From contig NZ_JAAKEG010000014.1 in the NCBI RefSeq assembly GCF_011039075.1, forward strand, positions 1-47,143: 47,143 nt of DNA, in the 5' to 3' direction. Numbering within the stretch: the first letter of the stretch is position 1; each line of letters begins with the position of its first letter. Made by a program: the position numbers and the translations under genes. Source of the stretch: Adlercreutzia sp. ZJ304 (GTDB lineage: Bacteria > Actinomycetota > Coriobacteriia > Coriobacteriales > Eggerthellaceae). Below, in pieces: positions 1 through 47,143 of this stretch. The notes beneath the pieces are model-generated. The model ran no database searches. It was not told the origin of the DNA and saw only the letters and a program-made list of their open reading frames with translations.

Positions 1-54
1 TCGACAGATAGCCGCTGAACGGATGCGCTTGATCGCGCTGAATCCAATGGATCG

Positions 55-93
55 GAGCCTAACCCCTGTCTGCGCAAATCAGGGGTTAGGCTC
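55..93. repeat. Perfect 14-bp inverted repeat (hairpin) next to a broken transposase gene
   Basis: Arms 55-68 (GAGCCTAACCCCTG) and 80-93 match perfectly around an 11-nt loop. No T-run follows on either strand, so it is not a typical Rho-independent terminator. It lies just upstream of the point where the ISL3 transposase frame becomes open. Bases 2-136 are open in another frame but the short peptide is not recognisable. Confidence 0.6.
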
Positions 94-122
94 ATATTGC
101 CGCTTGACATCCCGATGGACAT

Positions 123-830
123 ATGTGCTCTGACATGTACGACATCTATCTGAACGCAGCAAAGAAGTGGTGTAGGTTTGCTTGTATAGGAGTTGACCGG
201 TTCCATGTTGCAAAGACCGGTGTCGGCTGCATGGACGATGCGAGGCGACGTTTGCAAAAGGGTGCAAGTAACGGAGCCGACATCAAGAGGCGCCACCGAA
301 AGCTTGCGGCCAACCGGGGCAAGAGAAGACGTGAGCACGGAGACGCGCCATGGATTGAAGTAGAGAAGAAAACAATATGTAACATACTTGCCGTCTGCGA
401 TACCAAGCACTCTCACTTGCGGCAGGCCTACCTGACACTTCAGCTCTACTACATATGGCAAGACCATCACTGGAGTGACAGATGTGAATGCGAGAAGGCT
501 CTTGATAACTGGATTAGCAAGGCAAGCGGACTTGAGGTGGCTGAGATGAGGCGCTTTGCCAAGACTGTCGCGAGATACAAACAGTACCTGGTAACCGCCA
601 CGATAAGCCATATCAACACAGCACGGGCAGAATCGACTAACGACAAGATCAAAGAACTCAAGCGCAAGAGCCGCGGGTTTGGAACCTTTAAGGAAACCAG
701 AAGAAGGCTTCTTTTGGCCTTTGGTGCACCGAATGCTGTTGAGGGTGCTACCGCCTATATAAGAAGGAAGAAGGCCCAAGCTGCCGCAAGCGCCGCCGAA
801 CCTTCCAAGCGCAGGAAGAAGAAGCGCTAG
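123..830 (+). pseudogene. 5'-truncated ISL3-family transposase (DDE catalytic domain only)
   Basis: The frame encodes the catalytic half of an ISL3-family transposase. Visible landmarks are SDMYDIY near the start (first Asp), DRFHVAK (second Asp) and the C-terminal block AESTNDKIKELKRKSRGF carrying the catalytic Glu. ISL3 transposases usually have about 400 residues, with a zinc-finger/HTH DNA-binding region first; only about 235 residues remain and that region is missing. A TGA at 105-107 closes the frame upstream. The Lys/Arg-rich tail after the catalytic block looks intact. No convincing terminal inverted repeats were seen around it. It borders the decayed end of the polysaccharide locus, so it is probably a remnant insertion involved in that decay. 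The family call is firm; non-function is inferred from the missing N-terminus. Confidence 0.8.
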
Positions 831-1058
831 GAAACGTGCGTGATACACCCCTTCGCGCGCAGGGCACCGCCTGTGCTCAAGGTCACATGATGTCGTTTTT
901 CTAGTTGTAAAGCTGCGTCTCATAGTTTGTGTTTTGAAGCTCTTGATTGCTAGGGCATCTGATAGTGCGGTCAAAAACCTATCACTTTTCTTCTGAATCT
1001 GGTGTTGCTGCCTTAGATTGCATCTAAATTACCTGTTCAAGTTAATGTTTTTTGCATA

Positions 1059-1835
1059 TCAGCAACACGATTTTCGGAAAGCCCCATTATCACCAAGCCA
1101 AATGCCAACAATCGTTGACATCAATAATACAAGCGGCAACTGTACAATAGAAAAAAATAAAATAAAGGCAGTGCCGCACTTAAATAGTCTTTTATCCAAG
1201 AAATACTCCCCTTGGACTTCGCCTTGGTAACAGCAGACCAAATCGGCGTCAGAGCCAGAACAAACAATCCACCCACTATCCCGATTAATTTGTAATAGAT
1301 TTGATAGTCAACAATTTGAGCAAATCCGACAAAGTACGCAATGAATATCTCCTTGACCTAGAAAACCAATGCAAGCATAATCTGCAAGTAAAACAACGCA
1401 CCACCTAGAGATATCACAAACCTAGCGCTTACGATACTAAAATAGCGCAAACTGAAAGTAACACCTAGACAATGCCTGACCACTACAATAAAGGTAGCCA
1501 CTAATCCAAGAATATTATTTGCAACAGTAGCAACAATTGCCAAAATGACAATGTCATCTTCTGATGTGCTAGAAGGCACTACTAACAAGTACGCGAGAAC
1601 GATAAGATTAGACAGCAGAATCAAGATACTAAGAATCACGGCTTTTGCATAGAATACAAAATATAGCTTACCATTACACTGAAAACATAACGCATACACC
1701 CAGCAAAGATACAAACACGGTAATTAACAGCGTATTACCAAAAATTGTTTCATCAGAAACCCCGAGAATCGCATACCAATCAACAACCATTATAAGAGAC
1801 TCGATTTCACATAAGATTAATCTAGAGTCATCAAT
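1059..1835 (-). pseudogene. wzx: Decayed wzx-type polysaccharide flippase (multiple frameshifts and an in-frame stop)
   Basis: Minus-strand fragments in different frames together read as the middle of a Wzx flippase, the multi-pass protein that moves lipid-linked repeat units across the membrane. Successive pieces are a stretch with YAILGVSDET; YILYSMQKP; hydrophobic helices around 1360-1610; then, past an in-frame TAG at 1358-1360, the hallmark TPIWSAVTKAKSKG and WIKDYL near 1200-1240; then, after another shift near 1150, a last helix ending in GIWLGDNG. Both termini are missing compared with the usual 450-500 residues. At least three shifts plus the stop make it non-functional. It starts just after the acyltransferase remnant, suggesting a deletion joined the two. 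Bases 831-1058 between it and the ISL3 fragment hold nothing I can recognise. Confidence 0.75.
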
Positions 1836-1844
1836 ATAAGAAAA

Positions 1845-2195
1845 TTATTCAAGAAACGTATCATGACCAACAAACTTGGAGGTGGGATACGCAGAGACGC
1901 TGTAGTTAGATAGATGAGTATTCATATAATTTTTAGAGTGATTCTCTGCATACAATTCTGCACCACACACAATCAAGCAAAATTTCCCAGTTTTCGTTTG
2001 AGAAATACAGCAGTCATCATCGCAATACGAGTATTCACTAAATTCAAAACACTGCACATTACAACGCTTACAGATTCTAATCTGCTAAGCAAGTTTCACA
2101 CCATAGGCAAGAGTTGAGCTGCCCACTTCTCTATATCCATGAAGCACTTTATAGACATGATTTCTTGCACATTTGAAGAAGTCCTCAAGCATCAT
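1845..2195 (-). pseudogene. 5' remnant of a hexapeptide-repeat O-acetyltransferase
   Basis: An ATG at 2195, overlapping the end of the polymerase gene by 11 nt, opens a frame that soon stops (MMLEDFFKCARNHVYKVLHG...). After a shift a second frame reads FSEYSYCDDDCCISQTKTGKF and then AENHSKNYMNTHLS. This matches the left-handed beta-helix of sugar O-acetyltransferases, where an IGKFCSI-type rung is followed by a loop like GNHP-x-VSTHPF. The C-terminal half is absent and the sequence runs into the wzx remnant. It would have decorated the capsule repeat unit. The family call rests on motif resemblance only. Confidence 0.6.
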
Positions 2196-3429
2196 GTAAA
2201 ACCTCCGGTCTATATCTAATTCCATCTAAACCTCGTTCAGACGACTCTTGCACATCAGCAGAATCCGAAATAGCAAAAGCAAGATAATAGACCGCAAAAT
2301 TACCGAGAAGTATTTCCGTACCCACGTTCAAAACAACAAAGAATGCAACAACCATGCGCCCCTGAAGACCAGCATTTTTGAAGATGTAGGCAAAATATGC
2401 GATAAATACAACAAGACCCACTAATCCAAGACAAAAATATGTTCTTGCAAATCCAGGGAGATAATTCGTCGTCTCTTGCAAGCCTGCACCAAACAGGACG
2501 CCATAGAGGGTATCGCTCTCGGAGAACATATCGCCTAAAGCATAAAAACGAGTGCTGCCGCTAATGCCTCCGCCAAATGTTCGATTGATGAAATACTCCA
2601 AGATTCCCGAATAAGCTGCAACCATAGCTATAAGCAGTACGGACACAACTATAATTGCGCCCTTTTCCGCTTTAGCTCCCTTAGACGACTGCTTGCCGAA
2701 AAGGGCAAACGCAAGCCAAACTGCACATACAGCAATAATCCCAGTGGAAGACGCCGACACGAAACACACGAGTGAAAAGAAAACAGCGAACAGATACCTA
2801 GGACGAGAGTCCGAATTACCTTTACCCTCGGGAAACAAGCAGAGAATCAAGGGGAGAATTAGATAGCAGCATAAAGCCGCAGGCTCGTTGAGAATTGATT
2901 GACATCGGTATTTTAATCCAAAATTAACCTTGTTAGCTATTTCGATATCCATGTTCAAATCGCCCATGATAGTTAGAAATGGAATATACGTCGTCAGGAC
3001 GATACCTGCAGAAGAAGCATAGACCTGCAATAATCCGTATGCAGCCACGACAACTGCAACGATAGACAAAGCGCGAATCGCAAATATTCTATCGAATAAA
3101 TCTCTTGAAAACACAGCGAGTGCTGCATATATGAAAATCACCCTGAGACATGTACCAACCGAGTCAGACAAATCGGATCCAATTAACTGGGTATAATCAA
3201 GAACAATGTGGAAAAGTAAATAAGCGATTAGTACTAATAAAGGTAGAGCAAATCTCTTTCTCATTAAACCCACAAAGACAAATGAGTACAAACATAAAAT
3301 AAGAAGAGCGAACTCGGATAGCGTTAATTGATTAACAAAAGGCGCTTGGTACCGATTAAAAATTGGATACACAACGACCAGAAGGCAAAACGCCTTTACA
3401 AGCCATGATGGTTTAGAAGCATCGCTCAT
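2185..3429 (-). CDS. wzy: Wzy-like O-antigen/capsule repeat-unit polymerase
   Basis: This 414-residue protein is highly hydrophobic, with about 10-12 predicted membrane helices and a larger extracytoplasmic loop around residues 290-330 (GGGISGSTRF, then a GAGLQETTNYLPG stretch). That layout is typical of Wzy and O-antigen ligase family proteins, which join lipid-linked repeat units outside the membrane. These families diverge strongly in sequence, so topology and position are the main evidence. The ATG at 3429 lies 6 bp after the reconstructed capG stop, which fits one operon. The reading frame is intact although the genes on both sides are broken. Without the flippase and the FucNAc precursor it may lack substrate unless these are supplied from elsewhere. 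Confidence 0.75.
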   Translation of the reverse strand: MSDASKPSWLVKAFCLLVVVYPIFNRYQAPFVNQLTLSEFALLILCLYSFVFVGLMRKRFALPLLVLIAYLLFHIVLDYTQLIGSDLSDSVGTCLRVIFIYAALAVFSRDLFDRIFAIRALSIVAVVVAAYGLLQVYASSAGIVLTTYIPFLTIMGDLNMDIEIANKVNFGLKYRCQSILNEPAALCCYLILPLILCLFPEGKGNSDSRPRYLFAVFFSLVCFVSASSTGIIAVCAVWLAFALFGKQSSKGAKAEKGAIIVVSVLLIAMVAAYSGILEYFINRTFGGGISGSTRFYALGDMFSESDTLYGVLFGAGLQETTNYLPGFARTYFCLGLVGLVVFIAYFAYIFKNAGLQGRMVVAFFVVLNVGTEILLGNFAVYYLAFAISDSADVQESSERGLDGIRYRPEVLHDA

Positions 3430-3435
3430 TGCGAT

Positions 3436-4614
3436 TCAGTTTTTCCTCCACATCATTTTATTCACCACACCGGTATAGGACTGGACGATCTTGACTGCCT
3501 TGTCAGATAGATATGTTTTCATCCGTACAGTTCGGAACAGGTAGGTCATGATGGCCGTCTTTCTCCATGAAAATCGCCATCCCCCACTGCTTGGAGCAGG
3601 CTCCTCTCATCAATCCCTGAGAGGATGAAGTATACCTTATTGAGCGCCTTGAAGCACTCAGTCGAGGTGCAGATGTACACCGCCAAGAAGAGTTGTCCGA
3701 CGCTCACGAAGAAGGCAGACTTCTCGGGCAGTGTCCCCGAATCGCTGACCAAGCAGAATGCGTTCACCTGCAAGCAGTTATAGTCGGGGAATCCGAGTGG
3801 CTCGTGTTGGATTACACGCTTGTCTAGCTTGAAACCGTTGACCTTCAGTCTCTTGCGGCTCTTGGGGTGGCAGCTGTATAGAATCGGCATGTCGTACTTT
3901 TCTACCATCTTGTTGATAGCACTAAACAAACTCTCAAAGTTGGCTTGCGTGTCGATATTTTCTTCCCGATGAGCAGAAAACAAAATGTATTTGCTCTTCT
4001 CAAGACCAAGCTTGGCATGAATACCACTCGCGTTGATCTTGTCCAGATTCTTATAAAGAACTTCAGCCATGGGACTTCCGGTCACATAGGTGCGTTCCCT
4101 CGATAATCCCGCCTTAGTTAGATATCGTCTGGCATGTTCTGAGTAGACCAGATTGGCGTCTGAGATGATATCAACGATACGACAGTAGCCCCCTCGGGCA
4201 GGCACTCATCCTCACAGCGGTTGTCCGTCTCCATATGAAAAATCGGAATATGCAGTCGTTTGGCACCAATGACAGAGAGGCAGCTGTTGATATCCCCAGT
4301 ACGAATACCGCGTCAGGTTCAACCTCAACTATGAGCTTGTAGCTTTTCGCGATGATATAGCCCATGGTTTCGCCGAGATCTTCGCCTACCGCATCTAGGT
4401 AGACATCGGACTCGTCGAGCTCTAGGTCATGGAAGAACACGCCGTTTAGGTTGTAGTCGTAGTTCTGACCCGTGTGCGCAAGTAGGATATCGAGGTACCT
4501 GCGGCACTTCTTGATGACCTCAGACAAGCGGATTACCTCAGGACACGTGCCAACGATAATAAGGAGCTTCAACCTGCCGTCATGTTTGGAGGACGTCATA
4601 GAGCTAAACCTCAT
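3436..4614 (-). pseudogene. capG: Frameshifted capG/wbjD-type UDP-N-acetyl-sugar 2-epimerase
   Basis: Combined over several frames this region encodes a WecB/CapG-family 2-epimerase, the last enzyme of UDP-N-acetyl-L-fucosamine synthesis after CapE and CapF. Conserved pieces include HTGQNYDYNLNGVFFHDLEL, INSCLSVIGAKRLHIPIFHM (readable only after a shift), RRYLTKAGLSRERTYVTGSP, SAHREENID and VSDSGTLPEKSAF. I count four single-base disruptions: about 4294-4297 (one G missing from a G run in the coding strand), about 4190-4197 (one base lost), about 3575 (one base gained) and about 3490 (one base gained), after which the frame ends ...YTGVVNKMMWRKN. The conserved GTRPE motif also reads GTCPE. 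Several independent lesions make sequencing error unlikely to explain everything. The start overlaps capF by 11 nt. Confidence 0.85.
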
Positions 4615-5800
4615 CGAAGAAAGTGTCAGAGTTGACTGGATTAAAGACTTCGTTACAAGTCATGACCGTAACTAGGTCTTCGGTGTCACTTAGGTTGGTA
4701 ATGTTGTGTGTCCAACCAGGAATCATATAAACGGCTTCTATCTTGTCACCAGATACCTCGAACTCAATCGTCTCACCGGTAACGATGTTGCGCTCTTGAA
4801 TAAGCCCGTGTCCTTTAACAACGATGAAGATCTCCCACTTGGAACTGTGCCAATGCTGACCTTTGGTAACGCCAGGCTTAGATACGTTGACAGACACCTG
4901 ACCACAGTCTTGAATATGAACGAGCTCAGTAAAGCTACCCCTCTTATCAGTGTTCATCTTGAGCGAGTACTTGAACCTTTTCGCGGGTAAGTAGGTAAGG
5001 TAGAGCGAATAGAGTTTCTTCTCAAAAGAGCCTTCCGGCATCTTCGGCATGAGAAGCGTTTCGGGTTGTGCCTTAAACTCTTGAAGGAGTTCCACAATGT
5101 ATCCTAGTGTTGCCTTGTGAGTAGTCGGCACATAGCAGTAGCGACCCTCGTTGCTAGGAACTACCTCTACCCCATCGTATTCACAGCGTTGTTCTTTGTC
5201 TTCCAAGAGGTCGAACATCCCCTGCACAAGGTCATCGACGCAGAGAAGCTCAAGTTCTACACTCGAATCATTTACCTCGAAAGGCTTATCGTTTGCTATA
5301 GCCCAGCAGAAGGTAGAGACAGCCGAGTTGTAGTTAGGACGGGAATGCCCCATGAGATTCGGGAAGCGATAGATAGCTACCTTTACCCCGGTTTCTTCTC
5401 CATAGGCAAAGAAGAGCTCTTCGCCAGCCTTTTTACTCTTGCCATACTCACTTTTTCCGAACCGCCCGGCGAGTGTTGCCTGCACACTTGAGGCCAGCAT
5501 AACCGGGCAGGTATTGTCAGCAGCCTTAAGCTTATCGAGTAACTCACTTGCAAACCCGAAATTGCCCTCCATAAAGTCAGCTGGGTTTTCAGGGCGATTC
5601 ACACCAGCGAGGTTGAACACGAAGTCACATTCTTTGCAGTAGACCTTAAGTTCTTCGCTAGTTGAGTCCAAATCATACTCAAAGATTTCTTCAATTTGTA
5701 GGTTCGGCCGAGTGTAGTCCCTATCATCTCGCAGATTCTTAAACGCATGACAAAGCGCTGTTCCCGCCATACCCTTGGCTCCAGTAACGAGCACTCTCAC
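4604..5800 (-). CDS. capF: CapF-like bifunctional UDP-sugar reductase/epimerase (SDR plus cupin)
   Basis: In the L-FucNAc pathway, CapF epimerises and reduces the 4-keto-6-deoxy intermediate made by CapE, giving UDP-N-acetyl-L-talosamine-type sugar for CapG. The N-terminal part is a short-chain dehydrogenase: nucleotide-binding VTGAKGMAG at residues 5-13, FNLAGVNRPENP near 62, and YGKSK as the YxxxK catalytic pair near 120. The C-terminal 120 residues form a cupin with GQHWHSSKWEIF, matching the zinc-binding histidines and glutamate of CapF. The length of 398 residues is close to the S. aureus family (about 370). The start is GTG at 5800, one base overlapping the capE stop (TAGTG), so the two are translationally coupled. 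The frame is intact, but its downstream partner capG is broken. Confidence 0.9.
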   Translation of the reverse strand: MRVLVTGAKGMAGTALCHAFKNLRDDRDYTRPNLQIEEIFEYDLDSTSEELKVYCKECDFVFNLAGVNRPENPADFMEGNFGFASELLDKLKAADNTCPVMLASSVQATLAGRFGKSEYGKSKKAGEELFFAYGEETGVKVAIYRFPNLMGHSRPNYNSAVSTFCWAIANDKPFEVNDSSVELELLCVDDLVQGMFDLLEDKEQRCEYDGVEVVPSNEGRYCYVPTTHKATLGYIVELLQEFKAQPETLLMPKMPEGSFEKKLYSLYLTYLPAKRFKYSLKMNTDKRGSFTELVHIQDCGQVSVNVSKPGVTKGQHWHSSKWEIFIVVKGHGLIQERNIVTGETIEFEVSGDKIEAVYMIPGWTHNITNLSDTEDLVTVMTCNEVFNPVNSDTFFDEV

Positions 5801-6852
5801 TATTGCACCGCCTCACATTCGCGACCCTCAAGCGCAAGTTGTACGTACTCGGCAGTCTTAATCTTTGCGACCGTGCCTGCCACGCCAAGCCTTTTCGTGT
5901 TGTGTGAAGTGTAGGCTTCTGCCGCCATTGTCTTTACTTCACCGTCTACCACAAACTTGTCGTAGTTGAGATCACGCGTGTCAGCATGTATACGGTAGTA
6001 GTTACCCATGTCCTCTGCACGAAGCCTCTCTTCACAGGTCATGAGCGTCTCGTAGAGCTTTTCTCCATGGCGGGTACCGATGACCCGTGTGCCTGTATAT
6101 CCAAAGACTTCCTGCACCGCTTCAGCCAAGTCTGCAATGGTAGATGCTGGAGCCTTCTGAATGAAGAGATCCCCTGGGTTAGCATGCTCGAAAGCAAAGC
6201 AGACAAGCTCTACTGCTTCATCTAAATTCATGAGAAAGCGTGTCATATGAGGATCTGTTATCGTAAGTGGTATACCTTTGCGAATGCAATTGATGAAAAG
6301 TGGGATTACACTACCACGTGAGCACATAACATTTCCGTAGCGGGTACAGCAGATGGTGGTACCTGCCGCAGCTCCGTTTCTGGCATTCGCGTAGATGATA
6401 GACTCCATCATAGCCTTTGACTTACCCATGGCGTTGATGGGGTATGCCGCCTTATCAGTTGACAAACACACCACACGCTCCACCCCTTCAGCAATGGCTG
6501 CATGTAACACGTTATCGGTGCCGATGACATTGGTCCTCACCGCTTCCATGGGAAAGAACTCGCAAGAAGGCACTTGCTTAAGAGCTGCTGCATGAAACAC
6601 GTAATCAACACCGTACATGGCGTCGCGCACCGACTGCGAGTCGCGCACGTCCCCAACGAAGAAACGCACTCTATGAGCCGCGTCGGGCTCGATCCTCTGC
6701 AGGCGGTGCCGCATGTCGTCCTGTTTCTTCTCGTCGCGGGAGAAGATACGAATTTCGTCTACATCGAAGTCGAGGAAGCGCCTGAGTACTGTAGACCCGA
6801 ACGATCCCGTACCACCAGTAATCATAAGGGTTTTACCGGAAAATGAAATCAA
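5800..6852 (-). CDS. capE: CapE-like UDP-GlcNAc 4,6-dehydratase (5-inverting)
   Basis: CapE converts UDP-GlcNAc to a UDP-2-acetamido-2,6-dideoxy-4-hexulose, the first committed step to UDP-L-FucNAc. The 350-residue protein has TGGTGSFGS at residues 12-20 for NAD(P) binding, FHAAALKQVP near 86, and the signature STDKAAYPINAMGKSKAMME. In that signature a methionine replaces the usual catalytic tyrosine of the YxxxK pair, as is typical of CapE/WbjB enzymes. CTRYGNVMCSRGSVIPLF and a late TRHGEKLYETL block complete the family pattern. ATG at 6852 gives the expected N-terminus MISFSGKTLMITGG. It lies 14 bp after the upstream glycosyltransferase and is coupled to capF. The protein looks functional. 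Confidence 0.93.
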   Translation of the reverse strand: MISFSGKTLMITGGTGSFGSTVLRRFLDFDVDEIRIFSRDEKKQDDMRHRLQRIEPDAAHRVRFFVGDVRDSQSVRDAMYGVDYVFHAAALKQVPSCEFFPMEAVRTNVIGTDNVLHAAIAEGVERVVCLSTDKAAYPINAMGKSKAMMESIIYANARNGAAAGTTICCTRYGNVMCSRGSVIPLFINCIRKGIPLTITDPHMTRFLMNLDEAVELVCFAFEHANPGDLFIQKAPASTIADLAEAVQEVFGYTGTRVIGTRHGEKLYETLMTCEERLRAEDMGNYYRIHADTRDLNYDKFVVDGEVKTMAAEAYTSHNTKRLGVAGTVAKIKTAEYVQLALEGRECEAVQ

Positions 6853-6866
6853 AACCTACCCTTTCA

Positions 6867-8162
6867 TTACCACTTTTCTCTAATATTTGCTTTAAGTCCA
6901 TTATCGAGTCTGTAGTAGAAATCCTGAAGCATCAACGTAGTAGAACGCAAATCAAAACCAGCTTCAATAACCTTGTCGGCCGATGAAAAACGGTCTTCCG
7001 TGCAAGTCGTACAGCAAGCCTCAGCCCAAATCCGAGGACAATCATTGAGGCTAAGACTTTGACAGAGAGGCGCAACAACACGAACATCTCTAGGAATATT
7101 CTTAGAATAGACACAAGGAAGCCCCGATGCTTGCGCTTCCACGAGTGAGATACCTAATCCCTCATTCAAAGAAGGGAACAGGAAGACGTCCATCACTTGG
7201 TATAGCCTGTTTACATCTAACCTTGTCCCTAAGAACAAGACGGAATCTTCGATGCCGCGCTCAGTTGCTAGTTGTTTAACACTGTCAAATAGAGGTCCGT
7301 CCCCAGCCAATACGAGCTTGGCAGATGGAATCAACATCAGGATCTCACAGAATACGTCGATAATAAAAGGGTGGTTCTTTTGCTCAACAAACCTGCCGAC
7401 ATGACCCACGACAAAGGCATTACCCGGTATACAGAGCTCATTTCTCACGTCAGTGCAAACCTGACTACTGAATCGAAATCTCTCGACGTCTATCGCATTG
7501 GCGATTACAATCAACTTGTCTGAAGCAGCGAGCCTCTTCCCGTAGAGAAATTCACCCGCTTTATTAGAGCAAGCAAAATAGAAATCTGCCTGCCTTCGCA
7601 GGGGTAGCTCAAAAATTCTTTTTATAGCACCGCTGAAGCCTGGAGCTTCAGCGGTGCTATGACTATGTATGATGGTCTCAATTCCCCTTCGCTTTGCTAT
7701 AGGTAAATATAATGATGCCGTACTGCGCACATGGCTGTGCAATACGCGCCACTCCGGATGTTCATCTAGGAGTTCGCGCCATTGTCGCCGATAAGCAACA
7801 AGGTTCGTTCCTCGAAAGGATTGTAGCTCAAAGACACGACCCCCAAGAGACTCTATCTCGTCCCTATAGCAGAGTTCACCAGGATGCTCGATGACGAAGT
7901 CAAACTGAACCCGCGAACGGTCGATATTACGATAAAGGTTCATAACAAAAGCTTGAGAACCGCCAATATTGAGACTTCCTATGGCATGAAGAATCCTCGA
8001 TGAAGTCTCATCGGCTCCATCAAGTATCGCTCGTATCGGTAAACTCAATGTTCCTCCGCTGCAAAAAGATAGCTCTGAAGGTAAATCCTCCTTGACAATA
8101 CCATCAGCCGCGATAGCAACTCCATCGTCAATACAGATACCACACAAGACGATGCGGCGCAC
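6867..8162 (-). CDS. GT4-family glycosyltransferase with a foreign N-terminal extension
   Basis: From about residue 56 the protein is a normal GT-B fold transferase of family GT4: it begins RILHAIGSLNIGGSQAF, contains VGHVGRFVEQKNHPF and LAGDGPLF, and carries the donor-site block FPSLNEGLGISLVEAQASGLP. It most resembles EpsF-type enzymes that add a sugar to the lipid-linked capsule unit; donor and acceptor cannot be read from sequence. The first 46 residues are unrelated and look like the tail of a hexapeptide acyltransferase (separate entry). The frame opens with GTG at 8162 and no clear ribosome site is seen; a true start near the GT domain would need a non-ATG codon around 7995-8030. The gene may therefore be translated as a fusion or be impaired. 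Confidence 0.8.
   Translation of the reverse strand: MRRIVLCGICIDDGVAIAADGIVKEDLPSELSFCSGGTLSLPIRAILDGADETSSRILHAIGSLNIGGSQAFVMNLYRNIDRSRVQFDFVIEHPGELCYRDEIESLGGRVFELQSFRGTNLVAYRRQWRELLDEHPEWRVLHSHVRSTASLYLPIAKRRGIETIIHSHSTAEAPGFSGAIKRIFELPLRRQADFYFACSNKAGEFLYGKRLAASDKLIVIANAIDVERFRFSSQVCTDVRNELCIPGNAFVVGHVGRFVEQKNHPFIIDVFCEILMLIPSAKLVLAGDGPLFDSVKQLATERGIEDSVLFLGTRLDVNRLYQVMDVFLFPSLNEGLGISLVEAQASGLPCVYSKNIPRDVRVVAPLCQSLSLNDCPRIWAEACCTTCTEDRFSSADKVIEAGFDLRSTTLMLQDFYYRLDNGLKANIREKW
8025..8162 (-). pseudogene. 3' tail of a hexapeptide acyltransferase fused in frame to a glycosyltransferase
   Basis: The first 46 residues of the downstream glycosyltransferase frame include GICIDDGVAIAADGIVKEDLP and end in GGTLSLPIRAI. 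This mirrors the last beta-helix rung and tail of serine/maltose-type acetyltransferases, which commonly read like V-x-IGDG-x-VIAAG-x-VVTKDVP then GGNPAKVIR. No upstream rungs remain. An acyltransferase gene seems to have been deleted except for this 3' piece, leaving an in-frame join. It may or may not belong with the 5' acyltransferase remnant at 1845-2195. Confidence 0.6.
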
Positions 8163-8186
8163 GCCGATTCAGCAGTTTTCGCCAAT

Positions 8187-9311
8187 TTAAGCCGCAAAAT
8201 CTATCTCCATAATCTTGCAAATCACATCATTCACCTTGCAAACATTGAAAATATCCTCCGCCATTCGTCTGCTTGCCTTTGCCGTATTCTCTGCAAATTC
8301 TGGCGCTTCAATCAACTTAATCATGGATGATGCAATTTCGTTTGGTTGTTTTGGCGACACAAGGAAACCGTTTTCACCATCGCGCACTACCTCGCGACAA
8401 CCTACAGCATCCGCCATTATCAGTGGTCGTCCTGTCGCCATAGCTTCAAGAGCGGCTTTTGGCGTGCCCTCACCATAATAACTAGGCAAAACAAAACAAG
8501 AACACTTTTCTAAAAACGGACGAACATCCGATTGCTCTCCATGAAAAACAACTGTCTTATCGTCAATATATGGCTGTAAATCATTTAGCTTAAGAGCAGT
8601 TGGATTGCTATCAAAAGGACCAACAATATGGAATTCTACATTTGGATATGCTTTCTTTACCAAACGTGCAGCTTGAAGATAATCAAGCACTCCCTTGCCC
8701 TTCACCAAACGCCCAACAAATAAAAATGAGGGCTGTGCTGGCATTGGCTTACATTGAAACCTATCAAGATTTACGCCCGAACCATGAACCATAACTGCTT
8801 TTTCCCTGTTGGGAATAATCTTTAAATGCTCAAATGTAGCTACATCATCTTCATTTTGAAAGAATATTCTTTTGGCATACTTTAATGCTGCTCTATATTC
8901 AGCTGATACTATTATTCGAATAATCATATTTTTGAGCCCATCACTTCGAAAAATAGACCCAAGCCCACCCATCATCACATATATATCTTCAATTCCTGCG
9001 CTATGCGCAGCCATACATCCATATATATTTGACTTTGCCTGATAAGTGAAAACCTTGTCAGGTTGCTCTTGATGCAATATGGAAAAGAGATTCCTTTTTG
9101 TCTTTATATCGGCAACTGGATTTAATCCATTTCGAGAAATAGAATAACTCCGATAGCTCACCTTATGAGCATTAAAATACTCTCTCCATACGCCTTCGGG
9201 TTCATCCCCTAAAACAACAACACGGCATCCCCGATAAACAAACTCATCAATCATATCAATACGAAAGCGCTGGATAGTATTTGTAGCTGCAGTTATTACA
9301 GCTATCTTCAT
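8187..9311 (-). CDS. GT4-family glycosyltransferase
   Basis: This 374-residue GT-B enzyme probably adds the second sugar of the capsule repeat unit on the cytoplasmic face. The N-terminal domain starts MKIAVITAATNTIQRFR and contains DKVFTYQAKSNIYG and VMMGGLGSIFRS, a pattern found in PglA/WbuB-like transferases acting on N-acetylated sugars. The C-terminal domain has FLFVGRLVKGKGVLDYL, VVFHGEQSDV and LPSYYGEGTPKAALEAMATGRP, with the E-x7-E donor-binding glutamates. The ATG at 9311 overlaps the TGA of the initiating transferase (ATGA), so translation is coupled. Base composition here is more AT-rich than in the upstream cps genes. Sugar specificity is unknown; a FucNAc-type donor is possible given capE/capF. 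Confidence 0.85.
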   Translation of the reverse strand: MKIAVITAATNTIQRFRIDMIDEFVYRGCRVVVLGDEPEGVWREYFNAHKVSYRSYSISRNGLNPVADIKTKRNLFSILHQEQPDKVFTYQAKSNIYGCMAAHSAGIEDIYVMMGGLGSIFRSDGLKNMIIRIIVSAEYRAALKYAKRIFFQNEDDVATFEHLKIIPNREKAVMVHGSGVNLDRFQCKPMPAQPSFLFVGRLVKGKGVLDYLQAARLVKKAYPNVEFHIVGPFDSNPTALKLNDLQPYIDDKTVVFHGEQSDVRPFLEKCSCFVLPSYYGEGTPKAALEAMATGRPLIMADAVGCREVVRDGENGFLVSPKQPNEIASSMIKLIEAPEFAENTAKASRRMAEDIFNVCKVNDVICKIMEIDFAA

Positions 9312-10141
9312 CGTGCACCCTCATGCGTAAATAGCACGGAAATTGTTTGGCATATCAGCTTAAAATCTAGCCATAAGTTACGCGACTCGATGTATTCAAT
9401 ATCTAGGCGTGCTTTTTCCTTGGGCAGTAGATCGTAGCCGCCGCGTACTTGGGCTAGACCAGTTATGCCCGGACTTATCAGCGTGCGCTGATCCCAGCCA
9501 ATTATCTTCTTTCTGAATTCATCGCAAAATATTGGACGCTCGGGTCTAGGTCCTACAAGAGACATATCGCCCTTAATCACATTCCAAAATTGTGGCAATT
9601 CATCAAATCGGCTCATACGTAATTTCTTACCAAACAATGTAATACGCGGGTCATCATCTTTTGCCCACTGAGCACCACGCACTTCGGCATCATCACACAT
9701 AGTACGAAATTTATACACATTAAAAAGTTTGCCGTCTTTTCCAACACGGCACTGTTTGTAAATTGCAGAACCTGCAGATTCATGCTTAATTTTCGCAGCA
9801 ATAATTGCCATAGGAATAGACAAAATAATAAGCGCAACACAACACGCAATTACATCAAGCACACGTTTCGCGACACAGTAAACAAATCCACCAGCAATTC
9901 GCTCAACTTCTGGCAAAACAACAACATCACTATCGGGCAGCAATGCAGACAAAACATTGGGTGCTATCTTACTTTCATCTTCGCTAACAGCGGCATCTAC
10001 AAGATCGCTTGTGTCAATTACCGCAGCACCCATCGCAGCGTCAACGTCGATGTCGCCACCCATCACAACAGCGCCGCCGACAGCAGCTGCTTCAACTCTA
10101 TTCAATTTGTTAAGGCTTTCGCCCAATAATGCCAAGCCCAA
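9308..10141 (-). CDS. Undecaprenyl-phosphate sugar-1-phosphate transferase (initiating enzyme)
   Basis: It starts capsule repeat-unit synthesis by moving a sugar-1-phosphate from a UDP-sugar to undecaprenyl phosphate at the membrane. The catalytic domain begins near residue 88 (AKRVLDVIACCVALIIL, a single re-entrant/membrane helix), followed by YKFRTMCDDAE, SRFDELPQFWNV, GDMSLVGPRPER and SPGITGLAQVRGGYD, all diagnostic of the bacterial sugar transferase family. The short one-helix form resembles PglC-like rather than five-helix WbaP-like enzymes. About 85 extra N-terminal residues are Ala/Asp-rich without membrane helices and unlike known domains. The ATG at 10141 overlaps loaP by 32 nt; a later start at Met27 (GGDIDVDAAM) would also keep the catalytic domain. 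Confidence 0.9.
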   Translation of the reverse strand: MGLALLGESLNKLNRVEAAAVGGAVVMGGDIDVDAAMGAAVIDTSDLVDAAVSEDESKIAPNVLSALLPDSDVVVLPEVERIAGGFVYCVAKRVLDVIACCVALIILSIPMAIIAAKIKHESAGSAIYKQCRVGKDGKLFNVYKFRTMCDDAEVRGAQWAKDDDPRITLFGKKLRMSRFDELPQFWNVIKGDMSLVGPRPERPIFCDEFRKKIIGWDQRTLISPGITGLAQVRGGYDLLPKEKARLDIEYIESRNLWLDFKLICQTISVLFTHEGAR

Positions 10142-10649
10142 CCTTTGTTTCTATTGTTCGTCCGAACATTTGCATTTCCAGATATGCCAGACGCTTTCTC
10201 CTGTTTATGCTCTTTATCCAGCCCACATGATTCATTAAAGGTCCTTTAAGGATTACTATCTTGTCTCCCTCTATTACGCCCTCAGACATGCCAATTACAC
10301 GCTCACCCTCTTCTGTGAATGCACTCATCCATGCCACTTCGCCGTTGGTAAGAGGCATAATGCCTTCGCAGTCTTCGCAACCACCAAGCAGCCGCGTAAA
10401 AGCTGGCACTTTATAAAGCACCGTCTTCAACTCAGTAACATTCGCCGTTACAACAATTAAATACCCCGGAAACAACACCCGCATTCGTCTAACCCATTGC
10501 CCGCGAAAGTGAATCATTGTCTCGTAGCGCGGCACAAAGCACTCGTGCAGCAGCTCAGCCACACCTTCCGTGCGCTCTATAAGCTTGCAAGCCTGCTCTT
10601 CAAACCCAGCTCGAACTTGAACCACATACCATTTGTTTTCTATCTTCAC
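10110..10649 (-). CDS. loaP: LoaP/NusG-paralogue transcription antiterminator
   Basis: NusG-like specialised antiterminators (LoaP, RfaH, UpxY) bind RNA polymerase and let it read through terminators in long polysaccharide operons. The protein opens KIENKWYVVQVRAGFEEQAC, the beta strand and helix of an NGN domain, then has CFVPRYETMIHFRGQWV and FPGYLIVV typical of NGN. A C-terminal KOW-like segment follows (EGDKIVILKGPLMNHVGWIK). I chose GTG at 10649 because AAAGGAGA lies 7 nt upstream and the protein then starts at the domain border (179 residues); the frame is open to 10733 but those residues are Cys-rich and unlike the family. The gene follows cpsB after about 280 bp holding a palindromic operator. 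Confidence 0.87.
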   Translation of the reverse strand: MKIENKWYVVQVRAGFEEQACKLIERTEGVAELLHECFVPRYETMIHFRGQWVRRMRVLFPGYLIVVTANVTELKTVLYKVPAFTRLLGGCEDCEGIMPLTNGEVAWMSAFTEEGERVIGMSEGVIEGDKIVILKGPLMNHVGWIKSINRRKRLAYLEMQMFGRTIETKVGLGIIGRKP

Positions 10650-10825
10650 GCAAATGTCTCCTTTGCGGCACAATACCGATACTTTGCAGCGCCCATCGGC
10701 ACACCACCAGCACAACATCACAAACAAAGGCAAGGCTTCGCCATTTCCCCGCAGGGCTTAAGACCAGATAAAGCACAATATTCGTTAGCAAGACGCACAC
10801 GCGGCATCATCTTGCCTATAAAAAG

Positions 10826-10843
10826 TGTAAATGAACGTTTACA
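10826..10843. promoter_or_regulatory. Palindromic operator TGTAAA-N6-TTTACA upstream of loaP
   Basis: The 18-bp palindrome TGTAAATGAACGTTTACA lies in the cpsB-loaP gap, about 180 bp before the loaP start. The same half-sites and 6-bp spacing occur twice at 16374-16427 upstream of the SPKTG surface protein. Similarity continues beyond the palindrome (TTTT and TTGCAA on one side, AAG on the other). It looks like the binding site of a dimeric regulator; the regulator is not identified in the window. Confidence 0.6.
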
Positions 10844-10931
10844 TTTTATTGCAAAATTGCGCACCATACCACACTTCACAATGCGGTTTTGATAAATGGC
10901 TATCCCCTTCTTTGTTAGTGGCTTTTATCGC

Positions 10932-11564
10932 CTAATACATCCTTGCTTCCGACATTGCCTCGCGATAATCGGCGTAGTCTTCGGCGCAATGCGCATCCGA
11001 TGCAACATAATCGACAAGCCCCTCTTTCAACAAATTTATGGCTGTCTTTCTGCTGGCTTTTAATCGACCCGCAGAAATGAAATTACCGGAAAGCTGCAAC
11101 AAGCAACCAAGCTCTTTCAGCTCGTAAGCTATATCAATATTGTGTTGAATTGGCTGATAGCGCTCTGGATGCGCAATTATTACCTGAATTCCCTGACCTT
11201 GCAGCTCGTATATTATGCGCTGCCAATTTGCCGGCATCTTGCCTACCGAAAATTCCAGCAGCATTAAATTCGTGCCCTCAAAGCACAAATCTGGCGCACA
11301 ATCCAGCCCAAGCTCCATCAGCTTTTGCCAATGCACTTCAAACCCAAGATCTAGGCGAATTCCCTGCCGTTCAGCCTGCGGACGCAACTCGTCGTATCGC
11401 ACGCATATCATATCGTAATTAAACGACGAAGACTTACAATGCGGCGTACAAACTATATGGTTAATCCCGCTGCGCTTAGCCTCGGCTAACATAGCCAAAG
11501 ACTCGCGCATATCCCGGGCGCCATCGTCCACGCCCGGTAAAATATGACAGTGCAAATCGAACAA
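10932..11564 (-). CDS. cpsB: CpsB/CapC-type PHP-domain tyrosine phosphatase
   Basis: This manganese-dependent PHP phosphatase removes phosphate from the tyrosine kinase CpsD and so tunes capsule chain synthesis. Metal ligands are visible: FDLHCHILPGVDDGA at residues 2-16 (HxH and D), CTPHCK near 39, LEFSVG near 104, IIAHPERY near 130, and the late SDAH motif near 190. The length of 210 residues is somewhat shorter than the usual 240-255, the C-terminus ending at SEARMY soon after SDAH. The start appears to be TTG at 11564, preceded by GAGG about 8 nt upstream that lies inside the end of cpsD, giving a 2-nt gap and probable coupling. It belongs to the cpsC-cpsD-cpsB cassette. Confidence 0.9.
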   Translation of the reverse strand: MFDLHCHILPGVDDGARDMRESLAMLAEAKRSGINHIVCTPHCKSSSFNYDMICVRYDELRPQAERQGIRLDLGFEVHWQKLMELGLDCAPDLCFEGTNLMLLEFSVGKMPANWQRIIYELQGQGIQVIIAHPERYQPIQHNIDIAYELKELGCLLQLSGNFISAGRLKASRKTAINLLKEGLVDYVASDAHCAEDYADYREAMSEARMY

Positions 11565-11566
11565 GA

Positions 11567-12697
11567 TTATCGCCTCATTCTAAGCCGAGGATTCTTTGAC
11601 CCGGGCACGCTTCCGGGCGGTCTGAATGCCCCGGGCGGGAATGGATTCGAATTAACAGAGCCGCGCTGCGGCGGAATCTGCTCGCTATCATACCCGTCAC
11701 TTCCCTGCGATACAGCGTCGAATTCAGGTTCGTAAGCCCGCCTGTTAGCGGCTCTGTTGTCAGCCGACTGCTTGCCACCGCCGCGGTCGCCACCGCCACG
11801 GTCGCCACCGCCGCGGTCGCCACGGTCGCCACCACCACCGCCGCCGGCACCTCCACCACCTCCGCCGCCGCGCTTACCACCCGACGCACGCTTCTTCCGC
11901 GGGTTAGAATCTTTGCTGCTAATTCCAGCTTTACGCGCCCAAACGTCAATATCATCACTAACCAAATCGCGCGATGCCGTGGCAAGCGGCTGCTGCTCCA
12001 TCTTGCTCTTGTTCACGCGCTTACCCTCTTGGTTGTAATACGCGTAGTAGTAATCGCTTTCAGCGTCTTTCGTAAAAGTCATCACGGCACCAAGAATGCG
12101 TGCGTTCGCCGCGCGCAACTGCTGTATGCTGTCGCTAATTGCCTTCTTCTTGGTGCTATTCTGTCGCACCACCAAAAGCACCCCGTCCGCCAAGCTGGAA
12201 ATAATAGCCGCATCTACAAATGCGCCAAGCGGCGGCGTATCTATAATCACATAATCGAAGCGTTCTCTAAGCGACTCAAGCAACGCATCGAAGCGCCTAG
12301 TAGACAAAATATCTGGCGGCGAGGGAATATTCGGCTCGCCATCCATAAAGAACAGATTCTTATACTTCGTAGCCGAAATAGCCGAATCTATCGAAACACT
12401 ACCCGATATAACCGCGTAAATGCCATCTTTCGGATGAAGATCTAGCATAGCCCCAAGGCTGCGGCGGCGCATATCGCAATCCATTATTAAAACGCGCCTA
12501 CCGGAACTAGCCATCGCACACGCCAAGTTAGAAGACACGGTAGATTTACCCTCGTCCGGCGTAGACGACGTTACAACAATGGTTTTTACAGGCTCGTCCA
12601 CCGATGAAAAGCGCACATTAGCAAGCAGTGTTTTAGCCGCATTGCGCAAGCCTGAAATTTCAAATTGCCCAATCTTTTTACGGTTTTTCTTACCCAT
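11567..12697 (-). CDS. cpsD: CpsD/CapB-type tyrosine autokinase (BY-kinase) with a Gly-rich tail
   Basis: BY-kinases autophosphorylate a C-terminal tyrosine cluster and, with the CpsC membrane partner, control polymer length. The ATPase core shows Walker A SSTPDEGKSTVSSNLA (about residues 44-59), Walker A' VLIMDCDMRRRSLG near 70 and Walker B DYVIIDTPPLGAF near 147. After the core comes YYYAYYNQEGKR, a possible phosphotyrosine cluster, then about 50 residues dominated by Gly with DRGGG units, and a final tail with three tyrosines (AYEPEFDAVSQGSDGYDSEQ). Most family members have about 230 residues; the extra 140 are unusual. The ATG at 12697 overlaps the cpsC stop (ATGA). Confidence 0.9.
   Translation of the reverse strand: MGKKNRKKIGQFEISGLRNAAKTLLANVRFSSVDEPVKTIVVTSSTPDEGKSTVSSNLACAMASSGRRVLIMDCDMRRRSLGAMLDLHPKDGIYAVISGSVSIDSAISATKYKNLFFMDGEPNIPSPPDILSTRRFDALLESLRERFDYVIIDTPPLGAFVDAAIISSLADGVLLVVRQNSTKKKAISDSIQQLRAANARILGAVMTFTKDAESDYYYAYYNQEGKRVNKSKMEQQPLATASRDLVSDDIDVWARKAGISSKDSNPRKKRASGGKRGGGGGGGAGGGGGGDRGDRGGGDRGGGDRGGGKQSADNRAANRRAYEPEFDAVSQGSDGYDSEQIPPQRGSVNSNPFPPGAFRPPGSVPGSKNPRLRMRR
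11772..11872 (-). repeat. Gly-rich coding microrepeat (DRGGG units) inside cpsD
   Basis: On the plus strand, blocks built on CGGTCGCCACCGCC recur imperfectly, followed by runs of CCACCACCGCCGCC. On the coding strand they give DRGDRGGGDRGGGDRGGG plus poly-Gly. All units keep the reading frame. Such GC-rich repeats can gain or lose units by slippage, which would change tail length without breaking the kinase. Confidence 0.75.
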
Positions 12698-13362
12698 CAG
12701 CGGCCCTTCTTAACAGTAGGCATATTGCCAAGCACTGGAATACTGAACAGTTGCTCGAATTCCTCATCCGATTTCACCGTAGTATCCAAAAGGTCTTGCA
12801 ACACAATTATTGCCACAGCCAAAAACAGACCGGCCAGCGCGCCAACCAACGTATACAAAATACGGTTTGGTCCGGAAGGCGCAGTAGGCACCTTAGCCTC
12901 GTCGATAATATTCACCGCGCGCAAGTCCATAATTTCCACCGCGGCATCGGCTGTTTTCTCGGCAAGTTCGTTTGCCACCATAGCAACAGCTTCCGGTCGC
13001 TTGCCCGTAACCAGCAGCGTAATAACGCGGTTTGTGGTTTCAGACTGCACTTCTATTTCGAAATCGTCTAAATTGCTCATGCCTATGGCGTTTGCGGTGT
13101 CTTCCAAAACCCCATCCGATTCCACAAGCACCGCAAGGTCGTTAGCCAGCTGCTGCGATGCCGCCATATCGGCGCTGGACAAACTAGATTGCCCCGACGC
13201 ATCATCGCTTTTTGTAAGCACGTAAAGCGACATGGTAGATGTATATTCATCCGCCATAAAACCCCAACAATATGCCGCCGTTCCCAAGCCACACAAAAGT
13301 GGAAAAATTACCACCAAGTACCACTTTTTTCGAATAAGCCCAAGAAGCTCCAGCAGAGTCAT
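12697..13362 (-). CDS. cpsC: CpsC/CapA-type chain-length regulator and kinase activator (Wzz domain)
   Basis: This polysaccharide co-polymerase sits in the membrane, sets chain length and activates CpsD. Two membrane helices are visible: residues 14-32 (KWYLVVIFPLLCGLGTAAY) and about 165-188 (ILYTLVGALAGLFLAVAIIVL). Between them is the extracellular Wzz domain starting DEYTSTMSLYVLT. A proline-containing motif before the second helix (DEAKVPTAPSGPNR) is characteristic. The C-terminal cytoplasmic part (LLDTTVKSDEEFEQLFSIPVLGNMP) is the region that contacts the kinase. At 221 residues it is of normal length. The stop overlaps the cpsD start and the LCP gene lies 38 bp upstream. Confidence 0.92.
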   Translation of the reverse strand: MTLLELLGLIRKKWYLVVIFPLLCGLGTAAYCWGFMADEYTSTMSLYVLTKSDDASGQSSLSSADMAASQQLANDLAVLVESDGVLEDTANAIGMSNLDDFEIEVQSETTNRVITLLVTGKRPEAVAMVANELAEKTADAAVEIMDLRAVNIIDEAKVPTAPSGPNRILYTLVGALAGLFLAVAIIVLQDLLDTTVKSDEEFEQLFSIPVLGNMPTVKKGR

Positions 13363-13400
13363 AGCCTATTTCCCCTAACTTTCCCGCGGCATCCGCGAAG

Positions 13401-14567
13401 CTAATCCACTTGCGTGTAATACACATCCAATACCGTCTGATAAACGCTATCTTTGTCCAAATAAAACTCGGCGTAGGTATCCCCTTGTTTCATCGTGCCC
13501 GAAAGCGACTTGAAATCCACCGCAGATACCCCATTGTTCAAAACGCAATTAGCAAGGTAAGTAAATTCGCTTAAGCCCAAATTTGTTATGGAATACTCAG
13601 ACAAGGTGTTATACAGTTGCACAATCAAGCCAGCATCGCCCTTAGCAGCCGTAATTACTTGGCTTGCGAATGCCTGTGCGAATTGAATCTGACGCTCTTG
13701 GCGTTGAAGCGACGCATCTACATTGCTGTGCGAACGCCAGCGCACATATGCCAAAGCGTTTTCACCAAACAACACAATTGGCTTGCCTTCAGCTATCTTA
13801 GTATTCGGAATTGATGCAGAAGGCACAATAGACACACCCCCTATCGCATCGGAGAGTGCGCCCACGCCGCTCATATCTAGCGCCATGTAATAATTGATAG
13901 GCATGTTGTATAAAACGCGCGCAGCAGCTTTTGTGGTTAGCTCGCAACCTTCTTCTTTGGAATTGCCATAGCTAAACGCCAAGCAAATTTGCATCTGGTC
14001 CATGCCGGAATACGAACCGCTAAGGTATTCAGCCACATCTACCATTGAATCGCGCGGAATAGCTATTATTGACGTTTCGCCCGTACTGGTATCCATCGCC
14101 AGAACCATAATTGTGTCAGCCTGACCCACCTGACCTTTGGCTTCTCTGGCTTCTGTCGAGTCGTACCCAATAAGGCACACACTGGTCATATTCTCTTTCA
14201 ACTGATAAGTATGACCGTTGTAAGTAACTGTTTTTCCTTCATCATAGGAAACGCCTTCAGTGTTAATGTCTTGCGCTTCTTGCACCAAATTGTTTTCGCC
14301 AGCAGCAATAAGTGCGTTATATGCGAACGCGACACCACCAATTATCAGAACAAGAGCAACAGCCACTATAACGGCAATACGAATGCGCCTGTTGCGCCGC
14401 TTATGATGCTTGCGCCTGCGCCTTATTAACACTTCTTCCTGCATGGTTTCTGCAGCGCCAGAAGCCCCTGTAGCGCCCGCAACCTCTTGTCCACCGCGCG
14501 GTACATGTATTTCTGCGCGCTTAAAGGGGTTTCTTTTGTTTTTATCGCTATTTAGTGAGCTGGTCAT
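13401..14567 (-). CDS. LytR-CpsA-Psr (LCP) family glycopolymer ligase
   Basis: LCP proteins transfer completed glycopolymers from the undecaprenyl carrier to peptidoglycan on the cell surface. After a basic cytoplasmic head (RRRRKHHKRRNRRIR, residues 49-63) there is one membrane helix (about 64-85) and then the extracellular catalytic domain. Landmarks are CLIGYDSTE, ADTIMVLAMD, IAIPRDSMVDV and, further on, ALAYVRWRSHSNVDASLQRQERQ, which supply the conserved Asp and Arg residues. The ATG at 14567 has GGAG about 9 nt upstream and overlaps the sortase stop by 20 nt, so sortase and LCP are co-translated. Placing an LCP at the head of a cps operon is common in Gram-positives; pairing it with a sortase is less usual. 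Confidence 0.92.
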   Translation of the reverse strand: MTSSLNSDKNKRNPFKRAEIHVPRGGQEVAGATGASGAAETMQEEVLIRRRRKHHKRRNRRIRIAVIVAVALVLIIGGVAFAYNALIAAGENNLVQEAQDINTEGVSYDEGKTVTYNGHTYQLKENMTSVCLIGYDSTEAREAKGQVGQADTIMVLAMDTSTGETSIIAIPRDSMVDVAEYLSGSYSGMDQMQICLAFSYGNSKEEGCELTTKAAARVLYNMPINYYMALDMSGVGALSDAIGGVSIVPSASIPNTKIAEGKPIVLFGENALAYVRWRSHSNVDASLQRQERQIQFAQAFASQVITAAKGDAGLIVQLYNTLSEYSITNLGLSEFTYLANCVLNNGVSAVDFKSLSGTMKQGDTYAEFYLDKDSVYQTVLDVYYTQVD

Positions 14568-15426
14568 CTACTAGAACTCCCGTCACAATATAGCGTTTGC
14601 TATTATTCCCATCGCTTGTGCATGTGCTAAGCTGAACAATCTTGTCATCGTCAGCCAGCATGGCGCCCTCTCGAACATTGCGAACAAGCGAATCTGGATT
14701 CATAACATAGTCAAAGTAGCTTCGTTTAACAGCATCGTCGCTAAAATCAAAAGAATTCATTATGTGGCGATCGTCATACTGATACGCCGACACCACTTCA
14801 TAGGTAAGAATATGCCCGGGCGTGTAAATATAGAAATTCTCGTGAGTGTCAAAAAATTCCTTATCTTCAAAATAATGAAGCTGCGTAAACATTATGTCGC
14901 CGCTATAGTTATGCCCATACAGCACCGTAACCGGATCGAAAAAATCGCGACCATTTATGCTTTGCGAAAAAACTTCGCCCGCATCGGCATAATTGCCGTA
15001 CCTATCGTGCTTGAGATAATAAGTATCGTCAGTAGAGCTTTGATAAACAGCCAAATTAATACTTGTACCGGGTATATATATCCAAGCATATGTGTCTTCA
15101 TTTTCAGATTGAAGCTCGGCGAAATTTATAGGGTTGTCAGGCAATTCGCCCTGCTCTGCGCTGTTCGTAGTTGCAGGCACGGGCGTATTTACGCTACGGT
15201 TAGAAGCGTTCTGCATTTCTATAGTTTGCCATATTAAGAAACCTGCCACGCAAACTACCACAGCAACAAGAACAACCAGCGCTACTGTTAGCACACGCCG
15301 CAGACCGCGTTTAGACAGGCTTGCCGAGGCACCCTTAACATGCCTAGGCTTCAAATCATGGTCTGACGAAAGACGTGAAGAAGCGTCTTTGCGCAGATTC
15401 ACTTTGTTGTCTCTCTCGTCTGCCAT
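14548..15426 (-). CDS. srtB: Class B sortase
   Basis: Sortases cut a C-terminal sorting signal and attach proteins to the cell wall. The 292-residue protein has a basic cytoplasmic head, a membrane helix at about 45-66, and a class B catalytic domain: YAWIYIPGTSINLAVYQS, VLYGHNYSG with catalytic His172, and VQLSTCTSDGNNSKRYIVTG with Cys269 and Arg278. The long helix insertion between strands (FDFSDDAVKRSYFDYVM) fits class B rather than A or C. The upstream neighbour on the same strand ends in an SPKTG sorting signal; class B sortases of Clostridioides use (S/P)PxTG, so it is the likely substrate. ATG at 15426; the 272-bp gap to that neighbour holds a direct repeat and perhaps its promoter. 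Confidence 0.92.
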   Translation of the reverse strand: MADERDNKVNLRKDASSRLSSDHDLKPRHVKGASASLSKRGLRRVLTVALVVLVAVVVCVAGFLIWQTIEMQNASNRSVNTPVPATTNSAEQGELPDNPINFAELQSENEDTYAWIYIPGTSINLAVYQSSTDDTYYLKHDRYGNYADAGEVFSQSINGRDFFDPVTVLYGHNYSGDIMFTQLHYFEDKEFFDTHENFYIYTPGHILTYEVVSAYQYDDRHIMNSFDFSDDAVKRSYFDYVMNPDSLVRNVREGAMLADDDKIVQLSTCTSDGNNSKRYIVTGVLVDDQLTK

Positions 15427-15507
15427 GCGACAATTTGTCTCCTATGTTATCCGGTCGCCTTCTTAGATATAAAACCTGCATACAAAACCTGCGAACACCA
15501 GTCTTCA

Positions 15508-15562
15508 CAAGCGCATTGCGCCAATTAAATACCGCAATTAAGAAGCAAGCGCATTGCGCCAA
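15508..15562. repeat. Two direct copies of a 17-bp repeat upstream of srtB
   Basis: CAAGCGCATTGCGCCAA occurs at 15508-15524 and 15546-15562, 38 bp apart, each followed by a related A/T-rich stretch ending CAATTAAG. The repeats lie 80-140 bp upstream of the srtB start. They could be binding sites for a regulator or a small sequence duplication. A short stem (15622-15629 with 15646-15653) downstream of the surface-protein gene lacks a T-run. Confidence 0.5.
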
Positions 15563-15698
15563 CCCAATGCCTCAATTAAGGAATGCTCTTGTGAACACCG
15601 ATTAATTGACCCCACCACACAAGATGGAGACTCGAACAAACAAGCCTCCATCTCATAATTGCAGTCAGATTAATCGAAACGCAATTTTCGGCGATTAT

Positions 15699-16316
15699 TT
15701 ATTCGCTTACCTTTTTGCGAAGAACAGCAACACCGCAAGCAGAAACTGCAGCAGCAACGCCAACGCCACCAACAAAGCTCATGTCAATGCCAGTTTTCGG
15801 AGACTTGTCGCTCTTGTCAAGCGTAGCCTTTACAACATTGTTGAAAGTGCTGTCAGCCTCGGTAACACCTTCCGGCCAACCATCAACAATAGTGAATGTA
15901 GACAGACCCTTAACGGTGAAGTTAAGCATGCCGTTAGCGCCAACTTTTACATACTGTACATCTTTTGTGCCATTGCCATGCTGAATGTAAACAGTAACTT
16001 TGTTGCCTTCTGCCTTGCCCTTAGAAGAAAGATCGAAAGACAGGGTAACACTCTTACCATTTGTCCAACCATTGTTGTCGGTAACTTCGATATTAGCAAG
16101 CGGCTCAACACCTTCAGGGGTTCCCTCTGCAACCTCAGTAGCCTCTTCAATGTAGATCTTATCATCAGCAGTCTGACCGGGGATGCTAACTTTAATTTCC
16201 ACATCTTCAACTGTATTTTCATTTCCTTCATTTGCCGGGCTAGGCGCAGCAAATGCAAGTGTTGGCAGACCTGCAACAAGTGCAGCTGCAAACAACGCTG
16301 ATACTATCTTTTTCAT
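15699..16316 (-). CDS. Secreted surface protein with an SPKTG sortase signal
   Basis: The 205-residue protein has a classical signal peptide (MKKIVSALFAAALVAGLP, cut probably after AFA at residue 23), an acidic mature region of about 145 residues with no recognised domain, and a C-terminal sorting signal: SPKTG at 172-176, a hydrophobic stretch and the basic tail LRKKVSE. The middle (KVTVYIQHGNGTKDVQYVKVGANGMLNFTVKGLSTFTIVDG) reads like a small beta-sandwich of the type seen in other anchored proteins of anaerobes. It lies just upstream of srtB on the same strand and is its probable substrate. AAGGGG lies 5 nt before the ATG. Two copies of the palindromic operator lie 58-111 bp upstream. Its role is unknown. 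Confidence 0.85.
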   Translation of the reverse strand: MKKIVSALFAAALVAGLPTLAFAAPSPANEGNENTVEDVEIKVSIPGQTADDKIYIEEATEVAEGTPEGVEPLANIEVTDNNGWTNGKSVTLSFDLSSKGKAEGNKVTVYIQHGNGTKDVQYVKVGANGMLNFTVKGLSTFTIVDGWPEGVTEADSTFNNVVKATLDKSDKSPKTGIDMSFVGGVGVAAAVSACGVAVLRKKVSE

Positions 16317-16373
16317 TTAAACCCCTTTTTCTCTGCTTCTGTTTTGTTGGGTTAATTACATACAACAATAAAG

Positions 16374-16427
16374 TGTAAATGGGCATTTACATTTTTGCAA
16401 GGAAAAATCTGTAAACAGCGATTTACA
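16374..16427. promoter_or_regulatory. Tandem palindromic operators TGTAAA-N6-TTTACA upstream of the SPKTG protein
   Basis: Two 18-bp palindromes lie at 16374-16391 (TGTAAATGGGCATTTACA) and 16410-16427 (TGTAAACAGCGATTTACA), 36 bp apart start to start. The third copy in the window is at 10826-10843 before loaP. The first copy shares flanking bases with that site, including TTTT then TTGCAA. The arrangement suggests cooperative binding by a dimeric regulator over the promoter of the surface-protein gene. Confidence 0.65.
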
Positions 16428-16437
16428 AATAGGCAAC

Positions 16438-16467
16438 AAAAAAAGGCGAGCACAAAACGTACTCGCC
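16438..16467 (-). terminator. Rho-independent terminator after the Veg-like gene
   Basis: On the minus strand GGCGAGTAC and GTGCTCGCC form a 9-bp stem (one G-T pair) with a 5-nt loop, followed by seven T. It lies 50-80 bp past the stop of the Veg-like gene and separates it from the surface-protein transcription unit. Confidence 0.9.
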
Positions 16468-16516
16468 ACAAAACTAAATAAAAACTAGCTTATGCCAAAA
16501 ATAAGCATTTGCCTGC

Positions 16517-16861
16517 TTAGGCTAAAACACGCTCTTCATCTTCAAAAAGCTCTAAATTTGCAGGCTCGGGTTCCGGCAAAGAATCGTCTATAAACTGACC
16601 AAACAGAGGCTCTCCACCCTGAGAAAGTTCCACCGTACCAGTAAGCACATCGGCATACTGATATGATTGGCGCGCTTTACGACCGCGCTTTCTCTCAACC
16701 TCCATAATGAATAAGCGCGGATGAACTTGTGTCAAAATTCCTTCGCTTTCCACAATTTTTGAACGCCCCATATTGGCACGCACTTTAATACGCTGACCCA
16801 CAAAATCGCGAAGCGTATCATGAATAGAATCGACTATTTTCGCTTGTTTCGTTAAGTCCAT
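16517..16861 (-). CDS. Veg family protein (DUF1021)
   Basis: Veg is a small protein of Gram-positives, near-universal in Firmicutes, that stimulates biofilm matrix expression in Bacillus subtilis and has an SH3-like barrel. This 114-residue protein fits well: IVDSIHDTLRDFVGQRIKVRANMGRSK at the N-terminus, then SEGILTQVHPRLFIMEVE, and the family motif SYQYADVLTGTVEL near residues 66-79. The acidic tail (about 80-114) is longer than in B. subtilis. It is a single-gene unit: a strong promoter lies at 16912-16940 and a terminator at 16438-16467. The ATG at 16861 is preceded by GAGGAC. Confidence 0.85.
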   Translation of the reverse strand: MDLTKQAKIVDSIHDTLRDFVGQRIKVRANMGRSKIVESEGILTQVHPRLFIMEVERKRGRKARQSYQYADVLTGTVELSQGGEPLFGQFIDDSLPEPEPANLELFEDEERVLA

Positions 16862-16911
16862 TTTGTCCTCTTCGGCTCATATATGCTTTTATTCAAAATT
16901 CTCAGCGCAGA

Positions 16912-16940
16912 ATAATACAGCCTAGGACGCGAAATGACAA
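16912..16940 (-). promoter_or_regulatory. Sigma-70-type promoter for the Veg-like gene
   Basis: On the minus strand TTGTCA (16940-16935) and TATTAT (16917-16912) are separated by exactly 17 bp, one mismatch each from consensus. Transcription would start near 16905, giving a leader of about 44 nt. Confidence 0.75.
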
Positions 16941-16995
16941 TTGGCGAGGGTGAACGGCATTTTCATGGCGCCACTTTTAAGGTTTATTTAAGAAA

Positions 16996-17850
16996 TTACT
17001 GCCAATCTAATATTTCCCAACCGCGCTGCTGCGCAAATCGCCTTAACTTGCCATCTGGGGTTACTGCGCAAGGATGAGTTGCTGCCTCTAGCATTGCCAC
17101 ATCGCTAAAATGATCGCCGTATGCCCAGCCTAATTCCCAATTGCCTTGCCCAAAATACTTGTTGGCAAACTGCTCAAGCACGATTATCTTATCTGGACCT
17201 TCAGTGGTTAAACCATTTACCTGATCGGTATAGCAACCCTGTTCATCTATTTTCATGCGACTAGCAAGCGCAAATTCTATGGGATGATCTAGCATAGCAG
17301 CTGCTATTATCGGCTCAAACGATGCCGACACAAGAACAACCACATGCCCAGCCTGCAAGTGCGCATGCATAGCGGCATCAGCATCTGTGCGATACATCGG
17401 CGCTATTTTGTTTTTATAAAACTTGCACAGATAGTCGTTTGTAGTGGCGGCAGATAAACCCTTGAACGCACTAAACACGCGCGTGCGCACGCCTTCCCCA
17501 TCTTTCGGCAAATTCAGCTTATAAGCCAAACCCCACAAAGCTATGCGTAAAAGTTTATATGGAGGAATGCGGCGCGCCCGTGCACACGCATCTACTAATT
17601 TCTTGGGCGACGAGCCACTTATACAAGTGCCATCAAAATCGAACGCCGCTATCGTTACACGCTGCGGCGCATTGCCGTGCAAGTTTTGCAGATTCTCTGG
17701 CACTAAGCGCTGCGCCGCTATGGCTTCTTCTGTAACACGCACTATGCCCGCCGGCAATAACGTTTCTCTGTTGCACAATGGCGCATCGTCTGTATTTGGC
17801 GCAGCAAATTCAGTCATTTCTTCTATTTGATTGATGCCGTCGTTTGGCAT
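16996..17850 (-). CDS. HAD-superfamily IB phosphatase (SerB-like)
   Basis: The protein belongs to HAD subfamily IB, which includes phosphoserine phosphatase and small-lipid phosphatases. Motif I is FDFDGTCISG, motif II is VVLVSASFEP, and motif III is YGDHFSDVAML, giving the nucleophile Asp, the phosphate-binding Ser and the metal-binding Asp. A helical cap lies between motifs I and II. Members of this group often act on phospholipid or amino-acid intermediates; the substrate here is unknown. I place the start at ATG 17850 because AGGAGAG sits 4 nt upstream and it lies 1 nt after the ABC gene stop; the frame is open to 17949 but that extension overlaps the ABC gene. It is the third gene of the ABC exporter operon. 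Confidence 0.85.
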   Translation of the reverse strand: MPNDGINQIEEMTEFAAPNTDDAPLCNRETLLPAGIVRVTEEAIAAQRLVPENLQNLHGNAPQRVTIAAFDFDGTCISGSSPKKLVDACARARRIPPYKLLRIALWGLAYKLNLPKDGEGVRTRVFSAFKGLSAATTNDYLCKFYKNKIAPMYRTDADAAMHAHLQAGHVVVLVSASFEPIIAAAMLDHPIEFALASRMKIDEQGCYTDQVNGLTTEGPDKIIVLEQFANKYFGQGNWELGWAYGDHFSDVAMLEAATHPCAVTPDGKLRRFAQQRGWEILDWQ

Positions 17851-17851
17851 C

Positions 17852-19738
17852 TCACTCTCCTGTGTCGTCAAAGTCTGCGAACTGTGAATTATACAGCTCG
17901 GCGTAGAATCCACCAAGCTCAAGTAGCTGTTCATGTGTACCTTGCTCAATTATGTCGCCATGGTCCATAACAAGTATTAAATCGGCATTCTTAATTGTGG
18001 ATAGCCTATGCGCTATTACAAACGATGTACGACCTTGCATCAGCTTATCCATAGCCTGTTGAATGCGTGCTTCAGTTCGAGTATCCACCGAACTTGTAGC
18101 TTCATCTAATATAAGCATCTGCCGGTCAGCCAAAAGCGCACGAGCTATGGTAAGCAGCTGCCGCTGACCTTGGCTTAAATTGGAACCATCTTCACTTATT
18201 TCAAAATCGTAACCACCGGGAAGCGTGCTTATAAAATGATGAGCCCCTGTAGCCCGAGCCGCTTTTTGCACTTCTTCGTCGCTAGCCTCAAGTCGCCCAT
18301 AGCGTATATTTTCGCGTATTGTGCCCTTGAACAGCCATGTATCCTGCAACACCATAGAGAAAAGCTGGCGAAGTTCGGTGCGTTTCATTGCGTCTATATT
18401 AAGCCCATCTATTGTTATGCTGCCAGAATCCACATCGTAGAAGCGCATTAGCAGCTTCACTATAGTGGTTTTTCCGGCACCCGTAGGACCAACTATAGCC
18501 ACCGTCTGACCGCAACCTATTTGAGCAGAGAAGTCTTTTATTACAGGCTCGTCTGGCTTATATCCAAACCGCACATGATCAAACTCAACATTGCATGTTG
18601 GCTTATTTTCATCAGAAATTCCTGCGTCGGCATCTTCCGCAGGTAATTCCGGTAGTGCCAGAAATTCAAAAATACGCTCAGCCGCTGCAGCTAATTGCTG
18701 CAATACATTACTAACTTGCGCCAATTGTGTTATTGGTTGCGTAAAATTCTTTACATACTGAATGAACGCCTGAATATCGCCTACAGTTATAACACCGCGC
18801 GCGGCAAACATTGCGCCCGATATAGCCACAGCAACATATCCTAAATTTCCCACGAAATCCATTGCTGGCTTCATTAAGCTAGATAAAAATTGCGCTTTCC
18901 ACCCCGCCTCAAATAGCTCGTCGTTGGCATCGTTATAGCGCTTGGCGGTTTCGTCCTCTTTGCCAAATGCGCGCACTACAGCATGCCCGCTAAACGTTTC
19001 CTCTGCCTGAGCATTCACTTTGCCCAGAAGTTCTTGTTGCGCATAAAAATGTTTCTGCGAGCGCTTCACTATTAACATAACTAGCAGAAGTGAAATAGGC
19101 ACCGTAATAAGAGCAATAAGCGTCATAGCCCAATTTATAATTAGCATCATAACAAGCACGCCTACAACTTGAACGATAGACGTTATCATTTGCGTTATGC
19201 CTTGGTTCAAGCTTTGCCCCAGTGTATCTACGTCATTTGTTATGCGCGAAAGCGTGTCGCCTGTGGAATTGCCGTCAAAGTAACCGAACGGCAGCCGATT
19301 TATCTTTTCCGCTATAGCGTTGCGAAGCCTGTAGCAAGTTTGCTGGCTAACATAAGACATGGTCCACATTTGAACCCAGTTACATACAGCCGAAAAAGCA
19401 TACAGCGCAAGTGTGGTTAGAAGAATGCGCCCAACAGTGTCGAAGTTAATTCCGCCGGTACCTTCAATACGCTCAACCACACCATTGAAAATAACAGTAG
19501 TAGCTTCCGATAGCACCTTAGGTCCAATTATGCTGAACACCACAGAACCCACCGCAAAAGCCAGAATTAACAGCAAATGCCACTTAAACTGACCCATAAA
19601 TGCCAGCATTTTCTTCATGGTTCCCTTGAAGTCGCGAGCTTTTTCGCCCGGCATCATACGAGCGCCGGGACCATGCGGACCATGTGGGCGTGCACGCCTA
19701 GCGGTGCGCGGCGACATTGTGCTTCCTTGCCCGCTCAT
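17852..19738 (-). CDS. Heterodimeric ABC exporter, subunit with canonical ATPase residues
   Basis: A half-transporter with an N-terminal six-helix domain (about residues 55-345) and a C-terminal nucleotide-binding domain. Motifs are Walker A GPTGAGKTT, signature LSQGQRQ (imperfect), Walker B ILDEATSSVD with catalytic Glu, and switch His in VIAHRLSTI. With its upstream partner it should form an MdlAB/TM287-288-like exporter of lipids, drugs or peptides; cargo cannot be read from sequence. The first 45 residues are basic and rich in Pro/Gly/His, a non-membrane head. ATG at 19738 overlaps the partner's stop by 4 nt. The imperfect signature motif pairs with the degenerate ATP site of the partner, as known for asymmetric exporters. 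Confidence 0.92.
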   Translation of the reverse strand: MSGQGSTMSPRTARRARPHGPHGPGARMMPGEKARDFKGTMKKMLAFMGQFKWHLLLILAFAVGSVVFSIIGPKVLSEATTVIFNGVVERIEGTGGINFDTVGRILLTTLALYAFSAVCNWVQMWTMSYVSQQTCYRLRNAIAEKINRLPFGYFDGNSTGDTLSRITNDVDTLGQSLNQGITQMITSIVQVVGVLVMMLIINWAMTLIALITVPISLLLVMLIVKRSQKHFYAQQELLGKVNAQAEETFSGHAVVRAFGKEDETAKRYNDANDELFEAGWKAQFLSSLMKPAMDFVGNLGYVAVAISGAMFAARGVITVGDIQAFIQYVKNFTQPITQLAQVSNVLQQLAAAAERIFEFLALPELPAEDADAGISDENKPTCNVEFDHVRFGYKPDEPVIKDFSAQIGCGQTVAIVGPTGAGKTTIVKLLMRFYDVDSGSITIDGLNIDAMKRTELRQLFSMVLQDTWLFKGTIRENIRYGRLEASDEEVQKAARATGAHHFISTLPGGYDFEISEDGSNLSQGQRQLLTIARALLADRQMLILDEATSSVDTRTEARIQQAMDKLMQGRTSFVIAHRLSTIKNADLILVMDHGDIIEQGTHEQLLELGGFYAELYNSQFADFDDTGE

Positions 19739-21780
19739 GATGCCAACCCCTGTCCTGCTAATTCAGCCTGACTAAGCTGCGAAAGCGCAATTTCACGATA
19801 CTCCGCACACGATGCCATTAAATGTTCGTGCGTGCCTAAGCCGACCATGCGTCCGTCATCTAAAACAACAATGCAGTCGGCGCTCATAACTGTGCTAATC
19901 CGCTGCGCAACTATTACGCAGGTTGTGTTCTGCTGGTGTTGTTTAAGCGCCCCGCGCAGCGCCGCATCGGTCTTGAAATCTAGCGCGCTGAAGGAATCGT
20001 CCAGCAAAAGCGCCCCAGCATCGGCCGCCAAAGCGCGCGCAATGGCAAGTCTTTGCCGCTGACCTCCCGACACATTTGTGCCCCCCTGAGCTATGGACGA
20101 ATCAACACCATCAGGCATCTCAGACACAAATTTAGTAGCCTGCGCCACATTAAGCGCATCCTCTATATGCGAAGGCAACATATCCTCATTCGCATATGCA
20201 ACATTTGTCTTTACAGTGCCGCTAAATAGGAATGCCCTTTGCGGCACATATCCAAACATCGCCCGCAAATCGGATTGGCGCATATTTCGCACATCTACGT
20301 CATTTACAAGCACGCTACCTTCTGTTGTGTCGTAAAAGCGCTCAATCAATTTCAATATGGTAGATTTACCCGACCCAGTTCCACCAACTATCGCCAGCGT
20401 AGAGCCGGGTTTCGCCACAAAGGAAATGTGCTTTAGTGCACATTCGCCATCTGCGGCGTACCTAAACGATACATCCCGAAACTCTATCTTCACGCCATTG
20501 CTGCTAGAAACAGACACAGGATTAGCCACATCAACTACACTTGGTTTGGTTTCTAAAACCTCGTTAACGCGCTCGGCTGCCACATCGGCACGCGGCAACA
20601 TTATCGCTATCATTCCAAGCATTAAAAATCCCATGATTATTACCATAGAATATGTTATGAACGCGATTAAATCGCCTGTTTGCAATTGCCCCGCATTAAT
20701 AGACAGACCACCAAACCACACTATTACAATGCTGACACCGTTCATAATTAGCATCATTGCGGGCATCATAAAAGACATAGCCCGGTTCGTGAACAATTGC
20801 GTGCGCATTAATTTTTCTGAAGCATACGTAAAACGCTGCTGTTCAAAGTCTTGACGGTTAAAAGCGCGCACCACCGGCAATCCTGTAAGGATTTCACGTG
20901 CCACAAGGTTTACGCGGTCAATAAGTTTTTGCATCGCTTTGAATTTTGGCATTGTTATACGAAGCAAAACCACAACAAGCGATAAAACAAGCACTACGGC
21001 AACAGCAATTATCCAACCCATTTCAAGATTGGTTGCAACCACCATTATTATGCCGCCTATAGCCAGTATTGGCGCATATAGCACCATGCGCAACAGCATG
21101 AAAGATACATTTTGGATTAGCTGTATGTCGTTCGTTCCGCGCGTTATAAGCGAGGCTGCTGAAAATTGCGATATTTCAGCATCTGAAAAATTTACCACCT
21201 TCGCAAATAGGCGTTTGCGCAAATCGCGCCCTATTTTGCCACCGGTGCGAGCGCTGATCAGCCCAATAATCACTGAAAATACAACACCCAATGCCACAAT
21301 TCCCAGCATAATGGCACCTGTTTTTACAAGATAACCCATCTGCATGGCTGGTAAATCGTAGCCCAAATTTGAGTATTCCTTCAAAGCAGCCGAAATGCCA
21401 GCCTGTGCCGCCATAGAATCGTCTGCGCCGCTAGTAAGCCCATAAATTTTCGCAAGCGGCTTCGCTATTATGGAATCAAGTTGCGCCAAATTGGCGCGCC
21501 CGGTCTGCGTTAGCTCATATCTACCGCTGTCATTTTGCTCGTATGCCTCTTGGAATACAGCTAAAGAGTCGCCCGATAAATCGTCCGATATGGCATCGTA
21601 TGTTTGCGCAGACATCTCTTCTGTAGCCACATGTTCTACACCCGATTGCTGGATTCCTACATCGACAATATTTGACGTAAGGTTAGGTATGGCTAGTTCG
21701 CAAAAAGCCTGCGCAATAAGAAGCAGCAGCACTAGAAGTACTGCTGCCTTATGTTCTAACAAATAGCGAAAAACTCGCAA
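19735..21780 (-). CDS. Heterodimeric ABC exporter, subunit with a degenerate ATPase site
   Basis: This 681-residue half-transporter has a membrane domain and an NBD with Walker A GGTGSGKST and a perfect signature VSGGQRQR, but Walker B is followed by Asp (LLLDDSFSALD) and the switch His is Gln (VIVAQRISTV). These are the classical changes of the catalytically impaired NBD in heterodimeric exporters. An insertion of about 120 residues between the first two membrane helices (about 35-155, acidic and Ser/Gln-rich) would face outward and is unusually large. The start is TTG at 21780 with AAGGAG 5 nt upstream. The gene follows cydB by 24 bp, so readthrough from cydAB is likely. Confidence 0.92.
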   Translation of the reverse strand: MRVFRYLLEHKAAVLLVLLLLIAQAFCELAIPNLTSNIVDVGIQQSGVEHVATEEMSAQTYDAISDDLSGDSLAVFQEAYEQNDSGRYELTQTGRANLAQLDSIIAKPLAKIYGLTSGADDSMAAQAGISAALKEYSNLGYDLPAMQMGYLVKTGAIMLGIVALGVVFSVIIGLISARTGGKIGRDLRKRLFAKVVNFSDAEISQFSAASLITRGTNDIQLIQNVSFMLLRMVLYAPILAIGGIIMVVATNLEMGWIIAVAVVLVLSLVVVLLRITMPKFKAMQKLIDRVNLVAREILTGLPVVRAFNRQDFEQQRFTYASEKLMRTQLFTNRAMSFMMPAMMLIMNGVSIVIVWFGGLSINAGQLQTGDLIAFITYSMVIIMGFLMLGMIAIMLPRADVAAERVNEVLETKPSVVDVANPVSVSSSNGVKIEFRDVSFRYAADGECALKHISFVAKPGSTLAIVGGTGSGKSTILKLIERFYDTTEGSVLVNDVDVRNMRQSDLRAMFGYVPQRAFLFSGTVKTNVAYANEDMLPSHIEDALNVAQATKFVSEMPDGVDSSIAQGGTNVSGGQRQRLAIARALAADAGALLLDDSFSALDFKTDAALRGALKQHQQNTTCVIVAQRISTVMSADCIVVLDDGRMVGLGTHEHLMASCAEYREIALSQLSQAELAGQGLAS

Positions 21781-21804
21781 GCTAACTCCTTAACGAGCGC
21801 TCAT

Positions 21805-22848
21805 TTAGTGTGCAGCTACATCTTCCTCTTTCACTCTTCCGCGGAATGTGCGGTAAATAATAACGTGATAAACCAACACAAACGGAAGCCCTATGCACAA
21901 AATAACAGTCATGCAGAACAGAGAAAGATCGCTAGCGCCAGCCGACATCAACGTTATGGCAGGTCCAACGCTTTCCGGACTTGCAGCCACCAGTACAGGA
22001 AACATACTGCACGCCACAAGGAATACCGAAGCTACAGCTGCAATGCTTTGGTATATGAACACCCAAAGACTAGAGCCCTCTTTGCGGTTAATGCCCATTA
22101 CCAGCGACATTATCATACACACCACAAACAGCAGCACTAGCAACCAGCGCACTATACCAAATTCTGCCACCATGCCATTCGTGCCGCCCATTGCGACAAA
22201 TATCATTATGGTAAGCAGGGCAAATAAAGCGAATGCAATTATCTGAAACGGCATACGTAGGCGCGCTACCTTCTGCTCTAGTGCAGAGCCAAGCGGCGCT
22301 TTCAAAGCCAGCCAGCACGCACCTGCTGCTATGAACATAGCAAGCCCGAACAAGCCGCACAGAAGCGTAAACGGTGTTATAAGACCAAGCAGCGGAACAC
22401 CTGTATAGTTGCCAGCTACATCCATCGGAATACCCTGTACAACATTGCCGACAGCCACGCCAAACAGCAGCGCCGGAAGAAGCGAACCTAGGAAAAAGCA
22501 CGCATTCCATACCGGACGCCATTTAGTGTCAGCCGCCCAAAATTCAAACGAAACCGCTCGAACAATAAGCGCAAACAGTACAAGCATTATTGCCAGATAA
22601 AAACCGCTAAATGTTGTGGCATAGGCATCGGGGAAAGCGGCGAATAGCGCGCCTCCTGCGGTTAATAGCCATACTTCATTGCCGTCCCACACAGGACCAA
22701 GCGCCCGCCGTACAATAGCTTGATCGCGCTCGTCTTTTGCAACAAACGGATACAGCACACCCGCACCCAAGTCGAAACCATCTAATACAAAGTAGCCAGC
22801 GATAAGCAAAAACACCAAAAAATACCAGAGGATCGCAAGTGTACTCAT
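21805..22848 (-). CDS. cydB: Cytochrome bd ubiquinol oxidase subunit II
   Basis: CydB is the structural partner of CydA in the high-affinity terminal oxidase that reduces oxygen to water; in anaerobes it mainly removes oxygen. The 347-residue protein shows the family start (ILWYFLVFLLIAGYFVLDGFDLGAG), then RALGPVWDGNEVWLLTAGGALFAAFP, and eight or nine membrane helices. The GFDLG and WDGNEVWL motifs are hallmarks. ATG at 22848 is preceded by GAGGAGG and the upstream cydA stop lies only 2 nt away. The length is normal. Confidence 0.95.
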   Translation of the reverse strand: MSTLAILWYFLVFLLIAGYFVLDGFDLGAGVLYPFVAKDERDQAIVRRALGPVWDGNEVWLLTAGGALFAAFPDAYATTFSGFYLAIMLVLFALIVRAVSFEFWAADTKWRPVWNACFFLGSLLPALLFGVAVGNVVQGIPMDVAGNYTGVPLLGLITPFTLLCGLFGLAMFIAAGACWLALKAPLGSALEQKVARLRMPFQIIAFALFALLTIMIFVAMGGTNGMVAEFGIVRWLLVLLFVVCMIMSLVMGINRKEGSSLWVFIYQSIAAVASVFLVACSMFPVLVAASPESVGPAITLMSAGASDLSLFCMTVILCIGLPFVLVYHVIIYRTFRGRVKEEDVAAH

Positions 22849-22850
22849 GG

Positions 22851-24353
22851 CTATTCGCCTCCTCTCTCAGCCGTAGTTTCCGCAGGCACTGCTACCTTTA
22901 GTTCATCGGCTGAACCAGCATTCGCAATGTTATTAGCCTCGCCCGCTTCAGCAGAGCCCGCTTCAGCAGAAGCAGAATCATACACTGGACCTGCCTTTAT
23001 AAATTTCCCCACAACGCGTACCCAACCAACAAATAGCATTAGGTACACCAAGAAGAACAGCACAAGCGTTATAACAAGCTCGAAAGGCTGTACAGAAACA
23101 CTAGTTCCCGCCTGAGTAAGCATGTATACGCCATCGGGACCAGACATGCTGGGATACACCACATAAGGTTGACGACCTACTTCAGCAGTAAGCCAACCCG
23201 ACTGTATAGCCAAGAAAGGAAATATTGGCGATATTATAAGCAGCCATTGCAGCCACTTCATATTCGTAACATTGCGATTGGCAGCTTTGCGGTTAAAGAT
23301 AAGCGCCAGCAAAACGCAGACAAAAATAAGCCCGAAACAGGCTACCATTAGGTGATAAACCTGATAAACAAAGTTAACAGGCATCGTGTCAACATCTACG
23401 TCGGCAAACTGGTCAGTTTTTGCTAAATCGTTCAAACCCGGATATTCGGTATCCCACGTGCCGGTAGCCAAGAAACTGGTACCGCCCGGTATAGCAAGCG
23501 TGTTTGCCTGCTGCGCCTCTTCATCAACTATGCCAACTACCGACAGTTCAGGCACTTCTGTTTCATACATGCCTTCCATCATAGCCAGCTTCGTAGGTTG
23601 CTCTTCCCACACCACAACAGCTGAAGCATGCGCTGAACCAAGAAGCGCAACCACGGCAATTATGCCCACAATGCTAGATGTGCGAAGAATCTTGCGCGCA
23701 GCGCTTTCGTGCTGCTTTTTATGCATGTACCAAGCTGAAACAGCTATAGCAACAAATGCTCCCATAACCAGAACTGCAAGCACCGTATGCCCATAGCGAA
23801 CCAACGTAGACGGGTTGAATGCTGCCGCGAAGAAATCGGTTATAACCGCCTGCGTTCCGTCGGCGGAAATTTCAGCACCCGCAGGAGTTTGCATCCATGA
23901 ATTCGCAATAAGAATCCACAGAGCCGACAGCGCCGAACCTGCAAATGTAAGCCAAGCCGATACTGCATACAAAATGGGCTTTATCTTGTTGCGCCCAAAT
24001 ATAAGAATTCCCAGAAAGATTGATTCTAGGAAAAATGCAAACAGCGCCTCGGCTGCCAAAGGAGCACCAAATATATCACCCACAAAGCGTGAGTAATTCG
24101 CCCAGTTCGTACCGAACGAGAACTCCATTGTTATACCAGTAGCAACACCTATGGCGAATGTAGCAGTAAAAATTCGCACCCACATTCTAGCTATCGCATC
24201 ATCTTCTGGCTTGCGCGAGCGATATGCCCGCGTTACAAAAATAGCCATTAATAGCCCTATACCGATAGTTATCGGCACGAAGATGAAGTGGTAGCTGGCT
24301 GTCAGCGCGAATTGTATACGCGACATCAGCACCTGATCAGCGAATAGATCCAT
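22851..24353 (-). CDS. cydA: Cytochrome bd ubiquinol oxidase subunit I
   Basis: CydA carries the hemes b558, b595 and d and the quinol site. MSRIQFALTASYHFIFVPITIG contains the conserved heme-ligand His (His22 from the chosen start). EFSFGTNWANYSRFVGDIFGAPLAAEALFAFFLES is the signature of helices III-IV, and EVGRQPYVVY is the GRQPW-type motif near the quinol pocket. The Q-loop is short, as in Gram-positive enzymes. I chose ATG 24353 because GAGGGGGTAGAA precedes it; the frame is open to 24377. The C-terminus has an Ala/Glu/Ser-rich tail of about 50 residues after the last helix that is not part of the core fold. The menaquinone-type substrate is an inference. Confidence 0.95.
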   Translation of the reverse strand: MDLFADQVLMSRIQFALTASYHFIFVPITIGIGLLMAIFVTRAYRSRKPEDDAIARMWVRIFTATFAIGVATGITMEFSFGTNWANYSRFVGDIFGAPLAAEALFAFFLESIFLGILIFGRNKIKPILYAVSAWLTFAGSALSALWILIANSWMQTPAGAEISADGTQAVITDFFAAAFNPSTLVRYGHTVLAVLVMGAFVAIAVSAWYMHKKQHESAARKILRTSSIVGIIAVVALLGSAHASAVVVWEEQPTKLAMMEGMYETEVPELSVVGIVDEEAQQANTLAIPGGTSFLATGTWDTEYPGLNDLAKTDQFADVDVDTMPVNFVYQVYHLMVACFGLIFVCVLLALIFNRKAANRNVTNMKWLQWLLIISPIFPFLAIQSGWLTAEVGRQPYVVYPSMSGPDGVYMLTQAGTSVSVQPFELVITLVLFFLVYLMLFVGWVRVVGKFIKAGPVYDSASAEAGSAEAGEANNIANAGSADELKVAVPAETTAERGGE

Positions 24354-24377
24354 TTCTACCCCCTCTTCTTGTCGCAT

Positions 24378-24554
24378 TTGATAGCCGCAAATTTATATTT
24401 ATGCGGTACCTCTGCCAATAGTGATTGGCGCACACGTAGATACTAATGTGAGTACCTATTTGCTAAATTGCGCCTGCTGCTTTGCAAGAAAATCGAATTC
24501 ATGCTGTAAAGTAAGCATGATGCAAAGCATTAATTCAACATACCGGATATTGCC
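24378..24554. promoter_or_regulatory. Divergent cydAB/cydDC control region with several dyads
   Basis: The 177-bp gap serves cydAB leftward and cydDC rightward. It contains at least three short dyads: CCGCA...TGCGG (about 24387-24408), GCCAAT-agtg-ATTGGC (about 24414-24429) and CATGCT-N8-AGCATG (about 24500-24519). Any could bind a redox or oxygen regulator. None matches a site I can name with confidence, and no clean promoter pair stands out. Confidence 0.4.
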
Positions 24555-26111
24555 ATGCTAGACAAGCAATTATTGCAATTACATGGCGCGCGTCGCATTA
24601 TTGCGGCAGCAATAGCATTTGCTGTTATTTTGGGCACTCTTTGCGCCGCTCAGGCATTCGGGCTTGCGCGCGCTATTGTGGGAATTTGGGAAGGCAATTC
24701 ACTTCAAGCGCAAATGGTGTGGATACTGCTGTTTTGCGCGTGCTTCATAGCGCGGCGTATAGTTCTTAATTTTGAAGATGCCATGCTTGAAAAATACGCG
24801 CACAAAGAGGCAAGCGCGCTACGCGCAAAAATGCTAGATACTCTATGGGAAAAAGGTCCTACACTAACGCGCGAATACGGAAGCGCAGCACTAGCCGCTA
24901 ATGCTATAGACGGTATAGATGCCGTAGAAGAATACATACATACTATGATTCCCAAAACGGTAAATGTTTTCTTCATTGCACTAATTTTACTAATAGCAAT
25001 GTTTGCACTAGATTGGGTTAGCGGACTTATCGCGCTTGTATGCTACCCGTTCATAATTTTGTTTATGAGATTAATCGGACAAAGCGCCGGCAGCGAGGCT
25101 GCAAAACGCTATGCAGAATTTGAAACGCTATCAAGCGGTTTTATGGATGTAACGTCAGGCGTAGAAACACTGAAATCGTTTGGAATGGGAAAACGATTTG
25201 CCGACAAAATATTTGCCATGTCGGAACGCTTCCGAGAGCTAACCATGAAAACGCTACGCATAGCCATGTTGTCTACAACCGTGTTAGACCTGTTCGCCAC
25301 ATTATGTTTAGCGGCGGTAGCCATAATGCTTGGCTTTCGCTTGGTGGACGGCAGCGTTCAGTTTTTCCCAGCACTTTGCGTACTAATGATGGTGCCTGAG
25401 TATTTCAAACCCGTGCGTGAATATGGCGAAGATTACCACGCCACACTTAACGGAAAATCGGCGCTGAACGCTATTGTAGAAATTACTGAGGGCAAACCAA
25501 AGGTGCCTCATACAGAAAACCCGTTTATGGCGGAGTTGTATTTGGAAAACATAAAGCCCGGGCAAACCGTGAAAATTGGTATTGTTGGACCTAGCGGCTC
25601 TGGAAAAACTACACTACTAAATCAAATTGCCAAACTTTCTGGCAAGCGAGACAACAGCTGGACTTCTCGCATAGCCTACATTCCGCAAGACCCGTATATT
25701 TTCCACGCCAGCCTTTTTGAAAATGTAGCGTTTTATGCGCCTCACTCTACCGACAGCGAGGTTTTAGACGCACTTGCTGCTGTAGGACTAGATAAATTCA
25801 CCAGAAGCTTAGCCGATGGCATAGAAACGCGCATTGGAGATGGTGGACGCAACTTATCGGGCGGGCAAGCTCAGCGCGTAGCTGTAGCGCGAGCGCTGCT
25901 CGATCAGAAGCGCGATATATGGCTGCTAGACGAGCCTACTGCGCACCTTGACGCGCAAACAGAAGCTAATCTTATCGAATGCGTGCTGCCTTTAATGCAA
26001 GGCAAAACCGTAATTATAGCAATCCATGGCGATGCGTGGCTTGGTCATATGGACCGCATAATTACTCTGGAAGGCAGCTGTGATCGAAATGAGTCGCAAT
26101 ATGCCAAATAA
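24555..26111 (+). CDS. cydD: CydD: ABC exporter subunit for cytochrome bd assembly
   Basis: CydDC exports thiols or handles heme in the membrane and is needed to assemble cytochrome bd. The 518-residue protein has a six-helix domain and an NBD with Walker A GPSGSGKTTLLN, signature LSGGQAQRVAVARALL and Walker B IWLLDEPTAHLD, followed by the switch His (IIAIHGDAW). VCYPFIILFMRLIGQSAG and GFRLVDGSVQFFPALCVLMMVPEYFKPVREYG are typical CydD membrane segments. It is divergent from cydA and overlaps cydC by 32 nt. The ATG at 24555 gives a short N-terminus with no obvious ribosome site. The identification as CydD relies on this context plus family resemblance. Confidence 0.9.
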   Translation: MLDKQLLQLHGARRIIAAAIAFAVILGTLCAAQAFGLARAIVGIWEGNSLQAQMVWILLFCACFIARRIVLNFEDAMLEKYAHKEASALRAKMLDTLWEKGPTLTREYGSAALAANAIDGIDAVEEYIHTMIPKTVNVFFIALILLIAMFALDWVSGLIALVCYPFIILFMRLIGQSAGSEAAKRYAEFETLSSGFMDVTSGVETLKSFGMGKRFADKIFAMSERFRELTMKTLRIAMLSTTVLDLFATLCLAAVAIMLGFRLVDGSVQFFPALCVLMMVPEYFKPVREYGEDYHATLNGKSALNAIVEITEGKPKVPHTENPFMAELYLENIKPGQTVKIGIVGPSGSGKTTLLNQIAKLSGKRDNSWTSRIAYIPQDPYIFHASLFENVAFYAPHSTDSEVLDALAAVGLDKFTRSLADGIETRIGDGGRNLSGGQAQRVAVARALLDQKRDIWLLDEPTAHLDAQTEANLIECVLPLMQGKTVIIAIHGDAWLGHMDRIITLEGSCDRNESQYAK

Positions 26112-27918
26112 GCCTACATTGCGCAATGACGAATGGGTGCAGCCGTATTTGCGAAAGTACGGTAAAGCGCTAGCGCTTGCTATTTTTTTAAGCGTTGCCA
26201 CTTCAGTTTTCGCGTGTGCGCTTATGTTTACGTCGGGCTACATGATATCGCTTGCAGCGGCGGTGCCATTAACTGTGTTAGCGCTGCACGTGCCTTCGCT
26301 GTTTGTTCGAATATTTGGCATAGGAAAACCGCTTTTACGCTATGGAGAGAAGCTGGTTAGCCACGACTGGGTATTACGCATGACAAGCGAAATGCGCCGC
26401 AAACTTTTCGTGGTACTTGAGCAGCGCGCAAATAACCTTGATGGTCGCAGTAAAAACACAACTTTGGGCAGCGTGCTAGCGCTTCTAAACGACGACATAG
26501 GCAATGTGCAAAACCTAATAATGCGCAGCATGCTTCCCCTTTTATCCACATGGGTATTCGCGCTTGTAATTACAGGTATGTGCGGTGTTTTGTCGTGGCA
26601 CCTAGCCGCAATAATGCTTGCGGTGCTATTGTTGCTTAGTGTTGTTGTGCCGCTATATTCCGCAGCTGCAAATTCCGCACGCACAGCAGCAATAAAAGCC
26701 GCGCAGAAGAATATTTACGACAACCTTACAGACGATGTACTAGGAATAAGCGACTGGATACTTTCAGGCAGACAAAACGATTACCTGCATCGCATAGACG
26801 CATCTTTAGAGAAGCGCGCTCGCGCAAAACATGCTATTGCTAAATTTGAACGCAACATAGCACTTGCATCACAAATAATTTACTGCATATGCATAGTGGC
26901 GGTTTTGCTGTGGGCTTATGCCGTTTTCTGCAACCCGCAAGAACTGCAAGGCATATTGGGTGCAATAGCTGCCTCGGGTTCTGAAAATGCGCCAGCATAT
27001 GCTCCTAATTGGATAGCAGCTTTTATTTTGTGCCTGTTTCCGCTGATGGAAGCATTTGCGCCCCTACCAAGTGCGGCAATGGAATACACCGAACAAATTG
27101 ATGCTCTAAGCCGACTTAACAGCTTTAACCCCGAAAGCGCCTCAAAAGATGACGCAGCGAAACCCACACGCAAAGCAGCACGTACAGCAGCGCCCGCGGC
27201 AACACCCGCGGCAACACCCGCGCGTGAAGACACAGCCTACTGCCAAATATCTTCCACACCAGACATACGCCTAAGCAACGTAAGTTTTGCGTATCCAAAT
27301 TGCGAAGAGATTATCCACAACGTAAATCTTAGTATCCCATTCGGCGAAAAACTTGCCATAACGGGACGCAGCGGCGCAGGCAAAACTACGCTCGCAAAGC
27401 TAATTCTTGGCGCTTTGCAGCCAACATGCGGCGAAGTTACGATAGGCGGCATAAACCCCGCTACCCACCAAGACGATATATGGCACACCATAGGCATCCT
27501 TCACCAGCATCCAAAATTGTTCAATATGACGCTGCGTGAAAACTTGGCAATAGGCAACCCTAATGCTAGCAATGCGCAAATGCTACAAGTGCTTGAAAAT
27601 GTTGGACTGCGCGCGCGGTTTGATAAGCTGCCTCATGGTCTAGACTCTATTGTTCAAGAAAGCGCCTTCAATTTTTCAGGCGGCGAAGCTCATCGCATAG
27701 CGCTAGCACGCATCCTACTAGCTAATCAGTCTATCGTAGTACTAGATGAACCATTCGCATCGCTAGATGCACAAACTGAACAGCAAGTTCTAGACACCGT
27801 AATGCGCACTCTAGCCGGCAAAACGCTTATTGCGATAACTCATAGTGAAACCAGCTTAGCCGCATTCGACCAAACTATAAATCTAAGCGAGTTAAACAAC
27901 TTAGGCGAAATCAGCTAA
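26080..27918 (+). CDS. cydC: CydC: ABC exporter subunit for cytochrome bd assembly
   Basis: This is the partner of CydD. The membrane domain opens FACALMFTSGYMISLAAAVPL and contains FVRIFGIGKPLLRYGEKLVSHDWVLR, a characteristic CydC block. The NBD has Walker A GRSGAGKTTLAK, signature FSGGEAHRIALARIL and Walker B IVVLDEPFASLD. A linker of about 40 residues before the NBD is Lys/Ala/Pro/Thr-rich (AAPAATPAATPARED) and is encoded by a tandem CCCGCGGCAACA microrepeat at about 27196-27222. The start is probably GTG 26080, with GGAAGG 5 nt upstream; ATG 26089 or 26101 are alternatives. The stop overlaps the 3' end of the convergent aldolase gene by 18 nt. Confidence 0.9.
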   Translation: MIEMSRNMPNKPTLRNDEWVQPYLRKYGKALALAIFLSVATSVFACALMFTSGYMISLAAAVPLTVLALHVPSLFVRIFGIGKPLLRYGEKLVSHDWVLRMTSEMRRKLFVVLEQRANNLDGRSKNTTLGSVLALLNDDIGNVQNLIMRSMLPLLSTWVFALVITGMCGVLSWHLAAIMLAVLLLLSVVVPLYSAAANSARTAAIKAAQKNIYDNLTDDVLGISDWILSGRQNDYLHRIDASLEKRARAKHAIAKFERNIALASQIIYCICIVAVLLWAYAVFCNPQELQGILGAIAASGSENAPAYAPNWIAAFILCLFPLMEAFAPLPSAAMEYTEQIDALSRLNSFNPESASKDDAAKPTRKAARTAAPAATPAATPAREDTAYCQISSTPDIRLSNVSFAYPNCEEIIHNVNLSIPFGEKLAITGRSGAGKTTLAKLILGALQPTCGEVTIGGINPATHQDDIWHTIGILHQHPKLFNMTLRENLAIGNPNASNAQMLQVLENVGLRARFDKLPHGLDSIVQESAFNFSGGEAHRIALARILLANQSIVVLDEPFASLDAQTEQQVLDTVMRTLAGKTLIAITHSETSLAAFDQTINLSELNNLGEIS

Positions 27919-28728
27919 CTCTAAGTTATAAGCATCAGCCAAAGAATGTAAGTTTGCATCGGTTATAGTCTGGCGAAATTGTCCACCACAACCAACCATG
28001 CTTAGCACTTTCACCAAAATGCTTGCCGCCTTTTCTATGGTGTGCATTAACCCAAAAGCTTCATCAAAAGTGTTCCCCGCACAAAATAGTCCGTGATGCG
28101 CCCACACCACAGCATTTACGCGCTTCATTAGCTCTGCCGAGTTTTCAGCCAACTGCATACTGCCGGGTACTCCCCAGCTAAGCACGCCAACGCCTTCCGG
28201 AAACACCATGGCGCATTCACTTATCATTTGCCATAACTTATGCGTGAAAGCCTCTGACGTAAGTGGAAGTACAAAAGTTAGCGCCACTATATTAGCTGGA
28301 TGCGCATGATGAATAACGCGATTAGCACCACATGTAGCCAGCTTTTTCACCTCGTGGTTCATGATGTGGGTTGGAAGTTCGCTTGTCGGGTGCCCGCCTC
28401 CCGCAAAGCCCCAACATTGCCTGTAGCTAGCACCGCTTCCGTCAATCTGAATAATGCCCGCACATCGCGAAATATCATCGGCAATATTGCGAAAGTAGCT
28501 GCCCGCAGCCGTTATCAAAAAGAACTCGCCTGCCACATTAGGAGCAGTTATACCAAGCGGCTTCCATTCGCCATATTCAATTTGCCCCAAAATGCTATCT
28601 ATTTCGTCTTCGGGAATGCGATACGAAAGATTACCACCGTTGCGCTCGTGCCATCCTTGGTTCCACGAATCGGTTGCCATGCGCACAAAAGCGCGCATGA
28701 AGGGTGTCTGTTCTACACACCCTACCAT
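27901..28728 (-). CDS. rhaD: Class II aldolase of the rhamnulose-1-phosphate aldolase (RhaD) type
   Basis: The zinc-dependent RhaD cleaves L-rhamnulose-1-phosphate to DHAP and L-lactaldehyde. The match covers the whole protein: WNQGWHERNGGNLSYR, then ITAAGSYFRNI, PTSELPTHIMNHE, VIHHAHPANIVALTFVL with the HxH zinc ligands, VFPEGVGVLSWGVPGS, and VWAHHGLFCAGNTFDEAFGLMHTIEKAASILVK with the third His ligand and catalytic Glu. The length (about 275) equals E. coli RhaD. No rhamnose kinase, isomerase or transporter is in the window; the gene instead ends a larEBC operon, so the true substrate could be another deoxysugar phosphate. I chose ATG 28728, which overlaps the larC stop and has AGGTGG upstream. 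Confidence 0.85.
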   Translation of the reverse strand: MVGCVEQTPFMRAFVRMATDSWNQGWHERNGGNLSYRIPEDEIDSILGQIEYGEWKPLGITAPNVAGEFFLITAAGSYFRNIADDISRCAGIIQIDGSGASYRQCWGFAGGGHPTSELPTHIMNHEVKKLATCGANRVIHHAHPANIVALTFVLPLTSEAFTHKLWQMISECAMVFPEGVGVLSWGVPGSMQLAENSAELMKRVNAVVWAHHGLFCAGNTFDEAFGLMHTIEKAASILVKVLSMVGCGGQFRQTITDANLHSLADAYNLELADFA

Positions 28729-29438
28729 GAACCCACCTGCGCCACCAATTCGCAACCAGCAGGCTCGCCACTAACAAACTGTTCGGCGAAATAACGCACC
28801 AAAGCAGCACCTGTAGGTGTTGTTAATTCACCTTCTACATCGCCTACAAATGTAGGAATGCCCTCCAAAATATCCGCTGTTGCCGGTGCGGGTATAGACA
28901 GGCGACCATGGCTGCAATCCACGAATCCAAACCCTGTACACACAGGACCTGCCACCACATTGTCAGCAGCTAGCTCGACCATTGATGCCGCCGCCGCGCA
29001 TACCCAAGCAATAGCTTCATCAGAGCCCACTTCGTGAAGATGCACGTCTTCTGTAGACGCTCCATGCACACGCGCCTCAGCCTCCGCCAAAATATCGTAA
29101 ACACCTAAAGCTGCCGCTATAGCTGCCTGAGATAGCGGCTTAGCCTCTATTTTTGCACGAACTTCGGTCATGCTGTGATGATGGTGCGCACTGGCATTGG
29201 CATCATTGGCATTGCCGCCCCCGCCTGCATTGCCGCCTGCACCCGCATTGCCGCCCCCGCCTGCATTGCCGCCTCCGCCCGCATTCACCGCTTCCCCCGC
29301 ACTAACCACATCGGCAACACCCGAAGCCTGCGCTATCGCATTGCATTTTTCGCGAGGAAGCAAAGCACCTACACACATGGCAAACGTGTCTTTTTGCACA
29401 CCCTGCGAACAATCTAAATAAAGAGTTGTCATTTTCAT
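28722..29438 (-). CDS. larC: LarC-type nickel-insertion protein, N-terminal domain only, with a Gly/Asn repeat insert
   Basis: LarC inserts nickel into the pyridinium dithiocarboxylate pincer cofactor made by LarB and LarE. Residues 1-30 (TLYLDCSQGVQKDTFAMCVGALL) and 90-238 match the N-terminal LarC1 region: AEARVHGASTEDVHLHEVGSDEAI, SHGRLSIPAPATADILEG and GELTTPTGAALVRYF. Two features are odd. First, residues about 52-80 are a Gly/Asn/Ala repeat followed by AHHHH, a possible metal-binding stretch. Second, the protein stops at QVGSW, where normal LarC continues into a roughly 150-residue C-terminal LarC2 domain; the next gene is the aldolase, so no LarC2 remains. In Lactobacillus plantarum larC1 and larC2 are joined by a frameshift, but no LarC2 sequence follows here. 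Start and larB stop overlap as ATGA. Confidence 0.82.
   Translation of the reverse strand: MKMTTLYLDCSQGVQKDTFAMCVGALLPREKCNAIAQASGVADVVSAGEAVNAGGGGNAGGGGNAGAGGNAGGGGNANDANASAHHHHSMTEVRAKIEAKPLSQAAIAAALGVYDILAEAEARVHGASTEDVHLHEVGSDEAIAWVCAAAASMVELAADNVVAGPVCTGFGFVDCSHGRLSIPAPATADILEGIPTFVGDVEGELTTPTGAALVRYFAEQFVSGEPAGCELVAQVGSW
29209..29280 (-). repeat. Four tandem 18-bp units encoding Gly/Asn/Ala in larC
   Basis: Units of GCATTGCCGCC plus 7 variable bases run at 29209-29226, 29227-29244, 29245-29262 and 29263-29280. Two are identical (first and third) and the others differ at a few bases. The 18-bp period keeps frame and encodes variants of GGGGNA. Copy number could change by slippage or recombination. 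Confidence 0.85.
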
Positions 29439-30217
29439 ACCTCCATATTTTGCGCCTGAGTATTGCGCACTTCCATATGATTAATCATGCTTGCCATATA
29501 GCCCGCGCCAAAACCGTTGTCGATATTGACCACCGCCACGCCGCTTGCGCACGAATTTAGCATCGACAGCAATGCCGCCATGCCATCAAAAGCCGCACCG
29601 TAGCCCACACTTGTAGGCACAGCTATAACCGGGCTGTCAGCCAGTCCGCCCACAACGCTTGCAAGCGCGCCCTCCATACCCGCCACAGCTATTATTACCG
29701 CCGCGTCTGTTATGGCATCCATATTCGCCAGCATTCTATGCAAACCTGCAACACCCATATCGTAGGCACGCTGCACCTTGTTACCAAGAAACTCTGCCGT
29801 AAGCGCAGCTTCTTCAGCAACCGGAATATCGCTTGTGCCACCTGTTGCAACAAGTACCGTGCCTATTCCGCTGGGTTTGGGAATTGAGCCCACGCGCCCA
29901 ACGCTTGACACTTCGTCGTAATTCAGAGGCACCGCCGCACAAACCGCATCGGCTTTTTGCGCGTCCATTCGCGTTATAAGAATGCGATCTTGCCCGCTAT
30001 TCTGCAGCGCCTGCACAATTTCAATTATTTGTTGAGGCGTTTTGCCTGCACCATATATAACCTCCGAGGTGCCTTGCTGTATAGGTCTATGCAGGTCAAC
30101 TTTCGCAAATCCTAAATCTTCATATGGCTTCACTTTTAGCCTATGAAGCGCATCGTCTACAGACAAAGTACCAGCCTGAACCGCTTGCAAAATCTGCTTA
30201 GTTTCGTTCATTAGCAT
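29435..30217 (-). CDS. larB: LarB: nickel-pincer nucleotide biosynthesis carboxylase/hydrolase
   Basis: LarB carboxylates nicotinic acid adenine dinucleotide on C5 and hydrolyses the phosphoanhydride, the first step of the nickel-pincer nucleotide. It is related to PurE (AIR carboxylase). The N-terminal part has LKVKPYEDLGFAKVDLHRPIQQGTSEVIYGAGKTPQQI, a typical LarB start. The C-terminal domain shows VLVATGGTSDIPVAEEAALTAEFLG, AVAGMEGALASVVGGL, VIAVPTSVGYGAAFDGMAALLSML and VVNIDNGFGAGYMASMI, all diagnostic. At 260 residues its length is normal. The start (ATG 30217, or 30211) overlaps larE by 20 nt and the stop overlaps larC. Confidence 0.94.
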   Translation of the reverse strand: MLMNETKQILQAVQAGTLSVDDALHRLKVKPYEDLGFAKVDLHRPIQQGTSEVIYGAGKTPQQIIEIVQALQNSGQDRILITRMDAQKADAVCAAVPLNYDEVSSVGRVGSIPKPSGIGTVLVATGGTSDIPVAEEAALTAEFLGNKVQRAYDMGVAGLHRMLANMDAITDAAVIIAVAGMEGALASVVGGLADSPVIAVPTSVGYGAAFDGMAALLSMLNSCASGVAVVNIDNGFGAGYMASMINHMEVRNTQAQNMEV

Positions 30218-31112
30218 CCTCTAAAATTTCATCGGCGCTGCCGGTTCTATAACCCAATAAATCAATAGCCGTATAGTTAAATCCCAGTTCGCGAAAAGCG
30301 TCGTATATGCGCTTCGCAAGCCCATTTTGCGCTTGCGAAGAATTGCAAAACAATTTAGGCATTTCGCTAGGCAATAATTCTACTCGCGCAACATTATCAT
30401 GAACGCGAACGCGAACCTGAGTAAACCCGGCATCCCGCAATATTTTTTCCGCCTGATCAACTGCACGTAAACCCCGCAACGTAATGCGCTGCCCATAAGG
30501 AAAGCGCGTAGCCAAACACGCAAGCGAGGGCTTATTCCACTGAGGCAGCCCCAATGCACGCGATATGGCGCGCACATCTGCCTTCGCCATGCCCACATCC
30601 GCCAAAGGACTAGCCACATCAAGCTCGCGCAGCGCCTTAGAGCCCGGTCTATACGCACGCGCATCGCTAGCGTTCGACCCCTCGACCAGCTGCATGCCCG
30701 CCCCGTGCGCTTCCTGCTTCAATTGTTGCATAAGAGCCAACTTGCACTTATAGCACCTATCCGGACCGTTTTCCGCAACGCCACGTGCACCCAAGCTGTC
30801 AACATGAACTATTTGTTGCCTTATGCCGTATTGACTGCAAAAATTAGCAGCATCACGCGCCTCTTGTTCAGAAAAGAATGCTGAATGTGCCGTTAGCGCC
30901 ATAGCATTTTCGCCAAGCGCATCGTGGGCGGCAAACAGCAAAAGTGCAGAATCAACTCCGCCCGAAAAAGCCACAGCCACACGATTAATTGCGCGAAGCT
31001 GCGAAAGCAGTTGCTGATACAGTGCGAAATACCGGTGCGCGTCTTCACCTTCGCAAGATAAATTGCGTTTCAAGTATTCCAAACCAAGCGTTTCATACGT
31101 GCCCTTATCCAT
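30198..31112 (-). CDS. larE: LarE: ATP-dependent sacrificial sulfur transferase
   Basis: LarE donates the two sulfurs of the nickel-pincer cofactor. The PP-loop ATPase motif is VAFSGGVDSALLLF (SGGVDS at residues 50-55 from the chosen start). The sulfur-donor cysteine lies in PSLACLATRFPYG (Cys199); GPDRCYKCKLALM adds Cys120 and Cys123, so both types of sulfur handling seen in the family (sacrificial Cys, or iron-sulfur cluster with three Cys) should be considered. YRPGSKALRELDVASPL is also conserved. ATG 31112 has GGAG 7 nt upstream and overlaps the upstream stop by 8 nt; the frame is open to 31148. The nickel enzyme using the cofactor (a LarA homologue) is not in the window. Confidence 0.92.
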   Translation of the reverse strand: MDKGTYETLGLEYLKRNLSCEGEDAHRYFALYQQLLSQLRAINRVAVAFSGGVDSALLLFAAHDALGENAMALTAHSAFFSEQEARDAANFCSQYGIRQQIVHVDSLGARGVAENGPDRCYKCKLALMQQLKQEAHGAGMQLVEGSNASDARAYRPGSKALRELDVASPLADVGMAKADVRAISRALGLPQWNKPSLACLATRFPYGQRITLRGLRAVDQAEKILRDAGFTQVRVRVHDNVARVELLPSEMPKLFCNSSQAQNGLAKRIYDAFRELGFNYTAIDLLGYRTGSADEILEDANERN

Positions 31113-32238
31113 GTCTGCGCTCCAAAGCATCGCGTATGCTACGTACAATCATAAATACTAGAAGCACGGCACCCACGTAACCGTTTAATCCATAAACAAC
31201 GTTTACCAGCGTGCTATACGGGAAAAACAGCCCGATACACACACCTGCAATGCCACCAACCACAGCAAGCACACGAAAGCGCACAGTGCCTTCTTTCGCA
31301 AGCCGCGACACCGAATTATAAAGAAGCGGTATAGACGTACCACAGCCGCCAATAAACACCACGATAGCATAGATAACAGGCAGTCCAGCCCATATTCTGT
31401 CAGCCAATATCAAGTTCGGAATAGGGGCATTCCACACAAACAGACCTTCACTACCTGTATTGATGTTCGCAATCTGCGCCAGCGATACAATAATTATTGC
31501 TACAGATATTGCCACCGCAGCAATAACTATGCCCACTTTCATATTCGCGCGGGTATTCTGCGCGCCCAGCAAAGTAGTGAAACTTGCGAACCACAGAAGC
31601 ACAAATCCGGCGTAAGAGAGCCCCGCCATAAACCAGTTACCGCCCGCCTGCACCATGCCTTCGCCCGATGTGTCTCCATTTAGAGAACCGGTGTTAATAG
31701 CATCCAAGCCACCGGCAAGTTGCTGCCAATCGATAACAAGCACTATTACACCTACGGTTATGAAAAACACTATATTCGCAGGACCAATAATGCCTATTAC
31801 GTCAACCAGCCGCCGCAGCCCTAAACACACCACACTTATAACCACACAGGCAAGCAGGGCGCCACCTACCCATGTAGGCAGACCGAAGCCCTGACTAAGC
31901 GTAGATGAAACGCCACCCGCCATAACAAAAAACGACATATAGCAAAATGCTGTAGCGTAATAGTCGAAAAATGTACCTAAATATCTGCCGCAGTAATAAC
32001 GATACACATCGGTACCGCGCTCAAAGTGTTGCTCGGCGCCCACTTTCGCAAAGCAAATATTATAGAAAATGAAAACCACAGCAAATACCGCAACAGCGCC
32101 TAATACCCATATTCCATACGATGTGTAGTATTGAATTAGCTCTTGCCCCGTGGCGAAACCCGTACCGATAACCATAGCTATTATTGCACCCGCCAGCACC
32201 AAAGCCTTTTTCAAACTAAATGTTTCGCCTAGTCCCAT
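31105..32238 (-). CDS. YkvI-like membrane protein (APC-superfamily transporter)
   Basis: The protein is almost entirely hydrophobic with 10 or 11 membrane helices and opens LAGAIIAMVIGTGFATGQELIQYY, the unwound-helix signature of YkvI/amino-acid permease-like proteins. Later helices include FVLLWFASFTTLLGAQ and VFIGGCGTSIPLLYNSVSRL. The substrate is unknown. Its position as first gene of the larE-larB-larC operon, overlapping larE by 8 nt, makes uptake or export of a hydroxy acid or a cofactor precursor possible, but this is inference. I chose ATG 32238 because GGAGG precedes it; ATG 32250 is an alternative. The frame runs open to 32376, but those residues lie over the tRNA promoter. Confidence 0.75.
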   Translation of the reverse strand: MGLGETFSLKKALVLAGAIIAMVIGTGFATGQELIQYYTSYGIWVLGAVAVFAVVFIFYNICFAKVGAEQHFERGTDVYRYYCGRYLGTFFDYYATAFCYMSFFVMAGGVSSTLSQGFGLPTWVGGALLACVVISVVCLGLRRLVDVIGIIGPANIVFFITVGVIVLVIDWQQLAGGLDAINTGSLNGDTSGEGMVQAGGNWFMAGLSYAGFVLLWFASFTTLLGAQNTRANMKVGIVIAAVAISVAIIIVSLAQIANINTGSEGLFVWNAPIPNLILADRIWAGLPVIYAIVVFIGGCGTSIPLLYNSVSRLAKEGTVRFRVLAVVGGIAGVCIGLFFPYSTLVNVVYGLNGYVGAVLLVFMIVRSIRDALERRHG

Positions 32239-32323
32239 ATTCCTCCGCATCTTTAATAGATAACTGTGAAGTCTAACCCATATAACCACGTACAGGAAAG
32301 CAAAGAAGTATCGAAAAATTCCC

Positions 32324-32352
32324 TTGCCGGCAGCGTATAGGTGGGTTATTAT
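32324..32352 (+). promoter_or_regulatory. Promoter of tRNA-Leu
   Basis: TTGCCG at 32324-32329 and TATTAT at 32347-32352 are separated by exactly 17 bp. The predicted start near 32359 leaves a leader of about 27 nt before the tRNA. Confidence 0.75.
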
Positions 32353-32385
32353 TAACAGCGCTCTGTTTCCGAGCATTATCTTTGT

Positions 32386-32472
32386 GCGGGTGTGGCGGAA
32401 TTGGCAGACGCGTACGGTTCAGGTCCGTATGGGGGCAACCCCATGAAGGTTCAAGTCCTTTCACCCGCACCA
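32386..32472 (+). tRNA. tRNA-Leu (anticodon CAG)
   Basis: The cloverleaf folds fully: acceptor GCGGGTG pairs with CACCCGC, the anticodon arm is TACGG-TTCAGGT-CCGTA with anticodon CAG, a long variable arm (GGGGGCAACCCC) marks a class II tRNA, and the T-arm is GAAGG-TTCAAGT-CCTTT. Discriminator A and CCA are encoded at 32469-32472. It reads CUG leucine codons. tRNA genes often serve as integration sites, and an accessory island begins about 200 bp downstream. Confidence 0.97.
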
Positions 32473-32482
32473 TAAGAAACCG

Positions 32483-32512
32483 CAGGTCAGCATGCATAAA
32501 GCAGCTGACCTG
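32483..32512 (+). terminator. Rho-independent terminator of tRNA-Leu
   Basis: CAGGTCAGC (32483-32491) and GCTGACCTG (32504-32512) form a perfect 9-bp stem with a 12-nt loop, followed by the T-rich TTCTGTTGTTT. Confidence 0.8.
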
Positions 32513-32546
32513 TTCTGTTGTTTGAACAAGGTGGAGCAAATCCGAG

Positions 32547-32651
32547 AGCTGGAACCTCACCTCAAATCCGGAGCAAATTCAACCGCGATCATGACTATGG
32601 CAACATCACCTTAGCTGGAACCCCACCTCAAATCCGGAGCAAATTCAACCG
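32547..32651. repeat. Two 39-bp direct repeats, 66 bp apart
   Basis: A 39-bp sequence starting AGCTGGAAC and containing CTCAAATCCGGAGCAAATTC occurs at 32547-32585 and 32613-32651 with one mismatch. A shorter related piece (GGAGCAAATCCGAG) lies just before the first copy. They end directly before the first inverted-repeat element. There is no coding signal; they may mark insertions or recombination. Confidence 0.7.
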
Positions 32652-32656
32652 AATTG

Positions 32657-32798
32657 TGGTCAAAACTTCCAGCTTTCCACAGCCAAGTTGTCTGATAAGC
32701 AACTTGAATTATGGAGAACACTGGGCAAACAGAAATTATTGTTGCATTAACGGGCGTAAATTGCCGTTTCGACCGTGGAAAGTCGGAAGTTTTGACCA
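32657..32798. mobile_element. MITE-like element, copy 1 (142 bp, 24-bp terminal inverted repeats)
   Basis: The left end TGGTCAAAACTTCC(ag)CTTTCCAC matches the complement of the right end except for the two bases in brackets. Inside is a second dyad, CAAGTTG-N9-CAACTTG. Copy 2 at 35634-35775 is nearly identical and copy 3 at 33994-34124 is divergent. Identity with copy 2 continues about 100 bp past the right end, to about 32898. There is no transposase gene and no clear target-site duplication. Apparent short frames inside on both strands are by-products of the structure. Confidence 0.8.
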
Positions 32799-32991
32799 TT
32801 TTATTGGTAAAAAACTCCTAATGACATATCTACGCTAACACTTAAACACTGTTGCGCTTTCTGCATGGTCTAAGCGGACAGGATGAATGTCTTTGCCAAT
32901 TTTGCAATCAAGGGAACAAATCCACGACATTTTTGTTCTTACTCCGTTCTTGGCAACATATCCACAACTGAAATTTTCAATCCTATTGCTT

Positions 32992-33549
32992 TTACACCGT
33001 TTGGCTAAACGGAATAAAAGCAATGGGATTATCTAACCTCTCACTTATAACTTTGTCCATCCAAACAATGCTATACCATTTTCTAAATTTGTATCCGACC
33101 AGATTATGTCTCCCCACAATTTCAAATCCCATTTTCTTATGAAATTTTTCACTGGCATCTGTAAGATGTTCATCTTTTCCATCAGGACTTGCAATACATG
33201 CGTGAACTGTGCATATATTCTGCTTAATCAACAATTCTTCGAGTTTCAAATATAAACTACTACCTATGCCTTGACCTCTGCAATCTTGTTTTACATATAC
33301 AGATAATTCTACAGAATGTTTATATGCTTCTCTTGAATGGAAAGAACTTGCATATGCATATCCAACAATTGTGTCATTTTCGACAGCAACAAGATAAGGA
33401 TACTCTATCAGTGTATTTCTTATTCTATTTTGAAATTCATCTATGCTCGGAACTTCATATTCAAAAGATACCGCAGTATTTAGAACATATGGCATATATA
33501 TTTCTCTAATGGTTTCTGCATCCTCAATAGTAGCTATTCTTATCTCCAT
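32992..33549 (-). CDS. GNAT-family N-acetyltransferase (phosphinothricin-acetyltransferase-like)
   Basis: The 185-residue protein matches the Pat/Bar-like GNAT group: IRIATIEDAETIREIYMPYVLNTAVSFEYE at the start, then VGYAYASSFHSREAYKHSVELSVYV, the acetyl-CoA-binding QDCRGQGIGSSLYLKLEELL, and FHKKMGFEIVGRHNLVGYKF. Members acetylate amino groups of phosphinothricin, methionine sulfone or related compounds; the natural substrate is unknown. The gene is clearly more AT-rich than the housekeeping genes around it, suggesting recent transfer. I chose ATG 33549 over GTG 33561. It stands alone between repeat elements. Confidence 0.85.
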   Translation of the reverse strand: MEIRIATIEDAETIREIYMPYVLNTAVSFEYEVPSIDEFQNRIRNTLIEYPYLVAVENDTIVGYAYASSFHSREAYKHSVELSVYVKQDCRGQGIGSSLYLKLEELLIKQNICTVHACIASPDGKDEHLTDASEKFHKKMGFEIVGRHNLVGYKFRKWYSIVWMDKVISERLDNPIAFIPFSQTV

Positions 33550-33674
33550 TACTCTTCTCACTCAGCTTTTCTTGGTACTTATGTGAACCTCACTAATTTA
33601 TACCAACGTAACTTTGTCCCACTATAAACTTCAATTATTTCTTACTCCACAGATGGAGCGATATTCTCATTTAT

Positions 33675-33803
33675 CAGCTTTTGACATCAACACCACGCAC
33701 TCCACATGATCGGTGTGGGGGAACATGTCAACAGGTTGGATGCTTTCTATAGCATAGCCACCTTGCAGAAGATTTTCCGCATCGCGCACTTGGGTTTTAG
33801 GGT
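33675..33803 (-). pseudogene. Displaced 3' end of an rlmD/rumA-type methyltransferase gene
   Basis: About 124 bp match 37059-37182, the 3' part of the intact methyltransferase gene, with only four mismatches. On the minus strand it encodes NPKTQVRDAENLL through HVECVVLM unchanged, then ends SKADK and stop, whereas the intact copy ends SREKLDFIMY. Upstream of the NPKT codons similarity stops abruptly. All four differences are silent, so it was under selection as a gene end until recently. It looks like the original 3' end pushed away by an insertion. Confidence 0.8.
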
Positions 33804-33993
33804 TGAAGAACTTGAGCTTTCAAGTTTCACCGTTTCGTTTGTGATAGCTGGCGCTGCGCTATTGGAATTGTTGCTTTCTGCGCCTGCGGTTTCGACATTA
33901 GCGCTTAACTGGGTTGTGTGCCGATTGCGAAATGACCGCGTTCTCTGCTTCTGCCTCAAACGCAATTGCGCTGGGAAATTTGTTGCTAGAAAA

Positions 33994-34124
33994 TGGTCAA
34001 AAATTCCGGCTTTCCACGGTTTTTAGACGCTTTATTTGCTTGAAATGTGGAGGATACTGGGCAAACGTACTCTTGCGCGACTATTTCAACATCTTCGACC
34101 GTGGAAAGTCGAACTTTTTGACCA
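33994..34124. mobile_element. MITE-like element, copy 3 (131 bp, divergent)
   Basis: The left end TGGTCAAAAATTCC-GG-CTTTCCAC and right end GTGGAAAG...TTTTTGACCA correspond to the terminal repeats of copies 1 and 2. The centre differs but keeps ATACTGGGCAAAC and TTCGACCGTGG. The A-run left and T-run right of the ends extend the palindrome (AAAATGGTC with GACCATTTT). It lies between the displaced gene end and the fic gene. Confidence 0.7.
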
Positions 34125-34150
34125 TTTTTGCGTAAAAATCTTTCCGCCCT

Positions 34151-34987
34151 TTAGTTTTCAGACGTTTTGAGCTTATCGCTAATATGTAGTGCGCGGTTAT
34201 GCAGCGGATGATTTTCGTCCATCAACAGATTACGCAGGAATATCTCGAGATATTCTGTCGTTTCGTGAATTCCATTTTTCAAATCGTTATAGTTAGCTCT
34301 AACTAACGCATTACGAAAATACCATGCATTTTCGGCAAAAATATCATTCGTTACATCAAAACCCAGCGTGCGAAGGTATTTAATGAAGAACACAGCTGTT
34401 GTTCTAGTATTACCCTCACCAAACACATGAATCTGCCACAAACGAGAGATAAAAACTGCTAAATGATGAATAATTTCATCCATCGAAAGATTACGATATG
34501 AAAAATTCTTTTCTTTAGAAAAATCATAGTCTAATGTGGCGCGCAATTCCGTTGCGCTGCCGTATATTACCGTATTCCCATCAAGCACCCATTCTTGTTT
34601 TGTAATGTTGTAATCCCTGATACATCCAGCACAAGGATAAATACCAGCAAACAGTTTTCGATGAATAGAAAGATACTCATTCGGAGTAAAACTAAATGCC
34701 TGTTCTGATAGAAGTGCAGCAATTCTTGCTGAAACTTTGTCGGCCTCTTCCGTACGATCGTCCGCATTGCCGACGGGCTTTTCGTCGTAATAGGCTTGCA
34801 AAAGTGCGTTTGCTTCTTCGAAAGAAATTTCACCTTCAATATTGCGAATAGCGGTATGCATCAGATATTCCGACGTTTTAAGCCTATCAACCGCTTGCAA
34901 ACCAATGGCTGTATGCCACGCATACCCTTTGTAACGCTTAGTGGGCTCAGATTCTTTTGTGTATTCACTAAATAGATCCTTTTCCAC
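34151..34987 (-). CDS. Fic-domain protein
   Basis: Fic proteins usually AMPylate target proteins. The 278-residue protein has the Fic core: FTPNEYLSIHRKLFAGIYPCAG, then the active loop IHVFGEGNTRTTAVF with His187, Phe189, Glu191, Gly192, Asn193 and Arg195. Compared with the canonical HxFx(D/E)GNGRxxR, the second Gly is Thr194 and the second Arg position is Ala198, as in a common subgroup. FIKYLRTLGFDVTNDIF and FRNALVRANY follow. An IRNIEGE stretch near residue 50 recalls an inhibitory-helix region but lacks the usual Ser/Thr. A 24-codon frame (MRAARLLDTILKDLDKAL...) ends just upstream at about 34996; whether it is a broken antitoxin is unclear. The gene sits in the AT-rich island. Confidence 0.85.
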   Translation of the reverse strand: MEKDLFSEYTKESEPTKRYKGYAWHTAIGLQAVDRLKTSEYLMHTAIRNIEGEISFEEANALLQAYYDEKPVGNADDRTEEADKVSARIAALLSEQAFSFTPNEYLSIHRKLFAGIYPCAGCIRDYNITKQEWVLDGNTVIYGSATELRATLDYDFSKEKNFSYRNLSMDEIIHHLAVFISRLWQIHVFGEGNTRTTAVFFIKYLRTLGFDVTNDIFAENAWYFRNALVRANYNDLKNGIHETTEYLEIFLRNLLMDENHPLHNRALHISDKLKTSEN

Positions 34988-35302
34988 TTCTAGTTACCTC
35001 ACTGTTTTCGTTAGGGCTTTATCGAGGTCTTTCAGAATTGTATCAAGAAGCCTAGCCGCACGCATCAAGTTTATCAATCGTGCGAAAAACCAACCAAACG
35101 TGTCTGTGTTAGCGTTTGAATTTTGTTATATGCTATTTTAGCTATTCAAGTGCATCTATCGCAAAAAGCTGACGATATCAAACCATATAGCATCGCAGAA
35201 AGCTGACAATGAACAGATCAGAGCATTAAGCTAAAACCTTATAAGGAACATAAAGAGATAGGTCTATTTTGCCTATTTCAACATTTGAACCATGATATAA
35301 AA

Positions 35303-35515
35303 TCATATAGCAATTTTCTTGCGCGCACATAAAGCATCGAGAGCATCGAGTGTTGAAGAAATTGAAAGCGTATGTTCAATTTCATAATTCTCTTCCAGAG
35401 CCTTAATGCCCCCATATGAAGAAAGCATTAAATAAGCATCTTTGGGAGAAATATTTTTCTCAATAGCATATTCATTAACTATCATGACCATGTAGTCAAT
35501 TTCTTTCTCATACAT
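35303..35515 (-). CDS. DUF3791 family small protein
   Basis: The 70-residue protein matches DUF3791: an N-terminal helix (DYMVMIVNEYAIEKNISPKDAYLML), the SYGGIKALEENYEIEHTLS block with its conserved HTLS, and a short C-terminal helix. Such proteins are frequently found beside DUF3990 genes and are thought to belong to small, possibly toxin-antitoxin-like, accessory modules; no DUF3990 gene is visible here. AGAGGTG lies upstream of the ATG at 35515. About 320 bp between fic and this gene carry two imperfect copies of ATCGCAxAAAGCTGAC (about 35158 and 35191) and nothing else recognisable. Confidence 0.7.
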   Translation of the reverse strand: MYEKEIDYMVMIVNEYAIEKNISPKDAYLMLSSYGGIKALEENYEIEHTLSISSTLDALDALCARKKIAI

Positions 35516-35633
35516 ATTCCAATATCACACCTCTCTATTCTCTCAATTCGATTTGCGCCATTACACCGCAGGAAGAATGTATAGATATCGCTTAGAGAGC
35601 AAGGGCACGTTAGGAAATTTTTGGCGTGAAAGT

Positions 35634-35775
35634 GGTCAAAACTTCCAGCTTTCCACAGCCAAGTTGTCTGATAAGCAACTTGAATTATGGAGAACACTGG
35701 GCAAACAGAAATTATTGTTGCATTAACGGGCATAAATTGCCGTTTCGACCGTGGAAAGTCGGAAGTTTTGACCAT
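35634..35775. mobile_element. MITE-like element, copy 2 (142 bp)
   Basis: It is nearly identical to copy 1 across all 142 bp (one difference noted, in CGGGCRTAAATTG), with the same terminal inverted repeats starting TGGTCAAAACTTCC. The matching block continues to about 35874 with a few substitutions, so the duplicated unit is about 242 bp. It lies between the DUF3791 gene and the unknown 323-residue gene. Confidence 0.8.
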
Positions 35776-35935
35776 TTTATTGGTAAAAAACTCCTAATGG
35801 TATATCTACGCTAATGCTTAAACACTGTTGCGCTTTCTGCATGGTCTAAGCAGACAGGCTGAATGTCTTTGCCACTTCGACCATCCTGAGAACATTTTTA
35901 CTGCGATTTCGTATATTAAAAACGCTAAATATTAT

Positions 35936-36907
35936 TTAACGAGTAAATGTATCGTTGCCGCAATCTATAATATAACCTCGTTCAATACATTTTTCGATAA
36001 GTATTTTGGCGTCCGACGACCCATATCCTAAATCATCTTCAATTTTGCATAACAGCTCATCAAGCGTATACGTTTCTCCGCCTTCATTAAAATAACCTCC
36101 CACCGTTAGAAACTCTTTTTTTAAAAAAGCAAATTCTTTTTCTCCCCAAAACATTTCAGCTAAATTCATGTACCTTATTACATCATCACATGTCTCTATA
36201 GACAGCGATCCGTTTTTAATAATCTCATCAATAAGTTGTTCGCTTTCTATGAAATACACTTCATGGCAATATTCATAAATGTTCTTAAAAGAACTGAGAT
36301 AATCTTCTAAACCACTTTTATTACTAGATGATGATTTACTCAAAACAGCTTCTGATGATTTTTGGAAATATCGATCAAGTTCATAGATAAAGAGGTCAAA
36401 CCTATCAAACTTATTACTTCCTTTAAATTCTTGCATACTCCCCATTGCCTCCATTAAAGAAAAGTTCAAAAGGGTATGATGCATCTCTTTGCATTTTTTT
36501 AATTGCAGCAGTGCTTCTTCATTTTCTCCAATAAGTTTTTGGAATAGTTTGCATTTCTCTTCATTGAAATTAAAATCGCATTCACCGCCTACTCTACGTG
36601 TTGCGCAACACCATTCAACATTGCAGTTATTGGTTTTTCTCTCCGCAGAGTTGTGTAGCGCATATAATCTATTTGCCCCGTTTGACGCAATCTTTAAATT
36701 AGCATAGTTGTACCCATCAAATTTTTCGCCGCATCTACGATTTAATTTTTCGTAGAATGTGTAAAAATGCAGATTTTTAAAATTATAATTTTTTCTGATG
36801 CTGAATTTTGAATTTGATTCCAAATAATATTTTTTATAATGTTCCCACGCTTCAATGGAAGAATCTGGTTCAAAGCTACTGGATTCTATTTTTTTGTTTT
36901 TAAACAT
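35936..36907 (-). CDS. Uncharacterised 323-residue AT-rich protein
   Basis: I do not recognise this protein. It is rich in Asn, Lys, Glu, Phe and Tyr with no signal peptide or membrane helix. A central cysteine cluster, CNVEWCCATRRVGGEC near residues 94-109 preceded by RLYALHNSAE, could bind metal. The C-terminal 70 residues (TYTLDELLCKIEDDL...CIERGYIIDCGNDTF) look like a small winged-helix-like segment. GGAGAAG is 6 nt upstream of the ATG, and the frame is long and clean, so it is probably a real gene. Its low GC and position between a MITE-like copy and the rlmD gene suggest cargo of the island. A defence or phage-related role is possible but nothing in the sequence proves it. Confidence 0.6.
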   Translation of the reverse strand: MFKNKKIESSSFEPDSSIEAWEHYKKYYLESNSKFSIRKNYNFKNLHFYTFYEKLNRRCGEKFDGYNYANLKIASNGANRLYALHNSAERKTNNCNVEWCCATRRVGGECDFNFNEEKCKLFQKLIGENEEALLQLKKCKEMHHTLLNFSLMEAMGSMQEFKGSNKFDRFDLFIYELDRYFQKSSEAVLSKSSSSNKSGLEDYLSSFKNIYEYCHEVYFIESEQLIDEIIKNGSLSIETCDDVIRYMNLAEMFWGEKEFAFLKKEFLTVGGYFNEGGETYTLDELLCKIEDDLGYGSSDAKILIEKCIERGYIIDCGNDTFTR

Positions 36908-37028
36908 AATTTCTTCTCCATTTTCATAAATCTTATCTACTCAGCAAACGCCATCGAAAGCAGTACGGATATGCTTCCTTCAACAAAAAACTGCCGATAA
37001 GATTGAGTGAACGCTTCTGTTAATGCCC

Positions 37029-38282
37029 CTAATACATTATAAAATCAAGCTTTTCCCTTGACATCAACACCACGCACTCCACGTGGTCGGTGTGGGGAAA
37101 CATGTCAACAGGTTGGATGCTTTCTATAGCATAGCCACCTTGCAGAAGATTTTCCGCATCGCGCACTTGAGTTTTAGGGTTGCATGAAATGTAGACGATG
37201 CGCGACGGCGCCAACGCACAAGCAGCATTTAGAAATTGTGGCGTAGACCCACTTCGTGGCGGATCCATCATAAGCACCGTATTTTCGCTTTTTGCCCCAT
37301 CTATGCCGCACTGTGCAGCCCTAACAAGAAAATCGGTCGCATCTTCGACGAAAAATTCCGCATTTGTTATGCCGTTGTGCTTAGCGTTTTGACGCGCATC
37401 GCGTATGGCAGGCTCTACGCAGTCTAGCCCAAGCACGCGCGCAGCACCACGCGAAGCCGCCACAAGCCCTATAGTTCCGGTTCCGCAATATGCATCTATT
37501 ACGGTTTGCGTACCGTTCAGCTTCGCAGCATCAATGGCCGCAGTATACAACGCTTCGGTTTGACATACATTTACCTGATAGAAAGACTGCGACGATATGC
37601 GAAAAGTAAGCCCACAAAGCCCGTCCAGTATAAAACCCGGTCCGTAAAGCACGCGCTCAGTTTCGCCTAGTATCACATTCGTCTGACGCATATTCACATT
37701 CTGCACCACAGTTGTTATTTCAGGAACACGCCGCACTAATTCACGACAAAACGATTTTGAAAATGGAAATTGATCGCTGTTGGTTACAAGTGTTACCAGA
37801 ACTTCCCCACTAAATTGACCCACCCGCACAACAGCATGGCGAAGAAAACCCTCTCCTGTATCTTCATTGTAAGGCGCAATTTTCCACTTCAACATAAGAC
37901 TGCGCACAGCCTGTACCACGCGCTTGCCGGTTTCGTTTTCAATAAGACAGCCATCCGTTGGCACAAGCTTATGCGTACCCTGCGCATACATTCCAGTGGC
38001 AACCGCAAACGCACCCGGTCTTGCGCCGCGCGCAGGCGCAAACGGCGACACAACTTTGTTGCGATAATGATACGGGGTCTGCATGCCTATTATGGGACGC
38101 ACGCGCTTTGGGCTAGCCAATCCGGCAAACAATTCCTCAATGTAAGCCTGCTTTTTAGCCAATTGCTCATCATAGGGAATGTCTATCATGGTGCAGGCTC
38201 CGCAGCGCGCGCTAACCGCGCATGCAGAAGCGCCCGATGCGGGGTGCTTCTGCGGGTATTTTTGTTTCCTAGATTTGTTCAC
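37029..38282 (-). CDS. rlmD: 23S rRNA (uracil-5-)-methyltransferase, RlmD/RumA family
   Basis: The enzyme makes 5-methyluridine in 23S rRNA (or tRNA) using SAM. Cys21, Cys27 and Cys30 (CAVSARCGAC) plus Cys112 (PTDGCLI) fit the 4Fe-4S site of this family; an N-terminal TRAM domain is absent. FYQVNVCQTEALY, DAYCGTGTIGLVAA (SAM binding), MMDPPRSG and the catalytic-cysteine loop VYISCNPKT are all visible, with HVECVVLM near the end. The start is GTG at 38282, 12 bp after cysK, without a clear ribosome site. The last residues differ from the displaced 3' copy at 33675-33803, hinting that the present 3' end came with inserted DNA. Confidence 0.9.
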   Translation of the reverse strand: MNKSRKQKYPQKHPASGASACAVSARCGACTMIDIPYDEQLAKKQAYIEELFAGLASPKRVRPIIGMQTPYHYRNKVVSPFAPARGARPGAFAVATGMYAQGTHKLVPTDGCLIENETGKRVVQAVRSLMLKWKIAPYNEDTGEGFLRHAVVRVGQFSGEVLVTLVTNSDQFPFSKSFCRELVRRVPEITTVVQNVNMRQTNVILGETERVLYGPGFILDGLCGLTFRISSQSFYQVNVCQTEALYTAAIDAAKLNGTQTVIDAYCGTGTIGLVAASRGAARVLGLDCVEPAIRDARQNAKHNGITNAEFFVEDATDFLVRAAQCGIDGAKSENTVLMMDPPRSGSTPQFLNAACALAPSRIVYISCNPKTQVRDAENLLQGGYAIESIQPVDMFPHTDHVECVVLMSREKLDFIMY

Positions 38283-38294
38283 AAGCGAGGCATT

Positions 38295-39230
38295 TTACTC
38301 CGAGAAGGCAAACATTGCAGTGGTCAAATAGCGCTCTCCAGTATCGGGAAGAATTACCACAATATTCTTACCCGCATTCTGCGGTCGCTTAGCCACACTT
38401 GTGGCAGCAGCAACAGCAGCGCCCGAAGATATGCCTACCAAAAGCCCATCATTAGCAGCAAGTTCACGACCAACTTCAAACGCTTCTTCATCTTGAATGG
38501 TTATAACTTCGTCGTAAACTTCAGTATCAAGCGTATCGGGAACAAAACCTGCACCAATGCCTTGAATCTTATGCGAGCCAGCGCACCCGCTAGACAACAC
38601 CGGCGACCCAGCAGGCTCTACAGCAATTACCTGTATATTCGCATTCTGCTCCTTCAAATACGCGCCAGCACCCGACACAGTGCCTCCGGTTCCAACACCC
38701 GCCACTAAAATATCCACCTTACCATCTGTGGCATTCCATATTTCAGGACCAGTAGTTTTATAGTGAATAGCCGGATTTGCAAGATTTGTAAACTGCGACG
38801 GAATGAACGAATTCGGAATTTCTGCAGCCAGTTCTTCAGCGCGAGCAATGGCACCCTTCATGCCTTTCGTGCCATCAGTTAGCACCAGTTCGGCACCGTA
38901 TGCACGCATTAAGTTACGACGCTCTACCGACATAGTTTCTGGCATAGTTATTATCAGACGATTTCCACGCACAGCTGCTATTGCAGCAAGCCCAATCCCG
39001 GTATTTCCCGAAGTGGGTTCTATTAGCACAGTCTCATCATTTATTTTTCCAGAGGCAACAGCATCTTCTATCATGGCTTTGGCAACCCTGTCCTTCACCG
39101 AGCCGGCAGGATTGAAGTATTCCACTTTCCCTATTAGCCTTGCTTTCAGCTGATGATTTTTCTCATAGTTAGTCAACTCTACAAGTGGAGTATTGCCTAT
39201 AAGCTCTGCTGTATTTTTATAAATAGCCAT
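38295..39230 (-). CDS. cysK: Cysteine synthase A (O-acetylserine sulfhydrylase)
   Basis: This PLP enzyme makes cysteine from O-acetylserine and sulfide. The PLP lysine is Lys46 in VEYFNPAGSVKDR; EPTSGNTGIGLA is the substrate loop, GVGTGGTVSGAG binds the PLP phosphate, and VGISSGAA is the late conserved block. The length of 311 residues is normal. ATG 39230 is preferred to 39233 because GGAGG then lies 5 nt upstream. It leads a two-gene unit with rlmD. No serine acetyltransferase gene is in the window. Confidence 0.95.
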   Translation of the reverse strand: MAIYKNTAELIGNTPLVELTNYEKNHQLKARLIGKVEYFNPAGSVKDRVAKAMIEDAVASGKINDETVLIEPTSGNTGIGLAAIAAVRGNRLIITMPETMSVERRNLMRAYGAELVLTDGTKGMKGAIARAEELAAEIPNSFIPSQFTNLANPAIHYKTTGPEIWNATDGKVDILVAGVGTGGTVSGAGAYLKEQNANIQVIAVEPAGSPVLSSGCAGSHKIQGIGAGFVPDTLDTEVYDEVITIQDEEAFEVGRELAANDGLLVGISSGAAVAAATSVAKRPQNAGKNIVVILPDTGERYLTTAMFAFSE

Positions 39231-39341
39231 CATTTCCTCCCGAGTCAGTAGCGCAACGATGCCTTTAGTTAATAGTTTGCATCCTATCCATCAAAGAGGA
39301 AATAATCTAGAAACTGAGTTATAGCGATTTTCGATAGCTGC

Positions 39342-41636
39342 TCATGCCATATATTTTTCCGATAGCCACGGGCTTATTGGTCCGCGCGAAAGAATATCCA
39401 CATTGCAGGTAGCACGCGAAATAGCAGTATACAACCTACGCCGCGATACATCATTTTCGGGAAACGTCTTCGCACTAGCATCGGGAATGATTACATTATC
39501 GAATTCAAGCCCCTTCGCTAGTTTTAGCGTTGTTGCAAACACTCCATTTGCTGGCAAACTATCGCGCGCATTCACTACTAAAAGACTATCTCCAATAAGA
39601 TTTTGCACTAGGCGCAATTGTGCTTTCCACGGCACAATTATGGCGGTCAACTCATCGCTATCGGCTTTTTGTTTAACAGCTTGGCGAAGCGCCGATATGT
39701 ACTCTTCCTCGCTTGCGTATTCCTCAATATGCGGTTCGCTGCCATTGGGATGTACCGACTCTATCTGCATGTTATTTAAGGTTGCCAACTTTGCAAACAC
39801 ATGTGTTATCTGCGGAGTAGACCTGTAGCTAATCATAAGATCGCATCTACAACAACTGCCGCATGCTTGTTCAAATATATGCTGCACACAGGCAAAAGAT
39901 GTTGCCGTCTCGCCAATAGACTGGTTTTCATCGCCCAACAACATAAAGTGCGCCCGACGGAAATATTTCGCCATCACCATAAGCTGCGCCGCCGAATAAT
40001 CCTGCACTTCATCAATCATCACATACCGCGCATCGGGTTGCGATAAACCGCACAAAGCCATCTTCGTATACAACCATTCAACAGGTGCCACACCACTAGC
40101 ATCAAGCAGACGCATACCTATGCGATCAATTCGCAGCCATTCGTCATTTTCTATAGCATCAAGCGCCGCGGCATGCTTGTCGCGCAACATGCGCAAAGCA
40201 AGCTCGCGCGCCTCAGCCTCGGTCTGCGGGCTAATAGTTTCGCGGAATATGCGCAGTTGCTCCTCTACGCTAAGAGCATCAAGCTCATCTAGCGCATCAT
40301 CGCTTGCCGCCATGCGACGCAAACGCTGCTCCGCACGCTTCAGTATCCCCTCACGCACAAGCGTTATGCGCCTTGGTCCCATTGCTACATTGCTATGCTT
40401 ATGCATAAGCCCATCTATCTGATTCGTGGAAATAAAACGCACTTTCCCACTGCGTATTTCGCGAAAATCGGCTTGAGTTAGACGCAGGTTCGCAATTCCG
40501 CGCTCTATTGTTTGCAAGCGCTCAATATCGCATACACCCTTGCCCGGCTTCATATCGTGCGGAAGCAAGCGCGCAGCCAATTCATCCCAAGTTTGCGCCT
40601 GCGGATTGCTTTCCCCCATCTCTGGCAGCACGTTTTCTATGTATGTACGAAATACAGAATTTGGAGTTATCAAATACACCTGATCGGGGCGCAAATCTTC
40701 GCGATGCCGATAGAACAAATACGCTATACGCTGCAGCAAAACCGATGTCTTGCCACTACCAGCCACACCCGACACAAGCAGCGCCGGAACATCTTCATGA
40801 CGAATAACCGTATTCTGCTCCCGTTGTATGGTGGTGGTTATCGCTTTCATGTGTGGTGTACGCGCATCTGAAAGCGATCGTAATAAAAGCGGATCTTCTA
40901 TGGCAACCGAAGTGTCGAAATACGCGCGCAAGCAATCGCGTTCTATATCGAATTGCCGCCGCAGCTTCAAATTGACATTTATCTTGCGACCATTCGCCAC
41001 ATAAGACGTATCGCCCATTTGCTGGTTGTAATACACCTCGGCAACAGGACTTCGCCAGTCAACCACTAAGCGTTTGTAGTCTTCATCGGAAACTCCCGCC
41101 GCACCAATGTAGAGCTCGCGCACACCGTCGGCAACGCCATCAGCACGCACGCCCGCAGCCACATCTGAATCAGCACTGGCAGACCCGTCAGCACCTACAC
41201 CCGCGTTCGCGTTATCCGCAGCAGACGAAGCCACCGCAGAACCATATTGCAGTTCTATCTTCGCAAAATATGGCTGCTTCAACAGTAGCTGCACATCGCG
41301 TAATTTACGTACTGCCGCTTCGGAAGCAATGTTGTAACTGTCGATAACACTGTTAGCTGTAGCAAAAGCAGCATATGTCTCAAGCGCCTCATCAAACGAT
41401 GTGGCGTTCAGAGTAAGTTCTTCTGCCATTGCATCTTTATCTGCCGCCGCATTAAAGTCTATCTGGCTTATCTTGTGCGCTAAACCATCTTGCATACGTA
41501 AAAGATCGGAATAAACTTCACTTAAATGCGCCTGTTCCGCACTAAAAACAGGATCGCTCGCATTCTTTACGCTGTTTGCATTACCCATATTGCTAGCGTT
41601 ATTGATACCTGCATCATTAGAGTCCGGAATAACCAA
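39342..41636 (-). CDS. helD: HelD-like RNA polymerase-recycling ATPase (UvrD/Rep superfamily)
   Basis: HelD proteins push into RNA polymerase channels and release stalled complexes. The 764-residue protein starts with a helical arm (about residues 35-120), followed by VVDWRSPVAEVYYNQQMGDTSY, the family's conserved block. Walker A is VSGVAGSGKTSVLLQRIAYL; YVMIDEVQDYSAAQL gives Walker B; MLLGDENQSI and the C-terminal GLEFDNVIIPDA and RRLYTAISRAT complete the helicase-like motifs. Residues about 128-175 are an Ala/Asp/Gly-rich insertion without structure. The start is TTG at 41636 with AGAGGAG 7 nt upstream; it overlaps lysR by 20 nt. Confidence 0.9.
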   Translation of the reverse strand: MVIPDSNDAGINNASNMGNANSVKNASDPVFSAEQAHLSEVYSDLLRMQDGLAHKISQIDFNAAADKDAMAEELTLNATSFDEALETYAAFATANSVIDSYNIASEAAVRKLRDVQLLLKQPYFAKIELQYGSAVASSAADNANAGVGADGSASADSDVAAGVRADGVADGVRELYIGAAGVSDEDYKRLVVDWRSPVAEVYYNQQMGDTSYVANGRKINVNLKLRRQFDIERDCLRAYFDTSVAIEDPLLLRSLSDARTPHMKAITTTIQREQNTVIRHEDVPALLVSGVAGSGKTSVLLQRIAYLFYRHREDLRPDQVYLITPNSVFRTYIENVLPEMGESNPQAQTWDELAARLLPHDMKPGKGVCDIERLQTIERGIANLRLTQADFREIRSGKVRFISTNQIDGLMHKHSNVAMGPRRITLVREGILKRAEQRLRRMAASDDALDELDALSVEEQLRIFRETISPQTEAEARELALRMLRDKHAAALDAIENDEWLRIDRIGMRLLDASGVAPVEWLYTKMALCGLSQPDARYVMIDEVQDYSAAQLMVMAKYFRRAHFMLLGDENQSIGETATSFACVQHIFEQACGSCCRCDLMISYRSTPQITHVFAKLATLNNMQIESVHPNGSEPHIEEYASEEEYISALRQAVKQKADSDELTAIIVPWKAQLRLVQNLIGDSLLVVNARDSLPANGVFATTLKLAKGLEFDNVIIPDASAKTFPENDVSRRRLYTAISRATCNVDILSRGPISPWLSEKYMA

Positions 41637-42543
41637 CCTGATACTCCTCTATAAATAGTTGTAACTTCTCTATGTATCTTGCCGCCAAACTGGAAAGCTG
41701 GCGTTCGTTATGAACGATATATCCCACTGTCATTATTTCTTTTGTGTCTATAGGCACCGCCACCACACCGCTACTCATTTCGCTTGACATAACGCCAGTG
41801 GACACGATATAGCCCATATGATGCGTAAGCAAATTAGAAAGCGTTCCGCGATCGCTTATTATTACGCGCTTAGACGCAGGCAGCTCGGCAAAGGGCTCTT
41901 CCGAATAATAGAACGAATTGGAATTGCCCTGCTCAAAGGTATAGCGCGGATATTCGGTCAAATCGTCTAGCGTTACTATTTTTTGCGCAGCCAACGGATG
42001 GTTCGAATTTACGAAAATGTGCGGCTTTGCAGTAAACAGCTTTGCAAACGCACAGTTAGCATCTTCTAGTGCACGCCCTATTACTTGCTGGTTAAACGAC
42101 GACATAAATAAAATGCCCACATCGCTGCGGAAGTCGCGCACGTCGTTAATTATTTCGGACGTTCTACACTCGCGCAGCGTGAATGTGTAACCCGATCCTT
42201 CGTATTCGTCAACAAACTCCAAAAACGACTCTACGCAAAACGTGTAATGCTGGCTGCTAACCGATAAATGCTGCTCTACTGGCTCGGCATCGCGGGCGTA
42301 GCGCTGTTCTAGCAAATTCGCTTGTTCTACAACTTGGCGCGCATAACCTAAAAATTCCATCCCTTCGCGCGTAACAGTAATGCCCCTATTTGAGCGCTCA
42401 AAAATAGTAACGCCCATTTCCGCTTCTACATCTTTCACGGCAACCGACAAACTACTTTGCGAAGTATATAAGTTATGTGCTGCTTGACTAATTGAACCGC
42501 ATGCAGCTATCTCTATAAGGTATCTCAATTGTTGAAGAGTCAC
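41617..42543 (-). CDS. LysR-family transcriptional regulator
   Basis: The winged helix-turn-helix is clear at the N-terminus: TLQQLRYLIEIAACGSISQAAHNLYTSQSSLSVAVKDVEAEMG then FERSNRGITVTREG. The remaining 210 residues form the two-lobed effector domain. The start is GTG at 42543. The gene is divergent from the sodium symporter with a 237-bp gap, the classical LysR arrangement, so it probably controls that transporter; the effector is unknown. It shares its transcript with helD. Confidence 0.92.
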   Translation of the reverse strand: MTLQQLRYLIEIAACGSISQAAHNLYTSQSSLSVAVKDVEAEMGVTIFERSNRGITVTREGMEFLGYARQVVEQANLLEQRYARDAEPVEQHLSVSSQHYTFCVESFLEFVDEYEGSGYTFTLRECRTSEIINDVRDFRSDVGILFMSSFNQQVIGRALEDANCAFAKLFTAKPHIFVNSNHPLAAQKIVTLDDLTEYPRYTFEQGNSNSFYYSEEPFAELPASKRVIISDRGTLSNLLTHHMGYIVSTGVMSSEMSSGVVAVPIDTKEIMTVGYIVHNERQLSSLAARYIEKLQLFIEEYQVGYSGL

Positions 42544-42690
42544 AATTCACCTTCACCTTGCAAATTCGCCATATAAAACAAACTACAATTTCGCGCTTGA
42601 GTACGCATTTTTGGCACATGCTCCCAATGCGCACTTTTAATCAAATCCAAGAGAACGTAATTATATCCTCCACGTTGCCCGAAACCAGTC

Positions 42691-42719
42691 TTTTTGCCTA
42701 GCTTATATGTAGATATAAT
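42691..42719 (+). promoter_or_regulatory. Promoter of the sodium symporter gene
   Basis: A perfect -10 TATAAT lies at 42714-42719, with TTTTTG at 42691-42696 exactly 17 bp upstream as a weak -35. This fits activation by the divergent LysR protein. Start of transcription near 42726 rules out the long upstream open frame and supports ATG 42781. Confidence 0.65.
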
Positions 42720-42780
42720 TCAGGAAAGACAACATATCCCCTATTCGGGAGCACTAAGCATCCCAATGAAAGGCTACTAT

Positions 42781-44163
42781 ATGGAGCGCGAGCAGTTCAA
42801 AAGCCGATTGGGATTCATTCTAATTAGCGCAGGCTGTGCCATAGGTCTTGGAAATGTATGGCGTTTTCCTTATATAACCGGTCAATACGGCGGCGCTGCG
42901 TTTGTGGTTATGTTCTTGGTGTTTCTTGTTATATTTGCGCTTCCCATTTTGGTTATGGAATTTGCCGTTGGGCGCGCAAGTCAACTTGGCGTGGCGCGCA
43001 GCTTCGATAAGCTAGAACCGCCCGCCACAAAATGGCACCGGTTCAAATGGGTAGCACTATGCGGTAACTACCTGCTTATGATGTTTTATACAGCCGTATG
43101 TGGTTGGATGTTGGCTTTCATGGTGAAAAGCGCTATGGGCACATTCAGCGGAATGGATGCCACACAAGTTGGAGGCGTTTTCAATGCGCTTATGGGAAAT
43201 CCGCTTGAAATGAGCGCATACACACTAATAACTGTTCTAATTGGCGTGCTTGTAACGCGCGCGGGCGTTCGCAATGGAGTAGAGCGTATCACGAAATTTA
43301 TGATGGGCGCTTTGTTCGTGGTGCTTCTTGTGCTAGTTATACGCGCCGTAACGCTGCCGGGCGCAGCCGATGGATTGATGTTTTACCTTATGCCCGATTT
43401 CGGCAGACTGTTCGCAGAACCCAGCACTTTCTTTGACGCTATGCTAGCCGCCATGGGACAAGCGTTTTTTACAGTGTCGGTTGGTATTGGCTCTATGTCG
43501 ATATTTGGCAGCTATATAAACAAAAGCTATACCCTTACCGGAGAAGCGCTGCGCATTGCTGGACTAGATACGCTTGTAGCCATTATGGCTGGTCTGATAA
43601 TATTTCCAGCCTGTTTCGCATTCGGAGTAGAACCCGGCAGCGGACCCGGTCTTGTATTCATAACCCTACCCAGTGTGTTTAACCAGATACCACTAGGTAA
43701 TCTTTGGGGTGCATTATTTTTTGTATTTATGAGTTTCGCCGCACTTTCTACAGTTATAGCGGTTTTTGAAAACATCATGAGTTTTGGAATGGACCAGTGG
43801 GGATGGTCGAGAAAGAAATCTTGCACCATAAATGGAGTGGCGCTAGCCATACTATCTATGCCCTGCGTGCTTGGATTTAGCGTATGGTCGGGCGTTCAAA
43901 TACCGGGTATTGGCAACATTCAGGCAATTGAAGACTTTATAGTGTCGAATAATCTGCTTCCACTGGGCGCACTTGTATTTTTGCTATTCTGCACACGTAA
44001 ACAAGGCTGGGGCTGGGATGCATTTCTTAGCGAAGCAAACACAGGTAAAGGAATCCATTACCCCAAAGCAATTAAACCTTATTTAAAATATGTGCTGCCT
44101 ATCCTTGTTCTGATAGTAATGGTTGCCGGATACATCCCAATTGTTCAAAGCTGGTTTACCTAG
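42781..44163 (+). CDS. Neurotransmitter:sodium symporter (NSS/SNF) family transporter
   Basis: NSS proteins import amino acids or related amines with sodium. The start RLGFILISAGCAIGLGNVWRFPYITGQYGGAAF is the family signature (helix 1 with the unwound GxGxxWRFP part binding sodium and substrate). There are 11 or 12 helices over 460 residues, typical of bacterial members such as TnaT or MhsT. AFFTVSVGIGSMSIFGSYI (helix 6 region) and SFAALSTVIAVFENIMS (helix 8) are also conserved. ATG 42781 has AAAGG 8 nt upstream and follows a good promoter. The substrate cannot be read; a tryptophan- or tyrosine-like amino acid is plausible from family knowledge. Confidence 0.9.
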   Translation: MEREQFKSRLGFILISAGCAIGLGNVWRFPYITGQYGGAAFVVMFLVFLVIFALPILVMEFAVGRASQLGVARSFDKLEPPATKWHRFKWVALCGNYLLMMFYTAVCGWMLAFMVKSAMGTFSGMDATQVGGVFNALMGNPLEMSAYTLITVLIGVLVTRAGVRNGVERITKFMMGALFVVLLVLVIRAVTLPGAADGLMFYLMPDFGRLFAEPSTFFDAMLAAMGQAFFTVSVGIGSMSIFGSYINKSYTLTGEALRIAGLDTLVAIMAGLIIFPACFAFGVEPGSGPGLVFITLPSVFNQIPLGNLWGALFFVFMSFAALSTVIAVFENIMSFGMDQWGWSRKKSCTINGVALAILSMPCVLGFSVWSGVQIPGIGNIQAIEDFIVSNNLLPLGALVFLLFCTRKQGWGWDAFLSEANTGKGIHYPKAIKPYLKYVLPILVLIVMVAGYIPIVQSWFT

Positions 44164-44170
44164 CACTTCG

Positions 44171-44231
44171 CTTGCCTAGCACTTCGCGCGCTGCATAGCG
44201 GCTATGCACTTAGCACGCGCTCAAAGGCAAG
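44171..44231. repeat. Nested inverted repeats between convergent genes
   Basis: TGCATAG-cgg-CTATGCA (44192-44208) is enclosed by GCGCG/CGCGC (44186-44190 and 44216-44220) and by CTTGCCT/AGGCAAG (44171-44177 and 44225-44231). TAGCACTTCGC also repeats directly at 44161 and 44177. The symporter and torD genes converge here. No T-run follows, so it may act as a Rho-assisted or bidirectional stop. Confidence 0.55.
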
Positions 44232-44234
44232 GCG

Positions 44235-44882
44235 CTAACTTAGCGTGCACTTCAAAAGCGATGCTGCGTTTCTGTAGAAAGGAATGCGAGTTTGCTCGCA
44301 TACCTTATCTGCAAAACGAGGCATCCAAGTTTGAACATGATTATCCATGAACTGCTGGAAAGCAGCTTCAGGCGTGCCACCCGGCAAATCCTCAAGCGAA
44401 ACAGCCGTTTGGCTTACATCAACACCAGATGCAAGCATGGCAAGATATTGGAGAAGTTCCAGCTCGGTTGCTACATAGTCTAGCGGCTCGTTCGTGCCTT
44501 CAGGTTGACCAAGCCCGCATGCGTTGCAAAACCGCTCCACATCCATAGAATGCGGATTCACAAACAAAAGCCCTTGTACGCCGTCGTCTTCTGCCCGCCA
44601 TATTCCCTCATATGGAGACACAGCTGGATCGGGTGCTCCAATAAACAAATAAGTGGCTTCTGCGCGCAAGGCATGCAGAAAAGCTTCAGCGTCATTGCTT
44701 TTTTCCGAATAGGTATCACATTCCCAATCTAGGTCTAGTGCTTCTGTTATCTCTTTAGCAGCATCAAGCCATTCCCCGCTTACAACTGCTTGCGAAAGCG
44801 CCGTATCGGGATAGCGAAAACTAAATGCAAGAAGTTCATATAGTGCAGCACGCACATGCCACATCTTAGTTGTATTAGGCAT
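44235..44882 (-). CDS. TorD/DmsD-family redox-enzyme maturation chaperone
   Basis: TorD-type chaperones bind the signal peptide and fold of molybdenum/tungsten oxidoreductases until cofactor is loaded. The 215-residue all-helical protein has the N-terminal helix RAALYELLAFSFRYPD, LHALRAEATYLFIGAPDPAVSPYEGIW with the family's Y-x-x-LF and SPYES-like motifs, and DYVATELELLQYLA, the E-x-DH-like helix. ATG 44882 has GGGAGG about 6 nt upstream and overlaps the preceding gene by 8 nt. It is the last gene of the operon with NrfD; its client enzyme is probably encoded beyond the window edge. Confidence 0.88.
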   Translation of the reverse strand: MPNTTKMWHVRAALYELLAFSFRYPDTALSQAVVSGEWLDAAKEITEALDLDWECDTYSEKSNDAEAFLHALRAEATYLFIGAPDPAVSPYEGIWRAEDDGVQGLLFVNPHSMDVERFCNACGLGQPEGTNEPLDYVATELELLQYLAMLASGVDVSQTAVSLEDLPGGTPEAAFQQFMDNHVQTWMPRFADKVCEQTRIPFYRNAASLLKCTLS

Positions 44883-45318
44883 TTGATTCCTCCCTTTTTG
44901 ATGCGTGAGGCTCCGCCTTCCAAGAACAATACGCTACCTTAATATTCAATACTATATGCACAAACAATACCGCCATAAGAACCTTAGCTGATATGGCATG
45001 CAGCGGATCCCAGAAATAATACCCGCCAGCATAAAACCCAAATGTTGGCAGGACTGTGCCCGAAACCATAATTCCCGACACCGCACAAATAGCAAGACTT
45101 GCCAAAATGATGATATTTAAAGCAAATCTGGCTGTTTTTATCCCGCTTTTCAGCATTCCTTTAGCAGTTATATTATGTGCAGCACAATGCACCACAAGAG
45201 CTAAAGTTGCAAAAATCCCTATCCATTCATGAGCTGGAATGCCGAAAATTGCAGGAAATGCCGAAAGCACATAAAGCGCGAGAAGAAATACATCCAATAC
45301 AATAAACCACTTATTCAT
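44875..45318 (-). CDS. DUF4405-like b-type cytochrome membrane protein
   Basis: The 147-residue protein has four membrane helices with several histidines near their ends: IPAHEWIGIFATLALVVHCAAHN and WDPLHAISAKVLMAVLFVHIVLNIK. Paired His in two helices is the pattern of small b-type cytochromes such as DUF4405 proteins, which often work with cytochrome c-like proteins. It likely passes electrons between the membrane quinone pool and its neighbours. I chose ATG 45318 because GAGGAT lies 4 nt upstream and the frame overlaps the preceding stop by 8 nt; the open frame to 45363 adds a non-membrane head. Confidence 0.7.
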   Translation of the reverse strand: MNKWFIVLDVFLLALYVLSAFPAIFGIPAHEWIGIFATLALVVHCAAHNITAKGMLKSGIKTARFALNIIILASLAICAVSGIMVSGTVLPTFGFYAGGYYFWDPLHAISAKVLMAVLFVHIVLNIKVAYCSWKAEPHASKREESNA

Positions 45319-45745
45319 GGGTATCCTCTTCTCTATTTGACGAAACGCGCACATCTTGCGCATTTTGATGCTGTAAGCCGTTGTTCTTCGATAGCAAGCG
45401 CGTAATAGCTACCAAAACTACAACAAGTACTACAGGCATTAGTATCCATATGTTAAGAGACGCATCACTTGCTTGGTGATATCGCGTAAAAAGGGTATCC
45501 CAAGCATGGCATTCTAGCGAAGCACATGCCGCCTCGGGACAAACCATTTCATGCACGCCGTCCGGTTGCGGCACGTCTGCAAAACCATGACAAGTGCCCG
45601 AGGCACATCCGACAACAGGACATAGAGACGTTTCAGTTATGGGATAGATGCCACTCTCGGGTTCCACAGCAAAGCTAACACCCAACACGCCCATGCCAAA
45701 AACAAGCAGCACGACAACTGTAATAAGAGTCTTCTTCATCTGCAT
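45311..45745 (-). CDS. Membrane-anchored protein with two CPx3CASx2CH motifs (cytochrome c-like)
   Basis: The 144-residue protein has an N-terminal signal/anchor helix (about 3-26), a short outer domain and a second helix (about 97-117) with a basic, hydrophilic cytoplasmic tail. The outer domain holds two copies of one motif: CPVVGCASGTCH (Cys42, Cys47, Cys52, His53) and CPEAACASLECH (Cys69, Cys74, Cys79, His80), 27 residues apart. Each contains C-x4-C-H, a known but rare heme c attachment variant, plus an extra CxxxxC cysteine. It may bind two hemes or iron-sulfur/zinc. Gene order nrfD, this gene, DUF4405, torD suggests an electron-transfer subunit of a molybdo-oxidoreductase. I know no named family for it. 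Confidence 0.75.
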   Translation of the reverse strand: MQMKKTLITVVVLLVFGMGVLGVSFAVEPESGIYPITETSLCPVVGCASGTCHGFADVPQPDGVHEMVCPEAACASLECHAWDTLFTRYHQASDASLNIWILMPVVLVVVLVAITRLLSKNNGLQHQNAQDVRVSSNREEDTHE

Positions 45746-45816
45746 TGTTCCTTAAATTTAGAAAGCGTATGACTTTTGTTGCTTATTTCAATTGCGTATA
45801 TATTGAATATGCACAC

Positions 45817-45847
45817 CCCGGCTGCCCTAGAGGGGTAGGCAGCCGGG
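45817..45847. repeat. Strong hairpin between nrfD and the CPx3CASx2CH gene
   Basis: CCCGGCTGCC (45817-45826) and GGCAGCCGGG (45838-45847) form a perfect 10-bp GC-rich stem with an 11-nt loop. There is no T-run on the minus strand. It could partly terminate transcription or protect the upstream mRNA, giving different levels of NrfD and the downstream proteins. Confidence 0.7.
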
Positions 45848-45883
45848 ATGACAGGAGAGAGAAAGTTGTCAGTTATATAGTGC

Positions 45884-47143
45884 CTATTCAGTCTTATCTT
45901 TTAAGGGCAGATACTTCACACCTAAAAGGAATATAAGAATTGCTAGACCAACTACACCTATCGTTATTCCACACTCAAGAAGGGACGGCCAATAAACGAT
46001 TGATTCGTATGCTCCAGATAGACCTGCAGTCCAATTTGTGATGGTAGAAGAACTTATAGCGCTTGGCCATTCGATGTTTGGAATCTGAAAGCCTCCAACA
46101 AGTAGTTGTGTGCGCTTGCAGAAGATGCCAATGATAGCCAAAAGGCTAGCTATGACTATAAGTGGATTTGTGCGAAGACGCGGGCAGAAGCATACAACTA
46201 TACAAATTATGCCGCCGATTATCTCTATCCAGAAAAACGGAGCTAGAGGTCCTGCAACTAGCATCCATACGATATCTGCACCTGAAGCTGCTGGAAAGCC
46301 TGCTGTTAGAAGGTCGCATGCAAAGAAGTATAGATCCACACATACAAATGTGCCTAAAAGCTTTGCTAGCTTTACTATATGAGCCTGCTCAAGTGCAAGG
46401 TATCCACATTTTTTAAGCGCAATAGCAATACATATAATAAGAGCTGTTCCGCAGACCAAAGCAGAAGATACAAACCATGGGGCTAGAAGGGCTGTGTACC
46501 ACATTTCGCGTCCCTGCTGTAGACCAAATATCCAAGCAGTTACGCTATGAACTAGTACTGCACAAATAAGAGCTACTACACTTATTATGCGAAGAGCACG
46601 TGCAGATACCTTGCCACTTTCATATTTCAGCTGTGCCCAAAGATATACACAAGACAGTATTAGATATATACCCAATACTATGATGTCCCACATTAGCGGA
46701 CTTGCAAGATTTGAGTATGCAAATAGCTCCCAAAGGCGCGCAGGTTGTCCCAAATCTACTACTACAAATCCAATAGCAGCGATAGTACATGCGATAGAGG
46801 AAAATACTGCGATTTTGCTAATTGCTCCAAAACCTTGTATTCCAAATGCCTTAGGTACAGAAGATATGATTAGACCTCCTGCACTAAGACCTACAAAAAA
46901 CATGAACATAGTAATGTATAAGCCCCAGCTATCAAGGTTTCTCATGGATGTTTGCACCATGCCACCTGTAAGCTGTATACCCCATAGCACAATTCCTGCT
47001 ACAGCAAGTATTGCACACACCAAAATTCCTATATTTACACCCTTGTTGTTAAACAATGCACCCTTAGGCTTTGCTTGTTTTTGTTCGCCTGATGTGGGCG
47101 ATTTGACATTGGCGGCAGTAGCCGCAGAAGTTGTCTCAGTCAT
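45884..47143 (-). CDS. nrfD: NrfD/PsrC-type membrane quinone oxidoreductase subunit
   Basis: NrfD-family proteins (NrfD, PsrC, DmsC-like) link the quinone pool to iron-sulfur subunits of respiratory molybdo-enzymes. The 419-residue protein has a hydrophilic Thr/Ala/Lys head and about ten membrane helices. WGLYITMFMFFVGLSAGGLIIS is the family's typical helix start, followed by VVDLGQPARLWELF and NLASPLMWDIIVLGIYLILS. Later, LLAPWFVSSALVCGTAL and PLAPFFWIEIIGG fit the core. The ATG sits exactly at the window edge (47143), and the N-terminal residues look like a natural start. The upstream operon part, likely the catalytic and iron-sulfur subunits, is outside the window. The terminal 1.2 kb is more AT-rich in synonymous positions than neighbours. 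Confidence 0.9.
   Translation of the reverse strand: MTETTSAATAANVKSPTSGEQKQAKPKGALFNNKGVNIGILVCAILAVAGIVLWGIQLTGGMVQTSMRNLDSWGLYITMFMFFVGLSAGGLIISSVPKAFGIQGFGAISKIAVFSSIACTIAAIGFVVVDLGQPARLWELFAYSNLASPLMWDIIVLGIYLILSCVYLWAQLKYESGKVSARALRIISVVALICAVLVHSVTAWIFGLQQGREMWYTALLAPWFVSSALVCGTALIICIAIALKKCGYLALEQAHIVKLAKLLGTFVCVDLYFFACDLLTAGFPAASGADIVWMLVAGPLAPFFWIEIIGGIICIVVCFCPRLRTNPLIVIASLLAIIGIFCKRTQLLVGGFQIPNIEWPSAISSSTITNWTAGLSGAYESIVYWPSLLECGITIGVVGLAILIFLLGVKYLPLKDKTE

Follow-up and report, generated by a model that had tools for sequence, protein, structure and literature searches.

A conserved membrane protein of Coriobacteriia with two CPx3Cx4CH motifs, a probable c-type electron-transfer subunit encoded in molybdoenzyme operons

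Background

The class Coriobacteriia includes common gut bacteria, and its family Eggerthellaceae possesses many molybdoenzymes, which transform drugs, dietary compounds and host molecules and whose membrane wiring is poorly known. Multiheme cytochromes with CX4CH heme sites are exemplified by cytochrome c3 of Desulfovibrio. In Methanosarcina, which has a system of the CxxxY type, heme is attached to MmcA at CX3CH and CX4CH sites (PMC11024163), and the CxxxY-type CcmE is a marker of System I* (PMC3601427; PMC9084895). The DsrMKJOP complex, which places c-type heme beside a b cytochrome and an FeS protein, contains DsrJ, a triheme cytochrome c that has been called unusual (Grein 2010, as cited in PMC4423706). 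The catechol dehydroxylases Dadh, Cadh and Hcdh of gut Actinobacteria have been described with one putative membrane anchor (PMC7028382), and a DUF4405 protein has been shown to bind heme b (PMC11334425). Here we describe a small protein encoded in the window (the whole stretch of DNA analysed, 47,143 nucleotides of Adlercreutzia sp. ZJ304) that is, on the evidence of its gene neighbourhood, a conserved component of the respiratory molybdoenzymes of Coriobacteriia.

Results and discussion

The motif protein and its operon

The first-pass annotation had described two CPx3CASx2CH motifs in a membrane-anchored protein, linked to NrfD, a DUF4405-like b cytochrome and a TorD chaperone, and this was borne out both by the open reading frame, in which the two motifs are in frame, and by Pfam matches for the three neighbours (Table 1). 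Both motifs fit C-P-x3-C-A-S-x2-C-H and are located between two hydrophobic helices, the protein consisting of a short positive N-tail, the first helix, an acidic loop of about 65 residues that carries the motifs, and the second helix. CXXCH is absent from the protein, which has two CX4CH sites instead, and so is a twin-arginine signal. Mean net charges over 33 family members are +1.9 for the N-tail, -8.7 for the loop and +0.9 for the C-tail, a pattern that, by the positive-inside rule, predicts a loop outside the membrane; the AlphaFold model (mean pLDDT 55.8, below 50 in the loop) is too poor to inform. A six-frame scan of the window for C-x4-C-x4-CH gave just these two matches in open frames, two others crossing stop codons. 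First-order Markov shuffling of the window yielded 0.18 matches per window, with a maximum of 2. A chance origin is ruled out because the motifs are conserved in relatives.

Table 1. Location of the motif gene, its two motifs and the adjoining genes in the window
Feature	Position	Strand	Remarks
TorD/NarJ-type chaperone (Nitrate_red_del, PF02613)	44235..44882	-	overlaps DUF4405 gene by 8 nt
DUF4405 (PF14358) b-type cytochrome, four conserved His	44875..45318	-	ATG overlaps end of motif gene by 8 nt
Two-helix membrane protein, 144 aa, two CPx3Cx4CH motifs	45311..45745	-	ORF, ATG start
Motif 2, CPEAACASLECH	45506..45541	-	
Motif 1, CPVVGCASGTCH	45587..45622	-	
NrfD/PsrC-type membrane subunit (PF03916)	45884..47143	-	

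The overlaps between the motif, DUF4405 and TorD genes are consistent with coupled translation. Just past the chaperone gene, beside a LysR regulator, there is a gene of the sodium:neurotransmitter symporter family (SNF; 42694-44163, forward strand).

The catalytic molybdo-subunit lies outside the window, on an overlapping contig (C8), whose end is identical to the final 614 bases of the window (46530-47143). This contig carries the MopA of the operon, with a Tat signal (TRRNFLK), the FeS subunit and upstream genes, giving the order MopA(Tat)-FeS-NrfD-[motif gene]-DUF4405-TorD. Near-identical NrfD sequence in two operons of this genome broke the assembly, and the second operon is split over contigs C30 and C10. 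Encoding a Tat-exported MopA, an FeS subunit and NrfD, the operon specifies a complex iron-sulfur molybdoenzyme of the DMSO reductase family. The best models for MopA were DMSO-reductase type II and DmsA/YnfE, with scores far below the cut-offs (for instance, 358 bits against a cut-off of 985 for TIGR03479), and MopA fell below the curated cut-off of every named subtype model (DmsABC, PhsABC, NarG, SerA, EbdA).

An unnamed family of Coriobacteriia

No credible match to the motif protein was detected in Pfam, NCBIfam, PHROGs or PDB sequences, and neither the protein nor its relatives matched any cytochrome c family in Pfam, NCBIfam or PDB sequences. A literature search on the family found nothing, and, in line with the first reading, which knew no family with the duplicated motif, none of the family libraries used includes the protein. 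The motif gene is present in about 49 of 138 Eggerthellaceae genomes; the search matched 50, one of which (G134) was removed as spurious, since the match has in-frame stops and lies inside another reading frame. The Adlercreutzia genome itself possesses a second copy, 69% identical, on contig C10. Weak matches on its contigs C30 and C29 were rejected because they overlap other reading frames and contain in-frame stops.

Relatives also occur elsewhere in the class. A class-wide profile search of Coriobacteriia added family f6, with three copies in genome G407 and one each in G412 and G422, together with a clear member in G156 and weak matches in G153 and G221, both of which share the motif and a DUF4405 neighbour. 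A phylum-wide profile search of the sampled Actinomycetota gave no member outside Coriobacteriia, returning Eggerthellaceae and one marginal match with in-frame stops, and among the DUF4405 loci fetched from outside Coriobacteriia none had the motif alongside. Judged by these comparisons, the motif protein represents a real, conserved and so far unnamed family of Coriobacteriia.

Conservation of the motifs

All six cysteines and both histidines of the CH dipeptides are invariant in 33 aligned members. The same residues, together with the proline after the first cysteine of each unit, are kept in 60 distinct double-motif sequences, and although these residues also served as search criteria for that set, free alignments show the same invariant columns. 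Changes in spacing are small, and the first CH and the second CP are separated by 15 residues in 59 of the 60 sequences. Motif 2 has CX4CH throughout, and motif 1 has CX4CH in 54 sequences and CX6CH in six, the latter found in one lineage (f6, plus locus L052). The A and S of "CAS" vary between members, and CPx4C or C-x6-CH occurs in some lineages. A methionine precedes the second CP at short distance in 59 of the 60 sequences (two residues before motif 2 in the protein described here). The other loop histidines (VHEM and RYHQ) vary among the 33 aligned members, so bis-His ligation is unsupported across the family.

The relative in G153 has a single motif, which suggests that one motif equals one functional site and means that the third cysteine cannot serve solely in a disulfide between motifs. 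A role of the cysteines in disulfides or in a thiol-disulfide relay, which would make the protein a folding or assembly factor or a structural adaptor of the complex instead of an electron carrier, is in our opinion quite improbable. Six cysteines in a small loop outside the membrane, a gene just before that of the chaperone and weak matches of two members to the CcmH family (best E 0.045) would agree with such a role, but it leaves the strict CH histidine of every unit unexplained, and the standing partner is a b cytochrome, not a thiol enzyme.

Alternatively, the protein could be an exoplasmic subunit of redox or structural function, with the three invariant cysteines and one invariant histidine of each unit forming a non-heme metal site for iron, zinc or a small FeS cluster. 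The lone unit in G153, which implies that a unit is self-contained, and the readily tolerated variation in spacing would both suit such a site. However, a single metal would have to be bound by a cysteine and a histidine that are direct neighbours, an unusual arrangement except in heme c, and insertion of an FeS cluster before export is unlikely given the lack of a twin-arginine signal. Together with the heme-attachment genes considered below, these points make a non-heme site unlikely.

Partner genes

NrfD lies upstream and DUF4405 downstream of the motif gene in all 30 loci compared, 25 from Eggerthellaceae and five from f6, for which the proteins of locus L007 served as queries. The FeS and Mop genes are found further upstream, and TorD is usually downstream. 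An NrfD-like gene, a GntR regulator and an SPFH/HflK-like protein head many of these operons (for instance L136:5133-7718 and L007:1135-3624), a stomatin-type protein being an odd neighbour for a molybdoenzyme. Between loci, FeS and NrfD subunits are mostly about 57-78% identical, whereas catalytic subunits are mostly 25-45% identical, which indicates that a single electron-transfer module is shared by several enzymes. Counted by genome, an FeS gene of this type and the motif gene occur together in 48 cases, the FeS gene without the motif gene in five, the motif gene without the FeS gene in one and neither in 84. Genomes G077, G078 and G079 have 9-11 FeS genes of the operon type and one motif gene each, and therefore the module is not used by every molybdoenzyme of this type. 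Their FeS copy number points to an expansion of molybdoenzymes.

The co-occurrence with NrfD and TorD that the first-pass annotation had drawn attention to thus holds for NrfD throughout these loci and for TorD in most, but distant relatives keep only DUF4405 adjacent. In G156, G221 and G153 the motif protein adjoins DUF4405, and no Mop gene of the operon type was detected in the stretches fetched around these motif genes. These loci suggest a basic unit made up of the b/c pair. The proposed assignment of the protein to a respiratory molybdoenzyme, upheld by the single operon that joins it to a Tat-exported molybdoenzyme, FeS, NrfD, DUF4405 and a chaperone, can be refined, as its most constant partner is not the molybdoenzyme but the DUF4405 b cytochrome. 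The DUF4405 partners keep their four histidines; a structure model of DUF4405 searched with Foldseek gave generic helical matches alone.

Heme-attachment genes

The Adlercreutzia genome encodes CcmE with CPSKY (CxxxY type), CcmF, CcmB, CcmC and a CcmA-type ATPase. This System I* cluster (L042, G000:C25:27000-36000, with CcmE at L042:1042-1692) adjoins a cytochrome c3-type protein. System II was rejected as the maturation route in this genome, since its ResB match corresponds to the C-terminal portion of a protein resembling CcmF; System I* therefore applies. Among the Eggerthellaceae genomes a Ccm marker is present in 48 of 49 carriers of the motif gene versus 68 of 89 non-carriers (p 5e-4, uncorrected for shared ancestry). 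The sole carrier lacking it, G017, has its operon on an 11.9-kb contig (C1, locus L057) with a tetranucleotide profile that correlates at 0.92-0.97 with genus g6 and at 0.80-0.89 with its own genome; this contig is probably mis-binned, and G017 was set aside as evidence against heme. The marker is also present in G412, G422, G156, G153 and G221. In G407, which is 77% complete and has three copies of the motif gene, CcmE and CcmF/C were not detected.

The G407 copies are what would be expected if Ccm were not needed, either because the units hold a non-heme metal or because the protein, instead of being a c-type cytochrome, is a heme sensor or heme carrier whose heme is non-covalently bound and ligated by the thiolate of the CP cysteine. 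The CP dipeptide, invariant in both units, resembles heme regulatory CP motifs. Nevertheless, the Ccm association speaks against a non-heme site and, like the strict second and third cysteines followed by CH, favours covalent attachment, so that we regard non-covalent binding as very unlikely.

Proposed function

It is likely, on balance, that the motif protein acts as an exoplasmic c-type (CX4CH) electron-transfer subunit, probably di-heme, in partnership with the DUF4405 b cytochrome. Heme c is favoured because the CH dipeptides are invariant, the four-His partner belongs to a family of which one protein is shown to bind heme b, and heme-attachment genes accompany the motif gene; a loop expected outside the membrane and the System I* cluster agree with it, and the initial reading of C-x4-C-H as a heme c site is in this respect indirectly supported, with heme itself still predicted from sequence. 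Pointing the other way are G407, the change from CX4 to CX6, the unexplained third cysteine and the lack of a fully conserved distal histidine.

In the mechanism that we propose, the loop would comprise two self-contained C-P-x(3,4)-C-x(4,6)-C-H units, each most likely holding one covalent heme c by its second and third cysteines and the histidine of CH, at a CX4CH or rarely CX6CH site into which the System I* Ccm machinery would insert the heme. The distal ligand may be the extra CP cysteine or the conserved methionine before motif 2. Heme b of DUF4405, within the membrane, would exchange electrons with the motif hemes on the outer side, which would in turn exchange them with the FeS/Mo subunits, either alongside NrfD or jointly with it. 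In Eggerthellaceae the respiratory complex to which the b/c pair would belong would comprise NrfD, an FeS subunit with several clusters and a molybdoenzyme of the DMSO-reductase type that is exported by Tat. What the sequences show is the gene family, its invariant residues, the topology signal, the operon and the Ccm genes; the heme, this electron path and its direction, a putative quinone link, the formation of a complex and a role for the CP cysteine are postulated.

The motif protein is probably a new variant of c-type cytochrome. We also advance, tentatively, the possibility of a new minimal di-heme c module, in which two tandem CPx3Cx4-6CH units, perhaps with axial ligation by the CP cysteine thiolate, are paired with DUF4405 to give a b/c unit for electron transfer, which Coriobacteriia would combine with molybdoenzymes whose catalytic subunits differ widely. 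The family marks a conserved electron-delivery module. If it carries heme c, its attachment site, which includes a third cysteine and varies naturally between CX4 and CX6, would make maturation specificity and cysteine ligation testable.

Comparison with known systems

The motif protein resembles DsrJ in being small and located outside the membrane, with c-type heme (in the motif protein, predicted), and in its neighbours: DsrJ works beside the b cytochrome DsrM, the FeS protein DsrO and the NrfD-type DsrP, and the NrfD and FeS subunits of the operon give matches, at scores under the cut-offs, to the DsrP and DsrO models. The proposed layout would work as DsrM and DsrJ do on DsrO and DsrP. Nevertheless, the motif protein has two motifs instead of three hemes, CX4CH in place of CXXCH, and two helices; in the operon DUF4405 replaces the NarI-like DsrM, and there is a molybdoenzyme and no DsrK. 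Identity with DsrJ was rejected, as there was no NCBIfam match at E 1 or better and there are no CXXCH sites.

With MmcA of Methanosarcina (PMC11024163) the motif protein shares Cys-x4-Cys-His and a System I* with CxxxY CcmE. MmcA and cytochrome c3 also have CXXCH sites and lack the CP cysteine, whereas in the much smaller motif protein both sites are CX4CH (or CX6CH) and a third cysteine is present. The DUF4405 partner, with its four conserved histidines, is like the flavinylation-associated DUF4405 cytochromes (PMC11334425), but those adjoin ApbE and flavinylated proteins, and here the neighbours are the CPx3Cx4CH protein and usually a molybdoenzyme. Finally, the Tat-exported catechol dehydroxylases of Eggerthella (Dadh, Cadh, Hcdh; PMC7028382) have, like the motif operons, an exported Mo catalytic subunit, a 4Fe-4S subunit and a membrane anchor, to which the motif operons always add DUF4405 and the motif protein.
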